This document shows, one piece after another, positions 1 to 64,000 of a stretch of 64,000 bases of DNA. The first letter of the stretch is position 1. Each line of letters opens with the position of its first letter. Source of the DNA: Candidatus Gastranaerophilales bacterium. GTDB lineage: Bacteria > Cyanobacteriota > Vampirovibrionia > Gastranaerophilales > Gastranaerophilaceae. The position numbers and the translations under genes were made by a program. The stretch spans positions 1 to 64,000 of the forward strand of contig CALVBU010000011.1 in the NCBI GenBank assembly GCA_944325875.1, read 5' to 3'. Below the pieces are notes generated by a model that made no database searches, was not told where the DNA came from, and was given only the letters and a program-made list of their open reading frames with translations.

Positions 1-89
1 ACATACAGATTAACTCTGAAGTCGGAAAGGTGTTCCTTTTTTCCTTCTTTTGTATCATTAGAACATAATTTTATTCAGCAGACGAATTA

Positions 90-141
90 GACCTTATTTG
101 CTTAAAATGTCTAATAATCTTTTTATGTGTTCAGATAAAAT
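90..141. repeat. Degenerate repeat copy A, left of the redox island
   Basis: Positions 90-125 match 2308-2343 at about 32 of 36 bases, and positions 113-141 match 2520-2548 at 27 of 29 bases. The copies bracket the flavoprotein/HxlR genes. Confidence 0.6.
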
Positions 142-152
142 TACAAAAGATA

Positions 153-485
153 TTAATTATTATTAGGTTTAGAGTCAATATCAGTAGCTTCAATTTTGAA
201 GATTACCGGTCTTAATCCATCGTTGCAACTTACAATAGCAACTCCTTTTTCTTTAATCCAATCCCCGTAATAAAAAACATCTTCAATTCCGTGAGAAAGT
301 GCAAATACATATTGATAAATAGCTTTCCACGCTTCATTACAAAATCCTTCGGGACATTCCCAATCTGCGTAAAATTCTTGTCCTTCTTTTAACATTGGAC
401 AAGCTGTTAAACCATCTACACCATATTGTTGTGAAAGTTCTTTATCAAAGTGCTTTTTCAAAACAGTAATTTTGCATTTTTTAAT
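153..485 (-). CDS. TIGR04076-like small protein, probable ATT start
   Basis: Small soluble protein of about 110 residues resembling the TIGR04076 family (function unknown, cysteine-containing; motifs CPEGFCNEAW and FYADWECPEG). The first conventional start is a TTG at 461 (102 aa), but that codon has no ribosome binding site. The reading frame stays open upstream and encodes KKCKITVLKKHFD, which matches how I remember this family beginning. An AAGGAG at 495-500 sits 9 nt before an in-frame ATT at 483-485, so I place the start there, as a rare initiation codon. The gene stands alone on the minus strand, left of a flavoprotein operon. Family assignment is from memory of the motif; the start is inference. 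Confidence 0.7.
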   Translation of the reverse strand: MKKCKITVLKKHFDKELSQQYGVDGLTACPMLKEGQEFYADWECPEGFCNEAWKAIYQYVFALSHGIEDVFYYGDWIKEKGVAIVSCNDGLRPVIFKIEATDIDSKPNNN

Positions 486-827
486 ATTACTATACTCCTT
501 AATAGAATATTATATTAAAAATTTCTATTTTTTACACTTAATTTAGAAATGTTAACTTTATTTATTTGAGAATAAATATTTGATTAATTCTCCTTAAATA
601 TACACAGTGAACTTTTCCAGTTTATAAAAATCACTTCTGACCCAAAATTAAATTTCAAATAATCATTTTATTCGAAGAAATAATCTAATTCAAAAGGTAG
701 CATCTTACAAACTGTAAAGTAAAATGTGAAAACTAAAAATTCCACGGGCTATTAATTCCGTGGAATTTTCAATATCTGAATACGCAAGGCACTTATATCT
801 TTGCTTTTAGACTTAATGCATCATATC
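486..827. other. Intergenic stretch without a gene
   Basis: No ORF with an RBS is visible on either strand. The only structured element is the long inverted repeat at 736-769, which serves as a terminator. The remainder is AT-rich and unstructured by eye. Confidence 0.6.
736..769 (-). terminator. Terminator of the flavoprotein operon
   Basis: Perfect 12-bp inverted repeat (AAAATTCCACGG / CCGTGGAATTTT) with a 10-nt loop. On the minus strand it is followed by a T run. It lies about 60 nt past the flavoprotein stop codon. Confidence 0.8.
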
Positions 828-1460
828 TTATTTTATAAAATTTGTGTAAATATAATTTTCAATATTTGGTAAATCGTGATTAGATTTAATATAAAATTCT
901 TTCATTTCTAAAAACCAAGCCATATTTGTACCTAATATTCTCATAGTCTGCAGACCTTCTTCATCTTTTTTAACATCTTCAGGCGTCCAACCATGAACCA
1001 TATTCCAATATCTTGAAGATATAATAGGCATTTCTGACACTAAAAAATATTTATTTAATTGGTCTAAAGTTGCAGTTGTTCCTGCACGTCTTGCAGAAAT
1101 TATTGCTGCACCGGGTTTAAGATAAAACCTCTTTTTATTGCTCAAAGAATCTGCAAAAAAGGCTCTATCTAAAAAAGGTACAATTATACCGCTGGCACTT
1201 GCATAGTGAACAGGAGAACCAAAAATAAATCCATCAGCATTTTCAGCTTTATCAAGGAATTCATTCACTTTATCGTTAATAACACATTTGCCTAATTTTG
1301 CACAAGCTCTGCAATCTCGGCAAGGAGAAATTGCATTTGTTCCAATATAAAATATTTCAGTTTCAATATTTTTTTGATTTAATACATTTGCGACTTCACA
1401 TAAAGCAGTATAAGTACAGCCCTGTTTATGTGGTGAACCATTTAGTAAAAGAACTTTCAT
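828..1460 (-). CDS. Iron-sulfur flavoprotein / NADPH-dependent FMN reductase family
   Basis: Flavodoxin-fold redox protein of 210 aa. The N-terminus (KVLLLNGSPHKQGCTYTAL) is the FMN phosphate loop of the flavodoxin_2/FMN_red family. Residues around 48-60 carry a compact cysteine motif C-x2-C-x2-C-x5-C, as in archaeal and clostridial iron-sulfur flavoproteins that hold a 4Fe-4S cluster, followed by the FGSPVHYASASG flavin-contact segment. A GTG lies directly upstream of the chosen ATG, but GGAGAG inside the end of the upstream gene is correctly spaced for the ATG. It overlaps or abuts the NTF2-like gene, so the two are translationally coupled, and an HxlR regulator is divergently placed. It probably handles electron transfer or quinone/xenobiotic reduction; the substrate is unknown. 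Confidence 0.85.
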   Translation of the reverse strand: MKVLLLNGSPHKQGCTYTALCEVANVLNQKNIETEIFYIGTNAISPCRDCRACAKLGKCVINDKVNEFLDKAENADGFIFGSPVHYASASGIIVPFLDRAFFADSLSNKKRFYLKPGAAIISARRAGTTATLDQLNKYFLVSEMPIISSRYWNMVHGWTPEDVKKDEEGLQTMRILGTNMAWFLEMKEFYIKSNHDLPNIENYIYTNFIK

Positions 1461-1462
1461 CA

Positions 1463-1843
1463 CTACTCTCCATAAGATAATGTATCATAAACTTTTGCAA
1501 CAATTTTCCAATCACCGTTAATCTTATTCATAATTAATAAATCTGTGAATTTATACCCGTGCCAATTATCTTCAATAACCCTCACTACCGCAATGGTTTT
1601 TTCTAATGTAATAACATCCACTCTTGCGACATAATCATCTGTGCAAGCCCCCATTTTATCTATAGTATCGTAGAAAAGTTGAATTGAACCTGATTGATAT
1701 TCTTTTTCATTTAATTGACCATAGAAGCTTGCCTTTTCATAAAAATAAGGTTTTACAATTTCACTATTACCATTTTTAACAGCTTCAATAAATTTTCTTG
1801 CTAAATTCTCAACTGTGTTGAATTCTTCTATTTGTTCTCTCAT
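1463..1843 (-). CDS. NTF2-like / putative lumazine-binding family protein
   Basis: 126-aa protein with an N-terminal helix and a curved-sheet pattern typical of SnoaL/NTF2-like proteins (putative lumazine-binding family PF12893): FIEAVKNGNSEIVKPYF, then the VVRVIEDNWHGYKFTDLL strand and NGDWKIVAKVYD at the C-terminus. Start supported by AAAGGAGG 5-6 nt upstream. First gene of a two-gene minus-strand operon with the iron-sulfur flavoprotein, divergent from the HxlR regulator. The ligand is unknown; members of this fold often act as small-molecule binding or dehydratase-like partners of oxidoreductases. Confidence 0.75.
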   Translation of the reverse strand: MREQIEEFNTVENLARKFIEAVKNGNSEIVKPYFYEKASFYGQLNEKEYQSGSIQLFYDTIDKMGACTDDYVARVDVITLEKTIAVVRVIEDNWHGYKFTDLLIMNKINGDWKIVAKVYDTLSYGE

Positions 1844-1944
1844 ATAATCCTCCTTTACTTTTTACAAGAAGCATGATAAACTTTAGCGGTAATTTATTCA
1901 AGTACGGATATTTAGGTAACCTACTTACTTTAAAGGAACCATTT

Positions 1945-2289
1945 ATGGAAAAAGAAGAAAAAGATTGCATAAATAGTGTTGAAAGTTTTGAAGAAACTGG
2001 ATTTAATTATACTCTATCTCTAATAAGCGGAAAATATAAACTAACAATTTTATATGCTCTATATAGACATAAAGTAATTCGCTTTAATCAATTACAAAAA
2101 TATTTAAAAATGATTTCACATAAAACATTAAGTAATGTATTAAAAGAACTTGAAGCGGATGATTTAATCATAAGAAAAGAATATCCGCAAATTCCTCCTA
2201 AGGTTGAATATTCGTTATCGGAAAAAGGGAAATCACTTATTCCTATACTATATTCATTATGTGAATGGGGAGAGAAGCATAAAATTTAA
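1945..2289 (+). CDS. HxlR family winged-helix transcriptional regulator
   Basis: 114-aa single-domain regulator. The motif SLISGKYKLTILYALYRHK is the HxlR/DUF24 opening helix, followed by the recognition helix region (ISHKTLSNVLKELEADDLI) and the wing (PPKVEYSLSEKGKSL). A longer frame opens at 1873, but AAAGGA is spaced 7 nt from the ATG at 1945 and family proteins begin near this point. Divergent from the NTF2-like/flavoprotein operon, the usual arrangement for HxlR proteins that sense electrophiles or redox change and control a neighbouring oxidoreductase. A cysteine (residue 9) lies just before the domain, a plausible sensor. Target control is inference. Confidence 0.85.
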   Translation: MEKEEKDCINSVESFEETGFNYTLSLISGKYKLTILYALYRHKVIRFNQLQKYLKMISHKTLSNVLKELEADDLIIRKEYPQIPPKVEYSLSEKGKSLIPILYSLCEWGEKHKI

Positions 2290-2307
2290 AACTTTTTATA
2301 GTAACCG

Positions 2308-2343
2308 GACTTTATTTACTTAAAATGTCAAATAATCGTTTTA
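2308..2343. repeat. Degenerate repeat copy B
   Basis: Matches the left part of repeat A (90-125) in the same orientation with four mismatches. Confidence 0.6.
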
Positions 2344-2519
2344 GCCGTACAAGTTAGATTGTGAGGGCGAAATAGACTATAACATTGGTTTTAAAATAGA
2401 AAATTTAAGTCAATTCTTGGACAGTAATCGGACAATGATGACCATCAAAAGACCATTTTGTAACATATAAAACGATTACTTCCGACTGCTAAAACTTAAA
2501 CACAAAGCCAACTTTGCCG

Positions 2520-2548
2520 AATAATCTTTTTATGCGTGCAGATAAAAT
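2520..2548. repeat. Degenerate repeat copy C
   Basis: Matches the right part of repeat A (113-141) with two mismatches, same orientation. Confidence 0.6.
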
Positions 2549-2604
2549 GTCCCGTTAAATTACAGGGGTATTATAATATAGCACGTAAAAAAGACAAAAT
2601 AAAA

Positions 2605-2678
2605 TAGCAAGGGAGAGATTCGAACTCTCGACCTCACGGGTATGAGCCGTGCGCTCTCACCAGCTGAGCTACCTTGCC
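2605..2678 (-). tRNA. tRNA-Met (CAU), elongator-type
   Basis: Read on the minus strand, a 74-nt cloverleaf: acceptor GGCAAGG/CCTTGCT with a G1-U72 wobble, D arm with AGCTGGT, anticodon stem CACGG/CCGTG with loop CTCATAC (anticodon CAT) and a T arm containing GTTCGAATC. The initiator-type CCC/GGG anticodon stem is absent, so elongator Met is favoured; tRNA-Ile2, whose CAU is lysidine-modified, cannot be excluded. CCA is not encoded. Confidence 0.95.
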
Positions 2679-2784
2679 ATAAGTCTTTTTATTTAATTTT
2701 TAATCGATTCCTAAGAACCGACAAGTTTTATTCTCACATAAAAGTTTTCAAAATTCAAGCACTTTTTCATAAAAATTTTTTATA

Positions 2785-2790
2785 TATAAT
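2785..2790 (+). promoter_or_regulatory. -10 box predicting a leaderless MATE transcript
   Basis: TATAAT ends exactly 6 nt before the ATG at 2797, which places the transcription start on the A of the start codon. No Shine-Dalgarno sequence is present. Confidence 0.6.
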
Positions 2791-2796
2791 ATTTGT

Positions 2797-4170
2797 ATGA
2801 TTAAAGATTTGACAAAGGGGGAGCCTTTAAAGTTAATATTATTATTTTCTGTACCTCTTCTTATTGGGAATATTTTCCAACAATTTTATAATATTGCTGA
2901 TATTGTAATTGTGGGAAGAACTCTTGGAATGCAGGCTTTAGCTTCCGTAGGTGCGGTGGCTCCGTTATTTTTTCTGATAATGTTTGCTGTTGTAGGTTTA
3001 GATAATGGATTTTCTGTAATTACAGGACAAAAATTCGGGGCTAAGGATTATGATGGGGTAAGGCGTTCTGTTGTAATTTCTATTATTCTAAGTTCAGTAT
3101 TTACGCTTTTATTTACTATTATTTGCGCGGTTCTAATGAAGCCTATTCTGTTTATGATGAATGTTCCTCAAGAGATTTTCCATGATGCTTATTGGTATAT
3201 TCAGATTTGCGTAATAGGGCTTGTGACAGTTAATTTTTATAATCTTTTGGCAAGTATCGTTAGAGCTTTGGGGGATAGCAAAACTCCTCTTTATTTTCTT
3301 ATTTTTGCATCTATTTTGAATATATTTCTAGCTCTTTTATTTATTCTAAGTTTTCATTGGGGGGTTCCCGGATCTGCTGTAGCTGTTGTCTTATCACAGG
3401 CTGTATCTGGGTTTATGTGCTACTTTTATATAAAAAAGAAGTTTCCGATATTGCATTTACATAAAAAAGATTGGGAATTTAAAAATGAAAATCGTAAGCA
3501 AGATTGGGATTTTGCAATGGAGCATTTAAAAGTCGGATTTCCGACGGCTGTGCAATTTTCTATTTTGGGTATTGGAATTTTGATTATTCAAAGTGTTTGT
3601 AACACTTTTGGTGCAAATGTAATTGCAGCTTTCACCGCAGCACTTCGAATTGAGCAGATTGCGACATTACCTATGATTTCTTTTGGTATTGCACTTGCTG
3701 CTTTTGTTGCTCAAAATTATGGTGCGCAAAAAATATCAAGAATTAGACATGGGGTTATTAGAGCTTCTCTTATCAATATAACATTAAGTCTTGTAATGGC
3801 TATTGTTATGCACTTTTGGGGGACTAATATTGTAGGTTTGTTTATTGGTAGAGGTAATTCTGCAGTAATAAAAATTGCTCATGATTATTTGTGGATAAGT
3901 ACTTTATTTTACTTTTTCTTAGGGCAAATTTTCATTTTCAGAAACGCTTTGCAAGGCATGGGACGTCCTTTAATTCCTTTGACTTCTTCCTTTGCGGAAT
4001 TGATGGTAAGATCTTTTGCTGCAGTTTATCTTGCTGTAAAATACAGTTATTTCGGTATTTTCTATGCTGGTCCTATTGCTTGGGTAACAGCATCTTTGAT
4101 CGTAGCTTTAGGATATTTTATTAATATAAGAAGAATTATTTTGAAAAGAATGTTTGTTTCAAAAGCTTAA
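2797..4170 (+). CDS. MATE family multidrug/metabolite exporter
   Basis: 457-aa inner-membrane antiporter with about 12 hydrophobic segments in two homologous halves. The first half carries FQQFYNIADIVIVGR, the helix 1-2 signature of NorM/MepA/DinF-type MATE proteins, and the second half carries a matching FPTAVQFSILGIG segment. Members export cationic drugs or metabolites using Na+ or H+ gradients; the substrate cannot be read from sequence. The mRNA looks leaderless, since TATAAT lies 6 nt before the ATG and there is no RBS. It lies between tRNA-Met and eno, as a separate transcription unit because eno has its own promoter-like TATAAT near 4187. Length is normal for the family. Confidence 0.92.
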   Translation: MIKDLTKGEPLKLILLFSVPLLIGNIFQQFYNIADIVIVGRTLGMQALASVGAVAPLFFLIMFAVVGLDNGFSVITGQKFGAKDYDGVRRSVVISIILSSVFTLLFTIICAVLMKPILFMMNVPQEIFHDAYWYIQICVIGLVTVNFYNLLASIVRALGDSKTPLYFLIFASILNIFLALLFILSFHWGVPGSAVAVVLSQAVSGFMCYFYIKKKFPILHLHKKDWEFKNENRKQDWDFAMEHLKVGFPTAVQFSILGIGILIIQSVCNTFGANVIAAFTAALRIEQIATLPMISFGIALAAFVAQNYGAQKISRIRHGVIRASLINITLSLVMAIVMHFWGTNIVGLFIGRGNSAVIKIAHDYLWISTLFYFFLGQIFIFRNALQGMGRPLIPLTSSFAELMVRSFAAVYLAVKYSYFGIFYAGPIAWVTASLIVALGYFINIRRIILKRMFVSKA

Positions 4171-4236
4171 TTTTCGTGAAATTTAGTATAATGGATTACT
4201 TGCAGTTTATTTTTTTTCGTGCCAAAATCTGTTTAA

Positions 4237-5550
<1,314 letters not shown>

Positions 5551-5568
5551 TTGATAATCATTTTCTAT

Positions 5569-5604
5569 AATGAAAAGAGGCTTTTTATAAGCCTCTTTTC
5601 ATTT
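5569..5604. terminator. Terminator after eno
   Basis: 13-bp inverted repeat AATGAAAAGAGGC / GCCTCTTTTCATT with a 9-nt loop. The T tail is short, so efficiency is uncertain. Its right edge touches the -35 box of the first leader promoter. Confidence 0.65.
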
Positions 5605-5631
5605 GAAAAAATAAAATAAATATGGTATAAT
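5603..5631 (+). promoter_or_regulatory. Promoter of poly-G leader copy 1
   Basis: TTGAAA (5603-5608), exactly 17 bp, then TATAAT (5626-5631) preceded by TGG, an extended -10. The predicted start is near 5638, just before the leader RBS AGGAGG at 5641-5646. The same TTG-N17-TATAAT architecture recurs in front of the other two leader copies. Confidence 0.8.
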
Positions 5632-5650
5632 GGATAAAAAAGGAGGACGT

Positions 5651-5701
5651 ATGCAAAAAGCAATTATAGAGAGAATTTCGGGGGGGGGGGCTACCAACTA
5701 A
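5651..5701 (+). CDS. Poly-G leader ORF copy 1, 11 G (short frame)
   Basis: Strong RBS (AGGAGG, 4 nt spacing) and ATG start a short ORF, MQKAIIERISGGGATN, in which an 11-G run (5680-5690) encodes the glycines and the frame stops at TAA 5699-5701. Adding one G would open the frame YQLTVRISIFDLDLRLKEAS to a TGA at 5752-5754, for a total of 34 aa, the same length as the intact 12-G copy at 6607-6711. The sequence thus looks like a phase-off allele of a 34-codon leader. Between copies the post-tract codon changes are mostly non-synonymous, so whether the peptide or only its translation matters is open. No family recognised. Confidence 0.5.
   Translation: MQKAIIERISGGGATN
5680..5690 (+). repeat. 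G homopolymer, 11 nt
   Basis: Eleven consecutive G in an otherwise AT-rich region, inside leader ORF copy 1. A run of this length is a typical slipped-strand mispairing site, and the copy at 6636-6647 has 12 G. Confidence 0.9.
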
Positions 5702-5729
5702 CAGTTAGGATAAGCATTTTCGACTTAGA

Positions 5730-5736
5730 CCTCCGA
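5730..5736 (+). promoter_or_regulatory. Conserved anti-Shine-Dalgarno element CCTCCGA, copy 1
   Basis: CCTCCG is the exact complement of CGGAGG at 5826-5831, the RBS of the downstream prepilin gene. CCTCCGA can also pair with TCGGGGG at the 5' edge of the G tract (one G-U pair) and partly with the leader RBS AGGAGG. The element is conserved in all three leader copies. Confidence 0.5.
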
Positions 5737-5762
5737 TTGAAAGAAGCAAGCTGAAGATTAAG

Positions 5763-5788
5763 CCGTGCCAAGTGACACGGTGATTTTT
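5763..5788 (+). terminator. Leader hairpin terminator, copy 1
   Basis: CCGTG / CACGG stem with an 8-nt loop, then five T after a TGA spacer. Present in all three leader copies at the same place, between leader ORF and prepilin gene. The stem is short, so a conditional (attenuator) function is as likely as constitutive termination. Confidence 0.55.
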
Positions 5789-5799
5789 GGTGTAAAAAA

Positions 5800-5808
5800 T
5801 GTTAAAAT
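5800..5808 (+). promoter_or_regulatory. Extended -10 of prepilin gene 1
   Basis: TGTTAAAAT, an extended -10 without a clear -35, lies 27 nt before the ATG at 5836. The same motif at the same 27-nt spacing precedes 6791 and 53817, and a relative (TGTTATAGT) precedes 20230, so these genes may have their own promoter independent of the leader. Confidence 0.5.
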
Positions 5809-5835
5809 AAAAAATAGTATACAAACGGAGGATTT

Positions 5836-6474
5836 ATGAAAAAGAGAAATGCTTTTACATTAGCAGAAGTATTAATAACTTTAGGAATAATCGGGATAGT
5901 AGCTGCAATGACAATGCCGATGCTTATAGCAAAGCATCGAAAAAGTGTTGTTGAAACCAGATTAAAAAAAATTTATTCTTCCATGAATCAAGCGATAAAT
6001 TTATCAGAAACGGTTAATGGTGACAAAATAACTTGGACCGAAATAGTTTCAAATCATGAAGAATGTAGGGATAATTTAGAAAGTGATGGGTGTCGGTTAT
6101 ATTTTTTTAACACATATTTAAAAGATTACTTAAAATATCTAAAATATGAGTCTGTTGGGACTAGCGGACTTGTAATTTATCTTGCTGATGGTTCTGCTCT
6201 TCGGATGAAACATCCATTTGATTATTATTTTTATCCTAACGGGTATACAAAAACTTTGTCAGAAGTCAAAGGTAAGAATGTATTTCCCTTTCATATAGCT
6301 GTTTCTTCTTGGGTTCCTGATTGCGTAAAAAAAGAACTTAAAAATAATAGTTTTGAACCTTACCTTGATGGGTATTGGGATTGTACTTCTGAAGGATTGT
6401 ATACATCTCCATATTACAGTACAAAATTAATTCAACATAATGGTTGGAAAATTCCAGATGATTATCCTTGGTAG
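5836..6474 (+). CDS. Type IV prepilin-like protein, poly-G-led subfamily member 1
   Basis: 212-aa secreted or surface protein with a class III prepilin signal: short basic leader MKKRNA, then FTLAEVLITLGIIGIV with Glu at mature position 5 and a hydrophobic helix of about 20 residues ending in MPMLI. The residue before the cleavage point is Ala rather than the usual Gly. The globular part is variable and Cys-containing, and ends GWKIPDDYPW, a C-terminal motif shared only with the other two poly-G-led prepilins (6791, 53817). The first 60 coding bases are nearly identical to those of 6791. RBS CGGAGG is the exact complement of CCTCCG in the leader. It needs a prepilin peptidase and assembly machinery encoded elsewhere; whether it is a true pilin, pseudopilin or minor pilin is unknown. 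Confidence 0.88.
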   Translation: MKKRNAFTLAEVLITLGIIGIVAAMTMPMLIAKHRKSVVETRLKKIYSSMNQAINLSETVNGDKITWTEIVSNHEECRDNLESDGCRLYFFNTYLKDYLKYLKYESVGTSGLVIYLADGSALRMKHPFDYYFYPNGYTKTLSEVKGKNVFPFHIAVSSWVPDCVKKELKNNSFEPYLDGYWDCTSEGLYTSPYYSTKLIQHNGWKIPDDYPW

Positions 6475-6549
6475 CTTAGTTCAGATTATTAGTTAGGAAT
6501 AAAAAGTAATAGGAGATAAATTATAATTACTTCTATTACCTTTGTTATC

Positions 6550-6578
6550 TTGCAGAATATTATTAAATTTGATATAAT
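6550..6578 (+). promoter_or_regulatory. Promoter of poly-G leader copy 2
   Basis: TTGCAG (6550-6555), 17 bp, TATAAT (6573-6578). The predicted start is about 10 nt before the leader RBS AAGGAGG (6596-6602). Confidence 0.8.
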
Positions 6579-6606
6579 ATAAATATAGCTATTAAAAGGA
6601 GGATGT

Positions 6607-6711
6607 ATGCAAAAAGCAATTATAGAGAGAATTTCGGGGGGGGGGGGCTACCAACTAACAGTTGAGAAAAGCATTTCCGGTTTAGACCTCCGATTTGAAG
6701 AAAAGAGCTAA
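6607..6711 (+). CDS. Poly-G leader ORF copy 2, 12 G (open 34-aa frame)
   Basis: 34-aa ORF with strong RBS: MQKAIIERISGGGGYQLTV followed by EKSISGLDLRFEEKS and TAA at 6709-6711. The 12-G run (6636-6647) encodes the four glycines. The frame closes 7 nt before the terminator-like hairpin at 6719, so a ribosome finishing the leader would cover the hairpin's 5' arm. The other two copies (11 G) would restore the same frame with one more G. No database family recognised. It may be a small protein, a regulatory leader peptide, or an incidental frame in a conserved RNA. The length match with the restored copy 1 frame (34 aa) argues for a real frame, the non-synonymous divergence after the tract against strong peptide selection. 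Confidence 0.55.
   Translation: MQKAIIERISGGGGYQLTVEKSISGLDLRFEEKS
6636..6647 (+). repeat. G homopolymer, 12 nt
   Basis: Twelve consecutive G, one longer than copies 1 and 3. The extra G puts the downstream 20 codons in frame with the leader ATG. Confidence 0.9.
6687..6693 (+). promoter_or_regulatory. Conserved anti-Shine-Dalgarno element CCTCCGA, copy 2
   Basis: Complementary to CGGAGG at 6781-6786 (prepilin RBS) and to the TCGGGGG edge of the G tract, as in copy 1. Confidence 0.5.
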
Positions 6712-6718
6712 AAACAAA

Positions 6719-6744
6719 CCGTGCCAAGTGACACGGCGATTTTT
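6719..6744 (+). terminator. Leader hairpin terminator, copy 2
   Basis: CCGTG / CACGG stem with loop CCAAGTGA, then CGATTTTT. Same loop as copy 1. Confidence 0.55.
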
Positions 6745-6754
6745 AGTGTAAAAA

Positions 6755-6763
6755 TGTTAAAAT
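6755..6763 (+). promoter_or_regulatory. Extended -10 of prepilin gene 2
   Basis: TGTTAAAAT 27 nt before the ATG at 6791, identical in sequence and spacing to copy 1. Confidence 0.5.
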
Positions 6764-6790
6764 AGACAATAGTATACGAACGGAGGATTT

Positions 6791-7465
6791 ATGAAAAAGA
6801 GGAATGCTTTTACATTAGCAGAAGTATTAATAACTTTAGGAATAATCGGTATTGTGGTTGCAATGACGCTGCCTATAATAATAGCAAATGGAAAAAAACA
6901 AGAAACGGTATCTCGGTTGAAAAAATTCAATAGCATGATACTTCAAGCTATTTTGTTATCGCAAAATGATAATGGACCTTGCGAATATTGGCAGAAAGAG
7001 AGTATGCCAACGAATGATGATGGTTCTTACGATACGGCAAAAGGTTCTATGCAGGCAGAGGAATTTTTCAACAAGTATTTTGCTTCATATATAAAGTATA
7101 TTCGTTTGGATAATTCTAATGAATGTAGTTCAGCATTAAGACTGGTATTTAATGATGGTTCAACTGCTTGTTTAAAAAATGGTGGTCTGTTTGATTTTTA
7201 TTATGATATAAATGGAGCTAAAAAGCCTAATAAAGGCGGTTATGACAGATTTTATTATTCGTTTACTATTTCAAAATCCAGTTCGTTTTATCAAACTACA
7301 AGACGATATTTTGCACCTTTTATAAATTATATGAATCAGGAAATGTGGAGTGATCGAGAAGAATTAAAAGAGTTATGTGCTACAGGTGGGGAATCAGGTG
7401 CATGCGCTAGATTGATTGAGATAGATGGGTGGCAGATAAAAGATGATTATCCTTTTCATTTTTGA
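6791..7465 (+). CDS. Type IV prepilin-like protein, poly-G-led subfamily member 2
   Basis: 224-aa prepilin-like protein: leader MKKRNA, cleavage before FTLAEVLITLGIIGIV (Ala at -1, Glu at +5), then an alpha-helical stalk and a variable head. The head includes FYYDINGAKKPNKGGYDRF, the D-x-NG...P-N/D-K..GYDRF signature also seen at 53817, and ends GWQIKDDYPFHF. The 5' coding sequence is almost identical to 5836 for 60 nt while the rest diverges, consistent with cassette duplication and gene conversion. RBS CGGAGG 5 nt from ATG. A bidirectional terminator follows. Function as pilin or pseudopilin is from family knowledge; the specific role is unknown. Confidence 0.88.
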   Translation: MKKRNAFTLAEVLITLGIIGIVVAMTLPIIIANGKKQETVSRLKKFNSMILQAILLSQNDNGPCEYWQKESMPTNDDGSYDTAKGSMQAEEFFNKYFASYIKYIRLDNSNECSSALRLVFNDGSTACLKNGGLFDFYYDINGAKKPNKGGYDRFYYSFTISKSSSFYQTTRRYFAPFINYMNQEMWSDREELKELCATGGESGACARLIEIDGWQIKDDYPFHF

Positions 7466-7474
7466 TTATATATG

Positions 7475-7507
7475 AAAAAAGCTCCTTATTTTATAAGGAG
7501 CTTTTTT
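7475..7507. terminator. Bidirectional terminator between prepilin 2 and the S41 peptidase
   Basis: AAAAAAGCTCCTTA / TAAGGAGCTTTTTT with a short loop. T runs on both strands serve both convergent genes. Confidence 0.9.
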
Positions 7508-7524
7508 TATTCAATATTTTAATC

Positions 7525-8745
7525 TTAGTAATTTGCTAATTCTTGTCTTGCTGTGACTTTTTGCATTACTTCGATTGCTTTTTTCAACTGAACATCGTCT
7601 TTGTTTTTTACGTTTTCTTCAGTTAATTTAACTTCGATATCAGGAGTTATACCTTTTTTATTAATATCTGTTCCGTTAGGAGTTAAATATTTTTGTATTG
7701 TAATATTTATTCCTGACTCATAAGGAAGTTTATTAATTTCTTGTACAAGTCCTTTTCCGAAAGATTGTTCACCAATGATGATTGCTCTTCCGTTATCTTT
7801 CATTGCACCTGAGAAAATTTCACTTGCTGATGCTGAACCACCGTTGATTAATACTACTACTGGTTTTCTTGTTACAACACCTTTTGTAGCTCGTTGAGTT
7901 TCTTTATAGCCATCTCTGTCAACTGTACTTACGATAGTACCACCATCAAGAAACATATCTGAAATATAAATTGCATTGCTTAAAAGTCCGCCAGGATTTG
8001 CTCTAAGGTCTATAATAAATCCTTTTTTATTTGCGCCTTGTTCTAATATACTTTTAAATTCAGCTGCGGCATTTCTGCTTATAAATGAACTTAATCTGAT
8101 ATAAGATATATCATCAGGCATTTTTACATCATTTGGAACTTTTTGTGAAATAGATTTTACTTCAATTTCAGCACGAGTAATTGTGTAAAGCTTAGGTTCT
8201 GTATCTTTACGTTTAACTAACAACTTAACACTGGTACCTTCTTTACCTCTGATTAAATCTGCTGCTTGGTCTACGGTAATACCTTTAGTACTTTTGCCGT
8301 CAATTTCAAGAATTTCATCATCAGCTTTTAGACCGGCTTTTTCAGCAGGTGTATCTTCTAATGGTGCTATAACTGTTAATTTTCCGTCTTTTACTGCTAT
8401 TTGAATACCAATACCTTTTAGAGAACCTTTAATAGAACTTGTTTCTTCTGCAAATTCTTTTGGATCCAAAAATTTTGTATATGGGTCATTCAAGCTTGCT
8501 ACCATTGTATTAATAGCAACATAGGCATCTTCATTTGTCATTATTTTGTCATCATATTTATGACGCCATTTTGACCAGTCTTGAGAATTATTAGTTTGGT
8601 CTACAAACTTGAGGTTAATAAGTCTCCACACCTGATCATACAAGTCTACAGGACTGTATGCCATCACGTTATTGTGAATGATACAACCAAATAGTAAGAT
8701 AAATGCTGCTAAGAATATAAAACTTCTTTTCATAAATTTTCTCAT
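7525..8745 (-). CDS. S41 family C-terminal processing peptidase (CtpA-like)
   Basis: 406-aa envelope serine protease. An N-terminal hydrophobic segment (about residues 8-28) is a signal peptide or anchor. A PDZ domain lies at about 105-180 (GIGIQIAVKDGKLTVIAPLE then GDxI-like DDEILEIDG), followed by the S41 catalytic domain: IDLRANPGG at about 245-253, the nucleophile region GGSASASEIFSG at about 302-313 and the general base Lys331 in SFGKGLVQ. The Ser/Lys dyad is intact. Family members trim C-termini of exported proteins or regulate cell-wall hydrolases. It converges with prepilin 2 and lies next to further prepilin genes, which may be coincidental. The RBS is imperfect (GGAGG about 12 nt upstream). 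Confidence 0.92.
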   Translation of the reverse strand: MRKFMKRSFIFLAAFILLFGCIIHNNVMAYSPVDLYDQVWRLINLKFVDQTNNSQDWSKWRHKYDDKIMTNEDAYVAINTMVASLNDPYTKFLDPKEFAEETSSIKGSLKGIGIQIAVKDGKLTVIAPLEDTPAEKAGLKADDEILEIDGKSTKGITVDQAADLIRGKEGTSVKLLVKRKDTEPKLYTITRAEIEVKSISQKVPNDVKMPDDISYIRLSSFISRNAAAEFKSILEQGANKKGFIIDLRANPGGLLSNAIYISDMFLDGGTIVSTVDRDGYKETQRATKGVVTRKPVVVLINGGSASASEIFSGAMKDNGRAIIIGEQSFGKGLVQEINKLPYESGINITIQKYLTPNGTDINKKGITPDIEVKLTEENVKNKDDVQLKKAIEVMQKVTARQELANY

Positions 8746-8812
8746 TCTCTTAATTTTTCCTCCAAATTATCCCTAAATCCGATTTGAGCTCAAGTGTTTT
8801 TTTATTAGATGT

Positions 8813-8849
8813 TTTTTTTGAAAAAAAGTTTCCTCTTTTTTCAAAAAAA
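8813..8849 (-). terminator. A/T-only inverted repeat after prepilin 3
   Basis: TTTTTTTGAAAAAA / TTTTTTCAAAAAAA with a 9-nt loop containing GTTTCC. It lacks a GC-rich stem, so terminator function is tentative. Confidence 0.4.
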
Positions 8850-8906
8850 TTTGAATTTAAGGATTATTATTGATTACATGATAACACAATCAGGAAAAAT
8901 TTGTAA

Positions 8907-9674
8907 TTATAAATCACTATTATATTTTGAGTCGTCTAGGCCGTGACATTTGTGTTTTCCGTTCCATTCCAATCCTGTGCAGTGTCTATAGTCTAAATTT
9001 CCTCTAAAGACTACCCAAGCGGCACAACCATATCCATCACTTTCAAGTTTACAACTGGTTTCAAATGGATGAGTTGTATCTGCTTGACTTCCATATGGTT
9101 GAAGTCCATATTTGGTTATATAGAATTGAAAAATGTCAAAACCAAATTGGTTTGGTTGTTTGCTTCCATTTACGTCTACAATAAAAGTTGCACATACATT
9201 TTGGAGTGCTTTAGAGTCTCCAAATACGCCTTTGCAATCTTTATCTTCGACTGTGAATGCAATTGACATTCCATCTACTACTGCAAATGTCGCATATTCT
9301 ACGCCTTCTCCAGCTCCAATATTTGGCCCCGGACGATTATTTAATTGTCTTGTATTTGCATTAAGCCAAACTTCACCACTTATTCCTCCAGGTTTTACCG
9401 TGAAATATGGTGATAGAATTTGTTTTATATTATCAGCTCCTGTCGGGTCGTTTTCTCCCATCAAATCCCAAAAATCAGGAGTTCCTCTTTCTGCTACTGC
9501 TCTTGTATAGGCTTGAGTCATTGTGCTATATATTTTTTTTAATTTTGCAGTATTTTCTCTTTCCCTATTTTGTACAAGTACTGATGGTAGTACCATTGCT
9601 GCAACTATACCAATAACCCCTAGTGTAATTAGAACTTCTGCTAATGTAAACCCTAGTTTTGCCCTTTTTCCCAT
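8907..9674 (-). CDS. Type IV prepilin-like protein (Gly-type signal)
   Basis: 255-aa prepilin-like protein. Leader MGKRAKLG is cleaved before FTLAEVLITLGVIGIVAAMV, with the canonical Gly at -1 and Glu at +5, unlike the Ala-type prepilins nearby. The stalk continues LKKIYSTMTQAYTRAVAERG; the head carries FIVDVNGSKQPNQFGFDIF, the D-x-NG-x3-PN-x-x-G-x-D-x-F signature shared with 11157. Start chosen at the ATG with GGAG 7 nt upstream, rather than the in-frame GTG at 9686. No poly-G leader precedes it and no GW..DYP ending is present. Cysteine pairs in the last 60 residues suggest a disulfide-closed head. Confidence 0.88.
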   Translation of the reverse strand: MGKRAKLGFTLAEVLITLGVIGIVAAMVLPSVLVQNRERENTAKLKKIYSTMTQAYTRAVAERGTPDFWDLMGENDPTGADNIKQILSPYFTVKPGGISGEVWLNANTRQLNNRPGPNIGAGEGVEYATFAVVDGMSIAFTVEDKDCKGVFGDSKALQNVCATFIVDVNGSKQPNQFGFDIFQFYITKYGLQPYGSQADTTHPFETSCKLESDGYGCAAWVVFRGNLDYRHCTGLEWNGKHKCHGLDDSKYNSDL

Positions 9675-9739
9675 ACAAATCTCCACGTTGATACAATATA
9701 ATTATTATAGCATGTTTTATATATGAATTCAATATGGAA

Positions 9740-11107
9740 TTATAGTTTTTGGGTTACAAGGGCATATATGTCATTAAAAACAACTAAAATCATTAGCGCA
9801 ATTAATAGCATAAAGCCTACTGTACCAATTTTATCGATAGTTTCTTCGTTAAGCGGTTTTCCTCTCAATTTTTCAATAATAAGGAATAATACATGTCCGC
9901 CATCTAACGCTGGAATTGGTAAAAAGTTTACAATAGCCAAATCAAGAGAAATAATTGCAGTTAACAAAAGACCTGAGAAAAATCCGTTATGTTCAATTAT
10001 GTCTCCGCCTACTTTTGTTATTGCAACAATTCCGTGAAGATCTTTTAGTGGAATTTTGCCTGTAAATATTTGATAAAGTCCGTATAGCAACATTGAAGTT
10101 TGTTCCCACAAATAGTTAATACTTGTTTTGATTATTGCTTTTGGCCCTTTTGTTGGAATTACAATTTCTTTTACTTCCATTTGTATACCCATAAGACCTT
10201 CTTTACTTGGGTATATAGGGTTTAGGCTGATTGTTTCACCGTTTCTTAATACTTCCATATTAATCGGGTGAACATTATCTGAAATTGCAAAAGACACATC
10301 CTTTAATGTGGTTTCACCATCTGAAATTATGTAATTTTTATTCCCGATGCTATCACGTAATTTTAATTGCTTGTCTGAAAGTTTAACTTCTGTGTCGTTA
10401 TATTTTTCCAAACCTTTTAAGACATTTTCGTTTATTGTAATAGCACTTTCATATTCTTTTTCCGGTAATTTTATCAACATATCTTTTGGAATAATTTCAT
10501 CTTGAGTGAAAGTTTGATTTAATTTTTTAAGTTTTTCCAAATTTTTATTTGCAAAATCTTGATTAACTTTGCCGTCATTTTCTTTGCTTAATTGTGCAAT
10601 TATAATCGGAGCTGCTGTTGTTGTTGCATTAATTCCGTTTATTTTAAGGATTTTATCTCCTTTTTCTAGACCTGATTGCCATATGGAAGCTTCTTTTGCA
10701 GCAACAATATCTTTTACATAGATATCATATTTTCCTGATGGCATTTGTCCCCATAGTGCTGCAGTTAAAAATACAAGAACGAATGCGCAAACAACGTTTG
10801 CAAAAACACCTGCTGAAACTACAACAAATCTTTGATAGATAGGTCGGTTCATAAATCTGTCAGGAGAATCTGCAGGAAGGTTTAATTCTTTATCATCATC
10901 GGGGAATGCTACATATCCGCCAAGTAAAAATGCGTGTACAAGAACTTTTACATCACCGATTTGTTTTTCCCATAAAGTCGGGCCTATAGGAAGACCAAAG
11001 CCAAATCTTGCTACTTTCATTTTAAACATTTTTGCAGCAAGAAAATGTCCTGCTTCGTGAACTAAAATAAGTACACTCAGTAAAAGTATCATTATAATTA
11101 TTGACAT
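9740..11107 (-). CDS. rseP: RIP metalloprotease RseP (site-2 protease)
   Basis: 455-aa integral membrane zinc protease that cuts transmembrane substrates such as anti-sigma factors or remnant signal peptides. The HEAGH motif is at residues 17-21 in the first membrane helix, and the C-terminal LNFLPIPALDGGHVLF carries the third zinc ligand. A PDZ region (about 125-300) contains LEKGDKILKINGI, and is longer than usual because of a charged insertion at about 165-265. Start has GGGGAG as RBS. Sits between two prepilin genes on the same strand, as a separate unit. A role in envelope stress is from family knowledge only. Confidence 0.93.
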   Translation of the reverse strand: MSIIIMILLLSVLILVHEAGHFLAAKMFKMKVARFGFGLPIGPTLWEKQIGDVKVLVHAFLLGGYVAFPDDDKELNLPADSPDRFMNRPIYQRFVVVSAGVFANVVCAFVLVFLTAALWGQMPSGKYDIYVKDIVAAKEASIWQSGLEKGDKILKINGINATTTAAPIIIAQLSKENDGKVNQDFANKNLEKLKKLNQTFTQDEIIPKDMLIKLPEKEYESAITINENVLKGLEKYNDTEVKLSDKQLKLRDSIGNKNYIISDGETTLKDVSFAISDNVHPINMEVLRNGETISLNPIYPSKEGLMGIQMEVKEIVIPTKGPKAIIKTSINYLWEQTSMLLYGLYQIFTGKIPLKDLHGIVAITKVGGDIIEHNGFFSGLLLTAIISLDLAIVNFLPIPALDGGHVLFLIIEKLRGKPLNEETIDKIGTVGFMLLIALMILVVFNDIYALVTQKL

Positions 11108-11156
11108 AAGTTCTCCCCGATTGATATTTCTTCTTGGAAAATTATATCATAAAAAA

Positions 11157-11846
11157 CTATTTTTTGTGTAAGTAACCCATATCTCCATGGGTTAATATAT
11201 AATTTGAACATCCCCAGCCTCGTGCAGTTAAATCTTCGCACAAATCCGGATTTGGAGTAATTCGATCTTTCTTGATGTAAAAAACAAAAACATCTTTGCC
11301 AAAAGTGTTCGGTTGATTTTTCCCATTAACATCTATCCATAAAATTCCACAAGTATTCTCTTTTCCTGGAGCTCCATCTCCATCTATTTGCGAACAATTT
11401 ATGTAATGGTTCCTAAGCCATAAATAAGTCCCGTCTGCAAGTATCATTTTATAATGTTTATCACTATCATAATTTGACCATTTATCACTATCATTAAGAT
11501 ATTTTATTTTTGTGTTTGCCAAACATCCTGGATTTGGTCCGCAATCTTTTGATACTTTCAGGTATTTTTTAAAGTATTCTGCAAATTCAGTACTTGATTG
11601 TTTACTAAAAATAGTTCCATCATCGTAATATTCCCAAGTATCTACGGTTCCATGTTCGGCGATTGCAAAATTAAGGGCTTGTGACATCATTGAATAAAAT
11701 TTTTTTACCCTTGTAACCGTTGATTTCTCTTGGTATTTTCCAACAAGCGTAGGCATTGTCATAGCTGCTACTATACCGATAATTCCTAGTGTAATTAAGA
11801 CTTCTGCAAGAGTAAACCCTGCCGTTTTGCAATAATCTTTTGTCAT
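11157..11846 (-). CDS. Type IV prepilin-like protein (Gly-type signal)
   Basis: 229-aa prepilin-like protein. Leader MTKDYCKTAG, cleavage before FTLAEVLITLGIIGIV with Gly at -1 and Glu at +5; then the stalk VKKFYSMMSQALNFAIAEHG and a Cys-rich head with LWIDVNGKNQPNTFGKDVF, close to the 8907 signature. The C-terminus (THGDMGYLHKK) lacks the GW..DYP ending. The RBS is weak (AGGGT). Lies upstream of rseP on the same strand with a 49-bp gap, so co-transcription is possible. Confidence 0.87.
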   Translation of the reverse strand: MTKDYCKTAGFTLAEVLITLGIIGIVAAMTMPTLVGKYQEKSTVTRVKKFYSMMSQALNFAIAEHGTVDTWEYYDDGTIFSKQSSTEFAEYFKKYLKVSKDCGPNPGCLANTKIKYLNDSDKWSNYDSDKHYKMILADGTYLWLRNHYINCSQIDGDGAPGKENTCGILWIDVNGKNQPNTFGKDVFVFYIKKDRITPNPDLCEDLTARGWGCSNYILTHGDMGYLHKK

Positions 11847-11940
11847 GTTTATGTACCCTAAATGTAATATACAAATTATTATATTGTTCCTTTATAAAAT
11901 TGTCAATAGGCTACAAAATATCACGGTTAGGAGATTATAA

Positions 11941-12255
11941 ATGCAAAGAAAATTAGTCCCAAGCGGTACGGGGTGGGAATTGTATATGCCTAAAGACATA
12001 TTGAAACTATTGGGTATAAATCCTTCTGAAACCAAGGTGCTTTTTAAGATGGATAGAAATGTTCTTAAGATTATAAAAACAGGCTTTGACGTTAATAATC
12101 AAAACCTGTTAATAAAAAAGTTTAATAAAAGCGGTAATGGTTACGGGCTTTATATATCAAATTCAATTATACAATTTCTTGAGATTAATCCTGAAGTGGA
12201 TGAAGTCAAATATGTTATTGAAGATGATATTTTGAGTATATCTAAAGCCTTATAA
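11941..12255 (+). CDS. Tandem AbrB/SpoVT-like DNA-binding protein
   Basis: 104-aa protein made of two similar swapped-hairpin repeats: residues 3-45 (RKLVPSGTGWELYMPKDIL ... VLKI) and 55-100 (KKFNKSGNGYGLYISNSII ... ILSI). Each has the AbrB/MazE pattern K-x(2-3)-SG-x-G-x-x-L-Y-[MI]-x-x-x-I. AbrB-type domains normally act as dimers of single repeats; here both halves sit in one chain, so a monomer could make a pseudo-dimer. Good RBS (AGGAG, 6 nt). No toxin gene adjoins it, so an antitoxin role is unsupported. Its 3' end overlaps convergent speE by 6 nt. Confidence 0.7.
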   Translation: MQRKLVPSGTGWELYMPKDILKLLGINPSETKVLFKMDRNVLKIIKTGFDVNNQNLLIKKFNKSGNGYGLYISNSIIQFLEINPEVDEVKYVIEDDILSISKAL

Positions 12256-13101
12256 TAATTCTTTTAAATAGTTTGGAAGTGCAAATCTTGCATTATGGTA
12301 ATCTTTATTATATATTTTGCAAGATTTTGCGATATCTTCATATCTGTCTTCAGCAAAGTATGAAAGTGGTTCAACATTTTCTGAACAGAATGCCCAAGCC
12401 CAATATCCGCCAGGATATGTTGGAATATTTGAAGTATAAGTTGAACAAATCGGAAATACTTTTTTCAATAAATTGTACATTTTTCTGATTTCTTCTTTGT
12501 TAACTACAGGACTTTCTGATTGTGCTGCAACGATACCACCTTCTTTTAATGAATTTTTTACGTTTGTGTAGAATTCTTCTGTAAACAAACCTTCCCCAGG
12601 ACCCATTGGGTCAGTTGAATCGATAAGTACTATATCAAATTCATTTTTCTTATCTTTAATATATTCAATGGCGTCTTGAACGAGGATTTCAACACGTGGA
12701 TCATCCAATCCGCAAGAAATTGTAGGAAGATATTTTTTACAAGCATCAATAACCATTCCGTCAATTTCGCAAAGAACAACTCTTTCAACGGTTTTATGTT
12801 TAAGAACTTCTCTTACAGTTCCTCCATCTCCGCCACCGATTACTAAAACGGATTTTGGACATTTATGGTGCATCATAGGGATATGAGCAATCATTTCGTG
12901 GTAATGGAATTCATCACCTTCGGTTGTCATCATCAAGTCATCCAAAGTTAATACTCTGCCTAATTTGCTTTCAGTTTCAAAAATTTCAACTTTTTGAAAT
13001 TCTGATTGTTCTGAAAATAACACTTTACCTGCTTTTATTGCTATTCCAAATCCTGCAGGTGTAATTTCATGATAATATCCGTTTTCTATTCCGTTTTTCA
13101 T
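12250..13101 (-). CDS. speE: Spermidine synthase (polyamine aminopropyltransferase)
   Basis: 283-aa cytoplasmic enzyme transferring aminopropyl from decarboxylated S-adenosylmethionine to putrescine. An N-terminal beta domain is followed by the Rossmann core with VLVIGGGDGGTVREVLKH, acidic CEID, DDPRVEILVQDAIEYI, and the catalytic DSTDPMGPGEGLF loop. Full length. RBS GAAAGGAAA upstream of the ATG. Single gene; no speA or speD is in the window. Convergent overlap with the AbrB-like gene. Confidence 0.95.
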   Translation of the reverse strand: MKNGIENGYYHEITPAGFGIAIKAGKVLFSEQSEFQKVEIFETESKLGRVLTLDDLMMTTEGDEFHYHEMIAHIPMMHHKCPKSVLVIGGGDGGTVREVLKHKTVERVVLCEIDGMVIDACKKYLPTISCGLDDPRVEILVQDAIEYIKDKKNEFDIVLIDSTDPMGPGEGLFTEEFYTNVKNSLKEGGIVAAQSESPVVNKEEIRKMYNLLKKVFPICSTYTSNIPTYPGGYWAWAFCSENVEPLSYFAEDRYEDIAKSCKIYNKDYHNARFALPNYLKELL

Positions 13102-13147
13102 TTAAAATTTCCTTTCTAAAATAAAAACCTCTTAAAAATTATACAAT

Positions 13148-13178
13148 AAAAAAGAGAGGAATAAACCTCTCTTTTTTT
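13148..13178 (-). terminator. Terminator after the calpain-like gene
   Basis: AAAAAAGAGAGG / CCTCTCTTTTTT with a 6-nt loop, starting at the stop codon of the calpain-like gene. Confidence 0.88.
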
Positions 13179-15279
13179 AAATATCGTTCAGATCCGGAAG
13201 ATTTATTTCGGTGTCCGCCTCAATATATAACTCTCCGTTTTCTGATTTAATTGTATTTCTGTTTAGTTGAATTATTGCTTCTTGAATTTTATTAATTTGT
13301 TCTGCTGATAAATTTTGTTTTTTGTTTCCAAAATGTTGATTTATAATTGTCATAATATTTTGTTTTGGTGGTATTCTGGTAGGATGACTTTGCTGATTTG
13401 AATTAGGTTGAAAATGAGATACCAGTGCTTCTAGTTTGGATGGTATTTGTTGCTGTTGGGAGTTAGTGCTTTGTGCTGGGGAATTTTCTGGGGGATTAAG
13501 TTCTATGCAAGACATACTTTTTGCAGATTTTTTGAATTCTTCTATTGTCATTGAGATAGGTGTATCTGGATCCCAAGGATTTGCAAGAAATACTTCATTA
13601 TCTGTTACTTTTACTATGTTTAATGCATGTCCGCCACCATTTATAGTTTGTCCGTTAACTTCTTGAGATGAAACTATAAAGCCCGCTGATGCTGCATAAT
13701 TATCAATTTTACCATCTTGAGAATCTTCTCTTAGGTTATTGAGTATTTCATCTATAGGAGTTTGTCCGTTATTATTTACCATAACAGCCATAGCTTTTTC
13801 ATTTTCTTTTGTTATGTTTCCTGTATTATCAGTTATGTGCATATTCATATCAGAATCAACATAACATGTAGGAACTTGTCTACGGTTTATATACAGATCA
13901 GATTGCTGACCTGTTAAGATGAATGTTGCTTCAGAAGTGTTTCCTCCTGAAAGGTAATCATCTCCTGGTCTGCTTGATATACCCAATCCTGCGATATAGC
14001 TTGTTTTATTAGGGTCTAATTTATTGTCTTTTATAGTTTGAGAAACATCTTCCCTATATCTTTCATAAGCTACTTCGTAAAGTAAAACATCTTTATCGCC
14101 TGCAGAATAGTCTTTTCCTGCTCTTTTTGCAGCTTCTTCAAGTTCACTTTCAGTAATTGTATATGAACCTTGTATGTGGACTTTGTCTGCTGGAAGTTTG
14201 CCTATATTGACTTCGCCAGTACCGTTGATTAAGGCTTCTCGAGCTTTTTCGGCTCCTGGGAACATTATTGTATAAACTTTTTCGCCTTTCTCATTTATTG
14301 AAACTTTTACGTTATCTTGAAGAATTTTTTGACCTGCTTCAGTCTGACTGAGTGCATTTATTGAAGCTAGAAGATAACAATCTCCTTTGCCGATTTGGTA
14401 AGCAGTATCAAATTTGCCATCAAGTTTTGAAAAGTCTTTTTGGTCAATTAATTTACCGTTTTCATCGTATTTTGCACGACCAATTAGTACACCGTTTTCA
14501 TCAAAATTATTTTTAATAGTTTCTTTGACTGTTTTGCCATCATCTTCGTATATTATTCTTGTGGTAGGAAGTCCTCCTTTAGTTCGATTGGCAAGGTTTT
14601 CACCGTCGTAATAATCTTTGTAAAGTGCTCCTCGTTTATAGTAACTTCTTGAACTGCTTTTTAAAGTTTTACCGTCATTTTCGTATGTATCAATGTATTT
14701 GACGGGATTTCCACTTTGATCAGTGCCTGTTGTTTCTTTGGATGTTAGTTTCCCATTAGTATAATGATAATCTGCTTGACTTATTACGGTTAAAGTTTTT
14801 CCGTTATTTTTGATTTCTACTTTTTTATCTGTATGGCTGATTTTGCCGTCTGAGTTAAATGTGTTGACTGTTGTGAATTTTTCTTTACGGGTTTGTTTTA
14901 TTTGTGTATTGCTTTGTAATTTACCATTTTTATCATATTTATATACTGTATTTGAGGATGATACAAAGTTCCCGTTTTTATCATTTATTTTTTGTTTTTT
15001 ATTTAAAACTTTGCCCCCAGGGCCCAGTGTTGTTATTTCTATTATTAAGTTACCTTGTTTATCGTTTTTTTGTGTAACTCTTGTTCCTGAACCGTCAGGA
15101 TTAATTTTCGTTTCCGGCTGATTTGATGTATTTATGTTATTTATATGGTTGTTTGAAACTTTGTTATAAGCATCTATTATAGAATTGAGTTTATCTGCTT
15201 TAGTTTTTTTATCAGTTTTATTGTACTGATATTGATTTACTTTGTTGTCTAGTCCATTTAAAATAAAATCTTCACTCAT
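13177..15279 (-). CDS. Calpain-like (C2) cysteine protease with N-terminal YD/NGK repeats
   Basis: 700-aa protein with no signal peptide. Residues 65-290 are a run of about eight short repeats of the type Y-[DE]-x-[ND]-G-K-[LT] (YDKNGKL, YENDGKT, YEDDGKT, YDENGKL), similar to YD/MORN-like repeat proteins. Residues 290-590 form a calpain-type catalytic domain: Gln295 and nucleophile Cys301 in YQIGKGDCYLLASINAL, His551 in NGGGHALNIVKV and Asn567 in FLANPWDP, so the Cys-His-Asn triad and oxyanion Gln are all present. The C-terminal 100 residues are Q/N/P-rich then helical. ATG chosen because AGGAGG is 8 nt away. Monocistronic with its own terminator. Bacterial calpain-like proteases are uncommon; substrate and location unknown. 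Confidence 0.82.
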   Translation of the reverse strand: MSEDFILNGLDNKVNQYQYNKTDKKTKADKLNSIIDAYNKVSNNHINNINTSNQPETKINPDGSGTRVTQKNDKQGNLIIEITTLGPGGKVLNKKQKINDKNGNFVSSSNTVYKYDKNGKLQSNTQIKQTRKEKFTTVNTFNSDGKISHTDKKVEIKNNGKTLTVISQADYHYTNGKLTSKETTGTDQSGNPVKYIDTYENDGKTLKSSSRSYYKRGALYKDYYDGENLANRTKGGLPTTRIIYEDDGKTVKETIKNNFDENGVLIGRAKYDENGKLIDQKDFSKLDGKFDTAYQIGKGDCYLLASINALSQTEAGQKILQDNVKVSINEKGEKVYTIMFPGAEKAREALINGTGEVNIGKLPADKVHIQGSYTITESELEEAAKRAGKDYSAGDKDVLLYEVAYERYREDVSQTIKDNKLDPNKTSYIAGLGISSRPGDDYLSGGNTSEATFILTGQQSDLYINRRQVPTCYVDSDMNMHITDNTGNITKENEKAMAVMVNNNGQTPIDEILNNLREDSQDGKIDNYAASAGFIVSSQEVNGQTINGGGHALNIVKVTDNEVFLANPWDPDTPISMTIEEFKKSAKSMSCIELNPPENSPAQSTNSQQQQIPSKLEALVSHFQPNSNQQSHPTRIPPKQNIMTIINQHFGNKKQNLSAEQINKIQEAIIQLNRNTIKSENGELYIEADTEINLPDLNDI

Positions 15280-15381
15280 CAAAAAGCCTCCTTACACAGC
15301 TTTAAACTTTCAATGTTATCGGAGACTTTTGCTAATATCTTGAAATTATTTAATTTTAATGTTACAAAAATTTACTTTTTA

Positions 15382-15693
15382 TTATTTTCCCATAACGTGA
15401 ATGTGCAGGTGAAAAACTTCTTGTCCTGCTTCTTTTCCTGTATTAATTTGTGTACGATATGATTTTAGACCTACTGCTTTTGCTGCTTCTTTCACGCCCA
15501 TTAACAATTCACCCATAAGATTTTTGTCTTCAAGTTCATTCAAAGATGCAACATGGACTCTCGGTACTACCAAAAGGTGTATTGGAGCTTTTGGATTTAT
15601 ATCTTTGAATACAACCAAATGCTCGTTTTCATAAACAAATTCTGTACCAAAATCACCGTTAATTATTTTACAAAAAATACAATCTTCACTCAT
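15382..15693 (-). CDS. HIT family nucleotide phosphoramidase (HinT-like)
   Basis: 103-aa HIT-domain protein: SEDCIFCKIINGDFGTEFVY at the N-terminus (Zn-binding-like Cys pair) and the catalytic triad HLHIHVMG at the C-terminus. HinT proteins hydrolyse AMP-lysine/AMP-amide type phosphoramidates. A longer frame begins at 15774, but the ATG at 15691-15693 has a GAGG upstream and matches the family's N-terminus. Single gene. Confidence 0.92.
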   Translation of the reverse strand: MSEDCIFCKIINGDFGTEFVYENEHLVVFKDINPKAPIHLLVVPRVHVASLNELEDKNLMGELLMGVKEAAKAVGLKSYRTQINTGKEAGQEVFHLHIHVMGK

Positions 15694-15864
15694 AGCAACC
15701 TCACTTCTATTCTGATATGCAATTGTATAATGCTGAGTAAAAAAAATCAATAATTCTTCAATAAAAATTACCAAATACTCCTATATTAACTTAGACCTAA
15801 AGGGGATTATTTGCCACAAAAAAAGACTTACAATTGCAGTATAAATATTTTTTGGAGTATTAGT

Positions 15865-16173
15865 ATGTTAACCGGAAATAATTGTCACGATTGCAGTAGA
15901 TACAATCGCTTGGAAATGAAAAATGTAAACAAAGACATCGTAGCATGGCTCGAGGAAATCGTAGAAGAAAACAACAGCCGTGTAGAAAGAAAAGAATGGA
16001 AAAGCAAATACAACAGCTATGTTGTATATGACTATGAGCCTTTTTGTACTGATGGATTTGAGATAAATCTTGTAATTACATCATACGATCAGGCTTACCT
16101 AAACTTCATAAAATACCTTTATGAAGAGAAAGTCAGTACAATAGAGTATTTAAATAGTTGTATCGGTCAATAG
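15865..16173 (+). CDS. Hypothetical protein, 102 aa
   Basis: Not recognised. The ATG at 15865 has GGAG 8 nt upstream and gives MLTGNNCHDCSRYNRLEMKN, with a CHDC motif near the N-terminus that could bind metal. The rest is mixed alpha/beta with acidic helices (DIVAWLEEIVEENN; FIKYLYEEKV). The frame extends upstream to 15811 without an RBS. Followed directly by a strong GC-rich terminator, which supports real transcription. Confidence 0.65.
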   Translation: MLTGNNCHDCSRYNRLEMKNVNKDIVAWLEEIVEENNSRVERKEWKSKYNSYVVYDYEPFCTDGFEINLVITSYDQAYLNFIKYLYEEKVSTIEYLNSCIGQ

Positions 16174-16174
16174 G

Positions 16175-16201
16175 AAAGGCGGGAGCGAAGCTCCCGCCTT
16201 T
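16175..16201. terminator. Strong bidirectional terminator
   Basis: AAAGGCGGGAGC / GCTCCCGCCTTT with a 3-nt loop; GC-rich stem between convergent 15865 and 16204 genes. Confidence 0.92.
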
Positions 16202-16203
16202 CT

Positions 16204-16410
16204 TCATATAATATTTTTCCTGCATAATTCTAATAGTGAACTTGCAAAGAAGCTTTTTTCACATTTTTTGTTGATTGAATCAATAGCTTGTTGAATTTTA
16301 TTGTCGGATAGTTTTAAGCATTTGGCTATTCCATTTTCGGAATAGCCCGTTATGCCCATCACAGCTATTCTTAGTTCCAAGTCGCTTAATTCATCTATTG
16401 ATTCTATCAT
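16204..16410 (-). CDS. Small LuxR-type HTH protein
   Basis: 68-aa protein resembling an isolated GerE/LuxR C-terminal helix-turn-helix: LSDLELRIAVMGITGYSENG, then IAKCLKLSDNKIQQAIDSI and SLLELCRK. No receiver or sensor domain is attached. RBS AAGGA 6-8 nt from ATG. Divergent from an XRE regulator with a shared 78-bp control region that contains an 11-bp inverted repeat. Probably a small DNA-binding regulator, but the match is by pattern only. Confidence 0.6.
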   Translation of the reverse strand: MIESIDELSDLELRIAVMGITGYSENGIAKCLKLSDNKIQQAIDSINKKCEKSFFASSLLELCRKNII

Positions 16411-16420
16411 CTTGTATCCT

Positions 16421-16485
16421 TATAAGTATACTATATGTATAATTATATGACTCAAGTAAAAACTTGTCAAATTTGTATACTTATA
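16421..16485. promoter_or_regulatory. Paired inverted operator-like repeats
   Basis: TATAAGTATAC (16421-16431) and its exact reverse complement GTATACTTATA (16475-16485), 54 bp centre to centre, about five helical turns, within the divergent region of the LuxR-type and XRE genes. Likely autoregulatory sites for the XRE protein. Confidence 0.55.
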
Positions 16486-16488
16486 TGT

Positions 16489-16707
16489 ATGTATAATGAA
16501 ACTGAAATTCTAAAACAATTAGGTAGAAACATAAAAGCTGAGCGTATTCGTAAAGGTTACACTCAAGAATCATTTGCAGAGAAAATGAATGTAAATAGAG
16601 AATATATCAGCAAAATTGAACGCGGGCTTGAAAATATGTCTTTAAAGAAGATTGTTAGTTTAACAAATTTTCTTGAAGCTGATTTGAAAGATATTTTGAG
16701 ATTTTAG
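16489..16707 (+). CDS. XRE family HTH regulator
   Basis: 72-aa single-domain Cro/C1-type repressor: IKAERIRKGYTQESFAEKMN, recognition helix NREYISKIERG, closing helices to the stop. The frame extends upstream to 16435, but homology begins at the ATG at 16489, right after the second operator-like repeat, which predicts a very short 5' leader. Divergent from the small LuxR-type gene. Chromosomal regulator of unknown target. Confidence 0.85.
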   Translation: MYNETEILKQLGRNIKAERIRKGYTQESFAEKMNVNREYISKIERGLENMSLKKIVSLTNFLEADLKDILRF

Positions 16708-16716
16708 GTTTATTTT

Positions 16717-17349
16717 TTATACTTCATTATAGGTTTTAAAATGGGTTTTGCAGACTTCTTTTAATCTATCTTTGCCATATTTTGAAATAAAATCTCTTGC
16801 GCAATCTTTTACTTGAGCGGCACAACCTTTAGGGAAATTTATTCCATATTCATTTTGCATAGCATCCATTTTGTGAACAAACATTGCTCTTGCAAGAATT
16901 GAGGCTGCTGCTACTGCTATATCACTCTCTCCTCGAACCATTTGATCAAGTTTAATTGTTCTGCCTTTTTTCATCAATGCATCTTGGATAAAATGGTCAT
17001 TGCCGAATTTATCTGAAATTGCATAAGTACATTCATTTTTTTCTAAGATATTTTCAATGGTTCTTGCATGACCCCAGGCAAGTAGTTTATTGAGGTTTTT
17101 CATATTACCGTACAGTTCATTGTATTTGCCGTTTGAAATAGCAATTACGGAATGCGGTGCATGTTCTTTAATTATAGGTTCAAGAGTTAGAATTTTTTTA
17201 TCAGTAATTTTTTTACTGTCTTTAATTCCCAACTCTGTAAAAAGTTGAGCAGATTTTTCATCAACTAATACACCTGCTATTACAAGCGGGCCAAAAAAGT
17301 CGCCTTTTCCTGATTCATCAACGCCGATGTGTGGTATAAAATTTTCCAT
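16717..17349 (-). CDS. rnhC: Ribonuclease HIII, short form
   Basis: 210-aa RNA-DNA hybrid endonuclease. The RNase HII/HIII core starts GVDESGKGDFFGPLVIAGV, whose GK after DESG marks type HIII rather than HII (DEAGRG); it continues IKDSKKIT, and DQMVRGESDIAVAAASILAR. Usual RNase HIII has an N-terminal TBP-like substrate-binding domain of about 80 residues; here it is missing and the protein begins 6 residues before the core. The ATG overlaps the PBP1A stop (TAATG), so translation is coupled to the upstream gene. Confidence 0.9.
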   Translation of the reverse strand: MENFIPHIGVDESGKGDFFGPLVIAGVLVDEKSAQLFTELGIKDSKKITDKKILTLEPIIKEHAPHSVIAISNGKYNELYGNMKNLNKLLAWGHARTIENILEKNECTYAISDKFGNDHFIQDALMKKGRTIKLDQMVRGESDIAVAAASILARAMFVHKMDAMQNEYGINFPKGCAAQVKDCARDFISKYGKDRLKEVCKTHFKTYNEV

Positions 17350-19514
17350 TAATGTAAGCTCTCCGGTATTGCCATAGGTATAGGGGTTGGTGCGCTTGGC
17401 GCAGGTTTTGCAACTTGTTGAACAACCGGTTGTGGTGCTGGTTGTTGTTGAGCTTGTTGCTGTTTGAAATTACGAAGAACTTCTTTCGGTGTTGTTGCTT
17501 CATTTTGCATAGGCACAGGCTCAAAATTATTTTGAGGCTGTTGTTCTTTTGTTTCTGTTTCGTTGTTATTTTCTGTTGAAGATTCTTCTTTTATAATTTT
17601 AATGCTTCCAGGTTTTGCTTGGAATCCTTTTAGTTGAATTTCTGGATAGTTAAAGTCGACATTTCCGTGAGGTTGAGTTGCAACTTTCATAACATCGCGC
17701 CAGATAAGTGCAGGAACTGTACCACCCTGAATAGATCTCATTACAGAGTTATCATCGTTACCTACCCATACACCTGTTACGACGTTAGGTGTGTAACCTA
17801 CGAAACTTGCATCTTTGTAATCATCGGTTGTACCTGTTTTACCTGCAGCAGGTTTTCCAATTCTTGCAGCAGCACCGGTACCGTGTTCAATTACTGTTTT
17901 CAACATTGCTGTCATTTCAGCTGCTGTTTTTAGGCTTAATTGTCTTGAAACTTTTGTTTTTGGAGCTCTATATACGACTTTGCCGCGTGAAGTTTCAATT
18001 CTTTCAATTGCGTATGGTTGTACGACATAACCGCCGTTTGCGAATGCTCCGTATGCTCTTGTAAGTTCAAAAAGTTTTACACCGTTAGAACCTAATGCGA
18101 TTGTGTAATCGTATTCAAGCGGTGTTGTGATCCCTAAAACTCTTGCAATTTGGATTACTGCACGGATTCCGACTTCTTGGATAAGTCTTACAGCACAAAC
18201 GTTTGAGGATACCATTAATGCTGAATATACAGGAATTTCTCCTCTATATTTTGATGCGTAGTTTCTTGGTGCCCAATCTCCTATTTTGATAGGTGCATCT
18301 TCTATCATATCGTTAGGAGAAATACCTTTTTCCATTGCAGCTGCATATACAAAGGGTTTGAATGCTGAACCTGAAGGTCTGATTGCTTGTACACGGTCAT
18401 ATTGTGTTTGGGTATAATCTTTTCCGCCAGCGTATGCCAAAATTCTGCCGTCAATAGGTGAAAATGAGAATACTGCTGCCTGATGGTTAGGTTTTGTTAG
18501 GCCGTAGTTTCTCATATTTTTAAGTATTGCTTCATTTACTGCAATTTGTGTTTTGTAATCTATTGTTGTTACAACTTTATATCCGCCTTGAGAGATGTCT
18601 GTTTCGTCAAAGCCCAATTTCTCAAGTTCTTTCAAGACATAATCACAAAAATATGGCGCCTTGTTTGTTGTATAAAAACGTGGAACAGTTGTCAGATTAA
18701 CCTTAGCTTCTTTAGCTTCTTCATACTGTTCTTTGGTAATGTATTTCATTTTATACATACGTCCAAGAACTTGATTACGTCTTTGGATTGCTAAATCCAT
18801 GTTGTTAAAAGGTGAATAAACGCTTGGTGCTTGTGGAAGACCTGCTATTAATGCAAGCTCTGGAAGAGTACAATTTTTTAATTTTTTATTAAAATATGTT
18901 TCTGCCGCAGCTTCGACACCGTAAGCTCCTGAACCTAAATATACGTTATTCATATACATTTCAAGAATTTTGTCTTTTGAAATGGTTTTTTCAATTCTTG
19001 CTGCAACAACAAGTTCTCTTATTTTTCTGTCAAAAGTTCTTTCATTTGAAAGGAATAAAATTCTTGCAAGCTGTTGTGTGATTGTACTTGCACCTTGGAC
19101 AACACGACCGGCAAGGATGTTTTGAACTGTTGAACGTGCAAGACCTGAGATATCATATCCTTTGTGGTTATAGAAATTCTTATCTTCGGTTGCAATTAAT
19201 GCGTGAATAAAATCTTCTGGCACATCAGCTATATCAATCTTTTGGAATGTATATGCTGTGAATGTTTTTATGATTTCACCATCTGCGGAATAGAATTGAG
19301 TAACAATATTAGGTTTAAAATCTTCTAGATTTTTAATTGGAGAAAGTGATGACAAATATAGATTAAATGCTACTCCTGCTGCTAGTACGCAAGCTGTTCC
19401 AAATATAGCAAGATTTCTTAAATCAGCCATTATTCCAATGTCTTTTTTTGAAATATTTTTCTTAGCTAAATTTTTAGCTGACATTTGTTTTGAAGTTCTT
19501 TTAATCCTAACCAT
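17349..19514 (-). CDS. Penicillin-binding protein 1A family, bifunctional
   Basis: 721-aa class A PBP polymerising and crosslinking peptidoglycan. Cytoplasmic basic N-terminus, membrane helix at about 33-55, GT51 transglycosylase domain (catalytic Glu110 in ATEDKNFYNHKG; GASTITQQLARILFL; RKIRELVVAARIEK), transpeptidase domain with Ser383-x-x-Lys386 (SGSAFKP), Ser-Ser-Asn 436-438 and Lys-Thr-Gly 559-561. The last 80 residues are Q/P/E-rich low complexity, likely flexible in the envelope. Co-directional and overlapping with rnhC. All catalytic motifs intact. Confidence 0.95.
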   Translation of the reverse strand: MVRIKRTSKQMSAKNLAKKNISKKDIGIMADLRNLAIFGTACVLAAGVAFNLYLSSLSPIKNLEDFKPNIVTQFYSADGEIIKTFTAYTFQKIDIADVPEDFIHALIATEDKNFYNHKGYDISGLARSTVQNILAGRVVQGASTITQQLARILFLSNERTFDRKIRELVVAARIEKTISKDKILEMYMNNVYLGSGAYGVEAAAETYFNKKLKNCTLPELALIAGLPQAPSVYSPFNNMDLAIQRRNQVLGRMYKMKYITKEQYEEAKEAKVNLTTVPRFYTTNKAPYFCDYVLKELEKLGFDETDISQGGYKVVTTIDYKTQIAVNEAILKNMRNYGLTKPNHQAAVFSFSPIDGRILAYAGGKDYTQTQYDRVQAIRPSGSAFKPFVYAAAMEKGISPNDMIEDAPIKIGDWAPRNYASKYRGEIPVYSALMVSSNVCAVRLIQEVGIRAVIQIARVLGITTPLEYDYTIALGSNGVKLFELTRAYGAFANGGYVVQPYAIERIETSRGKVVYRAPKTKVSRQLSLKTAAEMTAMLKTVIEHGTGAAARIGKPAAGKTGTTDDYKDASFVGYTPNVVTGVWVGNDDNSVMRSIQGGTVPALIWRDVMKVATQPHGNVDFNYPEIQLKGFQAKPGSIKIIKEESSTENNNETETKEQQPQNNFEPVPMQNEATTPKEVLRNFKQQQAQQQPAPQPVVQQVAKPAPSAPTPIPMAIPESLH

Positions 19515-19621
19515 CTATTTAATTTCCTTACTTATACTCCATTTCCGCTAATCGAAAAACGAATTCGCAGTATATCACCAAAATATTCTATTATAAACTA
19601 ATAATATTAGCAAATTCTTTA

Positions 19622-19630
19622 TGATATTAT
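19622..19630 (+). promoter_or_regulatory. Extended -10 predicting a leaderless YkgJ-like transcript
   Basis: TGATATTAT ends 6 nt before the ATG at 19637; no RBS. Confidence 0.6.
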
Positions 19631-19636
19631 TATATT

Positions 19637-20032
19637 ATGTTTGATTTTTTGTGTTCAATAATAAATGAAATTAGGTCCTATTTTGTGCCTGAACAAGTTA
19701 TATACGAAGTTACAGGTGAATGCAAAAAATGTGGAAAATGCTGTAATTATATGTACAGCGTTGATACTTATACTGAAAAAGAATTTAAAATAATGCAATT
19801 TCTTTTCCCAACATATAGAAGATTTTATATTAAGGGAAAAGATGAGGAAGGTAATTTGATTTTTGCATGTAAACTTGTAACTCCAGAGGGGCTTTGTTCT
19901 GATTACAAGCATAGACCGAGAATGTGCAGAAATTATCCTGCTAAAAGAGTGGCCTATAAGGCACAGTTGCATGAAGGTTGCGGTTATAAAGTTAATATAA
20001 AAACTTTCCAAGACTACTTGAAAAATGACTAA
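19637..20032 (+). CDS. YkgJ family cysteine-cluster protein
   Basis: 131-aa small protein with CKKCGKCCNYM near residue 30, then CKLVTPEGLCSDYKHRPRMC and a final Cys (HEGCGY), the eight-Cys pattern of the YkgJ/UPF0153 family thought to bind zinc or an iron-sulfur cluster. Function unknown in general. The transcript is predicted to be leaderless (extended -10 exactly 6 nt before ATG). Divergent from the PBP1A gene. Confidence 0.85.
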   Translation: MFDFLCSIINEIRSYFVPEQVIYEVTGECKKCGKCCNYMYSVDTYTEKEFKIMQFLFPTYRRFYIKGKDEEGNLIFACKLVTPEGLCSDYKHRPRMCRNYPAKRVAYKAQLHEGCGYKVNIKTFQDYLKND

Positions 20033-20190
20033 ACATAATTCATAATAAATATGTATATCAAAGCCGTGATTTTGTTTCAGTTTTGGAAAAGTAATTTTAA
20101 ACAAAAGGATTGGAAGATATTTTGAGTTATATATAGTACTGAATAAAGCTGCTATAACTATAAACATGGAATTTTTGAATATTATAAAAG

Positions 20191-20199
20191 TGTTATAGT
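20191..20199 (+). promoter_or_regulatory. Extended -10 of prepilin gene at 20230
   Basis: TGTTATAGT followed by AATAGTATATAA, resembling the conserved TGTTAAAAT...AATAGTATA block before the three poly-G-led prepilins. No poly-G leader precedes this gene. Confidence 0.5.
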
Positions 20200-20229
20200 A
20201 AAGAATAGTATATAAGTGGAAAGGATATT

Positions 20230-20895
20230 ATGAAAAATAAAAATGCATTTACGTTGGCCGAAGTTTTAATTACCCTTGGAATAATTGGTGTTGTTGCGGC
20301 AATGACGTTACCCATACTTGTAAATAATTATCAAAAGAAAGTGTATGAAACTGCTTATGCAAAAAGTGTTAATACTATATTAAATGCGCATAAAAAACTA
20401 CTTGCAGATGCTGAACAATTTTCTTTATGTGATTTAGAAGATTTTGAATGTAATAAACAAAATAGTTTAGATGGGATTTCAATAAGAGATGGGCATCTTG
20501 ATTCTTATATGAAAAAACTTGGATTTGAAAAAAAGAAAGTTGATTTAGGAGTAATGAGGGAAAACTTTGAAGAAGCTTATGTTTCAAAGGACGGTATGTG
20601 TTATTATCCATATAGTCTTTTTACAACAACTCATAATTCCGGTGGTCCTACTTACGAAATATTTGTTGATACAAATTGTGCAAAAAATCCAAATCAAGGT
20701 GGCCGTGATCAATTTTTTATTGTTATGAATGAGCAATTAAAGTTAGCTTTAGATGTAACTGATGATGAAGAAGAAATTGCAGAACAATGTTTTACACTCG
20801 TTAATACAAAACCTGTCAGTTTGGCTTCTTCGGCATACGGTGGAATATATTGCGGCTCGTACTTAATAAATAATTCTTACAAAATGGATTATTAA
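20230..20895 (+). CDS. Type IV prepilin-like protein (Ala-type signal, no poly-G leader)
   Basis: 221-aa prepilin-like protein. Leader MKNKNA, cleavage before FTLAEVLITLGIIGVV (Ala at -1, Glu at +5). The stalk YETAYAKSVNTILNAHKKL differs from the other copies. The head contains IFVDTNCAKNPNQGGRDQFF, with Cys in place of the Gly of the D-x-NG signature, and ends KMDY without a GW..DYP motif. RBS GGAAAGG. Its promoter block resembles that of the poly-G-led genes, but the leader is absent, making it a useful contrast. Confidence 0.87.
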   Translation: MKNKNAFTLAEVLITLGIIGVVAAMTLPILVNNYQKKVYETAYAKSVNTILNAHKKLLADAEQFSLCDLEDFECNKQNSLDGISIRDGHLDSYMKKLGFEKKKVDLGVMRENFEEAYVSKDGMCYYPYSLFTTTHNSGGPTYEIFVDTNCAKNPNQGGRDQFFIVMNEQLKLALDVTDDEEEIAEQCFTLVNTKPVSLASSAYGGIYCGSYLINNSYKMDY

Positions 20896-20907
20896 TTTAA
20901 ATATTAG

Positions 20908-20947
20908 AAAGCGGTATCTTTGGTTTTAATAAAGATACCGCTTTTTT
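20908..20947 (+). terminator. Terminator after prepilin at 20230
   Basis: AAAGCGGTATCTTT / AAAGATACCGCTTT with a 9-nt loop and T tail. Confidence 0.92.
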
Positions 20948-20979
20948 ATGATATAATTCCATAAAAAGGAGGGTTGTGT

Positions 20980-21558
20980 ATGATAGGAAAGGCAAAAAAA
21001 GAATTAGAAAAACTTTTGAAAGGAAATGAGAATTTTGTTAACGGTAATCCTCAGGCTGTAACAAAAAGTTTAGAAACTCTTCAGAAGTTTGAAAAATATC
21101 AGGCACCTTATGCTGTTGTACTTACTTGCTCTGATTCAAGAGTTGTCCCTGAAATTATTTTTGATTGCGGAATCGGGGAGCTTTTTGTGGTAAGGGTTGC
21201 CGGTATGACTACAGGCCCTAATGTTGTTGAAAGTATTGAATATGCTGTAAAAAAACTTCATGTACCGCTTTTAATTTTATTGGGACATGATGATTGCGGA
21301 GTTATGAAGTTTGCAGGTGAAAACTACCCTAATGTAACGGAAAATTTTAAAGCTTTTGCAAAATGTGTATATCCTGTAATTGATAATTACGGTCCATCTG
21401 TTTGCAGTACAGAATTTGCTAAAAAGCATACATTTTGGGTTGAAAAGTTTTTACTTGAACATTCCAATATTATTAAAAATGCTTTTGAAAATCAGGAATT
21501 GTATATTGCAAAATGCCATTTTAATCATTCTACAGGCAAGGTTGAAATTATTGATTAA
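20980..21558 (+). CDS. Beta-class carbonic anhydrase
   Basis: 192-aa zinc enzyme interconverting CO2 and bicarbonate. Zn ligands Cys50 (LTCSDSR, with Asp52-Arg54 dyad), His103 and Cys106 (GHDDCGVM) are all present. An in-frame GTG precedes the ATG, but AGGAGG is better spaced to the ATG at 20980. Monocistronic, before the ferritin gene. May supply bicarbonate for acetyl-CoA carboxylation given the fatty-acid genes, which is inference only. Confidence 0.93.
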   Translation: MIGKAKKELEKLLKGNENFVNGNPQAVTKSLETLQKFEKYQAPYAVVLTCSDSRVVPEIIFDCGIGELFVVRVAGMTTGPNVVESIEYAVKKLHVPLLILLGHDDCGVMKFAGENYPNVTENFKAFAKCVYPVIDNYGPSVCSTEFAKKHTFWVEKFLLEHSNIIKNAFENQELYIAKCHFNHSTGKVEIID

Positions 21559-21611
21559 AAATTTTCTCGTGTTAGACTAAAGACGTAATTTGTAGAAAGA
21601 GAGGATTTAAT

Positions 21612-22121
21612 ATGATTAGCGAAAAAATGGAACAAGCTTTTAATGATCAAATTAATGCAGAATTTTATTCTGAATATCTTTATTTAGCAATGCAGTCTTA
21701 CTTTGAATCTTTAAATCTTAAAGGTTTTGTAAACTGGATGACAGTTCAAGTTCAAGAAGAACATGCACATGCTATGGGTATGTTCAATTATGTTCATGAA
21801 CGTGGCGGTAAGGTTGAACTTCAAGCTATTGAAAAACCTGAAACTAAATGGAATTCTCCATTGGAAGTTTTTGAACACGTTCTAAGACATGAAGAACTCG
21901 TAACTTCAAAAATTAATGCTTTAATGGATGTAGCTGAAGAACAAAAAGATAGAGCTGCACTTTCATTCCTTGATTGGTATTTGAAAGAACAAGTTGAAGA
22001 AGAAGCTAGTGTAGGCGGAGTTCTTGCTACTTTAAAACTTATTGGTGACGATAAAAAAGCATTATTGATGCTTGATAAAGATCTTGCTGCAAGAACTTTT
22101 GTAGCTCCTGTTATCGGCTAG
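21612..22121 (+). CDS. ftnA: Bacterial non-heme ferritin
   Basis: 169-aa iron-storage protein forming 24-mers. Four-helix ferritin pattern: NDQINAEFYSEYLYLAMQSY carrying the first ferroxidase Glu, VQEEHAHAMGMFNYV with the E-x-x-H motif, and LKEQVEEEASVGGVL with the third-helix ligands. Ferroxidase residues appear intact. RBS AGAGAGGA. Own terminator downstream. Confidence 0.95.
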   Translation: MISEKMEQAFNDQINAEFYSEYLYLAMQSYFESLNLKGFVNWMTVQVQEEHAHAMGMFNYVHERGGKVELQAIEKPETKWNSPLEVFEHVLRHEELVTSKINALMDVAEEQKDRAALSFLDWYLKEQVEEEASVGGVLATLKLIGDDKKALLMLDKDLAARTFVAPVIG

Positions 22122-22143
22122 GTTTTAATTAAATCATTTATTA

Positions 22144-22180
22144 AAAAAAGACCTTGAAAATTTTTTTCGAGGTCTTTTTT
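22144..22180 (+). terminator. Terminator after ferritin
   Basis: AAAAAAGACCT...AGGTCTTTTTT with a 14-15-nt loop. Confidence 0.88.
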
Positions 22181-22270
22181 GATTTGTAAAAAATTTTGTT
22201 ACGTTCTTGCCTGTAGAATTATCATGAGGTAAAATATTCTTATAATTGATTGGGGAGGGGAAGTATTTAA

Positions 22271-23494
22271 ATGCCGGAATTAGCAAGACAATACGAGAGA
22301 CGTGAGCGTTATTACTATGGAAACGTTTATAATGAAACGCCGATAAGACCTGTAAATTCTTATCGTAATCCTTATGCCGCTCCTCACCCTCAGGCTGTCC
22401 CTAATCCTAATCCTAATCGTATTGTGAGGCAAAAACCAAAGGTTAATCAGAAAAAAGTTAATCGTTATAATTTAATTCACAGATGTATTTCAATAGCAGT
22501 TATGGTGGCTATTGGATGTTCAGTATTACCTTTTTCATTTAACCGAGTAACAAAATCAATGTTTTTCAAATCTCCGTATCCAGAGGTTAAGTCAAATTAT
22601 GCTGAGCAAGGATTTCCAACTATAGGATATTTGAATAATCATTTGTTCAATAATATGCCACAATTTAGAGGTGCTGAACAAAGAAAACCTTTAATGACAC
22701 CTTTAACTGAAAATGCTCATATTGTTGGAATTGAAAACGGTATTAAAAATTTGATGACTCAATATCCTACAATTCAGCCATCAGTTTTCGTATGGGATTA
22801 TGAAACAGGACATTTTGCTGATATTAATGCATCTCAGCAATATTCAGCTGCAAGTATTATAAAAATTCCTGTTTTATTACAGTTATTCCGTTCTATTGAA
22901 GCAAAACAAGTATCTCTTTATGATGAGATGACTTTGACAAATTATTATCGAGCAGAAGGGTCAGGCGGGTTACAATTCAAAGCGGAAAATTCAAAATATA
23001 CTCTTGATGATTTGGCTCGTGTTATGATTACAGATTCTGACAATTCTGCGACTAATATGATTATGTCAAAACTCGGATCAATGAATGATGTAAATCAAGG
23101 AATTAGAGATTGGGGGCTAAAGCATACTCATGTTAAAACTTGGCTTCCTGATCTTGGCGGTACTAATCATACTACAGCTAGAGATTTGGCAACTATGTTG
23201 TATAACATAGAAAATCCTGAGTTTTTGAGTATGTCTTCTCGCGAGAAAATCTTTGATTATATGGGTCATGTAAAAAATAACAGACTTATTCAAGCAGGAC
23301 TTGGGCCTGGAGCATCTTTCCTTCATAAAACTGGTGATATCGGAAAAATGCTTGGCGATGCAGGAATTGTCTATACTCCAAGCGGTAAAAAATATATTGT
23401 TGTAATTTTAGCGAATCGTCCTTATAATTCAGTTGCCGGAAAAGATTTTATTGTACATGCTTCTGAAATAATTTATAATTACATGGCGAAATAG
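22271..23494 (+). CDS. Membrane-anchored serine hydrolase, class A beta-lactamase fold
   Basis: 407-aa protein. Residues 1-70 are basic and N/P/Y-rich and face the cytoplasm; a membrane helix spans about 70-92 (ISIAVMVAIGCSVLPFSF); the external domain (150-407) is beta-lactamase2-like with Ser195-x-x-Lys198 (SAASIIK), Ser256-Asp-Asn258 (DSDNSATN) and Lys353-Thr-Gly355 (HKTGDIG). I see no Glu166-type ExxLN motif, so a deacylating beta-lactamase is not supported; a DD-peptidase-like or other serine acyl-enzyme is as likely. RBS GGGGAGGGG. Single gene followed closely (30 bp) by the aldolase. Confidence 0.82.
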   Translation: MPELARQYERRERYYYGNVYNETPIRPVNSYRNPYAAPHPQAVPNPNPNRIVRQKPKVNQKKVNRYNLIHRCISIAVMVAIGCSVLPFSFNRVTKSMFFKSPYPEVKSNYAEQGFPTIGYLNNHLFNNMPQFRGAEQRKPLMTPLTENAHIVGIENGIKNLMTQYPTIQPSVFVWDYETGHFADINASQQYSAASIIKIPVLLQLFRSIEAKQVSLYDEMTLTNYYRAEGSGGLQFKAENSKYTLDDLARVMITDSDNSATNMIMSKLGSMNDVNQGIRDWGLKHTHVKTWLPDLGGTNHTTARDLATMLYNIENPEFLSMSSREKIFDYMGHVKNNRLIQAGLGPGASFLHKTGDIGKMLGDAGIVYTPSGKKYIVVILANRPYNSVAGKDFIVHASEIIYNYMAK

Positions 23495-23524
23495 TTAATA
23501 GAAAATTTTTAAAAGAGTAAAAAT

Positions 23525-24328
23525 ATGGTTAGAATTTTAGATTGTACAATTAGGGACGGGGGACACCTGACTGATTGGAATTTTGCTGATGAACTGGTAA
23601 GTGATACTTTTGAGGCTGCAAAAGCTTGTGGTGTAACATATTTCGAAATCGGATATCGAAACCATGGCGATGGAAAATTTGCAAAATGTCTTAATGAGGA
23701 TTTGCATTCAATTATTCCTGATAAAGGGGATGTAAAACTCGGTGTTATGGTTAATGCAAGAGAGTTTCTGGAAGATTTATTTTTTGAAGGTGATTATGCA
23801 GATGTTGTCAGAATTGCTTGTCATCCGAATGAAATTTCTCAGGGAATTGAATATTGTAAAATTCTCGAGGATAAAAATTATGAGCCTATTTTGCATTTGA
23901 TGGATGTCGCTCATATTTCTGATGAACAATTTAGAGATTTAAAACAGTATGATGCTGATAGGATTTTATATTTTGCAGACAGCTATGGTGCACTTTTACC
24001 TAAGGATATTCAAGACTGTTTCAAACTTTTTAACAGCAAAGGTTTTTATAACTTAGGTTTCCATGGACACAATAATAAACAATTAGCGTTTATAAATACA
24101 TTAACTGCTATAGATTGCGGTGCTGCTTCTGTGGATGTGACAGTTTATGGTATGGGAAGAGCAGCGGGGAATACTCCGGCAGAATTGCTTTTGAATGAAA
24201 TTGGTATGCCTTCTAGACCTTATTTTGATTTAATTGAAAAATATTATATTGATTTACATAACCAAAATCCTTGGGGATATTCTTTAAAAAATCTTTCTGG
24301 TGGGATATCAAATTCAAAAGTAGTTTAA
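23525..24328 (+). CDS. HMGL-like aldolase (DRE-TIM metallolyase)
   Basis: 267-aa barrel of the HMG-CoA lyase/isopropylmalate synthase/4-hydroxy-2-oxovalerate aldolase superfamily. The start RILDCTIRDGGHLTDWNF gives the metal-binding Asp and catalytic Arg; the HxH metal site is in LGFHGHNNKQLAF, followed by SVDVTVYGMGRAAGNTPAE. It is shorter than the synthases (no regulatory domain). The Asp in TIRDGG and both His are present, so it is probably active; the substrate is unknown. Lies 30 bp after the serine hydrolase and may share its transcript. Confidence 0.85.
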   Translation: MVRILDCTIRDGGHLTDWNFADELVSDTFEAAKACGVTYFEIGYRNHGDGKFAKCLNEDLHSIIPDKGDVKLGVMVNAREFLEDLFFEGDYADVVRIACHPNEISQGIEYCKILEDKNYEPILHLMDVAHISDEQFRDLKQYDADRILYFADSYGALLPKDIQDCFKLFNSKGFYNLGFHGHNNKQLAFINTLTAIDCGAASVDVTVYGMGRAAGNTPAELLLNEIGMPSRPYFDLIEKYYIDLHNQNPWGYSLKNLSGGISNSKVV

Positions 24329-24393
24329 AATCAGATGTTTAAATGATTACAACTCCTTTAACTCAAGCTATCATTAGAAAAATGAGGTGAATT

Positions 24394-27039
24394 ATGGAGT
24401 TATCGGAACACGTTCAATATATACTACATTCTGCAAAGACAATTGTGTATGCTAGGGACTATGATGCTGTAGAGCCTGAACATATAATGCTTGCGTTATT
24501 TAAAGATGAGAATGATTTGCCAAAAATTATTCTTGAAAAAATTGGACTTGATAATCCTCGTTTGATAAGGGATTTTAGTGCAAATATTCCAAAAAGAAAC
24601 GGCTATGCTCCTCAAAGGAGTCAGGATCCTCCATTATCTCAAAAGACAATTAAGTTACTAGAAACTGCGGAAAAAGAAGCTTTATCATACGGCGATAATA
24701 TTGTAAGTATAGAACATTTATTTTTAGCATTGTTCAAAACTCAATCCGTAGTTATGGATTATGTATTTAAACAATACAGTATTAAGCAAAAAGAGCTTTA
24801 TGGAAAAATGAAAGATGTCATAGATGGGATGATATCTGTTGATATAATCGACGGAAAAGCTGTTGAATCTGGCTCAAAAAAGAGTAATGATAAAACTTCA
24901 GATGAGGTAAAAACTGACCCGAAAGATGATAAGAGTCCATTGGAAAAATACACAACCGATTTGACAGCAATAGCAGCAGAGGGAAAACTTGACCCTGTAA
25001 TTGGCAGAGATGATGAGATTAGACGTGTTATTCAAATTCTTAATCGTCGTTCAAAAAATAACCCTGTAATTGTTGGTGAGCCTGGGGTTGGTAAGACTGC
25101 AGTTATAGAGGGTTTAGCTCAAAGAATTATAAAAGGAGATGTTCCTGAAAGTTTAAAAAATGATAAAATTCTTTCTCTAGACTTAGGGGCATTACTTGCA
25201 GGAGCTTCATACAGAGGTGAATTTGAAGAGCGTTTAAAAAGTGTCTTAAAAGCTATTGAAGAAAAAACAGATGACTTAATGCTTTTCATTGATGAAATTC
25301 ATACGATAATGGGAATGGGCGGATCAGAAGGTTCTGTTGATGCAGGTAACCTTTTAAAACCGATGCTTGCAAGAGGTATGATTAGAGTAATCGGTGCAAC
25401 AACTCTTGATGAGTACAAAAAATATATTGAAAAAGATAAAGCTCTTGAACGCAGATTTCAACCTGTTAATGTTGATGAGCCGTCTGTAGAAACTACAATA
25501 AGCATTATGCGTGGTTTAAAAAATAAATATGAAGTATTCCACGGAATTAAAATTCTTGATGATGCGATAGTTCAAGCAGTAAAACTTTCAGACAGATATA
25601 TTTCAGACAGATATCTACCAGATAAAGCGATTGATTTGATTGATGAAGCTGCTTCATCTTTGAGAATTAATATTGATACTATGCCTGAGGATATTGATAT
25701 TTATACTCGTGAAAAATTTCAGCTTGAAATCGAAAGAAATACCCTTTTGGAAGAAAAAAACAAAGATGTAGAAAATAAGATTAATAAAATAAATAAAAAA
25801 ATTGATACTCTTGAGCAAAAAATAAATAAATTGCGTGATCAATGGCTCCAAGAAAAGAAAGTTATAACTTCTGCGACAACTGTTAAAAAGAACTTGGAAA
25901 TCTTAAAATCGCAAATGGAAATCGCTCAGAAAAAGGGGCTTGTAACAACGCTTTTAGAAGATAAATATAAACAAATGCTTTCAATGGAACAAAAATTAAA
26001 AGAATTGCAATCTGACAAATCTAAAAAGCATTTAATAAAAGAATATCTTGATGGCGATGATATTTCCAATATTGTTGCAAAATGGACCGGAATTCCGACA
26101 ACAAGACTTGTTGAAGATGAGTCGAAAAAATTATTAAAAATGGAAGATTTTATCCATGCAAGATTGATAGGACAGGAAGAGGCTGTAAATAAAATTGCAA
26201 ACGCAATACGTCTTTCTCGTTCAGGATTACGTGATAATAAGCGTCCTATAGGTTCATTTTTATTCCTTGGCCCGACAGGTGTTGGTAAAACTGAACTTGG
26301 TAAAACTTTGGCAGAATTTTTATTCAATGATGAAGATGCTCTTATTCGTATTGATATGAGTGAGTTTATGGAAAAATCTGCAATATCGAGATTAACTGGT
26401 ACAACAGCAGGTTATGTAGGTTATGAAGAAGGCGGACAATTAACCGAAGCTGTACGCAGAAAACCGTATTCAGTTGTTTTATTTGACGAGATTGAAAAAG
26501 CTCATCCTGATATATTTAATATTATGCTCCAAATGTTTGATGACGGGCGTTTGACAGATGGTCAGGGCAAGCTTGTCAACTTTAAAAACACGGTACTAAT
26601 TATGACAAGTAATCTTGGAAGTGATATTCTATTGAGCAATGATTTGTCTAAACAAGAAAAACACGATAAAGTTCATGAGATTTTGCGTTCAAAATTTAAG
26701 CCTGAATTTATCAATAGAATCGATGAAATCATCACCTTTACACCGCTTTCATTAGCAGAGCTTGCCAAAATTGTTGAAATCCAAACTTCTTCGCTAAAAA
26801 GACGTGTAGAAGAGCAGGGAATGGAGCTTGAAATTACAGAAAATGCGAAAATCTATCTTGCAAATGAAGGTTATGAACCGCTTTATGGGGCAAGACCATT
26901 GCGTCGTGTAATTCGTCAGGCTATAGAAATTCCTCTTTCTATGAAAATTCTTGGGAATGAATTTAAACACGGCGATAAAATTTTAATCGATTGTATCAAT
27001 AATGAACTTGTGTTTAATAAAGTTGAAATTTCTATGTAG
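24394..27039 (+). CDS. clpB: ATP-dependent chaperone ClpB
   Basis: 881-aa AAA+ disaggregase. Clp N domain (1-150) with [10 protein letters not shown] and [10 protein letters not shown] repeats, a charged linker, NBD1 with Walker A GEPGVGKT at about 228, the coiled-coil M domain (about 420-545; [15 protein letters not shown]) and NBD2 with Walker A GPTGVGKT at about 626, arginine sensor [10 protein letters not shown] call ClpB rather than ClpC because of the full M domain, [19 protein letters not shown], and the short [11 protein letters not shown] region without the ClpP-docking (VGF/LGF) loop. RBS AATGAGGTG. Role: reactivating aggregated proteins with DnaK. Monocistronic. Confidence 0.9.
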
Positions 27040-27052
27040 TTAATTAAGTAAT

Positions 27053-27079
27053 AAAAAGGCCGAACGTATTATGTTCGGC
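27053..27079 (-). terminator. Terminator of the 45-aa minus-strand gene
   Basis: GCCGAAC / GTTCGGC, 7-nt loop; on the minus strand followed by CTTTTT. No T run on the plus strand, so it belongs to the minus-strand transcript rather than to clpB. Confidence 0.8.
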
Positions 27080-27190
27080 TTGTAGTTATACATATAAACT
27101 TCTTACCGCAAATTGCGGTTTGTCACTAAAAGTAGGTAGGTAGTTGAGCTTTATACAAGCTCTCATCTTTTTCATATCCTAATCGAACAG
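27080..27190 (-). other. Structured 3' region of the 45-aa gene
   Basis: Two further hairpins on the same minus-strand transcript: GAGCTT / AAGCTC (27146-27162) and ACCGC / GCGGT (27105-27119), before the terminator at 27053-27079. Three consecutive stems after a very short gene suggest a functional 3' UTR or small RNA. Confidence 0.45.
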
Positions 27191-27328
27191 CTAAGCTTCG
27201 TTGATAGCTTTTTCTGTTTCTTCAATCTTTTCAATCAAATCGTCTACTTGTTCTTTAATGAATGCGATGAACAGTCCGATTTCTTCTTTAAAACTATAGG
27301 CACCGGGCCAAACTGTATATCCGTACAT
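27191..27328 (-). CDS. Small protein, 45 aa, unrecognised
   Basis: Short ORF between clpB and the U32 gene on the opposite strand. It starts at an ATG with AAGGAG about 9 nt upstream and encodes MYGYTVWPGAYSFKEEIGLF then a 25-residue amphipathic, acidic/basic helix (IAFIKEQVDDLIEKIEETEK) ending at TAG 27191-27193. The aromatic N-terminus and coiled-coil-like C-terminus look protein-like rather than random, and a terminator with U tail lies on the same strand downstream. No family known to me. It is well below usual gene-calling length limits. Confidence 0.6.
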   Translation of the reverse strand: MYGYTVWPGAYSFKEEIGLFIAFIKEQVDDLIEKIEETEKAINEA

Positions 27329-27422
27329 AAATTTTGCACTCCTTTTGTTGTCTAACCTCACATGATTAGTTACGGAATTCTTTATAAAAAACTTGAGGAA
27401 AATTTGTACTATGTAAATTTTC

Positions 27423-27431
27423 TGTTACAAT
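27423..27431 (+). promoter_or_regulatory. Extended -10 predicting a leaderless U32 transcript
   Basis: TGTTACAAT ends 6 nt before the ATG at 27438; no RBS. Confidence 0.6.
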
Positions 27432-27437
27432 ATTTCT

Positions 27438-29195
27438 ATGAATAAAGTAGAACTCCTTGCACCTGCTAAAGATAAAGAAACTGCATTTGCTGCTATTGAT
27501 TGCGGAGCAGATGCTGTATATATTGGTGCTTCTGATTTTGGGGCAAGACGTTCTGTGCCAAATTCTTTAGAGGATATCAAAGAGGTCGTAGACTATGCAC
27601 ATAAGTTCTATGCAAGAGTTCACGTGACGATTAATACTATATTAACTGATGAAGAATTAGAGAAGGCAAAAGATTTAATAAAAAATTTGTACGAAATCGG
27701 TGTAGATGCAATTATTGTTCAGGATATGGGAATTTTCAAACTCGCAATTGAGGGCGAGCTTCCTCCTATTCCTATCCATGCGAGTACGCAGTGCGATAAC
27801 AGAACTCTTGAAAGGGTAAAATTTTTTGAACAGCTTGGAGTATCTCGAGTAATTTTGGCAAGAGAGCTCTCCCTTGAGGAAATAAAAAATATTTGTAAGA
27901 ATACAAAAGTCGAGATTGAAACATTTATTCATGGTGCATTGTGCGTATCTTATAGCGGTCAATGTTATATGAGTTATGCGATAGGCGGACGTTCTGCTAA
28001 CAGAGGTGAATGTGCTCAGGCTTGTCGTAAGAAATATTCCCTTATAGATGATGAGGGTAATTTTATTGCTAAAGATAAATATTTGCTTAGCCTTAGAGAT
28101 TTTAACGCATCAAGACATATTCAAGAATTAATAAAAGCTGGTGTAAAATCTTTTAAAATCGAGGGACGACTTAAGGATATAAATTACGTAAAAAATGTCG
28201 TAGCTTTTTATCGCAAAGAAATTGATAAATATACGGAAAAAATATCATCAGGGAAAGTTAATCTTGATTTTGAGCCGAATTTGAATAAAACTTTCAATCG
28301 CGGATATACTGATTATTTTCTTGATGGGCGCAAAAAATGTTTCAACTTTGATACTCCAAAATCTTTAGGCGAAAAGCTTGGAAAAGTTATCAAAGTAAAT
28401 AAAGATAATTTTGAACTTGATGCGAAAGTTTATCCGCAAGATGGGCTTTGCTGGTTTATAGACGGTGAAATGCAAGGATGTCTTGTAAATCGAATTGAGG
28501 GGAAAAAAGTTTTCCCTAATAAAATGCCTTTAATAAAATCAGGTGTTTTGATTTATAGGAATCAGGATGTTGAATTTGAGCGTATTTTAAAAAATTCTAA
28601 AACAAAACGTCAAATCGCTGTGGATGTTGAGTTTTCGAAAAATACCCTGAAAGCAACTGATGAGGATGGAAATACTGTATCAGTTTTGGTAGATTTGGAT
28701 GAAATGCCTAAAAATCCTCAAAAAATGCGTGATACTTTTATTGCCCAGATGAATAAGACGGGAGAAAGTGATTTTTATATCCGTTCTTTAGATGTAAACT
28801 CAGAGCTTCCGTTTTTGCCGGTATCTGCTGTGAACGAGCTTCGCAGAAGGATTTTTTCTGAGTTAATCGGTGAGAGATTAAAAAATTATCCGAAATCTTC
28901 TCAAAGTCCTATACATTATGTTGAATTTCCGAAAAAAGAACTTGATTATTTGGCGAATATTCATAACCAAGATTCAAAAGGTTTTTATGAAAAATGTGGC
29001 TGTAATGTTTGTGAAATGTCTTTAGAAAGCGGTGTTTCGCCGAAAGGCAAATGCCTTATGCAGACAAAACACTGCTTAAAATATGCTTTTAATATGTGTA
29101 AAAGCCCTAAAAAATTATATTTGGTTGATGAAAAAGGGAAAAAATATAATCTTAAATTTGATTGTAAAAACTGCACCATGCTAATTTATGATTGA
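27438..29195 (+). CDS. Peptidase U32 family protein
   Basis: 585-aa protein. The N-terminal barrel KVELLAPAKDKETAFAAIDC leads to the U32 signature ETFIHGALCVSYSGQCYMS (about 157-175) with its downstream CAQACRKKYSL, then FKIEGRLKDINYVKNVV. The C-terminal part (about 490-585) carries several Cys (CGCNVCEM, MQTKHCLKY) that may bind a metal cluster. U32 proteins are annotated as collagenase-like proteases, but several act in RNA hydroxylation (RlhA/TrhP) with an Fe-S cluster, so a tRNA/rRNA-modification role is as likely. Leaderless transcript predicted. Confidence 0.9.
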   Translation: MNKVELLAPAKDKETAFAAIDCGADAVYIGASDFGARRSVPNSLEDIKEVVDYAHKFYARVHVTINTILTDEELEKAKDLIKNLYEIGVDAIIVQDMGIFKLAIEGELPPIPIHASTQCDNRTLERVKFFEQLGVSRVILARELSLEEIKNICKNTKVEIETFIHGALCVSYSGQCYMSYAIGGRSANRGECAQACRKKYSLIDDEGNFIAKDKYLLSLRDFNASRHIQELIKAGVKSFKIEGRLKDINYVKNVVAFYRKEIDKYTEKISSGKVNLDFEPNLNKTFNRGYTDYFLDGRKKCFNFDTPKSLGEKLGKVIKVNKDNFELDAKVYPQDGLCWFIDGEMQGCLVNRIEGKKVFPNKMPLIKSGVLIYRNQDVEFERILKNSKTKRQIAVDVEFSKNTLKATDEDGNTVSVLVDLDEMPKNPQKMRDTFIAQMNKTGESDFYIRSLDVNSELPFLPVSAVNELRRRIFSELIGERLKNYPKSSQSPIHYVEFPKKELDYLANIHNQDSKGFYEKCGCNVCEMSLESGVSPKGKCLMQTKHCLKYAFNMCKSPKKLYLVDEKGKKYNLKFDCKNCTMLIYD

Positions 29196-29331
29196 TTGAC
29201 TTTTGGCTAAAAATACTTAAATAAAACATGCAAGATTTCATCCAAAAGAATGAGTTCCGAAATCTTGATTTAAGCTATAGTAAGTACGTAGAGTAATGTA
29301 AAAATTAGCGGATAGAGGTAGTCAGACACAA

Positions 29332-30867
29332 ATGGGGTTGAATTTAAACAACATTAACCAACGACCATATATCAAAGACGGCAGAAGTCTTGTTAAGAAA
29401 AAACAAGATGAAGAAGCTTCAAAGTCTGCTGCCCAGACCGAGCGTGAGGAACAAGCCAAAAGTGATTCAAGGAGTCGTGGTCTTAGCTATGTTGAACAAG
29501 AAGCCCCTAAGTATCAGGAAATAAAACCTGAACAATGGCAGCAAATGTATGCCAAAACTCAGGCTTCTTCTCAGCAGGTAAGAACTCCTATACAACAGCA
29601 AGCTTCTGCTCAAGCTCAAAATGTTGAATCTGCAAAATATACCCAAAATCGCAGTTCTAATATTAATATTGCTCAAATTATCAAAGATTTTAAAAATACA
29701 GCTGCTGCAATCGCAACTCCTGATGATTTGATGGAAGAAGTAAACGGATATCTTACCCTTATTGATTCTCAGGTTAGAAAAGATAATCCGAATGTAAAAC
29801 TTATCAAATCAAACTTGAAAAATGCTTCATCAATCCTTGATGGTTTTATTTCAACAACTCTAAATAAAGATTCTAAAGTTGTTGAAAATTGGGTTGATGC
29901 ACTTTTCTTGCAACAAATAGATTTTAAATATAATGAAGATGACATAAATCCTCAATTCTTGGTTAAATTCCCTGAAGGCTCTACTGATAAAGCTAAAAAA
30001 GCTCAAGAAACCCCTGCTGAAACTGAAACAGTTCCAGCAGATACAGCTAAAGAAGAAGCTGTTGCAGAAGAAGCAAAAGAAACTGTTGCTCAAGCCAAGG
30101 TTACAGTTCCACAGGATAAAGAATTAAAATCTCTATTCATACAATCTAAAAAACTTGCCTATGCTAATGAACCTAAAAGAGCTATAGAAACTTTCCAAAA
30201 GGCACTTCAAAGAGCTGATGAAGTCGGAGATACTGAAACTAAATCTAAAATTTACTATGAAATAGGTCAGATTTACGATAATCACGACCATCTTCCGCAA
30301 GCACTAAAAAGTTACGATTTATCTATAAAGAATACTTCTGATAATAATGTAAAAACCAGAGCTCATTACTCTATGGCTCAGATTTATGATGATGCAAACG
30401 AAATTGAGCCGGCTCTTGATCATTATTTTGTATCAGTTTCTTATGGCGGGGAAAGTGATAATCTTGCAGCACAATCAACTTCTTTGACAAGAATAGGAAA
30501 TATTTTCTCTGATATGTATGAGCAAAATGCATTTGAATTTTTCGGTGTTGCAAACGATTTGGCTGCAGAAACTGATAATGCAAAAGTGAAAGGTTTTGTT
30601 GCAGCAAGCACTGGTCGTGCTTATGAAAAATTCGGCGAGCCTCAAGAGGCTTTGAAATCTTATTCAAATGCTGTTAAAAACTATACCGAAGCCGAATCCC
30701 CTTTAAAAGTTGCTCAAAATTATGTGAGTGCTGCTGATATTATGATTGATTATAACAGTATGGACAAGGCTCGTGGACTGTTGAAAAAAGCTCAAAAGTT
30801 TGCTCAAAAGACTGATGATACAAATCTAATCAATGAAATTAAAGAAAGATTGAGTCAGATAGCTTAG
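29332..30867 (+). CDS. TPR-repeat protein, 511 aa
   Basis: Cytoplasmic-looking protein without signal peptide. Residues 1-110 are Q/K/E-rich low complexity (KPEQWQQMYAKTQASSQQV), 115-215 a helical domain, 216-265 an Ala/Glu/Thr-rich linker, and 268-511 at least five tetratricopeptide-like repeats (YANEPKRAIETFQKALQRA; YEIGQIYDNHDHLPQALKSY; GRAYEKFGEPQEALKSYSNA; ARGLLKKAQKFAQ). TPRs mediate protein-protein contact; the partner is unknown. RBS AGAGG about 12 nt from ATG, weak. Own terminator. Confidence 0.8.
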   Translation: MGLNLNNINQRPYIKDGRSLVKKKQDEEASKSAAQTEREEQAKSDSRSRGLSYVEQEAPKYQEIKPEQWQQMYAKTQASSQQVRTPIQQQASAQAQNVESAKYTQNRSSNINIAQIIKDFKNTAAAIATPDDLMEEVNGYLTLIDSQVRKDNPNVKLIKSNLKNASSILDGFISTTLNKDSKVVENWVDALFLQQIDFKYNEDDINPQFLVKFPEGSTDKAKKAQETPAETETVPADTAKEEAVAEEAKETVAQAKVTVPQDKELKSLFIQSKKLAYANEPKRAIETFQKALQRADEVGDTETKSKIYYEIGQIYDNHDHLPQALKSYDLSIKNTSDNNVKTRAHYSMAQIYDDANEIEPALDHYFVSVSYGGESDNLAAQSTSLTRIGNIFSDMYEQNAFEFFGVANDLAAETDNAKVKGFVAASTGRAYEKFGEPQEALKSYSNAVKNYTEAESPLKVAQNYVSAADIMIDYNSMDKARGLLKKAQKFAQKTDDTNLINEIKERLSQIA

Positions 30868-30884
30868 ATTTTAGTTATTTTGTA

Positions 30885-30922
30885 AATAAAAAAGCGTTTT
30901 TATTAAAAAACGCTTTTTTATT
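30885..30922. terminator. Bidirectional terminator after TPR gene
   Basis: AATAAAAAAGCGTTTTT / AAAAACGCTTTTTTATT, shared by convergent gloA-like gene. Confidence 0.9.
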
Positions 30923-30951
30923 ATAATTTATTTTCTAAATTGGTAAAAATT

Positions 30952-31335
30952 TTACCAAACAACTTTTTCAATTAATTCAATTTCATTTCCATCAGGGTCT
31001 TTGATGAAAGCAATTTTTGTACCTTTGCCATTCAAATCAAATGGTTCATAAAGGTACTCATAGCCAAGGGAATGAAGCTTTTCAGTAAATTCATCTAATG
31101 ATTTTACTGAAAACGCAAAATGGCCGAATGCATTACCGTTTTCGTAGCCGTTTTCAGGTGTTTCATCATTGTAAGTTAATTCAATTTGACAACAGCCTTC
31201 TTCATCATTTAAAAAATATAATTCGCAGTCATCAAGTCTTTTTTTCTTTTCTAAAGACATATTTAAAAGTTCTGTATAAAATTTTAATGATGCATCGATG
31301 TCTTTTACTCGAATCATTGTGTGTAAAAATTTCAT
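30952..31335 (-). CDS. gloA: Lactoylglutathione lyase-like VOC protein (glyoxalase I)
   Basis: 127-aa metalloenzyme of the vicinal-oxygen-chelate fold. Two beta-alpha-beta-beta-beta modules with metal-ligand candidates His5 (FLHTMIRV), Glu in QIELTY, His in FGHFAFSV and Glu in NEIELIEK, i.e. the glyoxalase I set. DPDGNEIELIE is the family C-terminal signature. Short form (no Zn-type insertions), so Ni/Co type is likely. RBS GGGAGAGG. Detoxifies methylglyoxal from glycolysis. Confidence 0.9.
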   Translation of the reverse strand: MKFLHTMIRVKDIDASLKFYTELLNMSLEKKKRLDDCELYFLNDEEGCCQIELTYNDETPENGYENGNAFGHFAFSVKSLDEFTEKLHSLGYEYLYEPFDLNGKGTKIAFIKDPDGNEIELIEKVVW

Positions 31336-31380
31336 TTTGCCTCTCCCTGTGCATTCTGCACTATAATACTATTTAATTAT

Positions 31381-32499
31381 CTATTGTTCGTCCACATGAG
31401 ATACTACACCACCTGATGCGTTATTGTCAATTACTATGGTGTGGCGAATGATGGTATGAGCCATCAATAATAAATATGGATTAATTTCATTTGTGGAAGA
31501 CATATTTATTTTTGCCTTGGTTTGTTCTCCTTCTGGTCGTTCCAGTGGGGTTGATTTTGTTTCAAAAGATACTACGGATTGCATTGAATAATGTTTTTCA
31601 TCACTTTCAATTCGTGCAAGAAGTTCGTCTTTCGGGAATTTTTCAGAACACTCGATATTTACGTGAACTGAATTTGCAGTTTCTAATATCAATGTTGCAA
31701 TAACACGTCCAAAGTTAATGGTTGATATTGTAACGATTAGGATACTATCATTTTCTTCTCCGCTTTCTCCTGATTCTATTTCAATATCAAATCCGCTGCC
31801 ATCTGCGAGTGGAAGCCAAGGTAAATATAGTAAAAGCAGAGTTTTTAAAGTTTGTTGAGGATTTTCAGGTGAAGCGAGTGCAATACTTGCATTAATTAAA
31901 CGTGCAGTATCTTTCATTCCTGAAAGGTCTGTAACCCCTTGTTTGGCTGCATTTGCCATGCTTAAAATAAGTTTTGTGACAGCATCTTTTCCGTTAGCTT
32001 GGATAAGGTTTGCAATATCAGCTAGGTTAATCATTCCGTTTGCATTTATCTGCAAAGTTTTTAATGATGTGGATAATTGGTTGGTTAGCTGGGTCTTTAA
32101 CATTGTCTGCAATTCACTTGTGGAAAGTCCTTGCAGTTGTGCAAGAATCTGAGCTTGAGTTTGTGAAAGGGCTTGTCTGTTTGCCATTTCAAACATTCGA
32201 TTAAATTGCATTTGGTTTAAGTTTTTCTGAAGCATATAAATAAATTCATTTAGATTTCGTGGGAGTTTCATCAAATCTTTTATATATGCAGCAGCGTCTG
32301 ATCCCCCCATTTGACCCATTTGTGGGGCGTTTTGAGGTGCAGATGTTTGTGGTGCATTTGATGCCGGTGCGGGTTGTTGTGGAGTAAAAGATTGTGCTGA
32401 TTGGTTTACGTTCGCATTACCAACTGTACTACCTCTCAATTGCTGAGATTGGTAGTTCACAAAACGCGAAATCATGTTGCCCAGATTAAACTTATCCAC
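31381..32499 (-). CDS. Hypothetical protein, possibly FliK-like C-terminus
   Basis: 372-aa protein. Residues 25-65 are P/Q/A-rich low complexity, 70-200 helical (QNLNQMQFNRMFEMANRQAL; long Q/L/S-rich helices), 225-300 a beta-rich part with LPLADGSGFDIEIESGESG and INFGRVIATLILETANSVHV followed by KDELLARIES. The last part resembles the L-G-x-[VL]-x-V-x-L...L pattern of hook-length-control (FliK) C-terminal domains, but I cannot confirm it and no flagellar gene is in the window. GTG start: a -10-like TAATAT lies exactly 6 nt before it and there is no RBS, predicting a leaderless transcript. Confidence 0.65.
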   Translation of the reverse strand: MDKFNLGNMISRFVNYQSQQLRGSTVGNANVNQSAQSFTPQQPAPASNAPQTSAPQNAPQMGQMGGSDAAAYIKDLMKLPRNLNEFIYMLQKNLNQMQFNRMFEMANRQALSQTQAQILAQLQGLSTSELQTMLKTQLTNQLSTSLKTLQINANGMINLADIANLIQANGKDAVTKLILSMANAAKQGVTDLSGMKDTARLINASIALASPENPQQTLKTLLLLYLPWLPLADGSGFDIEIESGESGEENDSILIVTISTINFGRVIATLILETANSVHVNIECSEKFPKDELLARIESDEKHYSMQSVVSFETKSTPLERPEGEQTKAKINMSSTNEINPYLLLMAHTIIRHTIVIDNNASGGVVSHVDEQ

Positions 32500-32537
32500 A
32501 TGTTTATATTAAATGATTTTTCGCATAAAGTCTAGTC

Positions 32538-33515
32538 TTACTCTAAATAAGCTTGCGGATAATTGTAGTCTTCTTTAAATCCAAGATGGCGATATAATTT
32601 TAATGCTTGGAAATTATTTGTTTCTGTTGTCGTATTTACTTCGGTGATATGACGAGTCCCGACTTCTGCTGTGTTAATTAGTTTTCTCAAAGAATTTGCA
32701 AGCATAATTTTTGAAAATCCTTTTCCCTGATGTTCTTTTGTTAATCCGAAAATAGGAATATTTGCAATTTGTCCGCCGGTTAAGTTCATAAAGCAAAATC
32801 CAACAGGTTTTCCGTTATATAATAGTACGCTTGTAGCTTCAGGTAAGAACTCTGCATAAACATCTTCAACGATTTTATGTATAATATCTCTTGTTCCTTC
32901 TTCAGTTTTAAATCTAGGGTCAAATAATGCGTCAGCACTGTTTTCAAATGCTTCATTGATAACTTTTACTGCATCATCAAAATATCTTTTATCCCATTCT
33001 GTAATTGTATATTCATACGGCAATGGTTCAGGTTTGTACATATTAAAAATTTCTTTTGAATTTGTACCAAACATCATAAACCTTAGTACAACTATACCGA
33101 TAAATTTAAAGCTGAATTTAGCCATTTCGTGGATAAGATTTTTTTGTTCACCTAACATAGGATAGCATACAACTTTATCTTCTCTTTCGTATTCGGTTTC
33201 ATTAAGGAATTCTCTTACTAAATAGCGACTGCGTTCTTCAATATTTTCCATATTATAGCAGTGGATAATATTGAGTTCTACAGCTTCAGAAATTGAGGTT
33301 GTATATACCAAAAATGCCGTAGGAATACTATTTTCTAAAAGTACAATGCATTTGATAAGTTCTTTTCTTACTGCATCTATAAAACCTTTATAATCAAGTG
33401 GTTCCAGCTCGAATTTGTATTCTTCTTTTGCTCTGTCGCGAAAGTCATTATATAAACTTTCAAAGCCTTTGTATTCGTCTTCAGTAATTAATTTTGCCTG
33501 AAAATTTGTACTCAT
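32538..33515 (-). CDS. GNAT family N-acetyltransferase
   Basis: 325-aa protein. The C-terminal acetyltransferase motif A is FGLTKEHQGKGFSKIMLANSLR (Q/R-x-x-G-x-G/S type), preceded by VLLYNGKPVGFCFMNLTGG and followed by EVNTTTETNNFQALKLYRHL, the standard end of the fold. The N-terminal 150 residues may form a second, degenerate GNAT-like half. A TTG at 33545 is in frame, but the ATG at 33515 has AAGGA 7 nt upstream. TATAAT near the ribBA stop could be its own promoter. Acceptor substrate unknown. Confidence 0.82.
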   Translation of the reverse strand: MSTNFQAKLITEDEYKGFESLYNDFRDRAKEEYKFELEPLDYKGFIDAVRKELIKCIVLLENSIPTAFLVYTTSISEAVELNIIHCYNMENIEERSRYLVREFLNETEYEREDKVVCYPMLGEQKNLIHEMAKFSFKFIGIVVLRFMMFGTNSKEIFNMYKPEPLPYEYTITEWDKRYFDDAVKVINEAFENSADALFDPRFKTEEGTRDIIHKIVEDVYAEFLPEATSVLLYNGKPVGFCFMNLTGGQIANIPIFGLTKEHQGKGFSKIMLANSLRKLINTAEVGTRHITEVNTTTETNNFQALKLYRHLGFKEDYNYPQAYLE

Positions 33516-33545
33516 AATTCTTAATTCCTTAATGTTTTTGTCCAA

Positions 33546-34754
33546 TTATAACATATGGTGCATTTTTTCTTTTTTAGTTTCTAAATATCTTTTATTATAA
33601 CATGTTACTTCTGATTCAAGTTTTACAATATCGTGAATAGTTAGTCCGTAACCTTTTAGTCCGACAATTTTTTTAGGGTTATTTGTAATCAAATTGAAAT
33701 TGTTAAATCCTAAATCCAATATGATTTGTGCCCCTACACCATAATCTCTAAGGTCAGGTTGAAATCCCAAAGATAAATTTGCTTCGACAGTGTCCTGTCC
33801 ACATTCTTGCAGATGGTATGCTTTAATTTTGTTTATAATTCCTATACCTCTGCCTTCATGGCCTTTTAAATATACAAGAGCACCTTTGCCGTATTCTTCA
33901 ATCATTCTTAATGCTCCGTGCAATTGTGAGTTGCAGTCACATTTTAAACTGTGGAATATATCACCTGTCAGGCATTCACTATGCACACGTATAAGAGGAA
34001 TTTTGTTGCTTCCGTCATCTTTTACAAGTGCTACATGTTCTTGGCCTGTTAAATTATTTCTATATCCATAAATTTTGAAATGTCCGTATTTTGTTGGTAA
34101 GTCAGCTTCCGCCTCACGTGTTACAAATTTTTCTGATTTAAGACGATATGCTATTAATTCAGCTACAGAGATAAATTTAATACCATGTTTATCCGCAAAT
34201 TTTCTCAAATTATCTCTACGCATCATATGTCCGTCTTCATCCATAATTTCACACATAGGACCTGCAGGAATATGTCCGCACAATTTTGCCAAATCAACAA
34301 CCGCTTCTGTATGACCGGTTCTTGTAAGGACTCCGCCCTCTCTTGCTACGCAAGGGAAAAGGTGGCCCGGACGTCTCAAATCTGATGGCATTGCATCCGG
34401 TGCAATCGCTACTTCAATAGTCTTTGCACGATCAAAAGCAGAAATTCCTGTTGTTACACCATATTTTTCTGCGGCGTCAATACTTACAGTAAAGGCAGTT
34501 CTCATACCTTCTGTATTTTGTTCTACCATTTGCGGTAAATCAAGCTTTTCTGCAATTTCTTTTGATATTGCAAGGCATACAAGCCCCTTTGCTTCTTCTG
34601 CCATAAACTTTATAATTTCAGGTGTAACCATTTGGCCTGAGCATATTAAGTCGCCTTCATTTTCTCTGTCTTCATCATCTGCGACAATTAATGGTTTCCC
34701 TGCTGCAAAATCTTTTAGTGCTTCTTCTATAGAGTCAAATTTGAAATCTTCCAT
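33546..34754 (-). CDS. ribBA: Bifunctional 3,4-DHBP synthase / GTP cyclohydrolase II
   Basis: 402-aa riboflavin-pathway enzyme. The N-terminal half (1-200) makes 3,4-dihydroxy-2-butanone 4-phosphate: ADDEDRENEGDLI, and GHTEAVVDL with its His. The C-terminal half opens the GTP imidazole ring, with Zn ligands in SECLTGDIFHSLKCDC and catalytic GHEGRGIGIINKIKAY. Its ATG overlaps the ribE stop by one base (TAATG), so the two are a coupled operon. No FMN riboswitch fits in front of the operon. Confidence 0.96.
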   Translation of the reverse strand: MEDFKFDSIEEALKDFAAGKPLIVADDEDRENEGDLICSGQMVTPEIIKFMAEEAKGLVCLAISKEIAEKLDLPQMVEQNTEGMRTAFTVSIDAAEKYGVTTGISAFDRAKTIEVAIAPDAMPSDLRRPGHLFPCVAREGGVLTRTGHTEAVVDLAKLCGHIPAGPMCEIMDEDGHMMRRDNLRKFADKHGIKFISVAELIAYRLKSEKFVTREAEADLPTKYGHFKIYGYRNNLTGQEHVALVKDDGSNKIPLIRVHSECLTGDIFHSLKCDCNSQLHGALRMIEEYGKGALVYLKGHEGRGIGIINKIKAYHLQECGQDTVEANLSLGFQPDLRDYGVGAQIILDLGFNNFNLITNNPKKIVGLKGYGLTIHDIVKLESEVTCYNKRYLETKKEKMHHML

Positions 34755-35395
34755 TATATAAATCCATTCTCCTTCAAAAAGTCTTCATTGAGTTTACTTT
34801 TATTATCATTCACGGACATAAATTTTTCAACGTATTTCCCTAAAATATCTGTTTCGATGTTTACATTATCACCGGTTTTTAATTCGTGAAGAGTTGTGTT
34901 TTCAAATGTGTGAGGGATAACCGCTACTTGAAATATATTTTTATTAAGTTTTGCAATTGTAAGGCTTACGCCATTGACAGCGACAGAACCCTTGTAGACT
35001 AGATATTTGCTTTCATAATCAGGAATTTCGAAGGTTAGATTATAAAAATCTGTCAATTTTTCAAATCTTAAGAATTTACCAGTACAATCTACATGACCCT
35101 GTACGATATGCCCTCCCATTCGGCTTATTGGGGTTAGAGCTCGTTCGAGATTTACCTTGTCTCCTAATTTGAAATTCCCAAGTGTAGAAATTCTTAATGT
35201 TTCATCGCTTACGTTTGCAGTAAAAGTATTTTCGCCTAGAGCTACAACGGTTTGACAGCAACCGTTTATTGCTATACTGTCTCCAATTGCAGTATCTTTT
35301 AGAACCTTTTGACATTCTACAATGATATCAGCCCCATTGGTTCTTTTTGTAAATCCTTTTATTATTCCAATTTCTTCTACAATCCCTGTAAACAT
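34754..35395 (-). CDS. ribE: Riboflavin synthase alpha chain
   Basis: 213-aa enzyme dismutating two 6,7-dimethyl-8-ribityllumazines to riboflavin. Two lumazine-binding repeats: MFTGIVEEIGIIKGF with AINGCCQTVV, and GHIVQGHVDCTGKFL with AVNGVSLTIAKL. Full length. First gene of ribE-ribBA. A TGCTAAAAT extended -10 ends 6 nt before the ATG and no RBS is present, so the operon mRNA is predicted leaderless. Lumazine synthase and RibD are not in the window. Confidence 0.95.
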   Translation of the reverse strand: MFTGIVEEIGIIKGFTKRTNGADIIVECQKVLKDTAIGDSIAINGCCQTVVALGENTFTANVSDETLRISTLGNFKLGDKVNLERALTPISRMGGHIVQGHVDCTGKFLRFEKLTDFYNLTFEIPDYESKYLVYKGSVAVNGVSLTIAKLNKNIFQVAVIPHTFENTTLHELKTGDNVNIETDILGKYVEKFMSVNDNKSKLNEDFLKENGFI

Positions 35396-35401
35396 AAGTT
35401 T

Positions 35402-35410
35402 ATTTTAGCA
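35402..35410 (-). promoter_or_regulatory. Extended -10 of leaderless ribE-ribBA operon
   Basis: Minus-strand TGCTAAAAT, then AAACTT, then ATG; 6-nt gap. Confidence 0.6.
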
Positions 35411-35444
35411 CAAATAATTTATATTTTTATTTCTTCATGCTTGA

Positions 35445-35669
35445 TTAATCAAACATAAACAATTTATATAATTCTATTCCAAGAGCATTAGCTATTGCGC
35501 CAACAGTTTCTACTGAAGGTGATTTTATTCCTCTTTCTATATAACTTATTATAGCTCTGCTCACGCCTGCTTTGTAGGCTAATTCTTCTTGGTTTAATCC
35601 AGCATTCACTCGTGCTAAAAGAATTTTTTTGCCAAGTTTTTTAGTCAAAATGTAATCTTTATTGTTCAT
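35445..35669 (-). CDS. XRE family HTH regulator
   Basis: 74-aa single-domain repressor: LGKKILLARVNAGLNQEELA, SRAIISYIERGIKSP, VETVGAIANALGIELYKLF. TATAAT lies 11 nt before the ATG. Divergent from the small helical protein at 35749 with a promoter for that gene between them (TTGACA, 17 bp, TATAGT). Similar length and arrangement to the XRE gene at 51269. Target unknown. Confidence 0.88.
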   Translation of the reverse strand: MNNKDYILTKKLGKKILLARVNAGLNQEELAYKAGVSRAIISYIERGIKSPSVETVGAIANALGIELYKLFMFD

Positions 35670-35690
35670 AATGTCACTATATTATACGCT

Positions 35691-35719
35691 TGACAATTTT
35701 CTGTCTATATACTATAGTT
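35691..35719 (+). promoter_or_regulatory. Consensus-type promoter for the 35749 gene
   Basis: TTGACA, 17-bp spacer, TATAGT, about 30 nt before the start codon. It lies between two divergent genes, so it is a probable target of the XRE protein. Confidence 0.7.
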
Positions 35720-35748
35720 ACATCTTGTAAACTTTAGTGAGGAAAATT

Positions 35749-35946
35749 ATGGAAGAATCAGTTTCAGAATTGTTAACTGCTATTTCATATACAAATTTTG
35801 AAATAAAGTCTTTGCTAGATATTCTTGAGGAATACACTTCTACAAATGCTGAAAATTCAAAATGCGTAATGAACATCTATAACCTTGTTCAGGTTATAAA
35901 ATCAAAGCATCAAGAAAACTGCGAAAAGTTTAATTTAGTTATTTAA
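35749..35946 (+). CDS. Small helical protein, 65 aa, XRE partner
   Basis: Acidic all-helix protein ([36 protein letters not shown]), no family recognised. The ATG with GAGGA 5 nt upstream is preferred over the overlapping GTG at 35737. A near-consensus promoter lies in front. Its 3' end overlaps the convergent DUF711 gene by 12 nt. The divergent XRE-plus-small-protein layout is repeated at 51269/51538. Confidence 0.65.
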
Positions 35947-37302
35947 ACTGTGGATTGGAGCTGGAATTCTGCCGCCTCTATTCACAAAACCCGCAGAGGA
36001 AAGTTTATTTACAGGCATGATTGGAGCTTCTCCAAGTAACCCGCCATAGCAAACTTTATCTCCTACTGTTTTTCCATAAGCAGGGATGACGCGTACAGCT
36101 GTTGTTTTCTTATTAATCATACCGATAGCCATTTCATCTGCAATCATTCCCGCAATTGTACTTGCAGGTGTATCTCCTGGAATTGCAATCATATCAAGTC
36201 CTACAGAGCAAACACAAGTCATAGCTTCCAATTTATCAAAGGTTAAATATCCGTTTGTTGTAGCTTCAATCATTCCGGCATCTTCTGATACTGGAATAAA
36301 TGCTCCTGAAAGTCCTCCTACATGTGAACTTGCCATAATTCCACCTTTTTTAACAGCATCATTTAGCATAGCAAGGGCTGCAGTTGTGCCGTGTGCTCCG
36401 GCATGTTCTAAGCCCATTGCTTGGAAAATTCCGGCAACACTATCACCTGCTGCAGGTGTTGGAGCTAATGATAAGTCGATTATTCCAAATGGAATATCAA
36501 GTTTTTTCGCTAATTTTCTACCTACAAGTTCTCCTGTTGAGGTTATTTTATAAGCTATTTCTTTAATTTTATTTGCAATTTCTGATAAATCTGCATTCTT
36601 TGGCATAGATTCAATAGCCGCTCTTACTACTCCGGGGCCTGAAACTCCGACATTTAATGCACATTCAGGTTCACCAACCCCGCAAAATGCGCCAGCCATA
36701 AATGGATTATCGCTTGCTGAATTACAGAAACATACCAGTTTTGCAGCACCGATTCCATCTCTGTCTTTTGTTAACTCAGCAGCTTTTTTTATTGTATCTG
36801 CCATTTTTAAAACCGCATCCATATTAATTCCGGCTTTTGATGTAGCTAGGTTTATGGATGAACATAATCTTTCGGTTTTTGCTAAAGCTTCAGGGATACT
36901 TTCTATTAGTAATCTGTCGCCTTTTGTACAACCTTTTTCAACAAGTGCAGAGAACCCGCCTATAAAGTTTACGCCGACTTCTTCTGCCGCTTTATCAAGT
37001 GTTTGCGCTATTTTTACGTAATCAGGATTTTTACATGCTTCTCCAATTAATGAAATTGGAGTAACTGCTATTCTTTTATTTATAATAGGAATAGAATAAT
37101 CGTTTTCCAATTCATCTGCATATTCCACAAGATTTTTAGCATAATGCTTAATCTTGTTGTATATGTTTTCGCAAACAACGTCTACATTACTGTCTATACA
37201 ATCTCTTAGACTTAACGCTAATGTTACAGTCCTGATGTCAAGATTGTACAATTTAATCATATTTATCGTTTCTAAAATGAAGTTTTCGTTAATATCCGCC
37301 AA
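35935..37302 (-). CDS. PFL family protein (DUF711)
   Basis: 455-aa protein of the DUF711 family, whose fold is related to pyruvate formate-lyase/ribonucleotide reductase barrels but whose function is unknown. Family landmarks: [20 protein letters not shown] at the N-terminus, [51 protein letters not shown] and [20 protein letters not shown] near the end. It begins with TTG (37300-37302) inside the end of the ZorB-like gene (14-nt overlap), so it is the third gene of that operon. DUF711 genes usually adjoin an ACT-domain gene, which is absent here. Confidence 0.9.
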
Positions 37303-37993
37303 AATTTAACCCGAACATTCTTGATATGTTCTTTGCCTTTACTCTTAATTTAAGTTCTACACGACGGCTTTTTGCTAAATCTTCTTTCCCGTCAGCCGTT
37401 AAAACAGGTTCTGAAAAACTTTTTCCTTCTACAACTAACATTTTTCTCAATGTTTCATCATATTTTTTGTCGTATGCTGTTTGGAACATATATTTTTCTA
37501 CTGCGTTTGCACGTAAAAGGCTTAACTCCATGTTCTTTGCAAATTGTGCGTTTGGAGAGTTAAGTCCTTTGAACATTTGGGAATCCGTATGCCCTTGTAC
37601 TACAACATTTACAACATTTTCATACAATGATGGGTTTGAAAAAATTGTATTAATGTAGATTGGAACAAATTTATCAAGATATTTTTTGCCTTTGTCAGAT
37701 AATGTATAGCTTCCGACTTCAAATAATTCCAATTCTGAAATTTTTACATTACCTGTTAGTTTGTCTACCTCAGCATCTATGTTAGCTTCTTTTAATTTTT
37801 CAGCCATTTGCTCAGAAGCTTTGATTTGGTTCTGTTGAAGTTCAACTGTTTCTTGGGTAAAACCTGTCATGGCAAGTACGAACAGGGTCATGAAAATGAT
37901 TGCCAAACCTAACATAAGGTCGGACATCGTTGTCCAGAATACGTTGTTATCGCCTTCTTCTGTATGTTTACTTTTCCCTGCTGAAATTCCCAA
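37289..37993 (-). CDS. ZorB/MotB-like stator protein with OmpA domain
   Basis: 234-aa membrane protein. One N-terminal transmembrane helix (about 19-42, [20 protein letters not shown]) carries Asp25, the position of the proton-binding Asp of MotB and ZorB. After a coiled linker, the C-terminal OmpA-like peptidoglycan-binding domain has [26 protein letters not shown] and [12 protein letters not shown] start with GGAGG 6 nt upstream. Directly downstream of the ZorA-like channel gene (12-bp gap). Resembles Zorya ZorB more than flagellar MotB in its FW..SDLM opening. Function as an ion-driven motor stator is family inference. Confidence 0.82.
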
Positions 37994-38005
37994 GTTTTTC
38001 CTCCA

Positions 38006-38911
38006 TTAAAACAAATCATCTACAGCATCTGATTTGCTAGATTTTGCAACTTCTTTCATTTGTTTGTTCATTAAGTTCATACCGAAAATTAAGTTTTCAA
38101 GATATGGAACCAAGTTTCCTGCTATTCCAGAATTTAGAGCTACTTTAAAGTGGTTTGGAAGCTCTGTAATAAGATGTTGAAGTGCATTGTTTTGAATTTT
38201 TGTTTCTTTCAAGAGTTCTAGTAGGAATTTTTCAGAAGATATATTGTCGAATAGTTTTCCAACAACATCAATTACTCTTGAATATGGTGCATGGCACAAG
38301 ATCGCGTATGCAAATTTTTCATAAACAATGAAAATCAATGATGCGCACAACGCAAATACTGATACTAACGCAGCGATCTGCATGGAACTCATCAGGTTTG
38401 CAACAGATGCGATAGTTGCTTCTTGGCTTGAAAAGTCAATTTTACCGAATGCAATTGCGATGTTCAAGAATGTAAACAACGGACCTAAACCTGTTAGGAT
38501 TGTTGGCCATGAAACCATAAGTTTGTTATTAAATTTTCCTGTAACCAAAGATTCTTCGTTAAAAAAGTATGCAGGATCAACTGTTGTTTGAATATTTTGA
38601 ATAGTTGATGATACTTCTTTGTAGGTTAAACTGTTATTTTCACCTTTAAGTGCAACAGATTCAGAAAATACCAATGTATTTTTAAATTCAAGCCAAATAC
38701 CTGATACATATGGGTTTAGCGACATCCATTCGTCAATTTCTTTAAATCTATAGTTCAAGTCACTTTTTTTAAAGTTACTTGTAAATTGAAATAATATGTT
38801 AAGGTTCTTTTTTACTCTTGTGTATTGAACGGTACAATATGTCATTGCTGATATAAAAGCAAAGATTACAACCAAAATCGGCGGGTCGCTAAGGATATGT
38901 GATAAATTCAT
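38006..38911 (-). CDS. ZorA/MotA/ExbB-like proton channel protein
   Basis: 301-aa integral membrane protein. The N-terminal helix (about 10-30) is followed by a cytoplasmic stretch with PAYFFNEESLV, a ZorA-like element, then two membrane helices: PTILTGLGPLFTFLNIAIAF (about 136-156) and IAALVSVFALCASLIFIVYEKF. That pair matches the TolQ/ExbB/MotA core. The cytoplasmic tail after the last helix is about 100 residues, much shorter than in described Zorya ZorA proteins. Forms a pair with the downstream ZorB-like gene. No ZorC/D/E homologue is adjacent. RBS GGAGAG. Confidence 0.8.
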   Translation of the reverse strand: MNLSHILSDPPILVVIFAFISAMTYCTVQYTRVKKNLNILFQFTSNFKKSDLNYRFKEIDEWMSLNPYVSGIWLEFKNTLVFSESVALKGENNSLTYKEVSSTIQNIQTTVDPAYFFNEESLVTGKFNNKLMVSWPTILTGLGPLFTFLNIAIAFGKIDFSSQEATIASVANLMSSMQIAALVSVFALCASLIFIVYEKFAYAILCHAPYSRVIDVVGKLFDNISSEKFLLELLKETKIQNNALQHLITELPNHFKVALNSGIAGNLVPYLENLIFGMNLMNKQMKEVAKSSKSDAVDDLF

Positions 38912-39063
38912 TATATTCTCTCCATTCTATAAAAAAGTTTAGCATAGATTGTTCTATAGGGCAAAATCTTAACATTTGAAAATTAAATTTCTCATACGTT
39001 TGGAGGAGATTTTAAGCTTTTTATTAAAGAAAAATTTTTCTCAGACGAAAAAGTGAATATATG

Positions 39064-39135
39064 ATACAGGAACTTTGTTCTTGTATTACCTCCCCAAGTC
39101 TGGTAGCCGTTCTTATCTAAGACGGCTTTTTTTTT
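39064..39135 (+). ncRNA. Candidate small RNA with C-rich anti-SD loop
   Basis: Intergenic element between the ZorA-like and histidine kinase genes. A 10-bp hairpin ATACAGGAAC / GTTCTTGTAT (39064-39086, one G-U) is followed by a single-stranded ACCTCCCC (39088-39095) and a terminator hairpin (39105-39127) with nine T. The arrangement stem, C-rich single strand, terminator is typical of trans-acting sRNAs that pair with Shine-Dalgarno sequences. A promoter is not clear (weak TATGAT and upstream TTGAAA), so expression is unproven. The rest of the 38912-39248 gap holds nothing recognisable. Confidence 0.4.
39105..39135 (+). terminator. Strong intergenic terminator
   Basis: AGCCGT / ACGGCT plus CTT / AAG with one bulge, 4-nt loop, nine T. 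There is no plus-strand protein gene upstream, which implies a non-coding transcript. Confidence 0.85.
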
Positions 39136-39233
39136 GTGTAAGATTTTTGCAATATGTGTGAATATTATTTTGTTTTTGTTTTGTTTGCGATGATTTTTGA
39201 GCTATTTGTAAGCTTTATATAATTCACAATGTG

Positions 39234-39242
39234 TGTTATAAT
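39234..39242 (+). promoter_or_regulatory. Extended -10 of leaderless histidine kinase gene
   Basis: TGTTATAAT ends 6 nt before the ATG at 39249. Confidence 0.65.
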
Positions 39243-39248
39243 AACGCT

Positions 39249-39980
39249 ATGAGCGAAAGTGATAAAAATTATGAAGATTTTATTTCGACTGTAAGTCATG
39301 AATTGCGTACTCCTTTGACATCAATTAGAGGGTTTTCACAGACTATGCTTGCATCATGGGATAAGCTTGATGATGAAAGTAAGAAAAAATTTCTTAAAAT
39401 AATTGAAGAACAGTCAAACAGACTTATTAATCTTGTTGAAAATATGCTTTCTGTAACAAAAATTCAGTCAGCAAAAGAAATGTTGATTTTTAAAGAAACC
39501 GATGTTGCACCTGTTGTGAATACGGTTGTTTCTATTGTCAAAAACCAATATAAAAATCGTAACTTTGAAGTCGATATTAATCCGAAGACTCCTACAATTT
39601 TAGTTGATAGAGATAAGTTTATGCAGGTTATGACTAATTTAATTGAGAATGCTGCAAAATATTCTGATGAAAATTCTACGGTTAAAATCCAATCCGGTTT
39701 TTGTAAGAATTGTGAATTTGTTTCTATAAAAGTTATTGATAACGGAATCGGAATTTCAGAAGAAGATTACGAGAAAATTTTTACAAAGTTCTCAAGAATA
39801 GATAATCCGTTGACAAGAAAGGTTCAAGGTAGTGGGTTAGGACTTTATATAACCAAAAATCTTGTAGAAAAAATGAAGGGTGAAATTTCTGTTACTTCAC
39901 ACGATGGCGAAACAACTTTTGAAGTAAGATTTCCTGTCTGCAATTTAGAAACCATAGCGAGGGAAAAATGCAGACAGTAA
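39249..39980 (+). CDS. Soluble sensor histidine kinase
   Basis: 243-aa kinase with HisKA (His17 in STVSHELRTPLTSIRGF) and HATPase_c: N box MTNLIENAAKYS, G1 DNGIGIS, F box, G2 GSGLGLYITKNLVEKMKG. No membrane segment or sensor domain; the dimerisation domain starts almost at the first residue, so input must come from a partner. The ATG at 39249 is preferred over one at 39231 because the latter lies upstream of the -10 box. Overlaps the next gene by 13 nt. An operon with the REC-GGDEF-like-REC protein suggests a phosphorelay pair. Confidence 0.92.
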   Translation: MSESDKNYEDFISTVSHELRTPLTSIRGFSQTMLASWDKLDDESKKKFLKIIEEQSNRLINLVENMLSVTKIQSAKEMLIFKETDVAPVVNTVVSIVKNQYKNRNFEVDINPKTPTILVDRDKFMQVMTNLIENAAKYSDENSTVKIQSGFCKNCEFVSIKVIDNGIGISEEDYEKIFTKFSRIDNPLTRKVQGSGLGLYITKNLVEKMKGEISVTSHDGETTFEVRFPVCNLETIAREKCRQ

Positions 39981-41266
39981 CTTTGATTATCGATAAAAGA
40001 CGTGAACTTTCCGTTAAGTATAAAAAATTGCTCGAAAATCAGTTTTCAGAAGTTTCAATTTCTAAAAATCTTATTTCTGCAATGAAAACTATTCAGGATA
40101 AAGAACCTGATTTAATAATTATTTCTGACAGTATTGACAGTGATTTATCAGATTATTGCAAAAAAATAAGGGCTTTAACTTATAATATGCGTCCTATTAT
40201 AATTGCAATGTCAAAATCAGCAGAATTAGACGATAAATTAAAAGTCCTCGAATGTGGTGCTGATGATTTTATCAGTGAGCCGGTTAATTCAGAAGAATTT
40301 GTAATGAGAGTAAAAGCCCATTTAAGACGTGAATTTGAGTCTAATATGGATATGAAAAAAATGCTCCCTAATAAAAACTATTCCCTAAGAGCATTGAAAC
40401 GTGTTCTAAGCAGTAAAACGAATTGGGCTTGTTTATATATTACGGTTGAAAACTTTAATAATTATCGTGAAAGTTATACAAAACTTGCTTCTGATAAACT
40501 TTTGCAGACCTATACCGCAATTATTTCATCAGCACTTAGTGAGAGTGATTATTTAGGTTCGCTTGCAGAAAATGAGTTCTTGGTAATTACAGATGCAATT
40601 AAAGCTGAAAAAATTGCTAATTTCTTGACTTTTGCATTTGATACCGTTATCCAAAAATTCTACTCTGCTCAGGATTTGAAACGCGGATATATGATTATGC
40701 AAGGTGATGAGCAAGCCGGCAGACGTTGTGATTTCATGCATACAACTATTGGTATCGTAACTAATGAATTTAAAAAATATACCGATACTCAAGAGATTAT
40801 AACAGCATTAATGAATATTAATTCAATCGCAAATTTGCCATCTAAATCAAATTATTTGATAGAAAGAGCTAAAATTTCAGCTGAGGATGCTATTTCTGAT
40901 AGGATTTATAATAAGAAAATCGTGGTAGTTGAAACTGATGAGGCAATGACTTTATTATTATCAACTATTTTAGGACTTCAGGGGTATGAGGTAAGTACTT
41001 GTAAATCTTTTCAGGATGAGCTTGAGCCTCCTGCTATCATTATTCTTGATGCTGGAGATTCGCAAGATAAAAAAGGGCTTGAAATTTGCAAACAAATAAA
41101 AAGTAATATGAAGTATAAAGATACAAAACTGATTATTACATCAATTTTTCATGATAAAGAACTTGTATTAGATACCGGTGCGGATTTGTATCTCCCAAAA
41201 CCTTATGAGATTTCAAGTCTTGTAAAATGGGTAGAAGCTTTTATGAAAGAAGTAAATAATATATAA
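39968..41266 (+). CDS. REC - degenerate GGDEF - REC protein
   Basis: 432-aa cytoplasmic signalling protein. The first receiver domain (1-120) has Asp54 (IIISDSIDS), but the usual Lys-Pro is replaced (DDFISEPVN). The middle (130-300) has the fold pattern of a diguanylate cyclase, but the signature is LAENEFLVI in place of GG[DE]EF, so cyclase activity is unlikely. The second receiver (315-432) has the phospho-Asp region AIIILDAGD and an intact YLPKPYE Lys. GAGGG RBS lies inside the kinase gene. Probably phosphorylated by that kinase, with the middle domain acting as a nucleotide sensor or scaffold. Confidence 0.85.
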   Translation: MQTVTLIIDKRRELSVKYKKLLENQFSEVSISKNLISAMKTIQDKEPDLIIISDSIDSDLSDYCKKIRALTYNMRPIIIAMSKSAELDDKLKVLECGADDFISEPVNSEEFVMRVKAHLRREFESNMDMKKMLPNKNYSLRALKRVLSSKTNWACLYITVENFNNYRESYTKLASDKLLQTYTAIISSALSESDYLGSLAENEFLVITDAIKAEKIANFLTFAFDTVIQKFYSAQDLKRGYMIMQGDEQAGRRCDFMHTTIGIVTNEFKKYTDTQEIITALMNINSIANLPSKSNYLIERAKISAEDAISDRIYNKKIVVVETDEAMTLLLSTILGLQGYEVSTCKSFQDELEPPAIIILDAGDSQDKKGLEICKQIKSNMKYKDTKLIITSIFHDKELVLDTGADLYLPKPYEISSLVKWVEAFMKEVNNI

Positions 41267-41267
41267 A

Positions 41268-41302
41268 ATTAATGCGGGTCTTCAATATACCCGCATTTAA
41301 TT
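41268..41302. terminator. Terminator after the two-component operon
   Basis: AATGCGGGT / ACCCGCATT with a 9-nt loop. Confidence 0.75.
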
Positions 41303-41337
41303 AATTTTGTTTTTCGTAAAGATAAATTGTTAGACTC

Positions 41338-41526
41338 CTAGCCTAAAAGATTTTCCAAAATTTTTGCATTATCCAGAGCTTTTCTGGATTGACTTACAGT
41401 GACTCGACGCATGTACGTACGTAGAGCCTCACGAATTAATTCACTACGTGTTCTCTGTTCATCATTTGCAAGACCATCTACTTTATTTAGAAATTCATCA
41501 GGCATAGTTACTAAAATTTTAGCCAT
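41338..41526 (-). CDS. Ribbon-helix-helix (CopG-like) protein
   Basis: 62-aa regulator: ribbon AKILVTMPDEFLNKVDGLA, helix ERTRSELIREALRTYMRR in which RSELIREAL is the classic RHH helix 2. Strong RBS GGAGG. Such proteins often act as antitoxins, but no toxin gene adjoins it, so solitary transcription control is assumed. Confidence 0.85.
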   Translation of the reverse strand: MAKILVTMPDEFLNKVDGLANDEQRTRSELIREALRTYMRRVTVSQSRKALDNAKILENLLG

Positions 41527-41731
41527 TTCACTAACCCTCCTAATTAATACAATATTATTCTAACATATCTTTTATATTTCCGCAATATTTATATAAGAAA
41601 GAATTTTATTATTTGTAATGATTAAGTTTTCAGGTTTTATAGTAACTAGAATATAGCCAGCCTTGGCTATGGACAAAAGAGTTAGTGTTGAAATATTATA
41701 ATCCTGTTAATTTAAGAAAGGAGTTTTTTGA

Positions 41732-42256
41732 ATGGACGAACAAAATCATCACAATAATTGCTTTTTATGCAATCATCCTATTTTAAAGCATACCCTTATT
41801 GGTATTTTAGTATTTTTGGGCGCATTTGCTGCTTTTTATGTCGTAACTGATTGGCATTTTAAAAGAATGCTTGATCCGGCAGTCCAAATGAGAAAAATGG
41901 AAAAAATGATGATGCAGGATCAAAGAAAAATGGATAATCTTATCAGGCATGAAGCAATGAAAGATTTCAGATTTGAGAAAAAGGCTGAAAATTTTATTCG
42001 AGTAGAAAAAAATCCTGATAATTATAAAATAATTATCGATTTACGTCCATTTGATAATGATGAAAAAAATGTTGAAGTTGCTGCAAATGGAAATGTATTA
42101 ACGGTTACGGCTGCGGGAGAGTCAAAAAAACACGGGCATGAAATGATTACTAAAGTTTCGCAAAACTTTATGTTCGATGATGATGTTGATTTGAGTAAAA
42201 TTAACAAAATTAGAGAAGGAAGTGATTACATTATATTTGTGCCAATTGAACCTTAG
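41732..42256 (+). CDS. Membrane-anchored Hsp20/alpha-crystallin-like protein
   Basis: 174-aa protein: short N-terminus with HHNNCFLCNHP, one membrane helix (about 20-42, LIGILVFLGAFAAFYVV), Met/Lys-rich linker (MRKMEKMMMQDQRKMD), then a small-heat-shock-like beta domain (YKIIIDLRPFDNDEKNVEV, NGNVLTVTAAGESK, SQNFMFDDDVDLSKI, GSDYIIFVPIEP). Classic sHSPs are soluble; membrane tethering would make this an envelope chaperone, probably facing out. RBS AAAGGAG. Monocistronic with a strong terminator. Confidence 0.78.
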   Translation: MDEQNHHNNCFLCNHPILKHTLIGILVFLGAFAAFYVVTDWHFKRMLDPAVQMRKMEKMMMQDQRKMDNLIRHEAMKDFRFEKKAENFIRVEKNPDNYKIIIDLRPFDNDEKNVEVAANGNVLTVTAAGESKKHGHEMITKVSQNFMFDDDVDLSKINKIREGSDYIIFVPIEP

Positions 42257-42273
42257 TTCGATTATCAATTAAT

Positions 42274-42310
42274 AACAAGAAAATGTCCGAATTTCGGACA
42301 TTTTCTTGTT
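42274..42310. terminator. Strong terminator after the sHSP gene
   Basis: AACAAGAAAATGTCCGAA / TTCGGACATTTTCTTGTT, nearly 18-bp stem; directly abuts the next promoter. Confidence 0.92.
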
Positions 42311-42312
42311 TG

Positions 42313-42321
42313 TGATAAAAT
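42313..42321 (+). promoter_or_regulatory. Extended -10 of leaderless response-regulator gene
   Basis: TGATAAAAT ends 6 nt before the ATG at 42328. Confidence 0.62.
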
Positions 42322-42327
42322 TCCGTT

Positions 42328-42711
42328 ATGAAAAGAATTTTGATTGTAGATGATTCGCAAGGTTGGGTTGATTACCATGAAAATGCTGTAAGGCTGCTTT
42401 TTAAGAATGAAGTTGTTATTGAAACGGCAAATTCTGCGAAAGAAGGTGTTGAAAAATTGATGCTTTCAATAGATGAGCCTTATGATATTATTCTTACTGA
42501 TATGCAGATGGAATCTGATTATTTACCTTTGTATGCCGGAGAATGGTTTATTAAGCAAATCCAGTATATGAATGAATATAAAAATACAAAAATAGTAATA
42601 ATTTCGGCAGCATCAAATATACGTGCAATTGCAGAGAAATATTCGGTTGATTATATTCCTAAATATAATTGCAGAAATGAGGGTGCTTACGATAAGATTG
42701 GAGAATTATGA
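42328..42711 (+). CDS. Stand-alone response regulator receiver protein
   Basis: 127-aa REC domain only: acidic pair Asp8-Asp9 (ILIVDDSQGW), phospho-acceptor Asp58 (DIILTDMQM), Ser/Thr position VIISAAS, and Lys in YIPKYN. It lacks an output domain, so it acts by protein contact (CheY/Spo0F-like). Overlaps the parvulin gene by 4 nt (ATGA), so translation is coupled. Leaderless transcript predicted. Confidence 0.88.
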   Translation: MKRILIVDDSQGWVDYHENAVRLLFKNEVVIETANSAKEGVEKLMLSIDEPYDIILTDMQMESDYLPLYAGEWFIKQIQYMNEYKNTKIVIISAASNIRAIAEKYSVDYIPKYNCRNEGAYDKIGEL

Positions 42712-43058
42712 TTAAAAATTTAGCAAAAATATTATTGGGTTTAATGTTACTTACAAATGTTTCGTTTGCAGAAGAAGAAGTTTCACAGGTTTGTGCAAGC
42801 CATATTCTTGTGAAAACTGCAGCGGAAGCCGTCCAAATTAAAAAAGATTTGGCAAACGGTGGCGACTTTGCAACTTATGCAAGATTATATTCTTTGTGCC
42901 CATCAGGTCAAAACGGCGGTCAGCTTGGATGTTTTGGTAAAGGTCAGATGGTTCCCGAATTTGAAAAGAAAGCTTTTTCTATGAATGTAGGAGAAGTATC
43001 CGAACCTGTTTTGACACAGTTTGGTTGGCACTTAATTAAAGTTGATGCTAAAAAGTAA
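42708..43058 (+). CDS. Exported parvulin-type peptidyl-prolyl isomerase
   Basis: 116-aa protein. The signal peptide (1-21) ends SFA/EEE, then a single PpiC/rotamase domain: ASHILVKTAAEAVQIKKDLA, FATYARLYSLCPSGQNGGQLG, CFGKGQMVPEFEKKAFSM, VGEVSEPVLTQFGWHLIKV. Catalytic histidines (SHI, WHLI) are present. Folding helper for exported proteins. Coupled to the upstream REC gene, an unusual pairing. Confidence 0.92.
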   Translation: MIKNLAKILLGLMLLTNVSFAEEEVSQVCASHILVKTAAEAVQIKKDLANGGDFATYARLYSLCPSGQNGGQLGCFGKGQMVPEFEKKAFSMNVGEVSEPVLTQFGWHLIKVDAKK

Positions 43059-43063
43059 TAGTC

Positions 43064-44269
43064 TTATATTTTAGAAACATGGCTTAATTTTAGTAAGCCG
43101 CGTTTGTTCAATTCATCAAGTATATGGAAATTCAATAGATTTCTAAAATCATACATAGCAGGTGTGAATGATGACATTGAATCTTTTGCGGTTTTAATTT
43201 TTTTTGCCATTTCTTTTACTTTTTTCATATCTTTAATAAGTCCCGTTCTAAATTGATCCGGTTTATAAATTGTCCAAGTTTCATGAGGATAATATGTTGA
43301 CCTACACTCATTGGTATTTTGGTTAAGCAGCATATCTCTAAATACTTGGTAATCCATATTATAAAATTCTTGTTTAATTTCTTTTCTGTAAGGGAAAAGT
43401 TTTTCCGGCATTGGAACTCTTGGTTCTGATATGTATTCTTCATAAGGATTTAATTCTTCCATATAATCCATAGAACCAATACCGACAATTTGTATTGATT
43501 TTGCAAAATCTTCTAAGATACCTTTTTTTTCTGCAAATTTTGACATCAAATCCAAGAATGAGCACATACCCTTTCCTGTGCAAACGTAGTCTGTTATAAC
43601 GGTTTTTTTGCCGGTCTCTTTCATATTTTTTACAATAGTCTCAGGATCAGCTTTAATTCTTTTTAAGTATTTTTCATATGCCTGTTCTTCTTTTTCGGTT
43701 GGAGCCATACTGTCTAAACGTCGCATTTCTCCATTATTTTGGTAAAACCAATATTTTGAAAACGCAACAAATTTGTAACTATCTATACCGTCTTTCAGCC
43801 AAAGTGCAGTATTAAGGAACCATTTTGGACTTCTTCCGAGGCAAATTATTGGTTGAGTTTTATATTTATTATAAATTTTGGAAATCTTAATAAAATCTTC
43901 CATTGATTTGTCACTTTGTAGTGGGAGATAAGTAAATTTTTTGTCTACTAACTCATCTTGGTTTGCACTTTTCATAAAAGTTTTATATCTTTTACGGAAT
44001 CTTGTTCTCGTACTTTCTCTCATTGCCATATATTCTTCATAGTCTATATGTGGAACGGTTCTGTTTGGATCAAAGAATTCGCCAAATGTTATATTTGAAT
44101 TGTATTTAAAATTGTATGGGATATTTTTGTTTTCGGAATTGAAAATATTTTGATGGCGGGTAGGCATTAACCCTTGATTAACAATACCGTGCGGGTGGGC
44201 ATTAACCCTTGATGAGTTGCTTTGAGTACTATAATTGTTTTTGAATACTTGAACTTTTGAAATTTGCAT
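43064..44269 (-). CDS. Hypothetical protein, 401 aa, weak PRTase-like motif
   Basis: Not assigned to a family. Residues 1-65 are Asn/Ser-rich low complexity ending YNSNITFGEFF. The middle has ICLGRSPKWFLNTALWLKDG and, about 90 residues later, KKTVITDYVCTGKGMCSFLD, which resembles the PRPP-binding loop of phosphoribosyltransferases (D-x-x-x-TG), so a PRTase-like or effector-like fold is possible. The C-terminus is helical and Lys-rich. The N-terminal coding part contains a 23-bp direct repeat (44156-44178, 44191-44213) read in two different frames. RBS AAAGGAG. Convergent with the parvulin gene; single unit. Confidence 0.6.
   Translation of the reverse strand: MQISKVQVFKNNYSTQSNSSRVNAHPHGIVNQGLMPTRHQNIFNSENKNIPYNFKYNSNITFGEFFDPNRTVPHIDYEEYMAMRESTRTRFRKRYKTFMKSANQDELVDKKFTYLPLQSDKSMEDFIKISKIYNKYKTQPIICLGRSPKWFLNTALWLKDGIDSYKFVAFSKYWFYQNNGEMRRLDSMAPTEKEEQAYEKYLKRIKADPETIVKNMKETGKKTVITDYVCTGKGMCSFLDLMSKFAEKKGILEDFAKSIQIVGIGSMDYMEELNPYEEYISEPRVPMPEKLFPYRKEIKQEFYNMDYQVFRDMLLNQNTNECRSTYYPHETWTIYKPDQFRTGLIKDMKKVKEMAKKIKTAKDSMSSFTPAMYDFRNLLNFHILDELNKRGLLKLSHVSKI
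44156..44213. repeat. 23-bp direct repeat, 35-bp period, inside the 43064 gene
   Basis: GCGGGTAGGCATTAACCC... at 44156-44178 recurs at 44191-44213 with one mismatch. The 35-bp period is not a multiple of 3, so the copies are translated in different frames. Confidence 0.8.
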
Positions 44270-44459
44270 ATTTTCTCCTTTGGAGTTAGGAAAACATGAA
44301 AAAATAAAATTTTGCTAGATGTGGCAAAAAATTATTTTTTCATGTTTTCTACAGCATAAGTACCAAATTTTTAATATTACTTAAAAATAATATTGTAATT
44401 TGATATATACGAGATTATAATAATCCATGCGGTGAGTAACAGAAAGGACAATATTTAAA

Positions 44460-45470
44460 ATGGTTTTAGAAATGGCTTTCCCTCAGCTTGAGCGTGCAAT
44501 TAACCCAACGCACGATATCAGACTTTTTGCGGGACGTTCAAATGCAAAACTTGCACAGGAAATTGCTGATTATTTAGGCACAACTATTGGACCTATGGTT
44601 ATAAAGAATTTTGCAGATGGCGAAATTTATGTTCAGGTCAAGGAAAGTGTACGTGGCGACGATGTTTTCATTATCCAACCGCTATGTAATCCTGTTAATG
44701 AAAACTTGATGGAATTATTAATTATTATCGATGCGTTTAAACGTGCTAGTGCAAAAACAATTACAGCAGTAATTCCTTATTACGGTTACGCAAGACAAGA
44801 TAGAAAAACTTCAGGCAGAGAAGCTATTACAGCAAAATTAGTTGCAGACTTGTTGACTACAGCAGGTGCTGACAGAGTTCTTGCAATGGACTTGCATACA
44901 GGTCAAATCCAAGGATTTTTCAATATTCTTGTTGATCATATTTTTGCAACTCCTATTTTGGTAAATTATATTAAAAGTTTAAATATTGATGCTGATGATA
45001 TGGTAGCAGTAAGCCCTGATACAGGCGGTGTACAAAGAACAAGACATTTTGCAAAGGCTATCGGTTGCTCATTGGCTATTATCGACAAACGTCGTGACAA
45101 ACATAACGAAGCTATCGCATCTCATGTTATTGGTGATGTAAAAGATAAAGTTTGTGTAATGTTTGATGATATGATTGATACTGCAGGTACAATTTGTGAG
45201 GCTGCAAAACTTCTTAAACGTGAAGGTGCAAAAGATGTATATGTTTGTGCGGCTCACCCGGTATTTTCTGGTCCTGCTGTAGAAAGAATTGCTAATGCTC
45301 CAATTAAGGAATGTATTGTAACAAATACAATTCCGTTGGATATGGAAAAAATGCCTCCTAATATCAAGCAATTATCAGTTGCTCCACTTTTAGGTCAGGC
45401 AATTTCAAGAATCCATGACGATGAATCAGTAAGTTCATTGTTCGGTTTTGAAAAAGAAATGCAAGTTTAA
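44460..45470 (+). CDS. prs: Ribose-phosphate pyrophosphokinase (PRPP synthetase)
   Basis: 336-aa cytoplasmic enzyme making PRPP from ribose 5-phosphate and ATP. IRLFAGRSNAKLAQEIADYL, the flexible loop YYGYARQDRKTSGREAITA, LAMDLHTGQIQGFF and the PRPP loop VCVMFDDMIDTAGTICEA are all present. RBS AAAGGA about 11 nt from ATG. Slightly extended N-terminus compared with the usual 315 aa. Monocistronic. Confidence 0.96.
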   Translation: MVLEMAFPQLERAINPTHDIRLFAGRSNAKLAQEIADYLGTTIGPMVIKNFADGEIYVQVKESVRGDDVFIIQPLCNPVNENLMELLIIIDAFKRASAKTITAVIPYYGYARQDRKTSGREAITAKLVADLLTTAGADRVLAMDLHTGQIQGFFNILVDHIFATPILVNYIKSLNIDADDMVAVSPDTGGVQRTRHFAKAIGCSLAIIDKRRDKHNEAIASHVIGDVKDKVCVMFDDMIDTAGTICEAAKLLKREGAKDVYVCAAHPVFSGPAVERIANAPIKECIVTNTIPLDMEKMPPNIKQLSVAPLLGQAISRIHDDESVSSLFGFEKEMQV

Positions 45471-45503
45471 TAAAATCAGATTTAGCTGGAAATTGAAAAA
45501 GAA

Positions 45504-45534
45504 AAAAGCCGGTAGTAATGCCGGCTTTTATTTT
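45504..45534 (+). terminator. Terminator after prs
   Basis: AAAAGCCGG / CCGGCTTTT with an 8-nt loop and T tail. Confidence 0.9.
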
Positions 45535-45621
45535 GCATTTGCGGTATAAAAGCTGTCTTGAAATGCAATTTTGTTTTGTATAAAATTATTGTGCGGTACA
45601 TTTAATAGGAGAGAAGTACTT

Positions 45622-46821
45622 ATGAAAAAATCAATTAAAGATTTAGGCGATGTAAAAGGTAAAAGAGCGTTAGTCAGAGTTGACGTAAACGTACCTTTGG
45701 ACGCTGACAAAAATGTTACAGATGATACAAGAATTCAAGCTATCATTCCTACAGTAAAAGCTTTAAAAGAAAAAGGTGCAAAAATTATTTTGATGGCACA
45801 CTTAGGCAGACCAAAAGGTGAATGGAATCTTGAATTTTCATTAGAACCTGTTGCAAAATATATGTCAAAAGTTCTTGGCGAAGATGTTTTATTTGTAAAA
45901 GAACCAGTAGGTGAAGGCGCAGATAAAGCTCTAGAAGGTTTGAAAGAAGGTCAGGTTGCGTTATTGGAAAACATCCGTTTCTATAAAGCTGAAGAAGCAA
46001 AAGATGATGATATGACTTTTGCTAACGAATTGGCAAAACTTGGTGATTTCTATGTAAATGACGCATTCGGTGCTGCTCACAGAAACCACACTTCAACTGC
46101 TAAATTAGCTAAAGTTTTAAAACCTGCAGTATCAGGTTTGTTGATGGAAAAAGAATTGAGATGCTTATCTCAAGCTCTTGATAACCCAACAAGACCTTTC
46201 ACAGCTGTAGTTGGTGGTGCAAAAGTTTCTTCTAAAATTGGTGTTTTAGAAAACTTGCTTGACAAAGTAGATAATATGATTATCGGTGGTGGTATGGCTT
46301 ATACATTCGTAAAAGCTAACGGCGGTAAAATCGGTAACTCAATTTGTGAAGACGACCAATTAGAAGTAGCTAAAGCTATCGAAAAGAAAGCTGCTGATAA
46401 AGGTGTTAAATTAGTTATGGCTACAGATGTTCTTGTTACAGATGATTTCTCAGGTAACGGAACAAACAAATTCGTTAAAATTAACGAAATTCCTGACGGA
46501 TTTGAAGGTGTTGATGCAGGTATGGATTCAAGAAAAGCATTTGCAGAAGTTTTAAAATCTTCAAAAACAATTCTTATGAATGGTCCTGTAGGTGCATTTG
46601 AAAATCCTAAATTCGCTGAAGGTACAAAAGCTGTTTTAGAAGCTATCGTGGAAGCTACTAAAAATGGTGCAGTATCAGTTATCGGCGGTGGTGATTCAGT
46701 TTCTGCAGCTAAAAAATTCTGCAAAGCTGAAGATTTCACTCACGTATCAACAGGTGGCGGAGCTTCTTTAGAGTTCATCGAAGGTAAAGTTCTTCCAGGT
46801 GTTGCTGCATTGGATGACTAA
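45622..46821 (+). CDS. pgk: Phosphoglycerate kinase
   Basis: 399-aa glycolytic kinase (1,3-bisphosphoglycerate + ADP to 3-phosphoglycerate + ATP). The N-domain has [13 protein letters not shown] and [28 protein letters not shown] marks the substrate site; the C-domain has [18 protein letters not shown] and [15 protein letters not shown] with [17 protein letters not shown]. The start ATG at 45622 has AGGAGAG upstream; the frame is open further back without an RBS. Own terminator. Confidence 0.97.
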
Positions 46822-46838
46822 TCGCAGATTTAATGAGT

Positions 46839-46872
46839 AAAAAAGACCTCTCTTTACGGGAGGTCTTTTTTT
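46839..46872 (+). terminator. Terminator after pgk
   Basis: AAAAAAGACCTC / GAGGTCTTTTTT. Confidence 0.9.
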
Positions 46873-46901
46873 ATGTTATTATCAAAGAAAAGAGGAGCGT
46901 T

Positions 46902-47831
46902 ATGAAAAATATTATTGTAACAGGTGGTGCAGGTTTTATAGGTTCACATCTTTGTGAAAAACTTTTGAATGAAGGCAATCATGTAATATGTTTGGATAAT
47001 TTTTTTACCGGCTCAAGAAAAAATATTGAACATTTGCTTGATAATAAAGAATTTGAATTAATAAGACATGATATTGTTGAACCTATTTTGATAGAGGCAG
47101 ATGAAATCTATAACCTTGCCTGTCCTGCAAGTCCTATACATTACCAATATAACGCTATAAAGACTATAAAAACAAATGTACTTGGTGTAACTAATATGCT
47201 TGGTCTTGCAAAACGTGCAAAAGCTAAAATTTTGCAAGCTTCAACCTCAGAGGTGTATGGCGATCCGATAGTTCACCCGCAAAGAGAAGATTACTGGGGT
47301 AATGTGAATTGTATCGGTATAAGAAGCTGTTATGATGAAGGTAAGCGTGTTGCCGAAACTTTAATGATGGATTATCACAGACAACATAATGTCGATATTA
47401 AAATTATAAGAATATTCAATACTTATGGTCCTCGTATGGCAGAAAATGATGGCAGAGTTGTTTCAAACTTTATTGTCCAAGCTCTAAAAGGACAGGATAT
47501 TACTATCTACGGTGACGGTTCTCAAACTCGTTCATTCTGTTATGTTGATGACTTAGTTCGCGGTATGACGGCTCTTATGAATAAAGACGGTTTTGTGGGG
47601 CCTGTAAATGTGGGAAATGATGGCGAATATACAATTAAAGAACTTGCTGAAATGATTATTGAATTGACTAATTCAAATTCAAAAATCGTATATAAACCGC
47701 TTCCGTCTGATGACCCGTGCAAACGTCGTCCTGACTTAACGCTTGCTCGTAAAGAGCTGGGTTATGAACCTACGGTTCATGTTCGTGACGGTTTGATGAA
47801 AACAATTGAATATTTTGCACAAGTATTATAA
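46902..47831 (+). CDS. UDP-glucuronate decarboxylase-like SDR (UDP-xylose synthase)
   Basis: 309-aa extended short-chain dehydrogenase. NAD-binding [37 protein letters not shown], which is characteristic of UXS/UDP-glucuronate decarboxylases, TSEVYGDP, catalytic YDEGKR (Tyr-x3-Lys), [10 protein letters not shown], and the Arg-rich C-terminal [14 protein letters not shown]. Makes UDP-xylose from UDP-glucuronate. RBS AGAGGAG. Followed 17 bp later by a GT61-type glycosyltransferase, suggesting xylose use in a surface glycan. Confidence 0.92.
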
Positions 47832-47848
47832 AGATGTAGGTGAATGGT

Positions 47849-49000
47849 ATGCAAAAGTCCGAGTCACCAAGATGTTCTATGAGTAATAACAGTTTAAAGC
47901 GTATTTTGGCTTATATTGCAGGTCTGAGTATTAGGATTTTGAAAATCTTTGTGCCAATTAAGAGTTTGTGGAATAAGTTGAAGGTATTGCAAGATATCTG
48001 TTATGGAAATTCATATAATTTTATTTCTGCGCAAGAGTATATTGATAAATTTCGTGTCAACATTGATACGTATTTTTTAGATGGAATTAAAGTATTTGTT
48101 TTTTCAGATTTTTATGTAACTGTTAATGAAACTTCTGCAGAATCATATATTCACGATAAGAATAAAAATATTTTAATAGAAAGTGGAGCTTCGTACGTTA
48201 ATCGAAATTTCCCAACAATTTTAATTAATTTTCCTAAGACAAAGCTTATTGATATTGATGAAGCTGTTGATTTAGCAATAATGTATAACTATAATTACTG
48301 GCATTTTTCTTTTACAGCTTTAGATAAGATTATGGCTTTTGAGGAGAATGGTTATAAGGGAAAGTATATAGTTCCAAATATGAAATATATTCGAGAACTT
48401 CTTGCCTTAACAAATATACCTATGGAAAAATTTATATTTACAGATGGTACGAAGTGTACATTCCGTGTAAAAAAATTACATGTTTTAGAATATAGTTATA
48501 AAGGTGATTCAACTTCATTCTCTAATCCTGAAATTATGCATAAAATTAGGGATTTAGTATTATCTAATATAGATTTAAGTGATATCAGTACATATCCTAA
48601 AAGAATATTTGTAAAACGAATTGGGATTAGAAAAATTAAAAATGATTCTGAGGTTGAGAATTATTTAAATAGCTATGGTTTTAAAACAATTGTGCCTGAG
48701 AATTATTCGGTTGAAGAACAGATAAAATATTTTTATGCTGCCGATATTGTATTTTGCGCTCATGGTGCAAATTCTACAAATGCACTTTATATGCGTCCGA
48801 ATACACATTTCATTGAGAGTTTTGGGGCTAAATATGTCAATCCGTGTATGCTAGATATAATTAAAGTTAATAAATTAAATTATAATATGATTGTCGAAAA
48901 TCTATACAGCAAACATTCTAAAAAAAACGTTAAAGGTTCTATTGCCGACTATAATGTAGATTTAAAGCATCTTGATTCTGTATTATATAATTTAGTATAA
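47849..49000 (+). CDS. GT61 (DUF563) family glycosyltransferase
   Basis: 383-aa protein. The diagnostic segment is near the C-terminus: YAADIVFCAHGANSTNALYM, followed by THFIESFGAKYVNPCM, as in the DUF563/GT61 family; RIFVKRIGIRKIKND precedes it. An amphipathic or membrane-associated N-terminus (about 15-40) may tether it. The exact start is uncertain: ATG 47849 with GGTG upstream, GTG 47840 or ATG 47879. GT61 includes plant xylosyltransferases, so coupling to the upstream UDP-xylose synthase fits. It is more AT-rich than its neighbours, as glycan genes often are. Confidence 0.8.
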   Translation: MQKSESPRCSMSNNSLKRILAYIAGLSIRILKIFVPIKSLWNKLKVLQDICYGNSYNFISAQEYIDKFRVNIDTYFLDGIKVFVFSDFYVTVNETSAESYIHDKNKNILIESGASYVNRNFPTILINFPKTKLIDIDEAVDLAIMYNYNYWHFSFTALDKIMAFEENGYKGKYIVPNMKYIRELLALTNIPMEKFIFTDGTKCTFRVKKLHVLEYSYKGDSTSFSNPEIMHKIRDLVLSNIDLSDISTYPKRIFVKRIGIRKIKNDSEVENYLNSYGFKTIVPENYSVEEQIKYFYAADIVFCAHGANSTNALYMRPNTHFIESFGAKYVNPCMLDIIKVNKLNYNMIVENLYSKHSKKNVKGSIADYNVDLKHLDSVLYNLV

Positions 49001-49099
49001 TTTTTGCCCTTGCAAATCATGGAAAAAAATACTATAATACCCATGTGCCGTAAGGGTTAACGACCATTTACGGGTTATTTGAGAAAGGAGAGTTTTTCT

Positions 49100-50308
49100 A
49101 TGTGGGAAAAGGATATTAACATTAACGACATTAAAGAAATTCGCACAAGAACCACGGTTTATTTTGGTGTTGGTGCTATCAAAAAAATTGATGACATCGC
49201 AAAAGTTTTAAAAGATAAAGGTATTGATAAAGTTATAGTAATGTCAGGTCGCAATGCTTACAAAGCAACTGGGGCTTGGGATTATGTAGAAAAAGCTTTG
49301 AAAGATAACGGTATCGGATACGTAAATTATGATCAGGTTACTCCAAATCCTACAACAGATCATGTTAATGCTGCTGCAAAAATGGCAAGAGATTTTGGTG
49401 CAAAAGCAGTTATTGCAATCGGTGGAGGTTCTCCTACTGATGCAGGGAAATCTGTTGCAATCTTGCTTGAATACCCTGATAAAACTGCAGAAAATATTTA
49501 CGACTTTGAATTTGCACCTGATAAAGCTGCACCGATTGTATCAATTAACTTAACTCATGGTACAGGTACAGAAACTAACAGATTTGCAGTTGTAACTAAT
49601 TTAGCTAAAAACTTTAAACCTGCAATTGCTTATGATTGTATTTATCCAATGTTTGCAATTGATGACCCTCAATTGATGACAAAATTGTCTCCAAAACAAA
49701 CAAGATATGTATCAATTGATGCTGTAAACCACGTTGTAGAAGCTGCTACTTCTGCTGTTGCTTCTCCATATTCAATTTCTCTTGCAAAAGAAGTTATTGA
49801 ACTCGTAGCTAAATATTTGCCAAAAGCTATCGAAAATCCTGATGATTTAGAAGCAAGATATTTCTTGGCTTATGCTGCTATGATGGGTGGTGTAAGCTTC
49901 GATAACGGTCTATTACACTATACACACGCACTTGAACATCCTCTAAGTGCTGTAAAACCTGAATTGTCACATGGTTTAGGCTTAGCAATTTTATTACCTG
50001 CCGTAATCAAGACAATTTACAAAGACAGACCACATGTATTAGCTGATATTCTTGCACCAATTGCACCTGATCTAAAGGGTGAAGCTTCTGAAGCTGAAAA
50101 AGCTGCAAAAGATGTACAAAACTGGTTAGCTTCTGTTGGTGTTCCTGAAAAATTGACAGATGAAGGCTTTACTGAAGCTGATGTTGATAAACTTGTTGAT
50201 TTGGTATATACGACACCATCTCTTGGCGGATTGATTGATATCGGACCTTCAGGTAACGGTAGAGATGTAGTTGAAGCAATTTACAGAGATTCAATCAAAC
50301 CTCTATAA
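49100..50308 (+). CDS. Iron-containing alcohol dehydrogenase
   Basis: 402-aa NAD(P)-dependent dehydrogenase. The N-domain has TTVYFGVGAIKKIDDIAKVL and VIAIGGGSPTDAGKSVAILL; the C-domain supplies the metal site with Asp/His in THGTGTETNRF, DAVNHVVEAATSAVASPYS, HYTHALEHPLSAVKPELSHG. Probably reduces an aldehyde such as butanal or acetaldehyde in fermentation. The ATG at 49100 has AAAGGAGAG 8 nt upstream; TACTATAAT-like promoter about 60 nt before. Monocistronic. Confidence 0.94.
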   Translation: MWEKDININDIKEIRTRTTVYFGVGAIKKIDDIAKVLKDKGIDKVIVMSGRNAYKATGAWDYVEKALKDNGIGYVNYDQVTPNPTTDHVNAAAKMARDFGAKAVIAIGGGSPTDAGKSVAILLEYPDKTAENIYDFEFAPDKAAPIVSINLTHGTGTETNRFAVVTNLAKNFKPAIAYDCIYPMFAIDDPQLMTKLSPKQTRYVSIDAVNHVVEAATSAVASPYSISLAKEVIELVAKYLPKAIENPDDLEARYFLAYAAMMGGVSFDNGLLHYTHALEHPLSAVKPELSHGLGLAILLPAVIKTIYKDRPHVLADILAPIAPDLKGEASEAEKAAKDVQNWLASVGVPEKLTDEGFTEADVDKLVDLVYTTPSLGGLIDIGPSGNGRDVVEAIYRDSIKPL

Positions 50309-50324
50309 ATTTCTGAACAAATAT

Positions 50325-50364
50325 AAAAAAAGAAGCGTTCTTTATTTTTAAAGGACGCTTTTTT
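50325..50364 (+). terminator. Terminator after Fe-ADH
   Basis: AAGCGTTCTTT / AAAGGACGCTT with T tail. Confidence 0.85.
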
Positions 50365-50369
50365 AGTAC

Positions 50370-50408
50370 AAAAAAACCACCTTCAAGGTTTGAAGATGGT
50401 TTTTTTTA
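50370..50408 (-). terminator. Terminator after tpiA
   Basis: AAAAAACCACCTTCA / TGAAGATGGTTTTTT; T run on the minus strand. Confidence 0.85.
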
Positions 50409-50423
50409 TCAGATTATAATTTC

Positions 50424-51227
50424 TTATACGTTGCACATAGCAGCTTTCATAGTATTAGCGATAATTTCGTTGAAGCTTTCAGCTTTCAATGAAGCACCAC
50501 CTACTAATGCACCGTCGATGTCAGATTTTGACATTTGTTCTGCAATTGTAGAAGGTTTTACTGAACCACCGTAAAGAATTCTGATAGAATCAGCAGCTTC
50601 AGCACCTGCAACTTCTTTTACAACACTTCTAATCATAGCGATAACTCTGTTTGCTTCGTCAGAATCACAAGTTTTGCCTGTTCCGATAGCCCAGATTGGT
50701 TCGTAAGCAATTACTGATTTAGCAACGTCTTCAGAAGAAATTCCTTCTAGAGCAGCTTTGATTTGTCCTGCAATCCAAGAATCTGTAACGCCTGATTCTC
50801 TTTGTTCAAGAGTTTCACCACAGCAGATAATAGGAATTAAACCGCCTGCTAGGATTGCTTTTGCTTTTTTATTAATCATTTCATCTGTTTCTGAGAAGTA
50901 TTGTCTTCTTTCAGAGTGACCGATGATTACATAATCACAGCCTGCATCTTTTAACATTTCTACAGAAATTTCACCGGTATATGCACCTGATGATTCCCAG
51001 TGGCAGTTTTGACCTGCGATAGAAATTTTATTTCCGCCGCATCCGCAGTCACATTTAACAGCTTCTACTGCTGCAATTGATGTGAATACAGGAGCAATAA
51101 CTACTGTAGGTAATTCTTTTGCTGTGTAATCTTTTACGAATTCTTTAACACCTTCAAAAACTGATTTAGCTTCTGATTGAAGCAAATTCATTTTCCAGTT
51201 TCCTGCAATAATAGGTTTTCTTGACAT
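50424..51227 (-). CDS. tpiA: Triosephosphate isomerase
   Basis: 267-aa barrel enzyme interconverting DHAP and glyceraldehyde 3-phosphate. [19 protein letters not shown] with the catalytic Lys, [13 protein letters not shown] (His), [15 protein letters not shown] (Glu), YGGSVKPS and [10 protein letters not shown] phosphate loops. A short Cys-rich insertion (CDCGCGGNK) around residue 60 is unusual for the family and might bind metal. RBS AGGAGAG to the ATG at 51227; a longer frame to 51251 has none. Confidence 0.96.
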
Positions 51228-51268
51228 AATTTCTCTCCTTTTTTTAGTCAACCATTGACATGATTATA

Positions 51269-51478
51269 CTACAAGAAAAATTTGTAAACTTCAATCTCCA
51301 AGGCATCGGCAATAGCTATTAGTGTTTTTAAACTCGGAACTCGTTTTTCATTTTCAATTAATGATATGTAATCTTCGGACAGGTTAGCGATTTCAGCTAA
51401 CTTTAATTGAGAAAACTTCTTCTCTATTCTATATTTTTTAATATTTTTATAAACATTTGTTAACGTACTATTTGTCAT
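51269..51478 (-). CDS. XRE family HTH regulator
   Basis: 69-aa Cro/C1-type domain: IKKYRIEKKFSQLKLAEIAN, SEDYISLIENEKRVP, LKTLIAIADALEIEVYKFF. TAAAAT lies 6 nt before the ATG and there is no RBS, so a leaderless transcript is predicted. Divergent from a small helical protein at 51538, the same layout as 35445/35749. Confidence 0.88.
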   Translation of the reverse strand: MTNSTLTNVYKNIKKYRIEKKFSQLKLAEIANLSEDYISLIENEKRVPSLKTLIAIADALEIEVYKFFL

Positions 51479-51484
51479 ATTTTT

Positions 51485-51490
51485 ATTTTA
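51485..51490 (-). promoter_or_regulatory. -10 box of leaderless XRE gene
   Basis: Minus-strand TAAAAT, then AAAAAT, then ATG. Confidence 0.55.
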
Positions 51491-51537
51491 GTGATAGACT
51501 CTGATTATTGGAACTGACTACGAGTACGGGAATGCTT

Positions 51538-51876
51538 ATGAATAATACTTTTAGTAAATTTTATGATATTTATGCAGAGCAGAATAAGGAGAGCTTTTCT
51601 GAGGAATTTTTGAAAAGTAATAGTTTTGTGGATATTATTTGTCCGAAATTTAAAGATTTAGGTATGCGGTTTGCGGTGTTTACTGCAAATGTTCAGCTGG
51701 TTCGTGAGATTGCTGAAAAAGTTAAAAATTCTCCGCAAATTTATAATTCTTATTCTGATGAGGATAAGAAAAAAGTCGAAGATTTTCTTAATCTTTTTAG
51801 GCATATTATTGATGAAACTAATTTGCTTGCTATGAGTTTTGTTAATTTGTCAATATCGCTAAAAGAATGGAGGTAG
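51538..51876 (+). CDS. Hypothetical helical protein, 112 aa
   Basis: Not recognised. All-helical soluble protein (NNTFSKFYDIYAEQNKESF; NVQLVREIAEKVKNSPQIY; VEDFLNLFRHIIDETNLLAM). The ATG at 51538 has GGGA upstream; an in-frame TTG lies at 51508. Divergent from an XRE regulator and ending one base before the convergent uvrC stop. Possibly controlled by, or interacting with, the XRE protein. Confidence 0.6.
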   Translation: MNNTFSKFYDIYAEQNKESFSEEFLKSNSFVDIICPKFKDLGMRFAVFTANVQLVREIAEKVKNSPQIYNSYSDEDKKKVEDFLNLFRHIIDETNLLAMSFVNLSISLKEWR

Positions 51877-53541
51877 TTATTTTCCGTTTTTCAAAGCTTT
51901 TGAGCGGAGATCTCTATGGTATGTAATCGCAAATCGGTGTGCTTCATCACGAATTCTTTGGAATAAGAATAATGCTCCTGAATCTCTTGGAAGAATTACA
52001 GAATCTGATTTATGAGGAAGAAAAACTTCTTCATTACGTTTTGCCAAGCTGACAACATCAATATCTTTTGCGCCAAGTCCTTCCATAATTTCCATTACGC
52101 TTGATAGTTGACCTTTTCCTCCATCTATTATCATCAAATCCGGTTTTTCCCATTTTTTTTCTCCAAGATGTGACATTCTACGGGTAAGGACTTCTTTCAT
52201 TGATTGAAAATCGTCAGGTTTGCCTTCAGTAGAGTGAATTTTGAATTTTCTGTATTCGGATTTTTTAGGCAGACCGTTAATGAATACTACCATTGAGGCT
52301 ACCGTATTTGTACCTTGAATGTGTGAAATATCGTAGCATTCCATTCTGTGAGGGAAGTTTTTAAGATGAAGTTTTTCTGCAATGTAGGCTCCGATTTCGT
52401 TAAAGTCCTCGTTAATTTTAACCATTTTTTTGATTTTTGCATTATCAAGGACTACACGAGCGTTTTTATCAGCGAGCATTTGAAGTTCTTTGCCTTGGGC
52501 TGATTTTCCATAGCTTATTTTGACTTTTTTATGCGCAATAATTTCAAGCCATTCTTCATAGAGGGCTTTTTCTCCGACATTTTCGAGTTCGTTTGAGACA
52601 ATTTTGTCAGGGAATTCAAGTTGGAGAGTGTTATAATATTCTTTGAAGAAGGTTGCGAAGAATTCTGTTTTATCTTCTTCTTCAACTTCGTAGACAAAAT
52701 CTTTTTTATCAATAAGGCGCCCTTCTCTAATCATAAGGATTACGATTGCAAAAATTCCGTCTTCATTAAGCATAGAGATGATATCTTCGTTTAGTTTGGT
52801 ATTTTCGTAGACGACCTTTTGTTTTTCGAGAGTTTTTTTAAGGTCGTTATAACTATCACGAAGTCTTGCAGCTTTTTCAAATTGTTCTGTTGCTGCGTAT
52901 TTTTGCATTTGTTCCATAAGTTGAGCCATAAGCTCGGATTGTTTACCGGCAAGAAAAAGTTCAGCTTGTTTGACGATATTTTTATATTCTTCGCTTGTGA
53001 CTTTTTGCTGGCAAGGTGCCATACAGCGTCCTATTTGGTAATACAGACAAGGACGGTCTTTGAATTTTGGAGTTTTGCATTGTTTAAGCGGAAATATTTT
53101 TTTTAAAAAATCTAATGTTGAATACATTGCACGAACATCTGTATAAGGTCCATAATAACGACCTTTTTCGGGGTTCATGTTCTTTTTTCTTACAACGGTT
53201 ATTCTTGGAAAATCTTCATCCGTAATAAGAAAATAAGGATACTTTTTATCATCTTTTAATAAAATATTATATTTAGGTTTGTGTTTTTTAATAAGATGAC
53301 TTTCAAGAATGAGGGCTTCAACTTCTGTATTTGTGATAATGTATTCCATTCGCTCTATTTGGGATACAAGAACTTGAACTTTTACGCTGTCGTAGTGCTT
53401 TTTGTTGAAATAACTCATTACACGGCGTTTAAGAATTTTTGCTTTGCCGACATAAATGATTTCATTGTCTTTGTTGTAATAAATGTAGCACCCGGGAAGT
53501 GATGGCAGAAGTTTTAATGTCTGTTTTAAATTATCATTCAT
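51877..53541 (-). CDS. uvrC: Excinuclease ABC subunit C, lacking the C-terminal HhH domain
   Basis: 554-aa nucleotide-excision-repair endonuclease. GIY-YIG domain (12-95; PGCYIYYNKDNEIIYVGKAK), the Cys motif region (CPLYYQIGRC-like, CLYYQIGRCMAPCQ), UVR motif (about 200-235; QFEKAARLRDSYNDL) and the RNase H-like 5' nuclease domain (MECYDISHIQGTNTVASMVV, DLMIIDGGKGQ). It stops right after EAHRFAITYHRDLRSKALKN, where usual UvrC continues into the tandem helix-hairpin-helix of about 50 residues. No continuation is seen in other frames. The HhH domain helps bind DNA and position the 5' cut. Confidence 0.93.
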   Translation of the reverse strand: MNDNLKQTLKLLPSLPGCYIYYNKDNEIIYVGKAKILKRRVMSYFNKKHYDSVKVQVLVSQIERMEYIITNTEVEALILESHLIKKHKPKYNILLKDDKKYPYFLITDEDFPRITVVRKKNMNPEKGRYYGPYTDVRAMYSTLDFLKKIFPLKQCKTPKFKDRPCLYYQIGRCMAPCQQKVTSEEYKNIVKQAELFLAGKQSELMAQLMEQMQKYAATEQFEKAARLRDSYNDLKKTLEKQKVVYENTKLNEDIISMLNEDGIFAIVILMIREGRLIDKKDFVYEVEEEDKTEFFATFFKEYYNTLQLEFPDKIVSNELENVGEKALYEEWLEIIAHKKVKISYGKSAQGKELQMLADKNARVVLDNAKIKKMVKINEDFNEIGAYIAEKLHLKNFPHRMECYDISHIQGTNTVASMVVFINGLPKKSEYRKFKIHSTEGKPDDFQSMKEVLTRRMSHLGEKKWEKPDLMIIDGGKGQLSSVMEIMEGLGAKDIDVVSLAKRNEEVFLPHKSDSVILPRDSGALFLFQRIRDEAHRFAITYHRDLRSKALKNGK

Positions 53542-53569
53542 ATTTTGAATTATAGCATATTTTAACGAG

Positions 53570-53598
53570 TTGAAAAACTTTGAAAGATAATTTATAAT
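53570..53598 (+). promoter_or_regulatory. Promoter of poly-G leader copy 3
   Basis: TTGAAA (53570-53575), 17 bp, TATAAT (53593-53598), about 20 nt before the leader RBS AAGGAGG (53619-53625). Confidence 0.8.
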
Positions 53599-53630
53599 AA
53601 TAAATATAAATATAAATCAAGGAGGAATGT

Positions 53631-53681
53631 ATGCAAAAAGCAAATATAGATAGAATTTCGGGGGGGGGGGCTACCAACTAA
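53631..53681 (+). CDS. Poly-G leader ORF copy 3, 11 G (short frame)
   Basis: RBS AAGGAGG, then MQKANIDRISGGGATN and TAA at 53679-53681; the 11-G run is at 53660-53670. One more G would extend the frame 41 aa (YQLTIGISISDLNLR...) to a TAG at 53753-53755, which lies in the loop of the terminator hairpin, so a translating ribosome would melt the stem. A 1-nt difference near 53720-53730 makes this frame run past the stop position used by copies 1 and 2. About 46 kb from the other two copies, again immediately before a prepilin gene. Confidence 0.5.
   Translation: MQKANIDRISGGGATN
53660..53670 (+). repeat. G homopolymer, 11 nt
   Basis: Eleven consecutive G in leader copy 3, same context TTTCG(G)nCTACCAAC as the other copies. 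Confidence 0.9.
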
Positions 53682-53709
53682 CAATTGGAATAAGCATTTC
53701 CGACTTAAA

Positions 53710-53716
53710 CCTCCGA
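53710..53716 (+). promoter_or_regulatory. Conserved anti-Shine-Dalgarno element CCTCCGA, copy 3
   Basis: Complementary to CGGAGG at 53807-53812 (prepilin RBS) and to the TCGGGGG edge of the G tract. Confidence 0.5.
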
Positions 53717-53743
53717 AGTAAATCAAAAGAGCTGAGAATTAAA

Positions 53744-53769
53744 CCGTGCCAATAGACACGGTGATTTTT
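53744..53769 (+). terminator. Leader hairpin terminator, copy 3
   Basis: Same CCGTG / CACGG stem; the loop reads CCAATAGA in place of CCAAGTGA, so the stem is kept while the loop varies. Confidence 0.55.
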
Positions 53770-53780
53770 GATGCAAAAAA

Positions 53781-53789
53781 TGTTAAAAT
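53781..53789 (+). promoter_or_regulatory. Extended -10 of prepilin gene at 53817
   Basis: TGTTAAAAT, 27 nt before ATG, identical in sequence and spacing to 5800 and 6755. Confidence 0.5.
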
Positions 53790-53816
53790 AAGAAATAGTA
53801 TATAAACGGAGGATTT

Positions 53817-54485
53817 ATGAAAAAGAAAAACGCATTTACTTTGGCAGAAGTGCTGATAACATTAGGAATAATTGGGATAGTCGCAGCAATGACATTGCCG
53901 ACATTGATTGCAAACTATAAAAGACAAGAATATTCCACTCGAATTAAGAAATTTTACAGTACACTTTCTCAGGCTATCATACGCTCAGAAGTAGATAATG
54001 GATCTGCTGTTTATTGGACAAAAGCTGATCAATTAAAAAATGATGAAGGTAAAGTTGATTATGGTGCAAATGCAGATTGGAACAAGGCTTTTGTTGAGAA
54101 GTATATTTTACCGTATTTAAAATATGTTAATGCAGGTATAAAAAAATGGGATGGTAATAATAATTATGAAACAATTGTGCTTACAGACGGGTCTGAATTT
54201 ATGTTACATAATGGTGATTGTATTGACATTATATATGATATGAATGGGCTTGGAAAATCTCCTGATAAAGATGGTTATGATAGGTTTCGTTTTTTAATGT
54301 GTTTTAATGATACTAAAAGAAATTCATTTTTTGGAAATAAGAGCAAATTTTTTGGAGCTTATGGGCGTTGTGTCAATAGAGATACAGCTTTAACAAATTG
54401 TAAAAATGATCCTATTAGGTGTTCAGTACTTTTAGAATGTGATGGATGGGAATTTAAAGAGGATTATCCTCATAAATTATGGTAA
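53817..54485 (+). CDS. Type IV prepilin-like protein, poly-G-led subfamily member 3
   Basis: 222-aa prepilin-like protein. Leader MKKKNA, cleavage before FTLAEVLITLGIIGIV (Ala -1, Glu +5), stalk IKKFYSTLSQAIIRSEVDNG; head with VYWTKADQL (also in 6791 as EYWQKES), IIYDMNGLGKSPDKDGYDRF, and C-terminus GWEFKEDYPHKLW. The signature and ending group it with 5836 and 6791. RBS CGGAGG complementary to the leader element. Four or more Cys in the last 60 residues, likely disulfides. Confidence 0.88.
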   Translation: MKKKNAFTLAEVLITLGIIGIVAAMTLPTLIANYKRQEYSTRIKKFYSTLSQAIIRSEVDNGSAVYWTKADQLKNDEGKVDYGANADWNKAFVEKYILPYLKYVNAGIKKWDGNNNYETIVLTDGSEFMLHNGDCIDIIYDMNGLGKSPDKDGYDRFRFLMCFNDTKRNSFFGNKSKFFGAYGRCVNRDTALTNCKNDPIRCSVLLECDGWEFKEDYPHKLW

Positions 54486-54486
54486 T

Positions 54487-54512
54487 AAAAAACAGGCGTA
54501 TTGCCTGTTTTT
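54487..54512. terminator. Bidirectional terminator
   Basis: AAAAAACAGGC / GCCTGTTTTT between convergent prepilin and OmpH-like genes. Confidence 0.9.
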
Positions 54513-54972
54513 ATTTGATGTCTTTTGCTATAACATCTGTTATGTCATCACCGCCAAAGTAGACCATATTTTTCGGCAAAACTAGATCATAGTTTAGGTT
54601 TCTTGCTTTTTCAATTACGGTTGATCTTATTTCGTTATCAATTTGGGTTAGTTTCTTATTATATTCGGTATCAAGTGCTATTTTTTGTGCGTTTACTTGA
54701 TTTCTATATTTTTCTTCTATTGCAGCAATTTTTGCAGGATCTGTTTCTTTTGAAAGTTCTGCTTTTGCTTTATCTAATGTCGTTTGAATTTCTTTGACTT
54801 TCTTTTCTTGTTCAATTTTTAAATTCTTTACTGCTGTCGAATTTGAGACAATTTTTGCTGCATCAATTACTGCTACTCTTGGTGTGGTATCAGAAATTGC
54901 GATATTGTTTACGGAATATCCAAGTGCAAATGATAATGCGATAATTACGACAATGTAAAAATTTTTTTTCAT
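54511..54972 (-). CDS. OmpH/Skp family protein
   Basis: 153-aa exported or membrane-anchored chaperone-like protein. N-terminal hydrophobic segment (about 6-24), then VAVIDAAKIVSNSTAVKNLK and a long charged coiled coil (QEKKVKEIQTTLDKAKAEL) typical of Skp/OmpH, closing with YDLVLPKNMVYFGGDDITDV. Skp holds outer-membrane proteins in the periplasm, which suggests a diderm envelope. RBS AAAGGA. Single gene. Confidence 0.88.
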   Translation of the reverse strand: MKKNFYIVVIIALSFALGYSVNNIAISDTTPRVAVIDAAKIVSNSTAVKNLKIEQEKKVKEIQTTLDKAKAELSKETDPAKIAAIEEKYRNQVNAQKIALDTEYNKKLTQIDNEIRSTVIEKARNLNYDLVLPKNMVYFGGDDITDVIAKDIK

Positions 54973-55187
54973 ATAAATCCTTTCTCTTGCTTTGTATTGA
55001 TAAATTAAGATGTATTATCGCTTATTTTAATTCCACACTTGGACTGTCAGATGTATAACTTTAATAAGTTCTTTTCTTTCTCTTTTTCTCACAACCAAAG
55101 ATTTAAAATAACGTATATTATGTAAAAATTTGCATAAAATTCGTTTTTAGTTTAAAATGGTTACACTTGTTAATATAGGAGAAAATT

Positions 55188-55451
55188 ATGGCACAACAGT
55201 TTAATCCGCAAAATATGAATACCCAAAACATTAAAAAAAGAACTTCAGTTCTTGTTTTTTTGAAAGGGTCAACAGCTCCGCTAGTTTTGTATGTTGAAAA
55301 TCCTCAGGATTTGTATTCTGAAATTACTCAACTAATGAAATCAGCTTCTGCGGTACTTGTAGAAAAAGAAACAACAGGGCCTTTGAAAAAAGTTTGTTTT
55401 GTATCTAATCAGGTTGCAGCGGTTGCTATGCAGGAAGAACAATATGTCTAA
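55188..55451 (+). CDS. Conserved-looking hypothetical protein, 87 aa, upstream of yceD
   Basis: Not recognised. After a Q/N-rich start (AQQFNPQNMNTQNIKKRTS), a compact alpha/beta core: VLVFLKGSTAPLVLYVENPQ and LVEKETTGPLKKVCFVSNQV, with KKVCF..NQVAAV resembling small RNA- or ligand-binding folds. RBS TAGGAG. Its stop overlaps the yceD start (ATG at 55444 lies before TAA at 55449), so it is the first gene of the yceD-rpmF-plsX-fabH run. Confidence 0.75.
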   Translation: MAQQFNPQNMNTQNIKKRTSVLVFLKGSTAPLVLYVENPQDLYSEITQLMKSASAVLVEKETTGPLKKVCFVSNQVAAVAMQEEQYV

Positions 55452-55938
55452 ACACCTTATTTCAATTGAACAAATTGAAGAGTCTGATGAAAAAACTCTT
55501 GAATATAACTTTTCGGACAATATTAAAGAAATTGATTCTGATGGTCCGATTGAAGCAGATTTGGTCGTAAGATCTTTAGGTGATTTCATTGAAGTTAGTG
55601 GTGATGTATCTGCAGTTTTGAATTTGGAATGTGATGTTTGTCTAAATAAATTCAAATATGATTTGAACTTCACTATCGATGAAATGTTTGCAAAAGAAGC
55701 TTTGTCTGAAGAATATTCTCAAGAGACTGAATTGAAAGAAGGACAGTTTATTACAGACTTAAATGGTGCACAAGAAATTGATATTTATGACTTATTGTAT
55801 CAATCTGTAATATTAAATTTACCAAATAAGAAAGTTTGTGGTATAAATTGTAATGGGAAAGAATTTCTTAAAGAGGAAGACTTGACCGACCCGAGACTTG
55901 AAGTTTTTAAAAATATCAAGCTCGATGGGGCAAATTAG
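55444..55938 (+). CDS. yceD: YceD/DUF177 family protein
   Basis: 164-aa protein of the DUF177 family, commonly encoded before rpmF, linked to 23S rRNA or L32 handling in other bacteria. The core ECDVCLNKFKYDLNF (Cys pair) and the C-terminal DLLYQSVILNLPNKKVC...CNGK match the family. The ATG overlaps the upstream stop, indicating translational coupling. Context (yceD-rpmF-plsX-fabH) is the classic order. Confidence 0.9.
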   Translation: MSKHLISIEQIEESDEKTLEYNFSDNIKEIDSDGPIEADLVVRSLGDFIEVSGDVSAVLNLECDVCLNKFKYDLNFTIDEMFAKEALSEEYSQETELKEGQFITDLNGAQEIDIYDLLYQSVILNLPNKKVCGINCNGKEFLKEEDLTDPRLEVFKNIKLDGAN

Positions 55939-56008
55939 TTTGTGGATGCTGATTTTGCCTGTATAACAGAAATATAAGTAGTAGTAAAAATAAAAAGGAA
56001 AAAGGAAA

Positions 56009-56347
56009 ATGGCAGTACCAAAGAAAAGAACAGGACATTCCGCACAAGGACACAGAAGAAGCAACTGGAAAGCTACAAAACCAGAAACTACTAAATGCCC
56101 TAACTGCGGTGCAACAGTTTTAACTCATACCGTATGTACAGCATGCGGAACTTACAAAGGACAACCTGTAAGCTTGAAAGATAAAAAAGAAGAAGTAGCA
56201 GCAGAAGAAGTTAAACCTGCTAAAAAATCATCTTCTAAAAAAGCTGAAAAAGAAGCTCCTAAAGCAGAAGAAGTTAAAGCTGAAGTTGTTGAAGAAACAA
56301 AAGAAGCTGAAGTAGAAGAAAAAGCTTCAGAAACTGAAGAAAAATAA
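56009..56347 (+). CDS. rpmF: 50S ribosomal protein L32 with acidic/lysine-rich extension
   Basis: 112-aa protein. Residues 1-57 are canonical L32: AVPKKRTGHSAQGHRRSNW and a Zn ribbon CPNCGA...CTACGTYKG with four Cys. Residues 58-112 are an added tail of Lys/Glu/Ala repeats (KKEEVAAEEVKPAKKSSSKK) about as long as L32 itself. Usual bacterial L32 is about 56-65 aa. RBS AAAGGAAAAAGGA. Lies between yceD and plsX in the conserved cluster. Confidence 0.95.
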   Translation: MAVPKKRTGHSAQGHRRSNWKATKPETTKCPNCGATVLTHTVCTACGTYKGQPVSLKDKKEEVAAEEVKPAKKSSSKKAEKEAPKAEEVKAEVVEETKEAEVEEKASETEEK

Positions 56348-56355
56348 TTATTAAT

Positions 56356-56378
56356 CCCGTCATCATTACGATGACGGG
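56356..56378 (+). other. Intergenic hairpin between rpmF and plsX
   Basis: CCCGTCATC / GATGACGGG, 5-nt loop, without a T run. May tune expression or processing between L32 and fatty-acid genes. Confidence 0.55.
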
Positions 56379-56416
56379 AAATAATCACTTTTTAGATAAG
56401 ACTTTGAGAGGGAAAG

Positions 56417-57472
56417 ATGACAAGAATAGCAATAGACGCAATGGGTGGTGACCATGCTCCGCACGAGATTGTAGCGGGTGCTGTTTGGGGTGCACAAGAA
56501 TACGGCGTAGCAATTGAATTAGTTGGTAAACAAGACCGTATTGAACAAGAATTAGATAGAATTGCTCAGGAAGGTATATATTCAGATTGTGGTTCTGGCG
56601 GCAAGCAAAGACGCATTAAAGTAGATCTTAGCAAGTTGGATATAAAAGTTACTCATGCTTCTGAAGTTATCGAAATGGGTGAAGCTCCTGGTCAAGCTAT
56701 TCGTAAAAAGAAAAAGTCATCAATTGTTCTTGCAGTTGATGCAGTTGCTAAAGGAAGTTCTGATGCAGTTGTTGCTGCTGGATCTACCGGTGCAGCTATG
56801 GCATCAAGCTTATTTGGTTTAGGCAGATTGACAGGTATTGAAAGACCTGCTATCGCTGTTACATTGCCTACTATGAAAAAACCTATTGTTTTGATTGATG
56901 GTGGTGCAAATAGTAATTGTACTCCTGAAATGTTATATCAATTTGCTATTATGGGTGTAACTTTCTCTAAGAATGTTCTTGGTATTGAAAATCCTCGTGT
57001 AGGGGTTTTGAACATCGGTGAAGAAGCAGGTAAAGGTAATGAGCTTGCTCAAAATACTTATAAATTATTGGAAGAACACCAAGATAGAATTAACTTTGTT
57101 GGAAATATAGAAGGTAAAGAAATCTTCTTGAGTGTATGTGATGTTGTTGTATGTGACGGTTTTGTTGGCAACGTTGCTTTGAAAATCACAGAAGGTACTT
57201 CTTCTATGTTGTTTAGAATGATTAAGTCTGAATTTAAGTCAGACTTGGCTGGTAAAATTATCGGTCTTCTTGCAAAACCTTTTATGAAAAGAATTGGTAA
57301 AAAGATTAATTATGAAGAATTCGGTGGAGCTTTGTTGCTTGGCGTAAAAGGAATTACAGTTATTTCTCACGGCAGAAGTAAAGCTTATGCAATTAAAAAT
57401 GCTGTCCGTGTTGCAAAAGAAGCAGTTGAAACCGGCGTAAATGAAAAGATTTCCAGATTTAATGAGGACTAA
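56417..57472 (+). CDS. plsX: Phosphate acyltransferase PlsX
   Basis: 351-aa enzyme making acyl-phosphate from acyl-ACP for phospholipid synthesis. TRIAIDAMGGDHAPHEIVAG at the start, VVAAGSTGAAMASSLFGLGR, GVLNIGEEAGKGNELAQNTY, DGFVGNVALKITEG and the C-terminal FGGALLLGVKGITVISHGRS are family landmarks. RBS GAGAGGG. Followed after 3 nt by fabH. Confidence 0.96.
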   Translation: MTRIAIDAMGGDHAPHEIVAGAVWGAQEYGVAIELVGKQDRIEQELDRIAQEGIYSDCGSGGKQRRIKVDLSKLDIKVTHASEVIEMGEAPGQAIRKKKKSSIVLAVDAVAKGSSDAVVAAGSTGAAMASSLFGLGRLTGIERPAIAVTLPTMKKPIVLIDGGANSNCTPEMLYQFAIMGVTFSKNVLGIENPRVGVLNIGEEAGKGNELAQNTYKLLEEHQDRINFVGNIEGKEIFLSVCDVVVCDGFVGNVALKITEGTSSMLFRMIKSEFKSDLAGKIIGLLAKPFMKRIGKKINYEEFGGALLLGVKGITVISHGRSKAYAIKNAVRVAKEAVETGVNEKISRFNED

Positions 57473-57475
57473 TAA

Positions 57476-58486
57476 ATGACAAATAAAACTATTCCATTGA
57501 AAATTGCAGGTGTTGGTTACAGTTTACCCGAAACTGTCATTACAAACGACGATTTGACTAAATTATACGAGACATCTGATGAGTGGATTTATACAAGAAC
57601 AGGTATAAAAGAAAGACGCGTAGTATCAGGGGAACAAAATGCTATCGATTTAGGTTTTGAAGCTGCGCAAAAAGCTTTGGAAAGAGCTAAAATTAATCCT
57701 GATGAGATTGAATTGATTATTGCAGCATCTTCAGCTCCACCTGATTTGTATCCTGCAATTGCTTGTCATATTCATCAACGTTTAGGTATAAAAGCACAGA
57801 TTCCTGCTTTTGATATTACTGCTGCTTGTTCAGGCTTAATATATGCATTAAGCATTGCTAAAGCTTATATTGGATCTGGAATGTATAAGAAAATTCTTTT
57901 AGTTGCAACTGATAACAATTCAAGACTTGTAAACTGGGAAGACAGATCAACATCAATTTTATTTGGTGATGGTGCTGGTGCTATGGTTGTTACAGAAGCT
58001 GAAGATGGAATCGATGATATTATTGCAATTGATATTAAAGCTGATGGAAACTATGGAAACCTTATTGAGCTTTCATTCGACGGAAAAAATTGTCCACTTG
58101 TTGAACAATATGAAGAAAAACCTAAAGGTATTAGAATGAATGGTCGTGGGGTTTATACATTTGTTGCAAAAATTCTGCCTCATTATGTAGAAAACTTAAT
58201 CACAAATGCTGGTTTGAAAGCTGAAGATATTGATTACTTAATTCCTCACCAAGCTAATATTAGAATTATTCAAGCTGTTCAAGAACGTCTTGGATATAGT
58301 GATGAAAAGGTTGTTACAAATATCAAGTACTACGGAAATACTTCTGCTGCATCTATTCCGATTGCATTAGCAGAAAGTGTAGAAAAAGGAAATGTTAAAC
58401 TTGGAACAACCGCTGTACTTTGCGGATTTGGTGCAGGTATGACATGGGGTGGTGCTATAGTTAGACTCCGTGAAGGTATTTGTTAA
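57476..58486 (+). CDS. fabH: Beta-ketoacyl-ACP synthase III
   Basis: 336-aa condensing enzyme starting fatty-acid chains from acetyl-CoA and malonyl-ACP. Catalytic Cys in FDITAACSGLIYAL, His in LIPHQANIRI and Asn in KYYGNTSAASIPIAL, TRTGIKERR near the N-terminus. Full length. It starts 3 nt after plsX, and a terminator follows, ending the first fab transcript. Confidence 0.96.
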   Translation: MTNKTIPLKIAGVGYSLPETVITNDDLTKLYETSDEWIYTRTGIKERRVVSGEQNAIDLGFEAAQKALERAKINPDEIELIIAASSAPPDLYPAIACHIHQRLGIKAQIPAFDITAACSGLIYALSIAKAYIGSGMYKKILLVATDNNSRLVNWEDRSTSILFGDGAGAMVVTEAEDGIDDIIAIDIKADGNYGNLIELSFDGKNCPLVEQYEEKPKGIRMNGRGVYTFVAKILPHYVENLITNAGLKAEDIDYLIPHQANIRIIQAVQERLGYSDEKVVTNIKYYGNTSAASIPIALAESVEKGNVKLGTTAVLCGFGAGMTWGGAIVRLREGIC

Positions 58487-58512
58487 TAAAATTAAAAATA
58501 AATATTATTATA

Positions 58513-58547
58513 AAAAATACAGGCTTTATTAGGTCTGTATTTTTTTA
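58513..58547 (+). terminator. Terminator after fabH
   Basis: AAAAATACAG / CTGTATTTTT with a 12-nt loop and T tail. Confidence 0.85.
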
Positions 58548-58707
58548 TTAAAATATGTTAATTACTTTAAAAATCATAAAAAATATTAATAGTCTGGATT
58601 TTAGTGATTTATGCTAAAAACTTAAGTAAATTTATTCTAATAAGATTACTTATATATTATATAAGCTATGTGTGCTTAAAAGAGTATAAACACGAAAGGA
58701 GATTATT

Positions 58708-59673
58708 ATGGGATTGTTATCCGTTGGTAACATTGGACCTATGGACAATGGAAAGTCTAATATAGGGCAAACCGGAAAAATTGATCTTGAGAAAATCAAT
58801 ACTGTATTTCAAGATAGATTTGCTCAACATTCAGAACCTTCTGATAATAGTAATGCTGATAAATATGCGGATTTTAATTCTGCAGTAAAACATTCCCCAA
58901 TTAAGAACAAATTTATGAGTGAAGCTGATTTAAAAAATTTAGGTTATACTCCAACTCCCGGAATAAAGCTTGTAAAAGATGAAAATGGCAAGCTAACCTC
59001 GGTTCAAGATCCTAATAGCCAATTAATGGATATGAATGGTGGCTTGCATTATGAAAATAAGAAAACCGGTGAAACTATTAGAGTCTGTGAATTTGAACAT
59101 GCAGTAGAATATCGAAAAGATGGGATGAAACATACACAATGGTTTGATGATAATGGCAACCCTAAAGGTGGAATGGTTGTGATTCAAAACAAAGATGGAA
59201 GTTCTGTTGAATATCATTATGAAAATGACATAAACGGTAATAAATTCTTGACAAGTGTTAAACAAAACGAAGCGGAAAATAAAGCTCCAAAAGACTTTAA
59301 TGGAGCATTAGAACAGAGTACCCTTGGGGCTAAGTTCCAGACTCCTGAAGATTTAGAGGCGCAAGGTTGGGTAAAAGAACCATATATGGATAAAAATGGT
59401 GGAATATATTATAAAAATCCAGAAACTGGTGCAACTATAAGAGTAATGGAAGCTCGTTTATTTGGCGAAGGCAAAACATTGACTTTCAAAACTGATAATA
59501 TGTCACATTTTGTAGAATATGATGATAATGGTAACGAAACTGGCGGAACGGTGCAAGTAAAGCTGGATGATAATACGATTAAAGTTTATGATTATTCTGT
59601 TGATATGAATGGTAACAAGTTTATTAAGTCTGAAGAAATTGTTCACCAAGATTATTTATCAGATTATGAGTAA
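58708..59673 (+). CDS. Hypothetical repeat protein, 321 aa
   Basis: Not recognised. No signal peptide. It consists of two related units of about 125-140 residues, beginning DFNSAVKHSPIKNKFMSEAD (about 50) and DFNGALEQSTLGAKFQTPED (about 197). Each has LKNLGYT/LEAQGWV, GGLHYENKKTGETIRV/GGIYYKNPETGATIRV, FDDNGNPKGG/YDDNGNETGG and DINGNKFL/DMNGNKFI. D-x-NGN motifs resemble the NGK/YD motifs of the calpain-like protein at 13177. RBS AAAGGAG. Has its own terminator and interrupts the otherwise contiguous fabH-fabD order. Confidence 0.7.
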   Translation: MGLLSVGNIGPMDNGKSNIGQTGKIDLEKINTVFQDRFAQHSEPSDNSNADKYADFNSAVKHSPIKNKFMSEADLKNLGYTPTPGIKLVKDENGKLTSVQDPNSQLMDMNGGLHYENKKTGETIRVCEFEHAVEYRKDGMKHTQWFDDNGNPKGGMVVIQNKDGSSVEYHYENDINGNKFLTSVKQNEAENKAPKDFNGALEQSTLGAKFQTPEDLEAQGWVKEPYMDKNGGIYYKNPETGATIRVMEARLFGEGKTLTFKTDNMSHFVEYDDNGNETGGTVQVKLDDNTIKVYDYSVDMNGNKFIKSEEIVHQDYLSDYE

Positions 59674-59685
59674 ACAATAATTTCC

Positions 59686-59722
59686 GATGCGTCTTTATCA
59701 TTAAAGGCGCATCCTTTTTATA
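59686..59722 (+). terminator. Terminator after the repeat protein
   Basis: GATGCGTCTTTA / TAAAGGCGCATC, 4-nt loop, then CTTTTT. Confidence 0.9.
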
Positions 59723-59786
59723 TATTTACTTTTGCCGTTTTTATAGTATAATTTTTGCATAGGAAAGTTAAGAGAGGGATATGTAT

Positions 59787-60737
59787 ATGACAAAGAAAGT
59801 TGCTTTTTTGTTTCCAGGCCAAGGGTCTCAATCTGTAGGTATGGGAAAAGATTTGTATGAAAACAGTGCAAGTGCTAAAAAAGTCTTTGACACTGCTGAT
59901 GAAGTTTTAGGTAAAAGTGTTACAACAATGTGTTTTGAAGGTCCGGAAGATGCTTTAAAACAAACTGTTAATACTCAACCATCAATCGTAACTATGTCTA
60001 TTGCGGCTTTAGAAGCTTTGAGAGAAAGTTGCGAAGTAAAACCTGCTTATGTTGCTGGACACAGTCTTGGAGAATATTGTGCGATGTATGCAGCAGGCGT
60101 TATGTCTTTGGAAGATACATTGAAAGCTATTCAAAAAAGAGCTGATTTAATGGGTGCAACTCATGGCGGTGCAATGTCAGCTATTCTTAATGCATCAGAA
60201 GAAGCCTTGAAAGAATCTTTAAAAGAAGCATCAGAAGTAGGATATGTTGATGTTGCAAATTATAATTCACCAGCGCAGGTTGTAATTACAGGTGATGAGG
60301 CTGCTGTTGCAAAAGCTGGAGAATTGTTACTTGCAAAAGGTGCAAGAAGAGTTGTTCCGCTTCCTGTATCAGGTGCATTCCACTCAAAATTTATGGAACC
60401 TGCAGGAAAAGAATTTGAATCATTTGTATCAGGTTTGTCTTTAAATAATGCAGAAATCTCTGTAATCACAAATGTTGATGCAACTCCTACTACTTCTGCA
60501 GATGAATTCAGAACTAAAATGCCAAAACAAATTTATTCATCTGTACATTGGACTCAAACCATTCAAAAAATGGCTGCAGATGGTGTTGAAATTTTTGTTG
60601 AAATCGGACCTGGAAAAGTTCTTGCAGGTTTAAATAAAAAGATAGCACCTGAAGCAAAAGTATTTAATATTTTTGATAAAGCATCATTGGATGCAACCGT
60701 AGAAGCTTTAAAATCAGAGCTTATGTGCGGAGTATAG
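59787..60737 (+). CDS. fabD: Malonyl-CoA:ACP transacylase
   Basis: 316-aa enzyme loading malonyl onto ACP. VAFLFPGQGSQSVGMGKDLY, nucleophile Ser in AGHSLGEYCAMYAAG, VPLPVSGAFHSKFME with the catalytic His, and IGPGKVLAGLNKK. The second ATG (59787) is chosen since GAGAGGG is 8 nt upstream; a first ATG lies 6 nt before. The stop touches the next small gene's ATG (TAGATG). Confidence 0.96.
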   Translation: MTKKVAFLFPGQGSQSVGMGKDLYENSASAKKVFDTADEVLGKSVTTMCFEGPEDALKQTVNTQPSIVTMSIAALEALRESCEVKPAYVAGHSLGEYCAMYAAGVMSLEDTLKAIQKRADLMGATHGGAMSAILNASEEALKESLKEASEVGYVDVANYNSPAQVVITGDEAAVAKAGELLLAKGARRVVPLPVSGAFHSKFMEPAGKEFESFVSGLSLNNAEISVITNVDATPTTSADEFRTKMPKQIYSSVHWTQTIQKMAADGVEIFVEIGPGKVLAGLNKKIAPEAKVFNIFDKASLDATVEALKSELMCGV

Positions 60738-60971
60738 ATGAAAATTTTCGATATGTTCGGAAAAAAGCTTGCAAATAATTATTACAATAGTAAGGAATTT
60801 TATAAAAGACGTCCTGATCTTGCTCCTAGAAATGTTTATTTGCGTGAAGGCAGGGTGATAAATCAAAAACAAGTTGATGAATATTTGTCAAGTATTACCC
60901 GAAAAACATTTTCCGAAAGAGTTGGAGATTTTTTTAGGAAAATAATAAGTAAGTTTAATTTTGATAAATAA
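60738..60971 (+). CDS. Small hypothetical protein, 77 aa, between fabD and fabG
   Basis: Not recognised. Basic protein (KIFDMFGKKLANNYYNSKEF; RKTFSERVGDFFRKIISKF) with an amphipathic C-terminal helix. Its ATG directly follows the fabD stop, and fabG follows 15 nt later, so it is an operon member. Could be membrane- or ACP-associated; no direct evidence. Confidence 0.7.
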   Translation: MKIFDMFGKKLANNYYNSKEFYKRRPDLAPRNVYLREGRVINQKQVDEYLSSITRKTFSERVGDFFRKIISKFNFDK

Positions 60972-60986
60972 TTAAGGAGAAAATAA

Positions 60987-61712
60987 ATGTCTGAAAAATT
61001 AGCATTAGTAACAGGCGCATCGCGCGGAATTGGTAAAGCTTGTGCAGTTGAACTTGCAAAAGCTGGTTATGATATCGCTGTAAATTACGCAGGTAATGTT
61101 GAAGCTGCTAACAAAACTGTTGAAGAATTAAAAGCATTAGGTGTTAATGCTGAAGCTTTTAAATTTGATGTTTCAGATAAAGAAGCTGCTGCAAAAGGCG
61201 TTGATGAAGTTCTTGCAAAATTTGGAAGAATTGATGTTCTTGTAAATAACGCTGGTATCACTAGAGATGGTTTATTTATGAGAATGAGTGCAGAAAATTG
61301 GGATGCTGTTATTAATACAAACCTTTCAAGCGCATTTTATGTTTCACAACCTGTTGTAAAAGTGATGATGAAACAACGAAGTGGTGCAATTGTTAATATG
61401 TCAAGTGTTGTAGGTGTTTCTGGTAACGCTGGTCAAGCTAATTACTCAGCAGCAAAAGCAGGTTTGATCGGTTTGACAAAAACTCTTGCAAAAGAATTAG
61501 GTTCTCGTGGTATTAGAGTTAATGCTATCGCTCCTGGTTTTATCAATACTGATATGACAAAAGATTTAGATACTTCTAAATTTACAGACTTCATTCCGTT
61601 GAAACGTCTTGGTGAACCTGAAGATATTGCTAAAGCTGTTAAATTCTTAGCAGTTGATGCTGAGTATGTAACAGGACAAGTTTTAGAAGTAGATGGCGGT
61701 CTTATTATATAA
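60987..61712 (+). CDS. fabG: 3-oxoacyl-ACP reductase
   Basis: 241-aa NADPH-dependent SDR reducing beta-ketoacyl-ACP. VTGASRGIGKACAVELA, VLVNNAGITRDGLFMRM, catalytic Ser and Tyr-x3-Lys in NYSAAKAGLIG, RVNAIAPGFINTDMT and C-terminal VTGQVLEVDGGL. RBS AAGGAG. Operon with fabD and acpP. Confidence 0.97.
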   Translation: MSEKLALVTGASRGIGKACAVELAKAGYDIAVNYAGNVEAANKTVEELKALGVNAEAFKFDVSDKEAAAKGVDEVLAKFGRIDVLVNNAGITRDGLFMRMSAENWDAVINTNLSSAFYVSQPVVKVMMKQRSGAIVNMSSVVGVSGNAGQANYSAAKAGLIGLTKTLAKELGSRGIRVNAIAPGFINTDMTKDLDTSKFTDFIPLKRLGEPEDIAKAVKFLAVDAEYVTGQVLEVDGGLII

Positions 61713-61827
61713 AGATTTTTAACAATATCGCAGCGGAAGTGTAAATTTCTTGCAAAAAAATCTTGTAGAATATATAATATTAAAGAAAATGTATTGTAAT
61801 ACAATTAATTAAATGAGGTAAAGAAGA

Positions 61828-62061
61828 ATGAGTACATTAGAAAAAGTTAAAAAAGTTGTTGTTGATCAATTAAGCGTTGATGAATCATTAGTAACTCCAG
61901 AAGCTAGCTTCACAGCTGACTTGGGTGCTGATTCATTAGATACAGTAGAATTAGTTATGGCTTTCGAAGAAGAATTCGGTTGCGAAATCCCTGATGAAGA
62001 AGCTGAAAAAATTCAAACAGTTCAAGACGCTGTAAACTATATTGATTCTCACTCTAACTAG
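61828..62061 (+). CDS. acpP: Acyl carrier protein
   Basis: 77-aa acidic carrier. The phosphopantetheine attachment Ser is in [19 protein letters not shown]; start [26 protein letters not shown] 168-bp gap with a large hairpin separates it from fabF. Confidence 0.97.
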
Positions 62062-62107
62062 TTTCTTGCTAGCAGGAAGTGTGTAAATCGATTTCGATTA
62101 AATTTTA

Positions 62108-62150
62108 TGCGAGGGTGAAAATTGAATATTATTTTCTCCCTCGCGCATTT
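62108..62150 (+). terminator. Hairpin between acpP and fabF
   Basis: GCGAGGG / CCCTCGC plus GAAAAT / ATTTTC in one stem with a single T-T mismatch, 8-nt loop, then a weak GCATTT tail. Likely attenuator or processing site giving more acpP than fabF mRNA. Confidence 0.65.
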
Positions 62151-62229
62151 ATCAAAAAAGATGATATCCGAAGATTGTTAGAAGGATGACAACGACGAGA
62201 GTCGAGTTAGATTTTAAAAAGGTAAAGAG

Positions 62230-63483
62230 ATGACTAAAAGAAGAGTAGTAATCACAGGATTAGGTGCAGTTTCACCTTTTGGCGTAGGTGTTGATAAATT
62301 TTGGCACAGTCTTGTAGAAGGTAAAAGTGGAATTAGCACTTCAGAATTGATAGACGTTTCAAAGCACGTTGTAAAAATTTCGGGTGAAGTTAAAAACTTT
62401 AATCCTGAGGAATATCTTGATCCAAAAGAAGCTAAAAAAATGGATAGATTTATTCAGTTTGCGATGATCGCAGCTGATGAAGCTATTAAAGATGCTAAAT
62501 TGGAAGAAGTTACAGATGTCGATCCTTATAAAATAGGTGTAATGGTAAGTTCTGCAGCTGGTGGTTTTAGAACTTTTGAAGAAAACCATGTACGTATTTT
62601 AGAAAAAGGTCCGAATAAATGTTCTCCATTCACTATTCCAATGATGATTGTGAACATGGCTTCCGGTAGAATTTCTATGAAATATGGTTTTAAAGGAATT
62701 AATAAAGTTGTAGTTTCAGCTTGTGCAACAGGTACACATTCAATCGGTGATGCTTTCCGTGCTATCCAATATGGAGATGCTGATATTATGGTTGCAGGTG
62801 GTTGCGAAGCTACAATTTGTGATGTAGGTATCGGAGCATTCTCAAGTGCAAGAACATTGTCAAAACGTAACGATGAACCACAAAAAGCTTCTCGTCCTTG
62901 GGATGTAGATAGAGATGGTTTTGTTATGTCAGAAGGTGCAGGCGTTTTGGTATTGGAAGAATACGAACATGCTAAAAAACGTGGTGCACATATTTATGCA
63001 GAAGTTGCAGGTTACGGACAAACTGCTGACGCTTACGATGTTGTAGCTCCTTGTCCTGAAGGTAAAGGTGCAACTCAATCAATGAAATTTGCATTGGCAG
63101 ATGCTGGTATGAAACCTGAAGAAATTGATTATGTAAATGCTCACGGAACAAGTACAGGTTTAGGTGATGTTGCTGAATCTCATGCAATTGCTGGTGTATT
63201 CGGTGACAGAAAGAAAAACTCTAAACTTATGGTAAGTTCTACTAAGAGTATGCATGGTCATTTGTTAGGTGCAACAGGTGCTGTTGAATGTATTGCTTGT
63301 GTTAAAGCAATTAATGAAAACATTGTACCGCCAACTATTAACCTTGATAATCAAGATGAAAAAGTTGCTGATTTAGATTATGTTCCACATAAAGCTAGAA
63401 AAGCTGAAGTTCACGCTGCTTTATCAAATTCATTTGGTTTTGGCGGACAAAATGCTACTGTTGTTATTAAAGAAGTAAAGTAG
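62230..63483 (+). CDS. fabF: Beta-ketoacyl-ACP synthase II
   Basis: 417-aa elongating condensing enzyme. Nucleophile Cys in VVSACATGTHSIGDA, His in YVNAHGTSTGLGD and KSMHGHLLGATGAVE, C-terminal LSNSFGFGGQNATVV. RBS AAAGGTAAAGAG. Last gene of the fab cluster; strong terminator follows. Confidence 0.97.
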   Translation: MTKRRVVITGLGAVSPFGVGVDKFWHSLVEGKSGISTSELIDVSKHVVKISGEVKNFNPEEYLDPKEAKKMDRFIQFAMIAADEAIKDAKLEEVTDVDPYKIGVMVSSAAGGFRTFEENHVRILEKGPNKCSPFTIPMMIVNMASGRISMKYGFKGINKVVVSACATGTHSIGDAFRAIQYGDADIMVAGGCEATICDVGIGAFSSARTLSKRNDEPQKASRPWDVDRDGFVMSEGAGVLVLEEYEHAKKRGAHIYAEVAGYGQTADAYDVVAPCPEGKGATQSMKFALADAGMKPEEIDYVNAHGTSTGLGDVAESHAIAGVFGDRKKNSKLMVSSTKSMHGHLLGATGAVECIACVKAINENIVPPTINLDNQDEKVADLDYVPHKARKAEVHAALSNSFGFGGQNATVVIKEVK

Positions 63484-63516
63484 TGTAGGAAATATTCCTC
63501 GTTTGTATACTAAAGT

Positions 63517-63550
63517 AAAGACTGTTTCAGAAAAGAAACAGTCTTTTTTT
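63517..63550. terminator. Terminator after fabF
   Basis: AAAGACTGTTTC / GAAACAGTCTTT with a 6-nt loop and T tail. Confidence 0.92.
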
Positions 63551-63567
63551 ATATTTCATAAAACATC

Positions 63568-64000
63568 TTATTTTAGAAGATATTTTCTTGCAATTTTTAG
63601 TTCATCGTTTTTTGTTAATTCAGGATTTTTTAGTTTGTTTTTTAATACGTAGTCAAAAATTTCCTGATATTTAGGAGATGGGGCTATGCCTATTTCCTGT
63701 AAGTCTTTACCATTAATTTGGATTTTTATATGACGCAATTTATCAAGATATTTAACTGCTATTTTTTCATTTTTTAATATTGCATAAAGAAGAATTGTTT
63801 CGGTATGCATTTTTTCAAAAGCTTTGTATGCATCAAAATCCGATTTTAGGTTGCCAATTGTGTTAAAATCATCTAGGATTTTTTGTTCTGTTTTTGTCAA
63901 TGGTAATTTTGAAAGGTCTTGTAAAATTCCTGCATATACAATCCAGATATTATTTACAGGATATTTATTTATAAGTTTTTCGATATTAACGTGTGGAAGT
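63568..64000 (-). CDS. CCA-adding enzyme / poly(A) polymerase family protein, 3' part
   Basis: The frame runs open to the window edge on the minus strand (LPHVNIEKLINKYPV ... at the cut end), so only the C-terminal 143 residues are seen. INGKDLQEIGIAPSPKYQEI followed by IFDYVLKNKL and a final NDELKIARKYL are the C-terminal helices of tRNA nucleotidyltransferase/poly(A) polymerase class II proteins, where GKDL..[LI]G..PSP is the usual motif; WIVYAGILQDLSK fits the preceding HD-like helices. The nucleotidyltransferase head lies outside the window, so activity cannot be judged. Confidence 0.72.
   Translation of the reverse strand, partial: LPHVNIEKLINKYPVNNIWIVYAGILQDLSKLPLTKTEQKILDDFNTIGNLKSDFDAYKAFEKMHTETILLYAILKNEKIAVKYLDKLRHIKIQINGKDLQEIGIAPSPKYQEIFDYVLKNKLKNPELTKNDELKIARKYLLK

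Follow-up and report, generated by a model that had tools for sequence, protein, structure and literature searches.

A candidate poly-G slippage switch in a leader ORF shared by prepilin genes of Gastranaerophilaceae

Why does a leader with a long tract of Gs recur in front of prepilin genes, and what might the tract do there? The question is raised by the window analyzed here, a stretch of 64,000 nucleotides from a Candidatus Gastranaerophilales bacterium. A preliminary description of this DNA reported three copies of a block composed of a promoter, a strong ribosome binding site (RBS), ATGCAAAAAGCA, a G run, CTACCAACTAACA, AAGCATTT, CCTCCGA and a CCGTG/CACGG hairpin. All of these parts are present in the three blocks, with runs of G11, G12 and G11, and the spacing of 27 nt between TAAAAT and the prepilin ATG is identical in all three. 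What had been missed is that the G run sits inside a short open reading frame (ORF), with an in-frame stop 8 nt past the run. Each of the prepilins directly downstream scores above the cut-off of PF07963, the prepilin N-terminal methylation motif. The parts are as follows, with the basis of the assignment in parentheses.

5603..5631, + strand: copy 1 promoter, TTGAAA-N17-TATAAT (promoter scan)
5642..5646, + strand: copy 1 leader RBS, GGAGG (direct sequence reading)
5651..5701, + strand: copy 1 leader ORF in the present G11 frame, MQKAIIERISGGGATN and stop (sequence reading and frame analysis)
5680..5690, + strand: copy 1 G11 run
5730..5735, + strand: copy 1 CCTCCG, putative anti-RBS motif (invariant in 39 copies; predicted pairing with the prepilin RBS)
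5752..5754, + strand: copy 1 stop of the frame opened by one added G (frame analysis)
5763..5780, + strand: copy 1 hairpin CCGTG/CACGG, terminator-like
5826..5831, + strand: copy 1 prepilin RBS, CGGAGG
5836..6474, + strand: prepilin 1, N_methyl and DUF6613 (domain search)
6550..6578, + strand: copy 2 promoter, TTGCAG-N17-TATAAT (direct sequence reading)
6607..6711, + strand: copy 2 leader ORF in the long frame (G12), MQKAIIERISGGGGYQLTVEKSISGLDLRFEEKS and stop (frame analysis)
6636..6647, + strand: copy 2 G12 run
6687..6692, + strand: copy 2 CCTCCG
6719..6736, + strand: copy 2 hairpin
6781..6786, + strand: copy 2 prepilin RBS, CGGAGG
6791..7465, + strand: prepilin 2, N_methyl (domain search)
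53570..53598, + strand: copy 3 promoter, TTGAAA-N17-TATAAT (direct sequence reading)
53631..53681, + strand: copy 3 leader ORF in the present G11 frame
53660..53670, + strand: copy 3 G11 run
53710..53715, + strand: copy 3 CCTCCG
53744..53761, + strand: copy 3 hairpin
53807..53812, + strand: copy 3 prepilin RBS, CGGAGG
53817..54485, + strand: prepilin 3, N_methyl and DUF6613 (domain search)

The orthologue of copy 2 in a congeneric genome (G011) has G11, versus G12 in the window. Elsewhere in the window a prepilin without a leader (20186-20307) nevertheless keeps a TGTTATAGTAAAGAATAGTATATAA-type sequence immediately upstream.

Recurrence and conservation of the leader

The genome to which the window belongs (G000) comprises 2.2 Mb on 41 contigs. 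A DNA search of it returned 40 places, with E values down to 1e-78 excluding the query itself, and 39 of these are full copies; the count of three is right for the window and far too low for the genome. The block recurs far beyond chance. A prepilin ATG, usually MKKRNAFTLAEVLITLGIIG, lies 138-151 nt past the G run in all 39 full copies and the arrangement recurs in related species, which strongly supports the proposal that the block has a function tied to prepilin genes. With a covariance model we found 39 copies in this genome, 69 in G011 and one to seven in each of six other congeners. The search of related genomes that the preliminary description had proposed thus gave many matches, and the scatter unrelated to prepilins that it had named as counter-evidence is absent in the window's clade. 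A looser pattern (ATGCA, 18-26 nt, G9) matched 55 of 191 Gastranaerophilaceae genomes, representing 21 of 41 genera, and one of 22 genomes from other families of the order, while its reversed control was near-empty in most genomes. The named matches were mostly Gastranaerophilales or otherwise uncultured MAGs, one being Candidatus Scatousia excrementigallinarum, and the single match in Hymenobacter looks like chance. The element is widespread in Gastranaerophilaceae.

Within the genome of the window, the distance from the leader ATG to the pure G run is exactly 29 nt in 37 of the 38 copies having a start codon, the exception combining 28 nt with G12. The run itself has 11 Gs in 32 of these copies, 12 in five and 10 in one. 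The G11 leader translates as MQKxxIxRISGGGAT(N/D) and stop, and even diverged copies retain the stop at +8 (CTTCTAA, CTTCCTAA). Codons 4-5 vary freely and the glycine codons are almost always GGG; therefore it is the homopolymer, not the peptide, that is conserved, and we rejected the idea of a leader peptide conserved for its own sequence. Addition of one G opens a frame that passes through CCTCC (+39) and ends either just before the hairpin or past it. The frame through CCTCC is the other alternative one in a few diverged copies. Nearly all copies in the window's clade have one alternative frame open through this motif. CCTCCG is invariant in all 39 copies, and a TTG...TAnnnT-like promoter is found at the same place in 36.

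Other parts of the block proved less general. The extended -10 noted before the prepilin is present as TGTTAAAAT in 20 of the 39 copies, and a scan gave no good -35. Five or more Ts follow the hairpin in 19 copies and are missing from the rest; since half of the copies do not have a five-T run, a strong intrinsic terminator was rejected for the window's clade. Covarying stems had also been anticipated; none were seen within the 39 copies, because the pairs hardly vary among them. At the Rfam gathering score a tRNA was the sole match within the window and nothing credible fell on the leader, and a known riboswitch or sRNA family was rejected on this basis.

Of the 48 tracts of at least nine Gs in the genome, 39 belong to the leaders, seven more precede prepilins, and the remaining two lie in a Stealth gene and at an RgpF-type gene. 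The Stealth gene (capsule phosphotransferase-type) carries G11 in its N-terminal part (L331, G000:C3:111732) and the RgpF-type gene has G12 upstream (L338, G000:C14:26681), both displaced from the frame by a single G. Glycan genes of these two kinds belong to typical phase-variable classes. Matches to PF07963 number 116 in the 2.2 Mb, far above the need of one pilus system, and about 70 of them are without a G-run leader.

Several loci stand apart. At L025 (G000:C10:23046) an intact leader is followed by a prepilin cut to 50 codons, an apparent pseudogene. In genome G357 a membrane-protein ORF resembling an acyltransferase by eye, a candidate for surface modification, has an in-frame G13 tract at its start (L341). 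Related leaders with a promoter, an RBS and G14-22 occur in G031 (L215-L234), often beside REP-like repeats; because these tracts mostly do not precede prepilins and often lie at contig ends, they were excluded from the argument.

Reading frames across the G run

Two forms of the leader can be distinguished. In the detached form, that of the window's clade, the leader ends about 80-135 nt upstream of a prepilin that starts from an RBS and ATG of its own. In relatives (the fused form) the prepilin ORF has no start but that of the G-run leader, to which it is fused, usually out of frame. Among 96 fused loci from many genomes, one G fewer is needed to reach the prepilin in 65, the leader is in frame in 16, and one more G is needed in 15. 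Further tracts from eight genomes gave a similar picture, with 19 of about 25 prepilin tracts needing one G fewer; two of these tracts overlap the 96-locus set. In genome G060, all of the fetched G tracts (30/30) lie before prepilins, and in each case one frame continues without a stop past the run and into the prepilin.

The unproductive frames of the fused loci end close to the run, the median distance to the stop being 10 nt in the extra-G frame versus 24.5 nt in the third frame. Moreover, in the set with a stop at +5 the TAA/TAG is constant amid variable bases, the preceding five positions, which argues that the frame with one G too many is really used. Close paralogues within genome G005 display all three frame states, and at one of its loci (L154, G005:C42:14200-17500) two tandem prepilins have identical leader flanks with G12 and G10. 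Of 140 leader-like sequences, from loci many of which had been collected by their run, 139 have a run with no interruption; the sole leader with an interrupted run is L173 (G011:C13), which reads GGGGGAGGGGG.

Taken together, the frame statistics, the tandem G12/G10 pair, the locations of the tracts and the purity of the run fit slippage-controlled contingency loci. In the fused loci the length of a homopolymer sets the frame, with the other frames ending nearby, and the genes concerned build surface structures, 46 of the 48 tracts of the window's genome preceding prepilins and the other two belonging to the Stealth and RgpF-type genes. A slippage switch in the fused form is well supported. 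There the leader would extend the prepilin at its N terminus: with the correct count of Gs translation would continue in frame into FTLAEVLITLGIIG, and with any other count it would soon meet a stop. The preliminary description had regarded the layout as being of an undescribed kind; the architecture is indeed unusual, but the evidence points to a leader ORF with homopolymer slippage, which is a known kind of switch.

How the detached leader may act, and the alternatives

The leader is real, widespread and very probably functional. The reading that we favor, and consider somewhat more probable than not, is that the G run is a slippage switch in a leader ORF, that each genome holds dozens of prepilin contingency loci of this type, and that in the detached form the switch traps the RBS of the prepilin. 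CCTCCG is complementary to the prepilin RBS, (C/T)GGAGG, in all but a few of the 39 copies, so that a leader ORF is combined with a segment complementary to a downstream RBS, as in an attenuator. With G11, a ribosome on the leader would halt 8 nt past the run, leaving CCUCCG free to pair with the prepilin RBS CGGAGG; we infer that this short frame is the off state. With G12, ribosomes would continue through CCUCCG towards the hairpin, loosening the pairing (on), and their read-through may also disturb the weak terminator-like hairpin. The switch would thereby act on translation of the next gene, or on termination, probably by exposing or sequestering the site where ribosomes bind the prepilin message (CCUCCG:CGGAGG).

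Modeling and sequence comparison bear on this scheme. When 82 leaders were folded with a ribosome mask, the mean unpaired probability of the prepilin RBS was 0.13 without a ribosome, 0.04 when a ribosome stood at the early stop, 0.20 when it stood at the late one and 0.59 with CCTCC blocked; moving the ribosome from the early to the late stop thus changes the prediction only modestly. In 16 divergent loci the anti-RBS matched its own prepilin RBS better than permuted pairs (18.7 versus 17.4, p = 0.016), suggesting some covariation that is visible only at this divergence; L054, with TTTGGAGGAA/TTTCTCCAAA, and L166, with a match of 12 bp, are examples. In fused loci the anti-RBS matched the leader's own RBS slightly better than permuted pairs (13.4 versus 12.86, sd 0.22), and pairing between these two is suggestive only. 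The detached leaders of G005, whose frames were read by hand, have a terminator-like hairpin in place of the anti-RBS; here one tract length would let the ribosome overrun the hairpin.

Against a slippage switch, run length in the window's clade hardly departs from 11, including in orthologues of two species (~90% identity), unlike a freely switching tract. Where the spacer is 28 nt, both species compensate with G12. Divergence is greater in the leaders than in their own flanks, and the best match of a leader is often at another locus. In single consensus assemblies, the kind of genome compared throughout, no length variation within a population was seen, and we infer that tract length may change in living populations. 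The constant length speaks for selection on the frame, homogenization of leaders by recombination, or slippage at the RNA level.

The last of these, programmed slippage of RNA polymerase or the ribosome, is unlikely but the most serious rival. The DNA would stay one G off, a set minority of products would reach the long frame or the fused prepilin, and the stop beside the run would fix the default; such slippage at a set rate, which we likewise doubt, would yield each of dozens of prepilins in a cell in a small, constant amount and place that stop under selection. The constant length and the frame compensation at one locus in the window's clade would be expected, as would the displacement of about two thirds of the fused loci by the same single G and the apparent selection on the adjacent stop (constant TAA/TAG, short median distance). 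However, about a third of the fused loci either need no shift or need one in the opposite direction, the sign of the shift is reversed between fused leaders (one fewer) and detached leaders of the window (one more), and tracts are also found in glycan genes, as contingency loci predict. A ribosome-sensing attenuator with a single frame, in which ribosome speed over the GGG codons decides whether CCUCCG pairs with the G run or the prepilin RBS, is quite improbable. The consensus fold does pair the G run with AGCnUUU and CCUCCG, CCTCCG and its neighbors are invariant, and the length and stop of the leader ORF are conserved. Interruptions of the run would be tolerable both for pairing and for glycine codons, yet they are almost absent, and such a device explains neither the fused loci, where only a frame change reaches the prepilin, nor the open alternative frame of nearly all detached copies.

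It is still less probable that the leader is a recombination element as in Neisseria pilE, with exchange of prepilin cassettes initiated by a G4 or R-loop in its transcribed G run. Comparison, among leader-bearing prepilins, of L022, L023 and L028 with L171, L174 and L172 of G011, respectively, revealed orthologous flanks on both sides and replacement in place of the variable part of the prepilin, other loci combine one upstream flank with a prepilin from elsewhere, and the promoter is directed into the run, whose Gs lie on the non-template strand. Ordinary exchange between conserved 5' regions could give the same result, however; a single G11 is too short for the usual three-layer intramolecular quadruplex, an intramolecular G4 motif of four G tracts with loops is not present in the leader (one continuous run, mostly of 11 Gs), and the frame statistics of the fused genes are left unexplained. 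Least probable of all, and very unlikely in absolute terms, is a functionless repeat, a relic of the fused form that spreads with prepilins in the window's clade. Such a relic would fit prepilins that own an RBS and ATG and leaders that are homogenized between loci, but not the persistence of CCTCCG, hairpin, stop and pure G run in diverged copies and species.

Significance and relation to known systems

If the slippage switch is real, 30-70 genes per genome, mostly encoding type IV prepilins, would be slippage-controlled in a gut lineage of non-photosynthetic cyanobacteria that is uncultured yet widespread; in the literature searched we found no description of slippage control at this number of genes per genome. 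Many such prepilins will appear broken or start-less in automatic annotation. Homopolymer-switched surface genes are already known, whereas the RBS-trapping detached form would be new and unusual, a homopolymer acting through a leader that opens or hides the next ribosome site while leaving the protein unaltered.

With the leader-peptide attenuators of erm and cat genes the element shares a short upstream ORF, a hairpin and a segment able to pair with a downstream RBS, but its control element would be a slippage-prone homopolymer and it has no Rfam match. We know of no contingency locus in Neisseria or Campylobacter with a shared leader that includes an anti-RBS and a hairpin. Those loci likewise place poly-G in surface genes, including pilus and glycan genes, with tract length setting the frame (PMC5084427, PMC539331), although their lengths vary more than the lengths recorded here, which come from consensus assemblies. 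The G4 of Neisseria gonorrhoeae pilE (PMC3547852, PMC10094033) is also a G-rich element with a promoter near pilin genes and is associated with pilin exchange between loci; there, a single interrupted G4 motif serves one expressed locus and silent copies, whereas here dozens of complete genes each have a leader ORF that contains a plain G11.

Among described systems the closest is the poly-G pilus switch of Bifidobacterium breve, another gut commensal, in which replication slippage switches sortase-dependent pili (PMC9187656). Its tract of 9-12 Gs is near the start of the pilus gene, and a short first ORF is joined to the rest of the gene at one tract length and ends by itself at others. Bifidobacterium has one or two such clusters of sortase pili per genome, in contrast to the 30-70 type IV prepilin loci with a shared leader found here, and the detached form, with its tract outside the pilin ORF, sets the present system further apart.
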